DNA of 39,264 nucleotides from a virus: positions 1 through 39,264 of the IMG/VR virus record IMGVR_UViG_3300042691_009360; one strand, given 5' to 3'. The number at the start of each line of letters is the position of its first letter. The stretch's first letter is position 1. A program made the translations under genes and the position numbers. The notes under the pieces were generated by a model. That model had not been told where the DNA came from. It did not search any database and was given only the letters and a program-made list of their open reading frames with translations. Positions 1 to 39,264 of the stretch are shown piece by piece.

Positions 1-161
1 ATAAAGTAGCATCAATATCAGGAACTCCTTTATGTATTGATAAATGTGCACCATTAATACAAGTAGATACGGCAATCACTTTAGAATTTCCAGGCGGAGC
101 TCCTATTAATGGGGATAGTAATGTATATTTAGAAATTAATTATCTTATTAACGAAATCTAA
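1..161 (+). CDS. C-terminal fragment of an unidentified phage protein
   Basis: An open frame enters from the left edge and stops at TAA 159-161, giving 52 complete codons (first full codon at 3). The peptide ends in YLEINYLINEI and is rich in beta-type residues, with two cysteines near its start (CIDKC). It sits directly before the neck genes, so a head or neck structural protein is plausible. The fragment is too short for me to assign a family. The start lies outside the window. Confidence 0.6.
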   Translation, partial: KVASISGTPLCIDKCAPLIQVDTAITLEFPGGAPINGDSNVYLEINYLINEI

Positions 162-179
162 GGTATTCTTTAATATTGG

Positions 180-188
180 ATATTTATA
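180..188 (+). promoter_or_regulatory. ATATTTATA motif, putative late promoter element
   Basis: ATATTTATA lies in the 40-base gap between the first fragment and the neck gene, 13 bases before its ATG at 202. It is preceded by a T-rich stretch (tattctttaat). It is one of eleven intergenic copies of ATATTTAT(A/T) in the window. The promoter role is inferred from position. Confidence 0.5.
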
Positions 189-201
189 GTAAACTATCAC
201 T

Positions 202-1380
202 ATGAATATTCCAATTTGGCAGGGTTCAAGTTCGTTTTCGTTAGCGTCTGCTTCATACTATAGTATACCACCGACCGGAAGTTCACCGACCCCATTCGGT
301 TTATACGATACGGATGCGGAGTTTAAATCGGATGCTGATAAAGTATCTAATTGGTGTGCTCGAAGATTAGGATACCCTATAATGGATGTTGAAATGCAAG
401 ACATTAACTTTTGGGCTTGCTTTGAGGAGGCCGTTACCGAATATTCGGCTCAAGTAAATCAGTTTAATGTTAGAGACCATCTATTATCTATTAGAGGATC
501 GTCTACTACTAATAGTGTAACTCAAAGAGTTATTAAAAATAATTTAGGTCCTATTATTGATATAGCAGAAAATTATGGTTCTGAAGCTGGCAGTGGTGGT
601 AATATTACATATAAGACGGGAAGCATTGATGTAGTGGCTGATAAACAAGTGTATGATTTACAAGCTTTATTTGCTAATGTTCATGAAAATGGAGAAAGAA
701 TAGAAATTAAAAAAGTATTTCATGAAGGACCTCCCGCTATTGTAAGATATTTTGATCCGTTCGTTGGTACGGGTATGGGTACACAGCAGTTATTAGATTC
801 ATTCGGTTGGGGCAATTATACTCCGGCAGTTAACTTTATTATGATGCCTATTTATGCAGACCTTTTAAGGTTACAAGCTATTGAGATGAATGACCAAATT
901 AGAAAATCTGCATATTCATTTGAGTTAGTTAATAATGAATTACGGATATTCCCAATACCTAGACAGTCATATAAAATGTGGTTTCATTATATAGTTAAAA
1001 AAGATAGGAATAATCCTTTATTGACTCCTACCGGATCTGTCTCTGATTATTCAAATGTTCCCTATGATAATATCACCTATAATTCCATCAATGATATCGG
1101 AAAACAGTGGGTATGGCAATATACCCTCGCATTGGCCAAGGAGCTTTTAGGTAATATAAGGAATAAATACTCAACAGTTCCGGCACCCGGAGCTGAAGTA
1201 ACCTTAAACGGGGCAGATTTGGTAACGCAGGGGACTGCTGACAAAGAGAAACTTATAACTCAACTACGAGAGAATTTAGAACAACTATCTAGAAAAACAT
1301 TGATGGCTAACGAGCAAGAGATAGCTACCAATTTACAAAATACTATGCGAGGAGTTCCACTTAAAATTTATATTGGATAA
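202..1380 (+). CDS. Neck protein, probably T4 gp13-like head-tail connector
   Basis: The product is 392 residues. After about 35 residues of Ser/Pro-rich N-terminus comes a segment typical of T4-type neck proteins: FGLYDTDAEFKSDADKVSNW, then RRLGYPIMDVEMQD and an F-EEAVTEYS helix (about residues 33-85). The rest is mixed alpha/beta and includes a Trp/Tyr-rich stretch near residues 255-270. The stop overlaps the next gene's start (TAATG), and the next genes are a second neck protein and the tail terminator, as in the T4 13-14-15 order. The role would be to join the portal vertex to the tail. I recognise the family from the segment and context. Whether it matches gp13 rather than gp14 is not certain. 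No Shine-Dalgarno is seen; an ATATTTATA motif lies upstream. Confidence 0.7.
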   Translation: MNIPIWQGSSSFSLASASYYSIPPTGSSPTPFGLYDTDAEFKSDADKVSNWCARRLGYPIMDVEMQDINFWACFEEAVTEYSAQVNQFNVRDHLLSIRGSSTTNSVTQRVIKNNLGPIIDIAENYGSEAGSGGNITYKTGSIDVVADKQVYDLQALFANVHENGERIEIKKVFHEGPPAIVRYFDPFVGTGMGTQQLLDSFGWGNYTPAVNFIMMPIYADLLRLQAIEMNDQIRKSAYSFELVNNELRIFPIPRQSYKMWFHYIVKKDRNNPLLTPTGSVSDYSNVPYDNITYNSINDIGKQWVWQYTLALAKELLGNIRNKYSTVPAPGAEVTLNGADLVTQGTADKEKLITQLRENLEQLSRKTLMANEQEIATNLQNTMRGVPLKIYIG

Positions 1381-1886
1381 TGGCACTATTCGGATCTTCC
1401 AGAGATATTTCTTTTTTTCGGCATATCAATAAAGAATTGATAAATGATATCATACAGACTGAAATAGATTTTTATAAACCGATAGTGTCTGAAACTGAAT
1501 CTAATATATATGGAGAAGCATCAGAGCATAAATCATACTATATTCCTATTAGATTGGCTAGTTTAATAACTAGGGATGACATCGTTAATACCACGGATGA
1601 AATGGGAGTAGACACCGATCAAACAGTTACATTTGCATTTTTACGAGATGGTACTTTAGATTCAATAGGTTTAGTTCCTGAAATAGGAGATGTTATTGAA
1701 TGGGATTCCAAGTATTGGGAAATAAACGGTATTAACATTAATCAATATATTTTAGGTAGAAACGATTTAACTAATAAAACTATCGGTGCTGAATTTGGCG
1801 CTAATTGGTCGTATATATGTAAAACTAATTTGACTAGAAGAAGCCGTTTAAACATAGAAAGAATTAGATTCGGAGGTAAAAAATGA
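1380..1886 (+). CDS. Second neck protein, probably T4 gp14-like
   Basis: The product is 168 residues. It begins with MALFGSSRDISFFRHINKEL, an N-terminus seen in T4-type gp14-like neck proteins. It continues with a beta-rich middle (SYYIPIRL, VIEWDSKYWEIN) and a basic C-terminus (TRRSRLNIERIRFGGKK). T4 gp14 is longer (256 residues). The start overlaps the stop of the preceding neck gene and the end overlaps the next gene (ATGA), so the three are probably translationally coupled. The expected role is to complete the neck beneath the portal so the tail can attach. The assignment rests on order and N-terminal resemblance. Confidence 0.6.
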   Translation: MALFGSSRDISFFRHINKELINDIIQTEIDFYKPIVSETESNIYGEASEHKSYYIPIRLASLITRDDIVNTTDEMGVDTDQTVTFAFLRDGTLDSIGLVPEIGDVIEWDSKYWEINGININQYILGRNDLTNKTIGAEFGANWSYICKTNLTRRSRLNIERIRFGGKK

Positions 1887-2293
1887 AATTATTAGAATCG
1901 CATTTAGCTACTAGAGATAATATGGCTCCTTATTTGGCAGACATAATAAAATACTTCGAGAAGAATGACGTTTCTTGTAAACCGTATCCTAAAGTAATAA
2001 TCATCAAAGATACAGGAAATTCTGAAAATCCTTTAGGTAATACCGGGTATTACAATCCTAGTACCCAAACTATCGCTTTATATATTTTGAATAGACACTT
2101 AAAAGACGTATTGAGGAGTTTTGCTCATGAATTAATACATCATGACCAATGTATTAAGTACGGAAATAATTTATATGTAGATACCGAAAATGTAAATAAC
2201 GATAGATTTTTACAGCGTTTAGAAGCGGATGCCTATTTTAGGGGCAATATGCTTTTTAGATCTTGGGAAAATAATCTTAAAAATACTAGATAA
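1883..2293 (+). CDS. Small zinc-metallopeptidase-like protein (HExxH)
   Basis: The product is 136 residues and contains AHELIHHDQ, with H82, E83 and H86 forming an HExxH zinc site. A later LEADA (E114) could supply the third ligand, as in gluzincin-type folds such as M78/ImmA-like or SprT-like proteins. The N-terminal half has a beta-hairpin pattern (PKVIIIKD, TGYYNPSTQTIALYI) before the active-site helix, which is normal for this fold. It overlaps both neighbours (ATGA in front, TAATG behind) inside the neck gene group. A role in processing or assembling the neck is possible, as is a structural remnant. The substrate is unknown. No signal peptide is seen. Confidence 0.65.
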   Translation: MKLLESHLATRDNMAPYLADIIKYFEKNDVSCKPYPKVIIIKDTGNSENPLGNTGYYNPSTQTIALYILNRHLKDVLRSFAHELIHHDQCIKYGNNLYVDTENVNNDRFLQRLEADAYFRGNMLFRSWENNLKNTR

Positions 2294-3543
2294 TGGCACG
2301 TTTACCGAGAAAACCTAAAACCCAATATGAAATATCTACTACTGCAAGGGGTAATGATATACAGGGCAATCTTTTAGGTGAGGAATTAAAGGTAAATAGG
2401 GCATTGCAGACTAGAAGAGATGATAATGTTAGGGATTATAAATTAACATTAGAAGATATTGATACTGCTATTTTAGAATATTTAGATACGCAAGTATTGC
2501 CTAGTATTAACGATCAAGGAAAATCATTTAAAATTCCTATTGTTTATGGGTCTCCGGAACGATGGCATTCAGTACAAAAAGACGGGTATTTTAAAGATAA
2601 AGACGGAAAAACTCAAGTTCCCCTAATAATGTTTAGACGTACAGGAATGGCAAAAAATAGAACTTTGAGTAATAAAGTAGATGCTAATTATCCTAGAGTA
2701 TATCAGACATTTTCTAAACAATGGACTAAAAAAGATTCATATATACCATTTGCAGTAGCAAATAATATGAGTCCTAGATATGAACAATATAATGTAGTAG
2801 TACCTGATTACGTTGATATAACATATGAATTTATAGTTTGGTCAGATTATATAGATCAAATGAATAAAATAGTAGAAGCTATAAATTATGCAGAGGGTGC
2901 ATATTGGGGTGAACGAGAAAGATTTAAATTTAGAACTAGAATAGATTCATTTGACAACCAGACCGAATTGAATTCTGATAATGATAGAATTGTTAGGACT
3001 ACATTTTCTTTAGTTTTATATGGATATATTATTCCGGATGCACTACAAAAACAAATAGCACAGCAATCCTCCAAAGTATATACCAATCACGTTATTAGGT
3101 TCGGTCAAGAGATAGACTCTGTAACTGAATTAGCAGATACCGGTGGTCCGTTAGGAGGTAGAACGGTATCATCTCCGGGTCAAGAATCATCTATTAATTT
3201 AAATACTACTTCTACTACTATAAATTTATCAAATGAAGTAGCAGATTATTTAGCATTAAACATAAGTAAAAATGTAGATCTTATATCCGGAAATACCGCA
3301 ATATTTTTGACTTCTACTATTGCAACTGCTCCCGGATCATTACCTGCTACTAGTAAAGATAATTTTTCAGTATATATTAATGGCCAATATATACCTTCAG
3401 TATTCATAACTAGGTTTGCACAGGTAGGGACTTCGGTAGAAATTGATTTTAATACTGCTGGATTGGGATACTCTATCACTGATGGCGTTGATGAAATAAC
3501 TGCAATAGGTAAATTTGAACCTTCTTCTGATACTACGATATGA
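2293..3543 (+). CDS. gp15: Tail terminator / sheath stabiliser, T4 gp15-like
   Basis: The product is 416 residues. The first 255 or so resemble T4 gp15-type proximal tail sheath stabilisers: IPIVYGSPERWHSVQKDG near residue 75, then PLIMFRRTGM, a VVVPDYVDITYEFIVWSDYIDQMNKIVEAI region, and a closing RTTFSLVLYGYIIPDA. This ring caps the finished tail and is the docking surface for the head. T4 gp15 is 272 residues, so about 150 C-terminal residues are extra. The last 100 of these look like an Ig/IPT-type beta domain (FSVYINGQYIPSVFITRF). The gene overlaps the metallopeptidase-like gene in front and the fibre gene behind. Confidence 0.7.
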   Translation: MARLPRKPKTQYEISTTARGNDIQGNLLGEELKVNRALQTRRDDNVRDYKLTLEDIDTAILEYLDTQVLPSINDQGKSFKIPIVYGSPERWHSVQKDGYFKDKDGKTQVPLIMFRRTGMAKNRTLSNKVDANYPRVYQTFSKQWTKKDSYIPFAVANNMSPRYEQYNVVVPDYVDITYEFIVWSDYIDQMNKIVEAINYAEGAYWGERERFKFRTRIDSFDNQTELNSDNDRIVRTTFSLVLYGYIIPDALQKQIAQQSSKVYTNHVIRFGQEIDSVTELADTGGPLGGRTVSSPGQESSINLNTTSTTINLSNEVADYLALNISKNVDLISGNTAIFLTSTIATAPGSLPATSKDNFSVYINGQYIPSVFITRFAQVGTSVEIDFNTAGLGYSITDGVDEITAIGKFEPSSDTTI

Positions 3544-4220
3544 GTTATAATATACAGCGTAAACAATTACAAACTCCGTTAAGTGCAAGTTATGCGGAAT
3601 CGGCATCACATTTAATTGGGGGAGCTACATTTAATACTGGGTCGGTTGTAACTACATCATCATTTAATAATTTTACCGGGTCGTATACTACCGGATCGTT
3701 TACCGGATCGTTTACTGGATTATTATTTGGTACTGCCTCTTTCGCAACCACAGCATCATATATACCAACATTACGGGCTACCGGGTCTAATACTCAAATT
3801 CAATTTAACGACAATGGACTGTTAGGATCATCACCCAATTTCCTTTTTCAAAACAATAACATCCATATTTCGGGAAGTAATGTGTTTATGAATCCCGGTT
3901 ATAGTGCTGGAGGCACTATAGGTAGTCTGTATCCAGATCAATTTGGATTGTATGATGTCGGAGATATTCCCATAGCATTATACGATAATACTGATCAATC
4001 ATATAAGTATGGAGATGGAAACTACACTATATCAGGATCGAAGCATATATTTAGTTATTATCCGATATCGGCATCAGCCGGAGTAGCAACATCTTTATTA
4101 ACTCTAACTCCAACACATCCCTTACCTGTAGCACCACAGACTGGGACCTTCATGGTATCTGCAAGTTCACCTCCTAAACCATACTTTTGGGATGGAAGTG
4201 TGTGGAATCCATTATATTAA
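3540..4220 (+). CDS. Short tail fibre-like protein
   Basis: The product is 226 residues. It has a low-complexity N-terminal shaft of Ser/Thr/Gly repeats (YTTGSFTGSFTGLLFGTASF, about residues 50-70). This is the same module found in the genes at 5114 and 9444. A short beta region follows (NTQIQFNDNG) and the protein ends in PYFWDGSVWNPLY, a C-terminal pattern common in phage fibre proteins. It probably trimerises. It starts inside the end of the terminator gene (ATGA) and so may be translated by coupling. Its receptor is unknown. Confidence 0.65.
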   Translation: MSYNIQRKQLQTPLSASYAESASHLIGGATFNTGSVVTTSSFNNFTGSYTTGSFTGSFTGLLFGTASFATTASYIPTLRATGSNTQIQFNDNGLLGSSPNFLFQNNNIHISGSNVFMNPGYSAGGTIGSLYPDQFGLYDVGDIPIALYDNTDQSYKYGDGNYTISGSKHIFSYYPISASAGVATSLLTLTPTHPLPVAPQTGTFMVSASSPPKPYFWDGSVWNPLY

Positions 4221-4228
4221 ATAATCTT

Positions 4229-4237
4229 ATATTTATA
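4229..4237 (+). promoter_or_regulatory. ATATTTATA motif, putative late promoter element
   Basis: The motif lies in the 21-base gap between the short fibre gene and the gene at 4242. Only four bases separate it from the ATG, so if it acts as a -10-like element the transcript would begin at or next to the start codon. Confidence 0.5.
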
Positions 4238-4241
4238 TAAG

Positions 4242-4556
4242 ATGTCTACTAAACAATATTTAACATGGGAACAGACTCAATACGATATACAATGGAATAA
4301 TAATCCGTATACTTGGGATGAAGTATTTATTCTTTTAGAAATTATAGAAGAATTAGGAGGATTCGGAGGCCCGGAAGTTGGATATCAAAAATTAGATAAA
4401 GAAAAAAAGAAAAAATTAATTACTTTAATAGCTAAAGTGAGGGGGGAAGAATTTAAAGAAGAAGCTTATAAAAACGAAGATATAAAAGTTATAGTAAAAG
4501 ATATTGAAATAGTAGCTAAAGAAGTATTAGGAATAGAGTTAAAAATAACCAAATAA
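4242..4556 (+). CDS. Small charged protein of unknown function
   Basis: The product is 104 residues. It has an aromatic N-terminus (YLTWEQTQYDIQWNNNPYTW), a hydrophobic/acidic helix (DEVFILLEIIEELGG), then a strongly charged Lys/Glu helical half (LDKEKKKKLITLIAKV). There is no membrane segment or signal peptide. I do not recognise a family. It sits between two structural genes and is followed after one base by the gene at 4558, suggesting a joint message. It could be a minor virion or assembly protein. Confidence 0.5.
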   Translation: MSTKQYLTWEQTQYDIQWNNNPYTWDEVFILLEIIEELGGFGGPEVGYQKLDKEKKKKLITLIAKVRGEEFKEEAYKNEDIKVIVKDIEIVAKEVLGIELKITK

Positions 4557-4557
4557 T

Positions 4558-5103
4558 ATGTATACCTTTTATACCGATAAAACTGAAATATTTGAGTGCA
4601 ATATATCTTTGCAAGGGGCTAAATTGACTGATTCAAAAGCTAGATTGCTTCTGGAATCAGATGATTATAATTTGGTATTCTACGGCTCAATAACCAAAGA
4701 TGGTAAATGCACTATACCAGTTAAAAAATTAAAATCAGTTTTATCTGAAAATACTAAAGGTAAAGTTAAATTAGAAGTAATCGCTGAAGATACTTATTTT
4801 GAACCGTGGTCAGATGAGTTCGACATTGAAACTAGTAAAAAAGTTCAGGTAGAAGTTAAATCATCTAATAAAACTCCTATCGTAGAATCTTCGGAAAAGA
4901 AAATTAAAGTAACGGTAAATAATAATTTAGATAGAGTTACTAATGAATTTATTTCCTTGTTAAATAAGGGAAAAATTACTATATTCAATCTCAAAGAAAA
5001 TAAACGATTGGTAAATAAAATAGGATCATTGTTAGTTGAAAAACATAATCTAAGTGAAAGGGATATTCCTCTTTTAATTAATAGTGTAATCCAAAAATTA
5101 TAA
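4558..5103 (+). CDS. Unknown phage protein with N-terminal beta domain
   Basis: The product is 181 residues. The first 95 residues alternate beta strands (SKARLLLES, YNLVFYGSITKDGKCTIPV, KVKLEVIAEDTYFEPWSDEF), suggesting a small beta-sandwich. After a polar linker (residues 98-115) the last 60 residues look helical and charged. The gene starts one base after the previous stop, just before the large fibre gene. A structural or fibre-attachment role is plausible from position only. I do not recognise the family. Confidence 0.5.
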   Translation: MYTFYTDKTEIFECNISLQGAKLTDSKARLLLESDDYNLVFYGSITKDGKCTIPVKKLKSVLSENTKGKVKLEVIAEDTYFEPWSDEFDIETSKKVQVEVKSSNKTPIVESSEKKIKVTVNNNLDRVTNEFISLLNKGKITIFNLKENKRLVNKIGSLLVEKHNLSERDIPLLINSVIQKL

Positions 5104-5113
5104 TAGGTTTTAA

Positions 5114-8100
5114 ATGGCGGGAGCAAATGATTTTACAGGTAAATTCATTAGCAGTACCTACCAACGAGTATTACAATTATCTGGTAGCGGTGAACTAACA
5201 GATGGTACTGGCTCGTTAGTAAGTTTTCTGCCTATAACCGTATCTAATGCTTTAACAGCATCTTACGTACCAGGAGTTACAGTCACTACTCCAGGTGGAG
5301 ACTTATGGTCTATACAATTTAACTCGGCTAGTACTTTTCAAGGTTCCAACAAATTACTATTCAACAGTGCATCCTCAGTACTAACATTAACCGGTTCATT
5401 AAGTATAACTGGTTCAACTCTACAAGTAGGAAGCAATACATTATACGGTGATACTCTGTTATCGGGTAGTATAACCATATCCGGATCACATTTAGCAAAT
5501 ACACCAACAATTAGGGTGTATGGTGATATGGAAACTGATGGTGTAATTAAATTCCTACCGGTATCCTATGACATAGATCCAACAATATCCGGTTCCTACA
5601 TTTTTGTATCAGGTTCAACTGATGACTTGTATTTTTCTCAAAATGGTGCAGGATATAGTAACGTCACTCGTCTACGTTGGATAGAAGGTAATTTATATAC
5701 TGGGTTATTAAACGGTGGTATAGTAACACAAGTAAATACCAACACATACAGGATTAGCAGTGGTAGTGGTATTATTGTTAATTTAAACGGATCGTATAAT
5801 AATAATCCATACCCAATAATAGAATATCTTAATTGGGGAAATATAACTAATACAATTGATGCTTTAAGTGGATCATTCGATCAACAATTTATAGCTATAT
5901 CCTCCTCAGCAGGCACGCCAGTTATTAAAGCACAAGGTACGCCGTACATTGATGGTGATTATAATACTTTTATACCAATTGGTATTGTACTCCATCAAAA
6001 TAGAAGCTCAATAAATGGTGTTCAAACTTTCCCAGGAGTAGCTTATGGTTGGAAACAAAGATCTTTTGATTTTATTAAAGCATTTGGAGCATTAAAAATC
6101 GCAGGATATAATTTAACACAAAGTGGTTCCTCAACAAGAGGGTTATTATTGAGTGGAGGTACTTCTTGGGTTGATGGTAGAAATTATGCAGTTGATCCTA
6201 ATAATCCAAGTTACATTACGGAAGCAGTAGGTACGACTACTTCTAAAATATTTAGATACTATCAGTCGGGATCTAATTGGCAATCCAATTGGGGCTACAA
6301 TACAAATGGAGGAGCGGGATTTACAGATATTGATCCAACTCAGTATTCAAATGCCGGTACACTAACTCCTGTACCTGTAAACAACTGGAGTATACAGAGA
6401 GTATTTTACTTTCCTAATAGTGCGACAAAAGCATTATTTGTTTATTATGGTAACGCTGTATACGCCAATGAGGCAGCTGCATTAGCAGCAGTAACCACTG
6501 AACCATTTACCGAAGCTCCTAATACAGCAGCCAGCTCTATCTATGTTGGTTATATGTTGTTGAGACATAATGCTGATTTTACAGTACCAGCATCATATGA
6601 ATTTTACTCTGCTGGTTTATTTAGAGGATCTGGTGCAGGCGGTGGCGGAGGTGGAGGTGGAGCATCTACATTATCTGGATTAACAGATGTGTCACTATCA
6701 TCATTAGCTAATGGTGATTTATTAAAGTATAATTCAAGTACAGGATTATGGAACAATACAAAAACGCTATCAGGTAGTTACACTTTATCAGGATCTCTAG
6801 TTACTAATGATGGTGTATGGGTTCAGAGTTTAACAGCTTCTTTTATCAGTGCATCATCTATTACCGGGTCCTTATTTGGTACTGCAAGCTGGGCAGTGTC
6901 AGCTTCTATATCAACAAGTAGTAGTTATGCTTTAAATTCCTCATTTGCTCTTACAGCTAACACGGCTAACACGGCTAACAGTGCTACATCAGCAACTGAA
7001 GCTAATACGGTAAGAATTAATCCTCAAGATATAACAACGAATGCATTTAAACCGTTTTTACTGCCTAAAGAGTTAAGCACATCCCCTGTACCATATTATT
7101 CTAGATTAGATGAGACTGCACTTACTCTTAATCCAGCAAAAAATATTATACGGTTTATTCCTAATGACACTAACGCTAAGCCTCAATTAGAAATAGGTGA
7201 TTCATTAACTAATAACAGTGGTCAATTAGTTGTATATGGTAAGGTATGGGCAGAAGAATTAAACATACTGCCTACTACTATTAAATTTATAGACACGGTA
7301 AATACTAGTAGTTTTAATAAGCTCACGGATTTATCATTTATTGATTCTAAATTAGTATTGTCTACCGGATCATTTTCTGGATCATTTTCCGGTTCTTTTT
7401 TCGGTACTGCAAGTTGGGCTACCAATGCTGTAACAGCATCTTTCTTACCAATTGGCAGTTATAGTATAACGTCTTCTTGGGCTCAATCTTCATCCCAAGC
7501 ATTAACGGCATCTTATACCCCTAATGCACTCATTACAGCGTCTGTTTCCTCTAATGTAATAACATTTACTAAAGGAAACAATACTACGTTTAATTTAACA
7601 GTAAACACGGGGTCTGTAGTAACCCCGGGTGGTTCAGATACTCAAATTCAATATAACTCAGGAAGTACATTTGCAGGTTCTTCAGCTTTTGTATTTTCAT
7701 ATGCTTCTCAAAGTGTTAAAATTGGATCTACAAATACTTTAATAGGACAACGCACTTTAGCTGTCGGTTTAAATAATATAGCTTCCGGATCAAACTCAGT
7801 AGCATTTGGTACTGCTAACCAATCTAGAGGTATAGGATCATTAGCATCTGGTGATACAACTATTACTATAGGACAATTTTCTCATGCTGAGGGATTCCAA
7901 ACTACAGCTACTGGTCAATGGTCACACGTAGAAGGATATTTAGCTGAATCTAAAGGAGATTATTCTCATGCTGAAGGTTCACAAACTATAAGTTCAGGAT
8001 CATACTCTCATGCCGAAGGATCTAATACAACAGCATATGGTAATGCATCTCATGTTGAGGGCATAGGATCAATAACCAAAACTGATTATTCACACGCTGA

Positions 8101-9427
8101 AGGATACTATACTATAACATCTGGAAGCTCATATACTGTATCCGGATCAAATGTAGTATTATATGCGTATAATCAGACTGCTACCGGTGTTGGATATATA
8201 GTACCATCTCCAGGATCTCTTCCTTTTACAACTACTCAAACAAATTATTTATTATGGGGAGATTTGGATTCTGACCAGATCTGGGTTTCACAAATAGATG
8301 ATATACAACAAGTTGATTTAGAAGGAGGAGGAGCAAGGTCAGTCATTTATATTTCAAAATATGATAATCAAGGTCCTACCAATACTGTAACAACAGGTAG
8401 TTTTATTTATAATTTAGACTCTAACACTGCTTTTATTGAGCCAATTGGATTCTTTGATTATGATAATAGTTTAGTTGAAGTATATGATGTTGATTTAACA
8501 GGAATTAGTTGGTCAGGAGGAGTATTATTAACATTACCTAATTATGGATCTTATGTTTTTGATATTAGTGGAGTGACTTACTCCTCTAATACCTCTTCTA
8601 TTACTATAACTACTCCTCAAACCATAATTAATAACTCTGGAGCTCCATCTTTAACTGGTACTACATTTAATACAGGCCATGTATTTGGAACAAATATATC
8701 TAGTGATTGGTCAGGAAATGAAGAAGTCACTTTACCGGATGAAAATGGAGTTAGTGTTGTTAGATATTATAATTCTATATCTAAAACATTAACTATTTCT
8801 GGAAGTGGTAATTACACCTCATCATTTCAAAATAATACTTTATTCTATTTAAACGGTACATTATCAAGAGTATCAGCTTCTTCTTATAGTAATAGTGCTA
8901 CACACGTTACTATGTCTGTTGGTCCTACCTATGATTTATATTATAGTCAACCGACTATAACTTTAGGTAACACGGCTCACGCTGGAGGAGCTTATACTAT
9001 AACAAATGGTAATTTCCAAACAGCTGTTGGTACATATAATAAAAACAATAATACAAGCGATTTATTTGTTGTTGGTGGCGGGTTAAGCGAAACTACGAGA
9101 AAAGATGTATTGGCAGTATCTACTACGACTATCACTATGTCTGGTAGTGTTAGTATATCAGGATCATTGCTAGTAAATGGAACAACGCCAGGTGGCTCAA
9201 CAGTAAAAGCAGGCTCAGCGACTTCATTTGGCGGTTCACCGAGAACCGGATCAATAACATTTGCTACTCCATTTACCGATAACAATTATTCAGTTACAGT
9301 AACAGGAGAAGATGCTCGTAGTTGGACAATACAATCTAAATCATCTACGGGATTCACAATTAATTCAAATTCATCAGTAGCCTTAACCGGTCCGGTTTAT
9401 TGGATTGCGACACCTTTTAATTCATAA
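5114..9427 (+). CDS. Large tail fibre / adhesin with YadA-like head repeats
   Basis: The product is 1437 residues and was probably selected for receptor binding. Visible regions, in order: a Ser/Gly/Thr-rich beta N-terminus; a larger domain to about residue 500 containing Trp-rich segments; a glycine linker (residues 505-517); a shaft with FGTASWA modules near residues 587 and 763; and six 14-residue SHAEG/SHVEG repeats at residues 923-1006, typical of a YadA-type left-handed beta-roll. Then come a beta region and a C-terminal domain of about 80 residues (ITFATPFTDNNYSVTV, DARSWTIQS) that resembles a lectin-like fibre tip. The protein probably forms a trimer. It follows the gene at 4558 by ten bases and precedes the 73-residue mini-fibre. 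Confidence 0.75.
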   Translation: MAGANDFTGKFISSTYQRVLQLSGSGELTDGTGSLVSFLPITVSNALTASYVPGVTVTTPGGDLWSIQFNSASTFQGSNKLLFNSASSVLTLTGSLSITGSTLQVGSNTLYGDTLLSGSITISGSHLANTPTIRVYGDMETDGVIKFLPVSYDIDPTISGSYIFVSGSTDDLYFSQNGAGYSNVTRLRWIEGNLYTGLLNGGIVTQVNTNTYRISSGSGIIVNLNGSYNNNPYPIIEYLNWGNITNTIDALSGSFDQQFIAISSSAGTPVIKAQGTPYIDGDYNTFIPIGIVLHQNRSSINGVQTFPGVAYGWKQRSFDFIKAFGALKIAGYNLTQSGSSTRGLLLSGGTSWVDGRNYAVDPNNPSYITEAVGTTTSKIFRYYQSGSNWQSNWGYNTNGGAGFTDIDPTQYSNAGTLTPVPVNNWSIQRVFYFPNSATKALFVYYGNAVYANEAAALAAVTTEPFTEAPNTAASSIYVGYMLLRHNADFTVPASYEFYSAGLFRGSGAGGGGGGGGASTLSGLTDVSLSSLANGDLLKYNSSTGLWNNTKTLSGSYTLSGSLVTNDGVWVQSLTASFISASSITGSLFGTASWAVSASISTSSSYALNSSFALTANTANTANSATSATEANTVRINPQDITTNAFKPFLLPKELSTSPVPYYSRLDETALTLNPAKNIIRFIPNDTNAKPQLEIGDSLTNNSGQLVVYGKVWAEELNILPTTIKFIDTVNTSSFNKLTDLSFIDSKLVLSTGSFSGSFSGSFFGTASWATNAVTASFLPIGSYSITSSWAQSSSQALTASYTPNALITASVSSNVITFTKGNNTTFNLTVNTGSVVTPGGSDTQIQYNSGSTFAGSSAFVFSYASQSVKIGSTNTLIGQRTLAVGLNNIASGSNSVAFGTANQSRGIGSLASGDTTITIGQFSHAEGFQTTATGQWSHVEGYLAESKGDYSHAEGSQTISSGSYSHAEGSNTTAYGNASHVEGIGSITKTDYSHAEGYYTITSGSSYTVSGSNVVLYAYNQTATGVGYIVPSPGSLPFTTTQTNYLLWGDLDSDQIWVSQIDDIQQVDLEGGGARSVIYISKYDNQGPTNTVTTGSFIYNLDSNTAFIEPIGFFDYDNSLVEVYDVDLTGISWSGGVLLTLPNYGSYVFDISGVTYSSNTSSITITTPQTIINNSGAPSLTGTTFNTGHVFGTNISSDWSGNEEVTLPDENGVSVVRYYNSISKTLTISGSGNYTSSFQNNTLFYLNGTLSRVSASSYSNSATHVTMSVGPTYDLYYSQPTITLGNTAHAGGAYTITNGNFQTAVGTYNKNNNTSDLFVVGGGLSETTRKDVLAVSTTTITMSGSVSISGSLLVNGTTPGGSTVKAGSATSFGGSPRTGSITFATPFTDNNYSVTVTGEDARSWTIQSKSSTGFTINSNSSVALTGPVYWIATPFNS
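7880..8131 (+). repeat. Six 14-residue YadA-like head repeats
   Basis: The period is 42 bases. Each unit begins SH(A/V)EG and ends in a small/aromatic pair. Codons differ between copies, so conservation is at protein level. A preceding stretch (SNSVAFGTANQSRGIGSLASG) looks like diverged units of the same roll. Confidence 0.7.
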
Positions 9428-9443
9428 AGGATAATTATAATAA

Positions 9444-9665
9444 ATGGCAATATTTTACGCAGATACGGGAAGTTTTGGAAATTTGCAAGTAACCGGAATA
9501 TTTACAGGCTCGGTTACAGGTAGCTTATTCGGTACCGCATCGTGGGCTCAGTCGTCTAGTAACTCGGCAACTGCATCATATGCTTTAACTGCATCATATG
9601 CATTGAATGCCGGTACCGGGATATCAGAAAATTTAGCGATAGCGTATGCAATAGCATTAGGATAA
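9444..9665 (+). CDS. 73-residue mini-fibre carrying the FGTASWA module
   Basis: The product is only 73 residues. It has a start like a fibre anchor (MAIFYADTGSFGNLQVTG), then FTGSVTGSLFGTASWAQSSS, which is the shaft module of the large fibre. This is followed by a heptad-like ATASYALTASYALNAG stretch, and it ends in ENLAIAYAIALG. It lies 17 bases after the large fibre gene, so it shares its message. It may be a reduced fibre, a collar for the larger trimer, or a remnant of a duplicated fibre gene. It is intact, with a good ATG. Confidence 0.6.
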   Translation: MAIFYADTGSFGNLQVTGIFTGSVTGSLFGTASWAQSSSNSATASYALTASYALNAGTGISENLAIAYAIALG

Positions 9666-9676
9666 TCTTTAATTAC

Positions 9677-9685
9677 ATATTTATA
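9677..9685 (+). promoter_or_regulatory. ATATTTATA motif, putative late promoter element
   Basis: The motif is in the 25-base gap before the gene at 9691, with five bases between it and the ATG. A T-rich stretch (aatctttaatta) precedes it. As at 4229, use as a -10-like element would give a leaderless message. Confidence 0.5.
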
Positions 9686-9690
9686 ATAAG

Positions 9691-10215
9691 ATGAAAGTAT
9701 TATTTGAAAATTATAGTTTTAATGCTGCTTCAAAGCAAATAACTTTTAACACTACAAGTGTTATTGGATTAGAAGACTTATTGCTTATTACAAATGTAAC
9801 TGATAATGTTATCATTTACAACTTTGCTGATCCAACAAAGGGTGGGACTATATCTAATAATGTATTGACATTAACCTATAATACAACGGGAATGTCTAAT
9901 ACAGACAAACTTCAAATATTTTTAGATAATAGTTTATCACCAGCATCAGAAGAATCAATACAATATCTTAAAAAGATAGTTCAAGTATTAACACCTATAG
10001 CAACTCAAGATAGTGCGCAAAGACAAAGAGTAGCAGTTGAAGCAATGCCACCAGTTACAGTTTCCGGTACTGTTACATCAAATATAGGTACTGGTACTTT
10101 AGCCGCAGTAACTACTGTAAACCAATTTGCTGGAGTTGATGTAAGATTCCAATTTACAGATGCAGCACGTTTAACATACGCTCAAGGAATAAGAAGAAAT
10201 TTACAATTTAGCTAA
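9691..10215 (+). CDS. Virion structural protein of unknown role
   Basis: The product is 174 residues. The N-terminal 80 residues form a beta-rich domain (FENYSFNAASKQITFNTTSV, LLLITNVTDNVIIYNF). A helical stretch follows (EESIQYLKKIVQVL), then a valine/threonine-rich part (VTVSGTVTSNIGTGTLAAVT) and a C-terminal RRNLQFS. This arrangement is common among small structural proteins next to fibre genes, possibly adaptors. I cannot name the family. Three bases separate it from the 1249-residue appendage gene, so the two are probably co-translated. Confidence 0.55.
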   Translation: MKVLFENYSFNAASKQITFNTTSVIGLEDLLLITNVTDNVIIYNFADPTKGGTISNNVLTLTYNTTGMSNTDKLQIFLDNSLSPASEESIQYLKKIVQVLTPIATQDSAQRQRVAVEAMPPVTVSGTVTSNIGTGTLAAVTTVNQFAGVDVRFQFTDAARLTYAQGIRRNLQFS

Positions 10216-10218
10216 AAT

Positions 10219-13200
10219 ATGGCAGTAACAAATAACTTAAAACAACAAGTAGATTTACCAGTATTTGAATGGTTGCGATTCGCGCCGGTTGCAACTACCG
10301 GTTTAACTTGTTTAACTACACCTCGCGATGGTAGTAGTCGATACTTATACTATTTTGGTCCATCTAACGTTTTATATCGTTACGATACTATCGGTGATTC
10401 TTGGCAGCAATTGAGTACCGGTCCTGTAACGCCTAATGCTCTTTTAAATGTTAAATATGTAAAAAACCAAGGCTATAGGGGTCAAGTATTAAGTGCTACT
10501 TCAACCACTTTACAAATTCCTTCTACGGGAGCTGATCCAACAGGATATGAAATTGAAATATATTCCGGTACAGGTAAAGGACAACGAAGAACAATTACTT
10601 CTGTAAATGCTGAGGTTATTCATGATGCTGGAGTTACTACATCCGTTGATCAAAACATTATTACGGATACTGTTAAAAAATATAGATTCAATCAGTGGGA
10701 AGGATATGGAATACGTATTGTTTTTGGTACTGGGTTTTCACAATATAGAGAAATACTTTATAATTCAAACAACGCGCTTACTGTATTTGACGCTAACTAT
10801 GATGCTCGTAATTTTTTAATGACTCCATTTGCAACTACTGCACCGTACGCTACTCTTGCGCAGTGTCATTTTGCAATTGTATCACAAACAGTAAATTTAA
10901 ATACTGCATGGGACATAACCCCAGACAGTACATCTAAATTTAGAATTTTATCAGGTGGCATTTGGATGGTATTAGGAAATGGATCGTCTCCCTTTTTTAC
11001 TTTTTACTATTATGATATATTAAGCGATCGATATGTACAAAAATTAGCACCTGCAGGTATTTTCCCAGCAGCAATTGGCACGGATTTCTCTTTAGCACCA
11101 ATCAACAATTTAGTCGGAACATATTTTACCGGATCTATAACTTCCTTAACATCACAATCAATTTCAGATTCCTCCCTCAATATGACAAGAGGAGATTGGG
11201 TTGGAACGGAAATAGAAATCATATCAGGCTCAGGAATTGGTCAGGGAAGAAGAATATTTGCTAATACAGATAACACTTTTACTTTTGGAAGAGCATGGGA
11301 TGATATGCCTACTGTTGGTAGTAAGTACGCTGTAACCGGAGAAGAAGCAATTTATTTTGCCGGTAATGGTAGAGCACAGATGGTTAAATACCATCCTGAA
11401 AGATCTTTATGGAGTACTGGTACTATAACAGATAACGGAATAGCTTTTAACTTAGTTTTACAGAAAACTGATTTAATGCAATCTCACGGTGTTACTACAG
11501 CTACCAGAGTAACGGGTGGGGTGACCGGAATTAATACCACTCCTACGGCAGTCGGAACTGGCTACATTGTCGGAGATTTGTTAACTATTACAACTGGAGG
11601 TACGTTAGGTAGAGTGCGAGTAGAATCAGTCGGATCTAGGGGAGAAGCGCTGACTCTCTCACTTTATTCAGCCGGATCTGGATATAGTGTGGGTACAGGT
11701 CGAGTAACTACTACTGTAGGTGGCGGTGGTAGTGGATGTACAGTAGAGATTACTTCGGTAGGAGTTATAGGCGCCATAACAACTACCCTTAATCATGATT
11801 TCACAATAGGTGATACGGTAACATTTAAGGGAGCTACAGAAGCGGCTTGGAATACTACCTATACTATTTCCGGTATACAGTCTTTAACGGTGGTAGAGGT
11901 ACCAATTACTGCAGCCGCTAATGCAGCCGCTAGATATACTCTATCAACAAACTTATTGGTAGATGAGACTCAAAACTGGGTACCAAACCAATTTGTAGGT
12001 AAATTATTGGGAGTTCAATCTAATGGATTGTCGGGAACCGTTACCTGGAGGCTTATAATTGGAAATACTGAAAATACAATTACTTTTATGACCGGTACCG
12101 CGCCCACAAATGGTAATTCCAGATACTTTATACAAGAATTAGATAGTTTTGGTAAAGATTCGCAGTATTTAGCAGTATCAGAGTCGTCATATGGATTTGT
12201 AAATAACGCTACTAACCTTAGTCTAACAGATACTACAAAAAATTGGAACCCAACAGGTTGGGCTTTAATTTCTGCATTGGGCAATTCAGGAAGAGCTCTT
12301 ATTGTATCTTCAAGTGGAGAGCAGTTTGAAAATATTATCACATCAAATACAGCCAATACTTTAAATTTTGGTAGAGTTGTGGCTGGCGGATCTGGAGGAA
12401 ACATTTTAGATAATTGGAATACGGGTGGTTCCGGATCATTATTTACTGCATTGACATCACCATTTACATCAAATTGCAATGGAATTTGTTGGACCGGTAA
12501 TAGATTTGTAGCCGTAGGATCCGGGGGTGGAAACACGATAGCTTGGTCATACGACGGATTTGCTTGGACAGGACTAGCTGCAACAGTTCATACCATCCCA
12601 CTTAATATAGCTTTCAATGGTAATAAATTTATTACTGTAGGTACGGGTACGAATACTATAGGATATTCATATGATGCATTTTCAGTTGGGTCTTTCATAG
12701 GTTTAGGCGCTACGGTATTTTCAACACAAGGAAATGCAGTTGCTTGGAATGGAATTAGATGGGTAGCAGTAGGACAAGGAACGAATACTATTGCTCACTC
12801 TTTAGATACCGGATCTGCCCCTGCTTTTACAGGATTAGGAACTTCTATATTTAGTACGGCCGGAAGGGGAATTTGCTGGGCCGGGAATCAGTGGGTAGCG
12901 GTGGGTAATGGTACAAACAACTATGCTACATCTTCTGATGGGATCACGTGGGCAGGTGGCGGAGCTGGACCTTTCACAACACAAGGAAACGCGGTTGCTT
13001 GGAATGGAAACATTACGGTGGCTGTGGGTCAAGGTACAAACACAATAGCGTACTCGACTAACAGCGGTTCGACTTGGACAGGTATAGGCACTTCGATATT
13101 TTCAACTGCCGGTACTGCTATAGCTTGGAATGGGACTTATTGGATAGCAGGCGGATCGGGTACTAATACATCAGCATTCTCACTAGACGGTATTAATTGG

Positions 13201-13968
13201 ACAGGAAATGGTTCATCCGGCATAACGACTCAAATTAACTGCATAGCGTCCACAACTCCATATAAATCATTGGTTCCTAATATAGGATTTATTCCTAATA
13301 CCGGATCGTTATATAAAATTTATGATACGTATGGGAGGACAACTCAAACTGGAGCTACTACAACATTGACGGACTCTACTAAAAAATGGAAAACAAATCA
13401 ATGGGCCGGTAAACGTTTGTTATTTACGGGTGGATCCGGTGTTGGACAAGAAACTCCGATAACATCAAATACCGGAACCACATTAACGTTTACAGCAGTT
13501 ACAACTGCTCCTGACAATACTACAACGTACACAATTTTAGGACGCCCAGCATTAGGAGCAGGTATGACCTTAGAATGGAATTGGAGTGGATCTGTAGCAG
13601 CTGATAAAGGTAAATTATTAATATCACCTCGTGGTGGTGGTTCTCACACATTTGATATTTATGATTTAAGAACCAATGAATGGAAATATGGTTTATTTAT
13701 TTTAGGACAAGGTGACACTCTAACCACAGGTACAATGTATGCTTATGATGGAGATAGAATTTATTTCCAAAGAGATTCTACCGGTAGGATAATGTATTAT
13801 GATTATGTTAAAAATGAAATAAGACCTTTTGCTACTATACCATACGGGATGGGTACAGCAATATTAGGTAATAGAATGGAAATAGTACAAACTGCTGATG
13901 GATTAAAATATCTATATATAATGAGACATACCGGTGCTGAAATGTGGAGAACCTTAATATATTATTAA
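10219..13968 (+). CDS. Large appendage protein with propeller and GSGxGQ beta modules
   Basis: The product is 1249 residues and lacks a signal peptide or membrane segment. The N- and C-terminal parts carry Kelch-like strands (LYRYDTIGDSWQQL near residue 50; HTFDIYDLRTNEWKYG near 1145). Between them lie about six copies of a beta module with a W-x-G-x-x-I-x-x-x-SGxGxGQ-x-R pattern, near residues 108, 158, 325, 586, 675 and 1056. Residues about 747-1010 hold six blade-like repeats (WVAVGxGTNTIAYSxDGxxW), probably a complete six-bladed propeller inserted in the series. Glycan or protein binding outside the virion is likely. No catalytic residues of a sialidase or depolymerase could be picked out. 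Confidence 0.65.
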   Translation: MAVTNNLKQQVDLPVFEWLRFAPVATTGLTCLTTPRDGSSRYLYYFGPSNVLYRYDTIGDSWQQLSTGPVTPNALLNVKYVKNQGYRGQVLSATSTTLQIPSTGADPTGYEIEIYSGTGKGQRRTITSVNAEVIHDAGVTTSVDQNIITDTVKKYRFNQWEGYGIRIVFGTGFSQYREILYNSNNALTVFDANYDARNFLMTPFATTAPYATLAQCHFAIVSQTVNLNTAWDITPDSTSKFRILSGGIWMVLGNGSSPFFTFYYYDILSDRYVQKLAPAGIFPAAIGTDFSLAPINNLVGTYFTGSITSLTSQSISDSSLNMTRGDWVGTEIEIISGSGIGQGRRIFANTDNTFTFGRAWDDMPTVGSKYAVTGEEAIYFAGNGRAQMVKYHPERSLWSTGTITDNGIAFNLVLQKTDLMQSHGVTTATRVTGGVTGINTTPTAVGTGYIVGDLLTITTGGTLGRVRVESVGSRGEALTLSLYSAGSGYSVGTGRVTTTVGGGGSGCTVEITSVGVIGAITTTLNHDFTIGDTVTFKGATEAAWNTTYTISGIQSLTVVEVPITAAANAAARYTLSTNLLVDETQNWVPNQFVGKLLGVQSNGLSGTVTWRLIIGNTENTITFMTGTAPTNGNSRYFIQELDSFGKDSQYLAVSESSYGFVNNATNLSLTDTTKNWNPTGWALISALGNSGRALIVSSSGEQFENIITSNTANTLNFGRVVAGGSGGNILDNWNTGGSGSLFTALTSPFTSNCNGICWTGNRFVAVGSGGGNTIAWSYDGFAWTGLAATVHTIPLNIAFNGNKFITVGTGTNTIGYSYDAFSVGSFIGLGATVFSTQGNAVAWNGIRWVAVGQGTNTIAHSLDTGSAPAFTGLGTSIFSTAGRGICWAGNQWVAVGNGTNNYATSSDGITWAGGGAGPFTTQGNAVAWNGNITVAVGQGTNTIAYSTNSGSTWTGIGTSIFSTAGTAIAWNGTYWIAGGSGTNTSAFSLDGINWTGNGSSGITTQINCIASTTPYKSLVPNIGFIPNTGSLYKIYDTYGRTTQTGATTTLTDSTKKWKTNQWAGKRLLFTGGSGVGQETPITSNTGTTLTFTAVTTAPDNTTTYTILGRPALGAGMTLEWNWSGSVAADKGKLLISPRGGGSHTFDIYDLRTNEWKYGLFILGQGDTLTTGTMYAYDGDRIYFQRDSTGRIMYYDYVKNEIRPFATIPYGMGTAILGNRMEIVQTADGLKYLYIMRHTGAEMWRTLIYY
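12460..13250 (+). repeat. Six blade-like repeats of about 44 residues
   Basis: Six successive units run GN-x-(W/F)VAVG-x-GTNTIA-x-S-x-DG-x-x-WTG, then FSTxG and IAWNG. Copy number and length fit a closed six-bladed beta-propeller. The nucleotide copies are diverged. Confidence 0.6.
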
Positions 13969-13972
13969 AATT

Positions 13973-14134
13973 ATGAAAATCGAAGAAATTATTTTTATTT
14001 TAGAAAACAGAATTAAATCTTTAATGCAACAAAGAGATAATGCTATAATGTCTGGAAATCTAGATATAGTAAATCAAATAGATGCTGAGCTAGTAGAAAC
14101 TCAGAATACTTTAGAAACTTTAAAAAAGTCTTAG
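13973..14134 (+). CDS. 53-residue coiled-coil protein
   Basis: A short ORF starts four bases after the previous stop and ends at TAG 14132-14134. The product begins MKIEEIIFILENRIKSLMQQ and ends ETLKKS. It is almost entirely predicted helix with hydrophobic residues at heptad spacing, so a small coiled coil is likely. It lies in the same message as the appendage gene and ahead of a second coiled-coil gene. Function is unknown; a tail-assembly helper or a structural peptide are options. Confidence 0.55.
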   Translation: MKIEEIIFILENRIKSLMQQRDNAIMSGNLDIVNQIDAELVETQNTLETLKKS

Positions 14135-14137
14135 TAT

Positions 14138-14146
14138 ATATTTATA
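14138..14146 (+). promoter_or_regulatory. ATATTTATA motif, putative late promoter element
   Basis: The motif begins four bases after the stop of the 53-residue gene and lies 13 bases before the ATG at 14160. Confidence 0.5.
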
Positions 14147-14159
14147 TAAAAAAAGAGTT

Positions 14160-14411
14160 ATGGCAGAAATGAAATTTTCAGAAGAGGAACTTAAATCTAT
14201 TAAATCTTTACGTGATGAGTATAGTGAACTTTCTATTGCTTTAGGTCAATTAGAAATAGAAAAATTACTTATTAAAAGCAAAGAAGATAATTTACATTCT
14301 ATATTTAGTTCGGTTTTAGAAAAAGAAAGAAAAATCATTCAAGATTTAAACGCAAAATACGGAGTCGGCAGTCTTAATTTAGATACCGGAACTTTTACTC
14401 CGAATCCATGA
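14160..14411 (+). CDS. 83-residue coiled-coil protein
   Basis: The product is a long charged helix (residues 6-65, rich in Glu, Lys and Leu in heptad spacing) followed by a short C-terminal tail, YGVGSLNLDTGTFTPNP. The tail pattern YGxGSLNLxTGxFTP recurs in small prefoldin-like phage proteins beside tail genes. The exact role is unknown. It is flanked by ATATTTATA motifs on both sides, so it may form its own transcription unit directly before the sheath genes. Confidence 0.55.
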   Translation: MAEMKFSEEELKSIKSLRDEYSELSIALGQLEIEKLLIKSKEDNLHSIFSSVLEKERKIIQDLNAKYGVGSLNLDTGTFTPNP

Positions 14412-14429
14412 TTTTGGATTAATTTGTTT

Positions 14430-14438
14430 ATATTTATA
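14430..14438 (+). promoter_or_regulatory. ATATTTATA motif upstream of the sheath genes
   Basis: The motif lies 52 bases before the first sheath ATG. Its last three bases (14436-14438) form the start of the left arm of the hairpin at 14436-14463, so the promoter element and the leader structure are interlocked. Confidence 0.5.
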
Positions 14439-14463
14439 TTAGATAATTCAAATTGTCTAATAT
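14436..14463 (+). promoter_or_regulatory. Hairpin in the leader of the sheath genes
   Basis: ATATTAGA (14436-14443) pairs with TCTAATAT (14456-14463). The stem continues through a T-G wobble and AAT/ATT to a tiny loop, about 12 pairs in all. No T-run follows, so it is not a standard terminator. It would lie at the 5' end of the sheath transcript and might stabilise the message. Confidence 0.45.
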
Positions 14464-14490
14464 AATCCTTAACAAATTAATCTAAAAAAT

Positions 14491-16851
14491 ATGGCAGAAA
14501 AACTAGTATCACCTGGCGTCTTTACCTATGAAAAAGATGCTTCGTTTTTACCGACAGGTGTTGGTCAGATAGGAGGAGCTCTTATTGGCCCTACGAAAAA
14601 AGGACCTGCGTTTCGTCCTACAGTAGTAACATCGTATCAAGAATTTATTGATATTTTTGGAGACTTAGACTCCTCAACTTATTTACCTTATGCAGCTAAA
14701 GCTTATCTAAGAAGTGCTGGATCAGCTACCATTATTAGAATTATGGGTAGTTATCCATGGAATCAAGCTAATGCTCACGTTATTTATAATGATACTGCAT
14801 CACCTAAACATCCGTTAGCAGTTTTAGTTCCTACTAAAGGTACTACGGGTGGGTTACTGACGGTTTCTGCAGGAACTGCTGATAATTTTAATATTACATT
14901 TGCAGGAGTAACATTATCTGGAGTATCATTTAATAGTTCTAGTACTAGCTATATAGGAAATCTATTTAGTACTTCCCCGGACGTAACTGGATCTGGAGTT
15001 ACGGGTGCGTATTATTTATACAGATTTTTTCCGGAAGTCGGGCAAACATCCGCGGCCGCTGGCAATAACGTTGCTAAAGAAGGTGCTACTTCAACCTTTT
15101 TCGTTACCGGCAAATCATTTACTAATGCTAAGACTCCATACGTAACTTCTCAATTATCTAGTGGTCAAGCTATTAATTTATTTAAAATTGGTAGAATATC
15201 CGATGGTACTGAAGGTAATTATGATGTTAAAGTAACCATTGAAGATATTAGGAAATCCGGTACCGTACCTGGAACAGAATATGCACTCTTTAATATATTT
15301 GTAAGACGTGTAGGAGGATTTTTAGGCTCTTCTGATTCCGACACTAGAACTGAAGTATTGGAATCTTATTTAAATTTAACTTTAGATCCCTCTTCTGAAA
15401 ATTATATCTTAAAAAGAATTGGGGATACGTATTCTACCGTAGATTCTGATGGAAGAATCAATCTAATTGGTGATTATCCTAATAGAAGTAAGTACATTTA
15501 TATATTACCCGTTCAAGGATTTGACACATTACCTCCTAGTTTATATCCTTTTGGATTTAAAAAACCCGTAGCCACCGTACCTTTTGGGGGTGCTGCTACT
15601 GGAATGCCTGGAATGGGATATGTTACTAGACAAGGAGATGCTAATACATATGATAATAGATATTTGTTCGGATTTGATTTTTATAGTGCTGACCAATTAC
15701 AATTATTATATTCAATTCCAGATGCAGCTGCTTCAGTAAATGCAAATTTTTCTGCAGACTTCAATTTAGATAATATGTTTGCCCACAATTCATCTTCAGC
15801 AGCTGGTACTAATGGCGCTGCATTTGCTGCTGGTGGGTCTTTGTCATCTAGTTTGGCTCCTGTGGAAATGTTAAAATTTGCTCTACCGCTACAAGGGGGT
15901 CATGATGGAATGCCATACAATAAAGCTAAAAATGTAGGAGTTAATATAACCTCTGCAAATGCTTTTGGATTTGATTTTTCTAGCGGTGCTGCTTCTGGAT
16001 CTTTAGATTATATTAAAGCTTTAAATATATTGAGCAATGCAGATGAGTATGACGTTAACTTAATTGTTACTCCCGGTATTATTAATAGTTTGCATTCCGA
16101 TGTAACTTCTAAAGCTATTGAAGTTTGTCAAAATCGCGGAGATGCTTTCTATATAATGGACGGATTCCCAATTAGTGCTAGCGTTTCTGAAGCAGTAGCT
16201 AGTATATCTACATTAGACACCAATTATGCAGCGACGTATTATCCGTGGGTAAAGGTACAAGATACCGTTTCTAAGAAATTTGTTTGGGTTCCACCCTCAG
16301 TAGCTGCAGCAGGAGTATATGCACAAAACGATACTTTCTCATATGAATGGTTTGCACCAGCTGGTTTAAATAGAGGTATAATTTCAGATGCAACGCAAGT
16401 TTATTTTAGACTTACTAATGCTGAAAGAGATAATCTTTATTTAAATAGAATTAATCCTATTGCACAGTTTCCAAGTTTAGGTATTTGCGTTTGGGGACAA
16501 AAAACTCTTCAAGCTAAAGCATCTGCATTGGATAGGATTAACGTAAGAAGGCTTTTAATTGCAACTAAAAAATATATTGCTTCTGCAACTAAGTATTTAG
16601 TATTCGAGCAAAACACCACGCAGACTAGAAACAGATTCTTGAACATTGTTAATCCTTATTTAGAATCAGTAAAATCTAGACAAGGATTATATGCATTCAA
16701 AGCTGTGATGGATGAGAGTATCAATACACCGGATTTAATCGATCGTAATATTCTTTATGGTCAGATTTATTTACAGCCTACTAAGACCGCTGAATTCATT
16801 GTTATTGATTTCAATATCCAGGCAACTGGTGCTTCATTTACTAACGCATAA
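14491..16851 (+). CDS. gp18: Tail sheath protein, copy 1 (T4 gp18-like)
   Basis: The product is 786 residues; T4 gp18 is 659. The N-terminus (MAEKLVSPGVFTYEKDASFL) is the characteristic sheath arm. The last 140 or so residues hold the conserved core that packs on the tube (RLLIATKKYIASATKYLVFE, NPYLESVKSRQGLYAF, ending TAEFIVIDFNIQATG). The middle holds the variable protruding domains. It polymerises around the tube and contracts at infection. The second sheath gene starts 35 bases after its stop and is nearly identical at both ends. No Shine-Dalgarno is visible; the leader is taacaaattaatctaaaaaat. Arginine codons in the conserved end are mostly AGA/AGG. Confidence 0.92.
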   Translation: MAEKLVSPGVFTYEKDASFLPTGVGQIGGALIGPTKKGPAFRPTVVTSYQEFIDIFGDLDSSTYLPYAAKAYLRSAGSATIIRIMGSYPWNQANAHVIYNDTASPKHPLAVLVPTKGTTGGLLTVSAGTADNFNITFAGVTLSGVSFNSSSTSYIGNLFSTSPDVTGSGVTGAYYLYRFFPEVGQTSAAAGNNVAKEGATSTFFVTGKSFTNAKTPYVTSQLSSGQAINLFKIGRISDGTEGNYDVKVTIEDIRKSGTVPGTEYALFNIFVRRVGGFLGSSDSDTRTEVLESYLNLTLDPSSENYILKRIGDTYSTVDSDGRINLIGDYPNRSKYIYILPVQGFDTLPPSLYPFGFKKPVATVPFGGAATGMPGMGYVTRQGDANTYDNRYLFGFDFYSADQLQLLYSIPDAAASVNANFSADFNLDNMFAHNSSSAAGTNGAAFAAGGSLSSSLAPVEMLKFALPLQGGHDGMPYNKAKNVGVNITSANAFGFDFSSGAASGSLDYIKALNILSNADEYDVNLIVTPGIINSLHSDVTSKAIEVCQNRGDAFYIMDGFPISASVSEAVASISTLDTNYAATYYPWVKVQDTVSKKFVWVPPSVAAAGVYAQNDTFSYEWFAPAGLNRGIISDATQVYFRLTNAERDNLYLNRINPIAQFPSLGICVWGQKTLQAKASALDRINVRRLLIATKKYIASATKYLVFEQNTTQTRNRFLNIVNPYLESVKSRQGLYAFKAVMDESINTPDLIDRNILYGQIYLQPTKTAEFIVIDFNIQATGASFTNA

Positions 16852-16886
16852 AAATAACTCTAACAAATTAAATAACTTAATATATT

Positions 16887-24600: not shown

Positions 24601-26854
24601 TAATTCTAAGGTGGGACAAATTATAGGCGGTATAGCCAAATTTTTCGGATTATCTAGATTATTTAAATTACAAGATGCTACTGCTACCACTATAAATACG
24701 GGAGCACAAGTTGCTAGTATAGCACCTACTACGGCAGCTGGCACTGCAGCTGGGTCTGCAGCATTTGGTTGGGCAGCATTAGGATTTTCATTAGCCGCAG
24801 TAGGTTTAAGTATAGCAGCTGTCATATATAGTATTTCTAGTTTAGCTAGCGCATTTGCTCAATTAAAACCAGAGCAGCTTTCAGCATTACAAGATGTTTT
24901 ATTAGGCCTTGGAATTGGAATATTGGCGTTTACGGGAATAATAGCTGGATTAGTATATTCCGGAGTATTACCTGCAGCAGCTGGAGGATTGATTGCTTTG
25001 GGCGCAGCCGCTTTAATGATTGGAGCTGGAGTACTCTTAGCAGCTACTGGTATGACGCTATTAGCATCTGCATTTAAGCAGTTACCTGCTGAAGATGTAT
25101 CTAATTTGGGAATCGCATTATTCTCATTAGCAGGAGGTTTAGGCGCTATTGCTTTAGCTTCTATAGGATTTGTAATAGCATTACCTGCAATTTTGGCTAT
25201 GACCGGAGCATTAATGTTATTAGCACCTGTATTTGACCAATTAGGAGGTGCTGTTGCTGGGTTGAGTACCGGATTTACCTCGTTAATGGAAAGCATTAAG
25301 AGTATGCCTGCATCTGAATTGTTTGCTTCAGCAGCTGGGTTTATATCATTAGCTGGCGCATTAGGCGTATTTACTCTAGCTTCAATCGGATTGTTAGCTT
25401 CTGTACCAGCCGTATCTATTTTAACTGGTGCATTATTATTATTGGGCCCGGCGATTTCAGCTATAGGCGCCGGAATCAATTCAGTAGCTACTGGATTTCA
25501 AATTTTAGTAGCTTCTATAAACCAATTAAATCCTGAATTATTAACGGCTATGTCAGGAGCATTTTTAAATATGGCATTAGCTTTAGGGGCTGTAACCGTA
25601 GCAATAGTAGCAACGGCAGCCCTAGCACCGGCAGCTACTTTGTTAGCCACTGTTCTAGGGACTTTAGGTGTGAGTGCTTTATTGGTAGGAGTTGGATTAA
25701 AATTAGCAGAAGGCGCTATTGCATCTATTACTTCTTCATTAACAAATTTAGTAACCAATGTTTCCGGAAATGCATTAAACTCTATGAGTGATGGGTTAAT
25801 TTCGTTAGCAGGAGGTATAGGTATTTTAGCAATTGCCTCAGTAGCACTTTATCCAGCAATACCTGCCTTAGCTATTTTAACTGGTGCTATGGCTTTATTA
25901 GGCCCCGTATTAAAGGTAGTAGGCGAGGGAGTGAATTATATATCCATTGGATTCCAGAACCTTGCTAATGCAGTAAAACAAATAAATCCGGAAACTATGT
26001 TTTCAATAGCAGCTGCCTTTGGGTCAGTTGCTTTGGCGTTAGGCGCTTTATCAGTTGCGATAGTAACCACAGCTGCATTTGCTCCCGCAGCTATTTTATT
26101 AGCAGGAGTTATGACGACTTTAGGTATTAGTGCAATAATGGTTGGTATTGGATTGAAATTAGCATCGTCTGCTATTGAATCAATAACTAATTCACTATTA
26201 ACTTTAACATCTAATATCAGTCCTTCTATTTTAGATGCTATGAAATCCGGGTTATTCTCATTAGCAGAAGGAATAGGTGCTGTTGGATTGGCAGCTATCG
26301 GATTTACATTAGCAATACCTAGTGTTACGTTATTCAGTTTATTGATGGGGTCATTAGGATCTAATTTAATTTCGGTGGGTACTGGAATGACAACTATAAT
26401 TTCTAATTTAAATGCATTTGTAACTTCGGTTAATACAGTTTTACCGATGATAGATCAAATTAATTTATTGACTGATGCATTTTCAAATTTAGCTGAATCT
26501 ATAGGAGAAGTTGGAATAGCTTCAATATTAGCAGGTCCTGCTATGATGGCGTTGGGAGGCATTACCTCTTTAGTTAGTGGATTATTCAGTGGTGGTGAAG
26601 CTAGCGTTGCTCCGGTAGCAGCCACTCCGGGTCCTGTAGGTGCTGGTACTATACCTACTACGACTGCTGCAACAGCCCCGGGCCCGGCAGCTGCAGCTGC
26701 TCCTGCCATTGATATAGAAGGATTAATGGTTAAATTGGATTCATTAATTTCAGCTGTTAATAATCAACCTATACAATTAGTAGTTAACGGTAAAGTGTTA
26801 GCAGAAGTGGTAGGAAGAAATACTTCTAGAACAGGCGCTGCTTTTTCTAAATAA
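21641..26854 (+). CDS. Tail tape measure protein
   Basis: The product is 1737 residues and is the longest in the window. Residues 1-430 are coiled-coil rich (many Lys/Glu/Gln heptads). Residues 430-800 are Ala-rich helical with a hydrophobic stretch near 450. Residues 885-985 contain three DT(G/A)IT-x-SNT units. Residues about 1075-1600 are a strongly hydrophobic tandem array of about 73-79-residue units. A Pro/Ala-rich linker then leads to a short C-terminus (IQLVVNGKVLAEVVGR), a typical tape measure tail. It sets tail length and probably enters the cell envelope at infection. T4 gp29 is 590 residues, so a much longer tail is implied. It follows the chaperone-like pair, as expected. Confidence 0.85.
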   Translation: MDKNLKDQLDAANKLNATLKETQKSTTQLTKNFGSVSDAINNLRAESITSFREFNSGISQTINLFSKLSDLAKTRFTEIGNQINITTGVTQDLVGIIGEAVSKASENFELNSDIEESTRAVKRNLLENESIRSRITDAARLEYENQEKYLTGLDIAYNKKVKELRLKEDEVTNQQNLIDSIQNNIQLTTELLNLSTSQADKTYYSNILAKQSIDLEEAKIDSKEKQLNLDMAAEAAATVLSQKQNTLKNGYKSIEDAQKRITDAIDQATDSTVKLSIDYKRYGNAVNAVADAQVSSGEVLQKFNQMVADQSRKDFEESYAAKLKGSKDISKISKEEYDLQFRRNSLEKSLIDASKLRSDILSRIAQQGGVKTKLDEEELRVAEDIITQGKVQLVNLDESIEKLAVVEKYQKHVHHELEKQNIAKHAANEITAGLTNLLGDAGGELLNIGKAIQESMVSPLALVGALIGTALEEFMKIGEANKSFMETSKLNASQIEHLSHVAHDLSLEYRAQGLEYNDVLNTAGALVNQFGTLNQVSDVAVEKASLLGKAFGVSADSAAGVIAQLQRSTGASAETAGNIAALGANFAKAAGVAPDAVMADIAGSSEEIATYFKGTEKDLFKTAVEARRLGLDLKKVANISQSLLNFESSIEDQMTASVLLGREINLDKARQLAMEGKIQEAAEETLKQVGSLSEFNKMNAVQKEAIAKAAGMSVGDLQKSLQAQEALSKMTAEQRLEYEKGLQALNAGNEVTAEKLLQDQRNQVTQQKIADAVAKISEIFANVILPVLEPIFNGLLGIFNIVEPLLPILKGIVQLLLIAKVATLAWQGVLRLISFMGAKKELLSIGGLLKGIKAGSLGLWAGFKNITGITSAVQATKAFSAAKAMDTGITATNTSANTLNSAQMAVYRAQRLAGVSATKALAAARGIDTGITNSNTGSQIKNTLANSKLGKAMQSLGTMIKGTSIFKAADTAITNSNTLAQTRNALANSKVGQIIGGIAKFFGLSRLFKLQDATATTINTGAQVASIAPTTAAGTAAGSAAFGWAALGFSLAAVGLSIAAVIYSISSLASAFAQLKPEQLSALQDVLLGLGIGILAFTGIIAGLVYSGVLPAAAGGLIALGAAALMIGAGVLLAATGMTLLASAFKQLPAEDVSNLGIALFSLAGGLGAIALASIGFVIALPAILAMTGALMLLAPVFDQLGGAVAGLSTGFTSLMESIKSMPASELFASAAGFISLAGALGVFTLASIGLLASVPAVSILTGALLLLGPAISAIGAGINSVATGFQILVASINQLNPELLTAMSGAFLNMALALGAVTVAIVATAALAPAATLLATVLGTLGVSALLVGVGLKLAEGAIASITSSLTNLVTNVSGNALNSMSDGLISLAGGIGILAIASVALYPAIPALAILTGAMALLGPVLKVVGEGVNYISIGFQNLANAVKQINPETMFSIAAAFGSVALALGALSVAIVTTAAFAPAAILLAGVMTTLGISAIMVGIGLKLASSAIESITNSLLTLTSNISPSILDAMKSGLFSLAEGIGAVGLAAIGFTLAIPSVTLFSLLMGSLGSNLISVGTGMTTIISNLNAFVTSVNTVLPMIDQINLLTDAFSNLAESIGEVGIASILAGPAMMALGGITSLVSGLFSGGEASVAPVAATPGPVGAGTIPTTTAATAPGPAAAAAPAIDIEGLMVKLDSLISAVNNQPIQLVVNGKVLAEVVGRNTSRTGAAFSK
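24866..26500 (+). repeat. Seven to eight hydrophobic 73-79-residue repeats in the tape measure
   Basis: Units begin with a (N/S/K)-P-(E/A/S)-x-(L/M/V) pattern near 24866, 25082, 25303, 25523, 25762, 25981, 26218 and (partial) 26440. Each continues with SLA-x-G-(L/I)-GA-x-x-(L/V)-AS-(I/V)-(G/A) and LTGA-x-x-LLGP, then GF-x-x-L. Two unit types alternate. Repeats are diverged at DNA level. Confidence 0.65.
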
Positions 26855-26874
26855 TACCTATTTTTCTTTTTAAG

Positions 26875-26883
26875 ATATTTATT
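26875..26883 (+). promoter_or_regulatory. ATATTTATT motif, putative late promoter element
   Basis: The motif lies in the 44-base gap after the tape measure gene and 15 bases before the ATG at 26899. A T-rich stretch (tatttttcttttt) precedes it. It heads the baseplate unit. Confidence 0.55.
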
Positions 26884-26898
26884 GTTATACTTTAATCA

Positions 26899-29800
26899 AT
26901 GGGAGTAACTACCACCGCCGACTTAACGAGACAACAAATATCGTATTCTCCAACAAATTTAACTACGCCCGGGCCGGTTAATCAGGGGTCTTCTAATTCT
27001 TCTCCATTTAATCCGGAAATAAATCAAGGGAGTACTACTCCGACTATATCCAATCCTGAAATAAATCAAGGCAGTGCTACTCCATTTCCATTTGAAGCTG
27101 ATATAGTACAGGGTAGTACGGAACCATTAAAAAATTTAAATCCTATAAATCAGGGTAGTACAGAACCGGTAGTCACTAATTATGAACTTAATCAAGGAAG
27201 TACTACTCCTAGAATTGTTGAACCTACAATTAATCAAGGAAGTACAGATCCTCAAATACCTTCATATAATATACAACAAGGAGAGACTACTCCGGTATTA
27301 ACAAATTATAATATTCAGCAGGGTGAGACTACTCCTACATTAACTAATTATAACATAGAACAAGGTGAAACGACTCCATCTTTAACTAATTACAATATCC
27401 AACAAGGAAGTACGACTCCAACTCTTACAAATTATAACATAGAGCAGGGTAGCACTACTCCTTCATTAACTAATTACAATATTGAACAAGGTAGTACTAC
27501 TCCAACATTACCGTCTTATACCATTGAACAAGGTAGCACCACTCCCTTAATTCAAGATAGACCTATAACGCAAGGAAGTACAGATCCTACTTTAACTAAT
27601 TATAATATAGAGCAGGGATCTACAGATCCGGTATTAACTAATTACAATATAGAGCAGGGAGAAACCACGCCAGCTTTAACTAATTACAATATCCAACAAG
27701 GGTCTACAGACCCCGTATTAACCAATTATAATATTCAACAAGGATCTACAGATCCGGTATTAACTGATTATAATATAGTACAGGGTGAGACTACTCCTTC
27801 TTTAACTGACTATAACATAGAGCAGGGATCTACAGATCCGGTTCTCACAAATTACAATATCCAACAAGGAGAAACTACACCTGTTCTTACAAATTACAAT
27901 ATTGAACAAGGTAGTACATCGGCTACTCCGTTTAATGCGGATATTCAGCAAGGTAGTACGGATCCCGTTCTTACTAATTACAATATTCAACAAGGTAGCA
28001 CAGATCCGGTACTGACTAATTACAATATTCAACAAGGAGAAACTACACCTACTTTAACCAATTATAATATAGAACAGGGTGAATCTTCTCCTACTCCATT
28101 TAATGCTAATATACAGCAGGGAAGTACGGACCCAGTTCTCACAAATTATAATATTGAACAAGGAGAGACAACCCCTACACTTACTAATTATAATATTCAG
28201 CAGGGAGAAACTACTCCAGTATTAACTGACTATAATATACAGCAAGGCTCTACAGATCCGGTACTGACTAATTATAATATTGTACAGGGCAGTACGGATC
28301 CGGTATTAACAAATTATAATATAGAACAAGGAGAAACGACGCCTACTTTAACTAACTATGAAATTGAACAAGGCAGTACAACTCCGGTACTGACTAATTA
28401 TAATATTGAGCAGGGATCGACAACTCCCACCCTTACAAATTATAACATAGAGCAGGGGTCTACAACTCCAACTCTTACCGATTATAATATAGAACAAGGA
28501 AGCACTGATCCGGTTCTTACCAATTATAACATAGAGCAGGGACAGACTACCCCAGTACTGACTAATTATAATATTGAACAAGGTGAAACAACACCTACGT
28601 TAACAAATTATAATATTCAGCAGGGCGAAACGACACCTGTGCTGACTAACTATAACATAGAACAGGGAGAAACAACTCCTACTCTTACAAATTATAATAT
28701 CCAGCAAGGAGAAACGACTCCCACGTTAACTAATTATAATATTGAACAAGGAGAGACCACCCCTACACTTACTAATTATAATATAGAGCAAGGTTCCACG
28801 ACTCCTACTTTAACGAATTATAATATAGAGCAAGGATCTACCACCCCTACTTTAACTAATTATAATATTGAACAGGGGTCTACAACTCCTACCCTTACCA
28901 ATTATAACATAGAACAAGGAGAAACCACTCCGACTTTAACTAACTATGATATAGAACAAGGGGAAACCACTCCGACGTTAACTAATTATAACATAGAGCA
29001 AGGAGAAACGACTCCCGTTCTCACTAATTACAATATTCAGCAAGGGGAAACAACCCCCTTTTATCCTGATACTGTTATTAATCAAGGAGAAACGACTCCC
29101 GTTCTTACTAATTACAATATTCAACAAGGGTCTACGACGGTAAAGCCTAGAGTTACTAGAATCAATCAAGGAGAAACTACTCCTTTTTATCCTGATACTG
29201 TTATTAATCAAGGAGAAACTACTCCGGTATTAACTGACTATAATATTAATCAAGGAGCTGGATCTGTAGTAATTTTTAATCGCGGTATCGGATTACAAAA
29301 TAGTATTGAATTTGGTGAAAATCAAGAAATATTATTAGCAACATCTCCATTATTTTCAACCACAGTACCTTCTAATGCTCCCATTGTAGGTGGTGCTACG
29401 TTAGCTTCGTTGGTAACCGGAGGGTTGTCAGCTTTAACTGGTAATTCTTCGTTAGTACAGACGGTAAGTATAGCATCATATTTAGGAGCATTGCCTTTAT
29501 CATTATATCGTAGACCTGATGGTCTTTTGTTAATAGGAACACAAGTTGCAGAAGCCGCTTTCAGTAATATCATGACTAGAAAAAGTAAAATTTTCGACGG
29601 TGATATCGGTTCTCCTTCTACGTTGAACGTAGATAGATTTAATAATGTAGGGGTAACACAAGTTATTAAAGATGCTGGGTATCCGCAATTTGGAGGAGGA
29701 AATTTGGATCCTACTAGTAATGATAGGAACGATATATTCTCTAGACCAGAAAATTGGCGATATCCTAGAAAATCTTATATTGGCAGAATTCCTATATCAA

Positions 29801-31029
29801 ACGGATTTACGGAAGTAACCAATATCAATTCAGCTTTAATAAAAGATCCTATTATATATCATCCGTATACATCGGGTGATCCGGATACTATGAATGTAGG
29901 AATATCAATAGGTGCAGAGAGATTGCGTTCCTTGAATTCAATAGATGTCGAACAAACTAATATACATTTGTTTAGACCTTCGAATAAGTTTTTATCCGAT
30001 AATAATATTTTTTCCTTAGAAAATACTTCATTAGAATATAAAAATTCTTCATTCACCGGAACTCCCGGGTATGGAGAACAAAGAATCATGCCCGTTACGT
30101 ATGAATCTAATTTTACTACTGTTTCTAATCCTATAAGTCCACAAAAAGGAATTTTACCTACACATAGGATTAGCGATCAAACTTCTAATGTTTGGGCAGC
30201 ATTTTCTAATATACCATTGGTGGATGCTAATTCTAGATATGCGGGTGCCACTTTAAGCTATACTGATATTGCTATTAGAGCAGCTGAGTCGATAGCGGGC
30301 AAAACGAGCGACGTTCCATATTATAATGAAATACCCGGAGCTATCCTTCCTTCTCTTGATCAGAAAGCAGTACTCTATGCTTATACTCCGTATAGTGAAA
30401 TTAATTTAAGAGGGGCAAATCCCAGTGATAGTGCGGATGATGCTAATTTTCCTATTGATCCTATATATGAATCGACTGGCGATACTGATATTGCAGATTT
30501 TATTAAGTTGCGATTTACGGATAAACGCACGGGAGGATTAGGATCTGTACAATTTAGAGCGTATATTGAAGATTTTTCAGATAAATTATCGCAAAATTGG
30601 ACTGATATTAATTATGTTGGTAGGCCCAACTCTTTAAAATTATTTAATAATGTTTCTAGGGATATAAATATTTCTTTTATGGTTCCTGCACTTAGTAGAG
30701 GTGAATTAAAATTCATATACGCTAAAATAGAAAAACTTACTAAAATGTCATTACCTACCGGTGTAGGTATCATGAAAGGACCTGTATTAGGAGTGACCGT
30801 AGGAGATTGGTTTTCAGATGAACTTTGCGTTATTAACAGTTTAGATTTTACTATAGATACTGAATATCCATGGGAAATTAATGTAGAGGAGGAAACAGGA
30901 GAAGGAGCTGAAGTTGCTGAATTACCTCAAATAGTTAAAGTTTCTATGGGATTGCACGTAATAGGAAATAATGTTATGAATCAAGAATATACTGTATTTG
31001 GTACTACTATATCAAAAAATTTAGCATAA
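26899..31029 (+). CDS. Tail-tube/baseplate-cap protein with a 55-copy 14-residue repeat
   Basis: The product is 1376 residues. After 26 N-terminal residues, about 55 copies of a 14-residue unit (consensus NIEQGSTTPTLTNY) run to about residue 794. The remaining 580 residues are a normal phage tail protein. Residues about 1180-1340 (FRAYIEDFSDKLSQNW, NYVGRPNSL, RDINISFMVPALSRGELKFI, GVTVGDWFSD, YPWEINVEEE) match a fold common to tube-initiator and baseplate-cap proteins (T4 gp48/gp54 position). It sits between tape measure and gp53-like genes. The repeat part is acidic, Thr/Gln/Asn-rich, and has no cysteine or lysine. I am confident it is a tail protein; the precise equivalent is inference. Confidence 0.7.
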   Translation: MGVTTTADLTRQQISYSPTNLTTPGPVNQGSSNSSPFNPEINQGSTTPTISNPEINQGSATPFPFEADIVQGSTEPLKNLNPINQGSTEPVVTNYELNQGSTTPRIVEPTINQGSTDPQIPSYNIQQGETTPVLTNYNIQQGETTPTLTNYNIEQGETTPSLTNYNIQQGSTTPTLTNYNIEQGSTTPSLTNYNIEQGSTTPTLPSYTIEQGSTTPLIQDRPITQGSTDPTLTNYNIEQGSTDPVLTNYNIEQGETTPALTNYNIQQGSTDPVLTNYNIQQGSTDPVLTDYNIVQGETTPSLTDYNIEQGSTDPVLTNYNIQQGETTPVLTNYNIEQGSTSATPFNADIQQGSTDPVLTNYNIQQGSTDPVLTNYNIQQGETTPTLTNYNIEQGESSPTPFNANIQQGSTDPVLTNYNIEQGETTPTLTNYNIQQGETTPVLTDYNIQQGSTDPVLTNYNIVQGSTDPVLTNYNIEQGETTPTLTNYEIEQGSTTPVLTNYNIEQGSTTPTLTNYNIEQGSTTPTLTDYNIEQGSTDPVLTNYNIEQGQTTPVLTNYNIEQGETTPTLTNYNIQQGETTPVLTNYNIEQGETTPTLTNYNIQQGETTPTLTNYNIEQGETTPTLTNYNIEQGSTTPTLTNYNIEQGSTTPTLTNYNIEQGSTTPTLTNYNIEQGETTPTLTNYDIEQGETTPTLTNYNIEQGETTPVLTNYNIQQGETTPFYPDTVINQGETTPVLTNYNIQQGSTTVKPRVTRINQGETTPFYPDTVINQGETTPVLTDYNINQGAGSVVIFNRGIGLQNSIEFGENQEILLATSPLFSTTVPSNAPIVGGATLASLVTGGLSALTGNSSLVQTVSIASYLGALPLSLYRRPDGLLLIGTQVAEAAFSNIMTRKSKIFDGDIGSPSTLNVDRFNNVGVTQVIKDAGYPQFGGGNLDPTSNDRNDIFSRPENWRYPRKSYIGRIPISNGFTEVTNINSALIKDPIIYHPYTSGDPDTMNVGISIGAERLRSLNSIDVEQTNIHLFRPSNKFLSDNNIFSLENTSLEYKNSSFTGTPGYGEQRIMPVTYESNFTTVSNPISPQKGILPTHRISDQTSNVWAAFSNIPLVDANSRYAGATLSYTDIAIRAAESIAGKTSDVPYYNEIPGAILPSLDQKAVLYAYTPYSEINLRGANPSDSADDANFPIDPIYESTGDTDIADFIKLRFTDKRTGGLGSVQFRAYIEDFSDKLSQNWTDINYVGRPNSLKLFNNVSRDINISFMVPALSRGELKFIYAKIEKLTKMSLPTGVGIMKGPVLGVTVGDWFSDELCVINSLDFTIDTEYPWEINVEEETGEGAEVAELPQIVKVSMGLHVIGNNVMNQEYTVFGTTISKNLA
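26977..29280 (+). repeat. About 55 tandem 42-bp units encoding QGxTTPxLTNYNI
   Basis: The period is 42 bases (14 residues) throughout. Conserved residues are QG and T-P; the position after NI alternates E/Q/V/N and the one after QG alternates S/E. A few units carry alternative tails (TPFNA, FYPDT, KPRVTR). Codons vary between copies, so this is not a recent DNA expansion. Confidence 0.95.
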
Positions 31030-31032
31030 TAT

Positions 31033-31344
31033 ATGAACGCAACTAAAAGATATGACGGAGTTAGAGTTGATAAAACTTCGATTGGAAAACAATTTTATTC
31101 ATCTATTATTTATCCTACCATAGATCCAGATCCTAACGATATATATACTATGGTATATGAGAGTGATAGGTTGGACTTATTAGCATATAAATACTATGGA
31201 GATGTTAGATATTGGTGGATAATAGCACAAGCTAATAGTTTAGGAAAAGGTTCATTATACGTTACTACCGATTCTAGAGTACGCATACCTAAAAATATAG
31301 ATAAAATTATTTCCGATTACGAAACTTTAAACAAAAACCGATAA
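31033..31344 (+). CDS. gp53: Baseplate wedge protein, T4 gp53-like (LysM-like)
   Basis: The product is 103 residues. It contains the LysM-like pattern found in gp53-type baseplate proteins: YTMVYESDRLDLLAYKYYGD, RYWWIIAQANSL, then a strand ending VRIPKNID. T4 gp53 is 196 residues, so this is a reduced version holding mainly the LysM-like core. In T4 it joins adjacent wedges around the hub. It lies three bases after the repeat protein and one base before the hub gene. Confidence 0.75.
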   Translation: MNATKRYDGVRVDKTSIGKQFYSSIIYPTIDPDPNDIYTMVYESDRLDLLAYKYYGDVRYWWIIAQANSLGKGSLYVTTDSRVRIPKNIDKIISDYETLNKNR

Positions 31345-31345
31345 T

Positions 31346-33973
31346 ATGGATGTAAATTTTGCGGTTACTACCCCAGAAAGTTGGGCTTCATCTGAATTAA
31401 ACAGTAGATCCAATAATTTAGAAAGTCCTTCTATTTCTGCATGGGCAGTTCAACGAAAACCGTGGGTTCGTGCTATAAGCAGTGCAAAAGTAAATGGTTC
31501 TTTTGAACTGCGAAATGCATATGTTTTATTTTCAGGTAAATTAAATACATTTGAGTCGTCGTACAATCCTTCTAATTTTAGACCTAGACCTGGAATTACT
31601 TCCATGGAAATGGATTTTAAAGGTACCATGGGAAGTACTAGATCCATTACTTTAAATTTTCAATGTTGGACTAAAGAAGATTTAGAAGCCTTAGAAAAAG
31701 TTTATATGGTTCCGGGGATGTCCATTATAGTGGAATGGGGCTGGAGTGTTACTTCCGACGGAACAGATGTTACTCCCGTAGCATCTTTTTTAGATAATCC
31801 TAGCCCAAATTCATATTATCTTTCCGATACTATGAAAAGTATTATAGAAAGAAGAAAATCTCTTACAGGAAACTATGATGGTTTTATAGGTGTAGTATCC
31901 AATTTTAATTATTCTATGAATTCAGATTTAGGTTTTGATTGCAGTATCGAAATTATAGGTCCTGGAGAAATGTTTTTAGAAGAGTCTGCCATTAATAACT
32001 CTGGAAAATGTAAAGACTTAGAAAATTTAGGTAAGAGTAAAAATAACTATGAATATGAAATGAATCTTTTATATTATAGTGGTAAAAAACCTGAATATAT
32101 AGATTCTATTAATACTTTACGTGGTACTATATGTGTTGTAAAACAGACTTGGGAACTAGAAGCTAGAGAGTATGATAAAAATGCTAGGACCGGTCTTACT
32201 GCATTAGGAGCTGGAGCTTTAGATATGATAAATTCTGCTAGAGAGAGTGAAGAAGTTTATATATCATGGGCATATTTTGTTAATAGAATGAATGCTTTAT
32301 TAGGAAAAATTTTAGCAGAAAAGGCTAAAACCATTACTTCGGCAGGTGAATCGGGAGCTAAAGGATCTAATCCTAAATTAGGTTTAGATTTAATACCTTT
32401 AACTGTATTACCTAAATTTTGCTCGGCAGATCCTAGAATATGTACATTCCTCCCTATTAATATTGATGCTGCCAATGGTAGATCTAGACAAAATTATGTA
32501 GAACTGCAAGCTGCAGCTCCTACACCGCCTCCTTCTGAAGAAGAAACCGGTAAAGAAACTTCTACTGTAGATGCTATAGTAGAATGGGCAGTAGAAACCG
32601 GAAAAGCTATAGTTAGCACCGTAGCTACGGTAGCATCACAAGCAGTACGTACTGCATATACTGCCATAGACCAACCTGAAAAAACTTTATATCCTACAAA
32701 ATCTCTACCTTCTTTAGATTCTATTTCTTTTGCATCTGAACAAATAACAAAATTTGGAGATAAAGTTGATTTAGAAAATCTAGAAAAGAATAAAAACGTA
32801 TCAGTATCTATTGATAATGGAATTGGATTATTAAATAATATGTTTATCAATACTGCGTATGTTAGAGATCTACTTACTAATGAAGATGATTTAACTATTG
32901 AAGATTTATTATCAAAAGTTTTAAATGATTTAAATGAAGCTACGGGTGGCCTTTGGAGTTTACAGTATACTGTAACCGATGAAGACCCTAGTAGACTACA
33001 CGTGTATGATGCTAACTATACATCTGTGGACTCCAGGGATCCTTCTAAAATAAAACCTTTTGTTTTTTCTACTAGTAAAATTTTACCTTTAAATGTTTCC
33101 GTAGAAAGTAAATTAGTAGATGGGTTTAAAGAAATGGTTTTATATGACACCCAAACTACCGATAATGGTACTACAAATTCTTCTAATTCCGGACATAAGT
33201 TATATGCAGGTGATATACAAGATGGGTTTAAAGAACCTTCAAAATCAGTAGATGATTGTACCCCAAATCCAGAACAACAAAAACAAATTCAAATTGATGT
33301 GCAGTCAGATCTAGACGCTGCATATTTTTTACTTCTAGAAGCTGTAGAAGACGTCTCGGTATCCGGAGCTAAAACTGCATTAAAACAATATTTAAAGTTT
33401 TTAGAAGATAAAAAACCTGAAAACGCTAAATTACTTCCTAGAAACAATAATATATTATTACCTTTTTCCTTTAATATTGACATTGACGGTTTTAGTGGGT
33501 TGGTATGGGGCAATGCTATTTCTTTTGAATATCTTCCAAAAAGATATGACGGTAAGGTATATTTTCAAATAACTAAAATTAAACATTCTTTAAATCCGGA
33601 TCAATGGATTACTTCATATGAAACGGTAATGCGAGTAGTAAATACAGATGATAGAAAAAATTCCGATACGGATGCCTCATGGAGATCTGTAGATGTAAAA
33701 CAATTACCCGTACAAGCAGTCAAAGAGGCTAATGAACAATTTGCTGTTGCAGAATCTACGAATACCGGGGCACAAACTCAAGTTGAATTACAAATGGCTA
33801 GAGATTTTGGAGGTAAGATTCCTAAGAAAGGTACTAAAGGAATTAAACCTGGCCAGGCATCTACGGGTAAAGTCGCACAACAAACTAAAAATGCAGCTGC
33901 CGGAAAAGATAAATATAAAGCGTCATTAACGGATGCTTTAAATGACGCACAAAATGCCGGACGCGGGAGGTAA
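31346..33973 (+). CDS. Baseplate hub protein (gp27/gp44-like)
   Basis: The product is 875 residues. An N-terminal region (FKGTMGSTRSITLNFQCWTK, LEKVYMVPGMSIIVEWGWS, about residues 90-140) and a C-terminal region (FNIDIDGFSGLVWGNAISFE, FQITKIKHSLNPDQWITSYE, about residues 705-765) are typical of tail hub proteins. Between them lies a Pro/Glu/Ala-rich linker (about residues 390-440) and a central alpha/beta part. The C-terminal 100 residues are Lys/Gln/Ala-rich. The hub forms the centre of the baseplate around the tube tip. No lysozyme motif was found. Confidence 0.65.
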   Translation: MDVNFAVTTPESWASSELNSRSNNLESPSISAWAVQRKPWVRAISSAKVNGSFELRNAYVLFSGKLNTFESSYNPSNFRPRPGITSMEMDFKGTMGSTRSITLNFQCWTKEDLEALEKVYMVPGMSIIVEWGWSVTSDGTDVTPVASFLDNPSPNSYYLSDTMKSIIERRKSLTGNYDGFIGVVSNFNYSMNSDLGFDCSIEIIGPGEMFLEESAINNSGKCKDLENLGKSKNNYEYEMNLLYYSGKKPEYIDSINTLRGTICVVKQTWELEAREYDKNARTGLTALGAGALDMINSARESEEVYISWAYFVNRMNALLGKILAEKAKTITSAGESGAKGSNPKLGLDLIPLTVLPKFCSADPRICTFLPINIDAANGRSRQNYVELQAAAPTPPPSEEETGKETSTVDAIVEWAVETGKAIVSTVATVASQAVRTAYTAIDQPEKTLYPTKSLPSLDSISFASEQITKFGDKVDLENLEKNKNVSVSIDNGIGLLNNMFINTAYVRDLLTNEDDLTIEDLLSKVLNDLNEATGGLWSLQYTVTDEDPSRLHVYDANYTSVDSRDPSKIKPFVFSTSKILPLNVSVESKLVDGFKEMVLYDTQTTDNGTTNSSNSGHKLYAGDIQDGFKEPSKSVDDCTPNPEQQKQIQIDVQSDLDAAYFLLLEAVEDVSVSGAKTALKQYLKFLEDKKPENAKLLPRNNNILLPFSFNIDIDGFSGLVWGNAISFEYLPKRYDGKVYFQITKIKHSLNPDQWITSYETVMRVVNTDDRKNSDTDASWRSVDVKQLPVQAVKEANEQFAVAESTNTGAQTQVELQMARDFGGKIPKKGTKGIKPGQASTGKVAQQTKNAAAGKDKYKASLTDALNDAQNAGRGR

Positions 33974-33979
33974 ATAATT

Positions 33980-34525
33980 ATGTTAAATAATAGAACTAAT
34001 ACTTTTTTATATACAAAAGGAAAAGAGTATTCATTAGATTTAGAAGAATATATAGGCGAGTATAATGTTATAGGTAGAGATGCTTATACCGGTCCTACTA
34101 AAACGGAAACTTCTAGGAAGTTAGTTAAATATCATCCTTCTAAACAAGTTTTAAAGTATAATCAATTAATTCCTTCAAATGCTGATGTATTAACATATGT
34201 AGAGCCTACGGTTGGATTGGTATATCCAACGGATGAAAATCTAGCTGCAGGGGTTATGTATAGATTTTTCGTTAAAAAAAGATCCGATCCTAGAATTGTT
34301 TTAGAAATTGATATAGAGCAAGCTTCTAATTATAGTAAACGAAATGGTATAGATCCTTCTTTATATCAATTAGGAGAATTAAAATGGAAAATAACTACTA
34401 ACATTAATTTGTTACCTACGATTAAATTGGAAAATGCAAAGGAACTAGTTAAACTTAATCGAAATATGCCAGGAGTTTCGGATATAGTTTTTAGTTTTGA
34501 TGAATTTTCTAACATAGTTATTTGA
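33980..34525 (+). CDS. Unknown protein, probably baseplate-associated
   Basis: The product is 181 residues. It contains a YTGPTKTETSRKLVKYHPSK stretch near residue 36 and a middle (GVMYRFFVKKRSDPRIVLEI) followed by a polar/aromatic segment (RNGIDPSLYQLGELKWKITT). It ends in a beta pattern. It starts six bases after the hub gene, and a GGGAGG (33965-33970) lies at good Shine-Dalgarno distance, unusual in this window. Position suggests a virion component. I do not recognise a family. Confidence 0.5.
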   Translation: MLNNRTNTFLYTKGKEYSLDLEEYIGEYNVIGRDAYTGPTKTETSRKLVKYHPSKQVLKYNQLIPSNADVLTYVEPTVGLVYPTDENLAAGVMYRFFVKKRSDPRIVLEIDIEQASNYSKRNGIDPSLYQLGELKWKITTNINLLPTIKLENAKELVKLNRNMPGVSDIVFSFDEFSNIVI

Positions 34526-34573
34526 TAATATCAAATTGGTTTTATATTATTGCGATATCCAGTGCACGAGGAT

Positions 34574-35938
34574 ATGAAAATTATTGATAATGAAATTGAA
34601 TTTGATTCATTTTGTAAGGAAATACAAAAATCAAGTTTATTAATTGTACCCGTTTTCTGTAATTCAAATCAGCATTACAGGTTGCAAACTGCGACCGTAG
34701 TGTGGGTACATGTAATCCAAACGAAAACTGATTATGTACTAACTTTAGACCATTCCGAATCGTTATACCAAATTGATTCGCTTTTATTATTTAATAAATT
34801 AAATGATATTAAAAATTATAAATTTATTATTAATTATAAAGATTTAATAAAGAAATATATAGCGAATACAAATTATTTGGATATAGAATTGTTACAATAT
34901 TTGGATAATGGTAGTAAATTAATATTGCCACAATTTAAATTAGAATCATACTTTAAAACTATATACCCTAAGTATTCTAAAATTAATTCTTTAATACCTA
35001 TATGTAAATACATTGAGTATTTTGAATCAATCAAACCTACTTTGTTAAATGTTATATCCCAGTATAACCCCCTAGATACTGCGTATAAGTATTACAATGA
35101 AACAGTAATACCTAGTATATCAATACTAGAATCGAATGCTTTAAAGGTAAATCTAGATGATATTCCTAAGAATGTTATTAAGGTTATTAATACTAATAAA
35201 GAATTAGGATTAATGTATTCGCAATACAATATTTTTACTACAACGGGGCGTCCATCTAATAGATTTAACACTATTAATTTTGCTGCTTTAAATAAAGAAA
35301 GTGGAATTAGAAAAATGTTTATTAGTAGATTTGAAAAAGGTGGATTGTTAGAATTTGATTTTGAATCATACCATTTAAGAATTATTGCTAATTTAATTGA
35401 CTATAAACTGCCTGCAGAATCTGCACATGAATATTTTGGTAAATTATATTTTAACAAACCTGAATTAACGGAATCTGAATATGAGGAATCTAAACAAATT
35501 AATTTTAGGCAACTATACGGTGGTATATTGCCAGAATATGAGCACATTGATTTTTTTAGGAAAACCAAAGACTACATAAATATACTTTGGGATTCATGGA
35601 AAAATAAAGGATATATAGAATCCCCTATATCTGGAAGGCGATTATACAAGAAAAATTTTCCCCCGTTAAATGCTCAAAAATTATTTAATTATTTGATACA
35701 GTTGCTAGAAACGGAAATTAACTTTAAAAAGATATTTGAGATAAATCAGTATTTAGAAGATAACCAATGTTCTACTAAAATGGTTTTATATACATATGAT
35801 TCATTTTTATTTGATTTTGATTTTAGTGATGGTAAAAAATGTATTAATGGAATCAAAAAAATATTACAAAAAGATAATTTTGTAGTTAGAAAATATGTAG
35901 GGTCTAATTATCATGAAATGGCAGAAATAAATAAGTGA
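34574..35938 (+). CDS. polA: Divergent family A DNA polymerase
   Basis: The product is 454 residues from ATG 34574; an in-frame TTG at 34550 is less likely. Palm motifs are recognisable. Motif A is EFDFESYHLRIIANL with D262. Motif B is K307-QINFRQLYGG with Y315. Motif C is TYDSFLF with D409. Both metal-binding aspartates are kept. Compared with E. coli Pol I, the motif A glutamate is His, motif C HDE is YDS, and the motif B arginine before the lysine is absent. An N-terminal region resembles a degraded 3'-5' exonuclease domain (YLDIELLQYLDNG, then FESIKPTLLNVI). There is no 5' nuclease domain. It sits between baseplate and superoxide dismutase genes, upstream of ssDNA-binding protein and UvsX. 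Confidence 0.75.
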   Translation: MKIIDNEIEFDSFCKEIQKSSLLIVPVFCNSNQHYRLQTATVVWVHVIQTKTDYVLTLDHSESLYQIDSLLLFNKLNDIKNYKFIINYKDLIKKYIANTNYLDIELLQYLDNGSKLILPQFKLESYFKTIYPKYSKINSLIPICKYIEYFESIKPTLLNVISQYNPLDTAYKYYNETVIPSISILESNALKVNLDDIPKNVIKVINTNKELGLMYSQYNIFTTTGRPSNRFNTINFAALNKESGIRKMFISRFEKGGLLEFDFESYHLRIIANLIDYKLPAESAHEYFGKLYFNKPELTESEYEESKQINFRQLYGGILPEYEHIDFFRKTKDYINILWDSWKNKGYIESPISGRRLYKKNFPPLNAQKLFNYLIQLLETEINFKKIFEINQYLEDNQCSTKMVLYTYDSFLFDFDFSDGKKCINGIKKILQKDNFVVRKYVGSNYHEMAEINK

Positions 35939-35941
35939 CAT

Positions 35942-35950
35942 ATATTTATT
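35942..35950 (+). promoter_or_regulatory. ATATTTATT motif, putative late promoter element
   Basis: The motif lies four bases after the polymerase stop and only four bases before the dismutase ATG at 35955. As a -10-like element it would give a leaderless message. Confidence 0.5.
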
Positions 35951-35954
35951 GTAT

Positions 35955-36761
35955 ATGAAGTTAAAACAGCTTTTAGTAGAAAATATACTCCCGGATGCCA
36001 TAAAAAGACAGGCAAACCATATGGGTATAAATTGGGAATCAGATCCTGAGTTTATAGTTTTCATAAAAGATTTAACTAATAAAGATTCCGTAGATAAATT
36101 AAATCCAGATGAAACCAAATTGGTTTATATGGAACTTTTAAGTGGTAAGTACGGAAATAAAAAATCTAAAGCATTTTTTGAAGCTGAGCCTTTAAAATAC
36201 GGATATGGATCTGTAGAACATTTTATTAATGGTGAAACCATGCAAGTTCATTATGAAGGACATTACATGGGATACATTAAAAAATTAAATGCTGAGTTAT
36301 TGCTTTTAGATAAAAAACCTGAAAAAAAGATTGAAGATTTAATAAGTAACATTTCTAAATATTCAACTTCAATAAAAAATAATGCTGGGGGCTATTATAA
36401 CCATTCTTTATTTTGGAACTTTTTATCTCCGACTCCGACACCTCCAAATGAAAAGGTAGCTTCTTTAATTGATTCTACATTTAAATCTTATGCTGAATTC
36501 AAATCTAAATTTGAAGAAAAAGCAAATGGATATTTCGGATCCGGCTGGGTGTGGGTAGTTTTAGATAAAAAAGAACTAAAAATAGTAACTACTAGAAATC
36601 AAGACAATCCTTTAATGAATGATAAAAATATTAAAATTTTATTAGGATTAGATTTGTGGGAACATTCATATTATTTAAAATATAAAAATAAAAAAGACGA
36701 ATACGTAAAGAATTTTTGGTCTGCTGCGTGTTGGAGTATAGCTAACAGTATAGTTAAATAA
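35955..36761 (+). CDS. sod: Superoxide dismutase, Mn/Fe family, Mn-type features
   Basis: The product is 268 residues, converting superoxide to hydrogen peroxide and oxygen. All four metal ligands are present: H99 (VHYEGHYMGY), H150 (GYYNHSLFW), D233 and H237 (GLDLWEHSYYLKY). The gateway tyrosine (Y107), FGSGWVWVV and FWSAACW are conserved. The motif NNAGG-Y and the late glutamine in NQDNPL are features of Mn-type enzymes. About 80 extra N-terminal residues (MKLKQLLVE...) precede the usual start; they are not a signal peptide. A TTG at 35949 adds two residues, but ATG 35955 is preferred. The next gene starts one base after the stop. Confidence 0.92.
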   Translation: MKLKQLLVENILPDAIKRQANHMGINWESDPEFIVFIKDLTNKDSVDKLNPDETKLVYMELLSGKYGNKKSKAFFEAEPLKYGYGSVEHFINGETMQVHYEGHYMGYIKKLNAELLLLDKKPEKKIEDLISNISKYSTSIKNNAGGYYNHSLFWNFLSPTPTPPNEKVASLIDSTFKSYAEFKSKFEEKANGYFGSGWVWVVLDKKELKIVTTRNQDNPLMNDKNIKILLGLDLWEHSYYLKYKNKKDEYVKNFWSAACWSIANSIVK

Positions 36762-36762
36762 T

Positions 36763-37149
36763 ATGAGCACGTTAAAATTGTTATGTACGTTTTCTAAGAA
36801 AAAACAATTAGAAGATACTATCAGTGAAATACAAGACAGATTTTACGATGTTCATAAAATTTTTGTATTTATCAATAAAATAAATGAAACGGATTTATAT
36901 GTTACATTTAACATAGATGTAGGTAAAAATAACATTTATGAAAATTATATAACAATACATAGAAAAAAAGAAACAAATACCCTTTATTCAGTTAATGCAC
37001 TGAATGCTTTGATAACTAGATTAAATAATGGTATATTAGATACCAATTATAAAATCGATTGGAATTATTTTAGGAATACGATATTATTATATAAGAATAA
37101 TGATTTGAGTACAATTCCAATTGTGTTGTATGAAATAATTGAAAATTAA
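36763..37149 (+). CDS. Conserved-looking unknown next to the dismutase and gp32 genes
   Basis: The product is 128 residues with an alpha/beta pattern: KLLCTFSKKKQLEDTISEIQ, a strand KIFVFIN, ETDLYVTFNID, then ITIHRKKETNTLYSVNALNA and a final DWNYFRNTILLYK. The HRKKETNTLYS segment is distinctive and looks conserved. I recall similar small proteins beside uvsX or gp32-like genes in T4-type phages, but cannot give a function. The start lies one base after the dismutase stop. No Shine-Dalgarno is seen. Confidence 0.55.
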   Translation: MSTLKLLCTFSKKKQLEDTISEIQDRFYDVHKIFVFINKINETDLYVTFNIDVGKNNIYENYITIHRKKETNTLYSVNALNALITRLNNGILDTNYKIDWNYFRNTILLYKNNDLSTIPIVLYEIIEN

Positions 37150-37168
37150 TTTGGTTTTCCGGAACTAA

Positions 37169-37177
37169 ATATTTATA
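37169..37177 (+). promoter_or_regulatory. ATATTTATA motif, putative promoter element of the ssDNA-binding gene
   Basis: The motif lies 103 bases before the ATG, giving the longest leader in the window. The 131-base gap (37150-37280) also contains the hairpin at 37187-37222. Confidence 0.5.
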
Positions 37178-37186
37178 CTTATAAAG

Positions 37187-37222
37187 TTAAAGGTTACTAG
37201 TTGATTTTAGAATGCCCTTTAA
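37187..37222 (+). promoter_or_regulatory. Leader hairpin upstream of the gp32-like gene
   Basis: TTAAAGG (37187-37193) can pair with CCTTTAA (37216-37222) across a 22-base loop. In T4 the gp32 message is repressed by gp32 binding to its leader. A similar role here is only an inference. Confidence 0.3.
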
Positions 37223-37280
37223 TTAACGAATGACTAATAGCAAATAATCATTACTTATTAACAATTAAAACTTATTACAA

Positions 37281-38045
37281 ATGAATTTAGATGCAATTAA
37301 AAAGAAGTTGACACAACTTCAATCATCAACCCAAAAGCAAGACAGGTTGTGGAAGCCAGAAGCTGGCAAAACAGTTATCCGTATTGTTCCTTATCAATTT
37401 AATAAGGAAAATCCATTTAGTGAAATGTATTTCCATTATGATTTGGGTAAGAAGACTTATTTGTCTCCTTTTACTTATGGAAATGCAGATCCCATTGTTG
37501 AATTTGCTGAGAAGCTTAAAAAGACAGGTTCTTCCGATGATTGGAAGATGGGAAAGAAACTCGAACCTAAAATGAGAACGTATGTGCCCATTATTGTTCG
37601 TGGTAAAGAATCCGAAGGTGTTAAATATTGGGGATTCGGTAAACAAATTTATCAAGAACTTCTAGCATTCATTGCTGATGAAGATTATGGTGATATTACT
37701 GACTTGAAAGCGGGTCGGGATATTGTTGTAGAATTCCAAAAAGGTGAAGATGTTGGTAACACTTATGGTAAAATTTCTATTCGTGTTAAGCCTAATGCCA
37801 CTCCGGTTACTGATAGTAAAGAGATTTTAGAAAAAATCCTAAACGGTCAGAAAGATTTAAAAGAAATCTTCCCTGAACCTAGTTATGAAGATTTGAAGAC
37901 TGCATTACAGAATTGGTTAGATCCAGAAGCTTCTGGTGATTCCGAGGAAGAAGAAGCTCCTAAAAAGACTTCAACTCCTGCAAAGGAAACTAAAAAGACT
38001 GATAATGTATCCGCAGCCTTTGAAGAGTTATTTGATGAAGATTAA
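37281..38045 (+). CDS. gp32: ssDNA-binding protein, T4 gp32-like
   Basis: The product is 254 residues; T4 gp32 is 301. The order fits gp32: a short basic N-terminal arm (MNLDAIKKKLTQLQS), an OB-type core with the shared stretch (YVPIIVRGKESEGVKYWGFG, then KQIYQELLAFIA), and an acidic C-terminal tail (DPEASGDSEEEEAPK ... FEELFDED) of the kind that recruits replication partners. Unlike T4 gp32, there is no cysteine at all, so the zinc site is absent. It coats ssDNA in replication and recombination with the neighbouring UvsX and polymerase. It lies between a promoter motif and a terminator as a single-gene unit. Confidence 0.85.
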   Translation: MNLDAIKKKLTQLQSSTQKQDRLWKPEAGKTVIRIVPYQFNKENPFSEMYFHYDLGKKTYLSPFTYGNADPIVEFAEKLKKTGSSDDWKMGKKLEPKMRTYVPIIVRGKESEGVKYWGFGKQIYQELLAFIADEDYGDITDLKAGRDIVVEFQKGEDVGNTYGKISIRVKPNATPVTDSKEILEKILNGQKDLKEIFPEPSYEDLKTALQNWLDPEASGDSEEEEAPKKTSTPAKETKKTDNVSAAFEELFDED

Positions 38046-38068
38046 TTTAGTATAAACTATTAGTGTGT

Positions 38069-38110
38069 TAATCCGGTATGGCATTATACCGGATTATCAT
38101 ACTTTTCTTA
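38069..38110 (+). terminator. Terminator-like hairpin between gp32-like and uvsX genes
   Basis: TAATCCGGTAT (38069-38079) pairs with ATACCGGATTA (38086-38096), loop of six. A moderate T-rich stretch follows (catacttttctta), so termination may be partial. It sits 28 bases before the uvsX ATG. The gap contains no ATATTTAT motif. Confidence 0.7.
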
Positions 38111-38123
38111 AATTCAAGATATT

Positions 38124-39264
38124 ATGGCAAAAAAAGATAAATTAAATGACTCAATACCAAATCCTATTAGTGCATCCGAAGCAGAAGATCAATTAGCTTC
38201 TGCCCTATCGGATTCATTAAATAAACGATTTAAGGATCAAGGACAGGTAGTATATACTTTAAATGATAAAGAAAATCCTTCTGAAATTGTAGATTGGATT
38301 TCCACAGGTAATTCGGTTGCTGACTTAATCGTTTCAAATATTCCTAATGGTGGGTTTGCAGTTGGGCGATTAACTGAAATTACTGGATTAGAATCTTCAG
38401 GTAAATCATTATTAGCAGGACACGCTATTGCATCAACTCAAAAGAAAGGTGGGTTAGCAATTTATATTGAAAATGAAACTTCATTATTTAAAGCATTTTT
38501 AGAAACTCTAGGTGTAGATGTATCAAAAATGTTGTATGTAAGTTTAGAAACCGTTGAAGATATATTTGCTGCTATTGAAGATATTGTAACCAAAGTAAGG
38601 GAAAAAAATAAAAATAGGTTAGTAACTATTGTTGTTGATTCCATTGCAGCTGCATCTTCTAAAACTGAATTAGAAGCTAGTTATGATAAAGCAGGTTACA
38701 ATACTACCAAGGCTATTGTTATTTCCCAAGCAATGCGTAAGCTAATGCCTATGATTGCTAAACAACGTATTTGTTTGATTTGTATTAACCAATTACGTGA
38801 AAAGGTTGGATTGATGATGCCTAATGCAGATAAATATACAGTGCCCGGAGGTAAAGCAATCGGATTCCATGCTACGACTAGGTTGCGTGTTGCTACGACT
38901 GGTAAAATCAAAATGAAAATAAATGGTGTTGAAGAGATTGTAGGTACGACTATTAAAATCAAAGTGGTTAAAAGTAAGTTAGGTCCTGCCAATCGTGAAT
39001 GTGAATATGAAGCATTCTACAATGCCGGTATTAAAGATTATACCAATTGGATTGACGTGCTATTGAAATATGGAAAAGCAGAAAAGGTTGGTATGTCCTA
39101 TCAAGTAGTTGATCCTGAAACCGGAGAAGTTCATAAATATTCCGGTAAGAATTGGGATGAAATATTAAAAACTAATTTGGAGGTTAGAGAAGTTCTTTAT
39201 AAATTATTGTGTGAGTGTTTAGTAATGGATTATGAAAATCTAGTTATTGACACTGATAATTTGA
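38124..39264 (+). CDS. uvsX: UvsX/RecA-like recombinase (3' end outside window)
   Basis: The frame is open from ATG 38124 to the window edge, giving 380 residues without a stop. Walker A is GLESSGKS (residues 88-95). Walker B is TIVVDS (D172). A RecA-type region follows (LICINQLREKVG, KYTVPGGKAIGFHATTRLRV), covering the DNA-binding loops. The N-terminus (MAKKDKLNDSIPNP) is polar. The protein forms filaments on ssDNA and drives strand exchange, working with the gp32-like protein. T4 UvsX is 391 residues, so little may be missing. It could also be called RecA. Confidence 0.88.
   Translation, partial: MAKKDKLNDSIPNPISASEAEDQLASALSDSLNKRFKDQGQVVYTLNDKENPSEIVDWISTGNSVADLIVSNIPNGGFAVGRLTEITGLESSGKSLLAGHAIASTQKKGGLAIYIENETSLFKAFLETLGVDVSKMLYVSLETVEDIFAAIEDIVTKVREKNKNRLVTIVVDSIAAASSKTELEASYDKAGYNTTKAIVISQAMRKLMPMIAKQRICLICINQLREKVGLMMPNADKYTVPGGKAIGFHATTRLRVATTGKIKMKINGVEEIVGTTIKIKVVKSKLGPANRECEYEAFYNAGIKDYTNWIDVLLKYGKAEKVGMSYQVVDPETGEVHKYSGKNWDEILKTNLEVREVLYKLLCECLVMDYENLVIDTDNL

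Follow-up and report, generated by a model that had tools for sequence, protein, structure and literature searches.

A tube-initiator-like phage tail protein with an N-terminal array of 55 exact 14-residue units

The window analysed here is a 39,264-base IMG/VR record, read on one strand and probably a fragment. It encodes a tube-initiator-like tail protein of 1376 aa (26899..31029, + strand), in which an array of 55 exact 14-residue units precedes a C-terminal domain of the T4 gp48 type. The fold and the family of this protein are well supported. For the array, the best explanation, with a probability of roughly 0.38, is a multivalent N-terminal arm that docks on a partner; the partner and the function of this arm are what we infer.

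The tube initiator and its gene neighbourhood

The protein starts with a leader of 25 residues (26899..26973, +), where "ADLTR" aligns to the "ANLDR" leader of relatives. The array follows at residues 26-795 (26974..29283, +), with the consensus NI(E/Q)QG(S/E)TTP(T/V)LTNY. Its units are consecutive and every one has 14 residues, with indels in 0 of the 55. All 55 units have Q4 and G5, 53 have I2, and T7 and P9 each occur in 51. Identity at lag 14 is 0.71, whereas 1000 shuffles average 0.10 and reach no more than 0.13. Tandem Repeats Finder recovered the array at 42 nt and multiples. In terms of composition, there are 79 D/E, only 7 K/R, no C and no W, and 64% of the residues are P, G, S, T, N or Q. 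A previous sequence-only reading had placed such a tandem array in a baseplate or tube-cap protein, at 26977-29280. The array and the kind of protein are both borne out, with the true extent 3 nt wider on each side.

After the array comes a middle region (residues 796-1176; 29284..30426, +), for which the structure model gives a likely helix at about 835-898 and low confidence for the remainder. The C-terminal domain occupies residues 1177-1372 (30427..31014, +). AlphaFold2 predicts it with confidence at about residues 1202-1354 (pLDDT about 90 or more), and Foldseek/VIA matched this model best to tube initiators and to baseplate rings of a similar kind, namely A-1(L) 8kea (E 5.6e-7), P1 9ay5_G (Z 12.3) and T4 5iv5_BE (residues 39-358, Z 10.8), with further matches in Afp/PVC. 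Chain BE of 5iv5 would be T4 gp48, going by the masses in PMC3004832 and because its residue numbers reach 358, gp54 being shorter. A C-terminal HMM built without the window scores the window protein at 170 bits (E 2.5e-49). The upstream ORF matches the C-terminal profile of the family in 74/74 gp53-like loci having an upstream gene, and the order tape measure, initiator, gp53/LysM is found in the window and in all 74 of these relatives. The PDB sequence search with profile A1 gave no match, the PHROG search gave none for the initiator ORF, and no family library searched has a name for the domain. Taken together, profile, predicted fold and gene order give good support to a T4 gp48-like tube-initiator domain in the C-terminal ~190 residues, which is what the "ordinary tail domain" of the sequence-only reading turns out to be. 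T4 gp48 sits between hub and tube as a platform for tube growth (PMC3004832), and A-1(L) gp18 initiates the tube as a hexamer and touches a LysM protein (PMC10966104).

The tail cluster runs from two sheath paralogues through the tail tube, a baseplate hub protein, the tape measure, the initiator and the gp53-like LysM gene to a hub-like gene of 875 aa. The sheath paralogues, of 786 and 793 aa, lie in tandem at 14491-16851 and 16887-19268 (+). The tail tube protein (162 aa; 19376..19864, +; phrog_4542, E 2e-30) is 60-68% identical to the tubes of relatives found with it. The baseplate hub-assembly protein (PHROG "baseplate hub"; phrog_150, E 1e-18) is at 20201..21085 (+). Directly upstream of the initiator gene, the 1737-aa tape measure protein (21641..26854, +) has no library profile match and is assigned by position, size and homology to the ORF at the same position of a related locus, L048 (33% identity over 453 aa). 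Directly downstream is the gp53-like (LysM) baseplate wedge protein (103 aa; 31033..31344, +), identified by phrog_7145 (E 7e-10) and the gp53-like alignment. Between the tail and replication genes there is also an Fe/Mn superoxide dismutase gene (35949-36761, +; Pfam Sod_Fe_C, E 4e-33). Its matches in the phage collection reach at most 41% identity over ~70% of the query, and several of them resemble host DNA deposited as phage.

Relatives, origin and age of the array

A tblastn search of 50,697 phage records found relatives of four kinds only: Microcystis phage Mel-JY01, Flavobacterium immuto, Rhodothermus RM378 and the huge phage LR756508. The homologue is called hypothetical in the three annotated records (Mel-JY01, immuto and RM378), LR756508 being without annotation. 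IMG/VR was queried with the Mel-JY01 C-terminus, the gp53-like alignment, the tube protein and others, which brought the total to 205 loci (L numbers). About 130 of these loci have family genes, amounting to 94 distinct sequences. Many members share an N-terminal peptide like M-x-L-x-D-L-x-S-D-L-S ahead of the variable part. An alignment of five C-termini was dropped as a scanning profile, being too diverged. Direct searches gave no close relative of the window's C-terminal part in viral or genome contigs, and none of its 875-aa gene in viral contigs.

As for the array itself, the DNA pattern of the 14-residue unit had no match in viral contigs, and a PDB sequence search with 12 units returned nothing credible. 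Library matches to GT-D, Gp44-like, Med14 and DUF1573 were discarded as summed repeat artefacts, with no single stretch passing. Matches to Aeromonas siphophages are due to an unrelated 14-residue array. In Aeromonas phage BUCT552 (521-4951) a siphophage tail protein ends in ~19 exact 14-residue repeats (LLAPYNLRSTVQAE); this array is convergent, on another tail protein.

An N-terminal tandem array, defined by periodicity above all own shuffles, is present in 26/94 distinct members and absent in 68/94. Varying or absent arrays in relatives were among the outcomes that the sequence-only reading had named as speaking against a ruler or a solenoid. The units have 14 residues in the window, and elsewhere 15, 16-17 (acidic, in LR756508), 39-44 (Mel-JY01 clade), 66 (L054/L084) or a different 14 (L073/L093); one further array, of period 76, is marginal. 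The same protein thus carries at least five array types other than the window's in relatives. No paper on repeat arrays of tube initiators was found among the open-access journal papers searched. Within these papers the novelty claimed for such an array stands, although the window shares the feature with relatives. In a tree built on the C-terminal domain, members with arrays stand in separate places; the arrays elsewhere in the family are independent. Two other long members may be mentioned: a 1545-aa protein (L182, 15207-19844) with no clear short period, and a 2927-aa protein (L014, 1081-9864) with long insertions within its 44-residue units.

The window branches next to the L048/L061/L091 clade, with weak support (92/49) and long branches. 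The nearest members (L048, L061, L064, L040, L091, L146 and L197-L204) have 7-12 Q-G motifs in the N-terminal region, of the form hydrophobic-x-Q-G-(S/T/E)-x-x-P; the strict count is 7-8, against 1-2 expected by shuffling. The first QG is at residue 29 in the window and at 30-31 in the relatives. Several nearest members have Q-G pairs exactly 14 apart, with other copies scattered. One such pair in L091, EQGSTSPIKIKRRITQGSTNPTL, scores 25.2 bits against a two-unit profile of the window, the maximum in 4850 shuffles being 9.3. Since the QG motif is common to this clade and the pair scores in this way, the window array most likely grew from the motif of the clade.

Codons were compared in units 8-49, the most regular part of the array (27268..29031, +). 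Between these units pooled pS is 0.77, which is saturated, and pN is 0.19. The codon variation and the protein-level selection claimed from sequence are both upheld, the former strongly. The rate at which a residue shared by two units is also encoded by the same codon is 0.455, both for neighbours (lag 1) and for distant units, which leaves no sign of recent duplication. For the 15-residue L060 array the rates are 0.84 at lag 1 and 0.65 for distant units; arrays of the L027/L060 type are still undergoing duplication. The saturated pS, the few protein differences and the invariant Q4 and G5 mean that the window array is old and maintained as protein, in exact phase. Its unit number looks old and stable as well. 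A role of the repeat at DNA level was rejected, synonymous sites being random between units. Selection for scrambled codons against recombination is also unsupported, because exact runs of at least 20 bases are slightly commoner, not rarer, than in codon permutations (33 vs 21 +/- 5).

Tail length, fold and the possible role of the array

The sequence-only reading had proposed a second ruler beside the tape measure and a comparison of repeat number with tape-measure length across relatives. Over 80 distinct members, N-terminal and tape-measure length show a weak correlation (Spearman 0.23, p 0.04), which is absent in members without arrays (rho -0.09). The median tape measure has 1214 aa in array carriers and 855 aa in the others (p 0.0016, shared descent ignored). 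Within the Mel-JY01 clade there are 12 units at a tape measure of 1214 aa, 18 at 1250, 22 at 1348 and 21 at 1468 (rho 0.77, n=6, p 0.07). The L059 and L060 types have 900-aa tape measures that are 100% identical and arrays of 14 and 15 units; each of these types (also L107/L108/L111 and L109/L110) occurs in more than one assembly, although repeat assembly can err. These are near-identical marine phages, with initiator arrays one 15-residue unit apart. L091 has a single tandem pair at a tape measure of 1585 aa, L146 has no array at 1496 aa, and L002 has a 17-residue array of ~50 units at 1602 aa. The T4 tape measure, gp29, has about 590 aa. T4 has 138 copies of gp19 (PMC3004832), therefore 23 rings, and A-1(L) has 689 aa of tape measure per 24 rings, with a ring rise of 36.2 A (PMC10966104). 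At the resulting 25.7-28.7 tape-measure residues per ring, the 1737 aa of the window correspond to 60-68 rings, to be compared with 55 units.

A ruler of one unit per tube ring, in which 55 units would set or check a tail of ~55 rings, has several points in its favour: 14 residues can cover one ring of 36-40 A, 60-68 rings are not far from 55, L002 fits about equally, carriers have longer tape measures and the unit number of the window looks settled. The relatives tell against it. Identical tape measures go with 14 or 15 units, the Mel-JY01 correlation rests on six members and includes a step from 12 to 18 units over 36 aa, ring counting would call for roughly twice the units present in the 15-residue clade, and L091 has its one pair. 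Unit number changes without change in the tape measure and keeps no fixed proportion to it, so the strict ruler is already refuted in relatives, and for the window we consider it improbable. What survives of the proposed comparison is a loose link between unit number and tail length, via the longer tape measures of carriers.

The preferred reading is the docked arm on a gp48-like initiator. The ORF encodes the tube initiator of a contractile tail, and its C-terminal domain would form the first tube-like ring on the baseplate; this ring would be a hexamer with six arms. Each 14-residue unit is one copy of the short Q-G motif, and each arm, probably a largely extended chain, would dock unit after unit on a regularly spaced partner. 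The likeliest partners are the tail tube and the tape-measure bundle, either of which would build up from the initiator ring. At 2.6-2.9 A per residue, 14 residues would equal one tube ring of 36-40 A, which would explain the exact period despite freely drifting codons. Such an arm may keep the tape measure or the tube attached to the baseplate while the tail assembles or fires, with a possible role in nucleation, tethering or firing. The loose relation of unit number to tail length suggests an accessory scaffold or tether and not a ruler, and the labile unit numbers of relatives favour an accessory role in the same way. Counting against the docked arm are the 68/94 members without an array, the long-tape-measure L091 and L146 included, and the periods of 15, 17, 44 and 66, not all of which can be matched to one ring just by extending the chain. 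An extended version, with six arms running along the whole tail at one unit per tube ring as a second, length-matched set of strands beside the tape measure, seems improbable. If true, the arms would line the tube or guide its polymerisation in long-tailed phages.

Folding of 12 units with the array's own 37-row alignment gave a mean pLDDT of 38.7 with short, weak strands, and ten units within a longer model gave ~31-41, the units as a whole lying at 31-43. The composition falls on the disordered side of the charge-hydropathy line. Together these values argue that the chain, when monomeric, is extended or disordered; AlphaFold2 was run on the monomer, and any fold that needs the hexamer or a partner would be invisible to it. 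A flexible spacer, an entropic tether or bristle joining an N-terminal anchor peptide to the initiator ring, with only bulk and solubility mattering, agrees with the low pLDDT, the P/G/S/T/N/Q-rich and nearly K/R-free composition, the unrelated array sequences and free unit numbers between clades, and the conserved peptide ahead of the variable part in many members. Yet a pure spacer would not be expected to preserve a 14-residue register exactly across 55 old units in which two residues never vary, and relatives retain the motif at matching positions. Such regularity speaks for docking more than for a spacer alone; the spacer we hold to be possible but rather doubtful.

Stacking of the units as a beta-solenoid or roll, perhaps in a trimer or hexamer that serves the baseplate as fibre, sheath or spring, would account for the exact period, for a length of 14 residues as in YadA rolls and for the short strands at each unit of the weak model. 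The predicted units show no confident solenoid, proline is present in nearly every unit, hydrophobics are few and there is no PDB or Pfam relative, so that we find this arrangement unlikely. The suggested kinship with YadA-type rolls is unsupported as well, the unit being T/N/Q/P-rich with a near-invariant proline, Pfam YadA_head having no match in the array and the model of 12 units being of low confidence. The 14-residue YadA-type roll reported in the fibre gene is indeed there, as SHAEG repeats at residues ~878-1000 of ORF 5114-9427 (+), where YadA_head gives E 0.005, below its cut-off. An exposed low-complexity arm binding the host or another surface, with adhesin-like variation, would suit the lineage-specific units and the T/S/N-rich array. 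The array is, however, carried by the innermost ring of the baseplate and by no fibre, and the window array shows no sign of fast protein change, which makes this hardly probable.

Tube initiators are usually regarded as small fixed rings, and here they range from 414 to 2927 residues, in a large and mostly unannotated branch of contractile-tailed phages where the extra part is, in several lineages, an array of a regular motif. This raises the question of nucleation, tape-measure tethering and register in very long contractile tails. Natural length series exist, including the two near-identical phage types one unit apart. The repeat-armed initiator suggests that the building or tethering of tails has a feature that was overlooked and can be tested.

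Comparison with known systems

The window protein has its tube-like C-terminal fold in common with T4 gp48, A-1(L) gp18, P1 Tub or PmgG and the Afp/PVC initiator, and its gene has the position of tube initiators, between the tape measure and the LysM/gp53-like gene. In the available parts of PMC3004832 and PMC10966104, both initiators are short, T4 gp48 having 39.7 kDa and the A-1(L) protein joining a barrel (residues 2-180) to an alpha/beta domain, and neither is described with a repeat array; the window protein differs in starting with 770 residues of array after its leader.

The YadA head roll (Pfam PF05658) shares the 14-residue period; the array differs in being proline-rich, without sequence match to it or confident fold. 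Tape measure proteins are likewise long, loosely linked to tail length and encoded by the adjacent gene, but the array lacks their helical heptad pattern and its unit number is unlocked from tail length.

Mel-JY01, immuto, RM378 and LR756508 have the same C-terminal domain as the window, and all of them except RM378 are noted for the same gene order. The unit has 44 residues in Mel-JY01 and 16-17 acidic residues in LR756508, compared with 14 in the window, and the RM378 homologue, unlike the window, has no array. Finally, marine phages of the L027/L060 type resemble the window in a GETTP core with a fixed period on the same protein, their arrays having 12-15 copies of a 15-residue K-F-(L/K)-G-E-T-T-P unit where the window has 55 copies of 14 residues.
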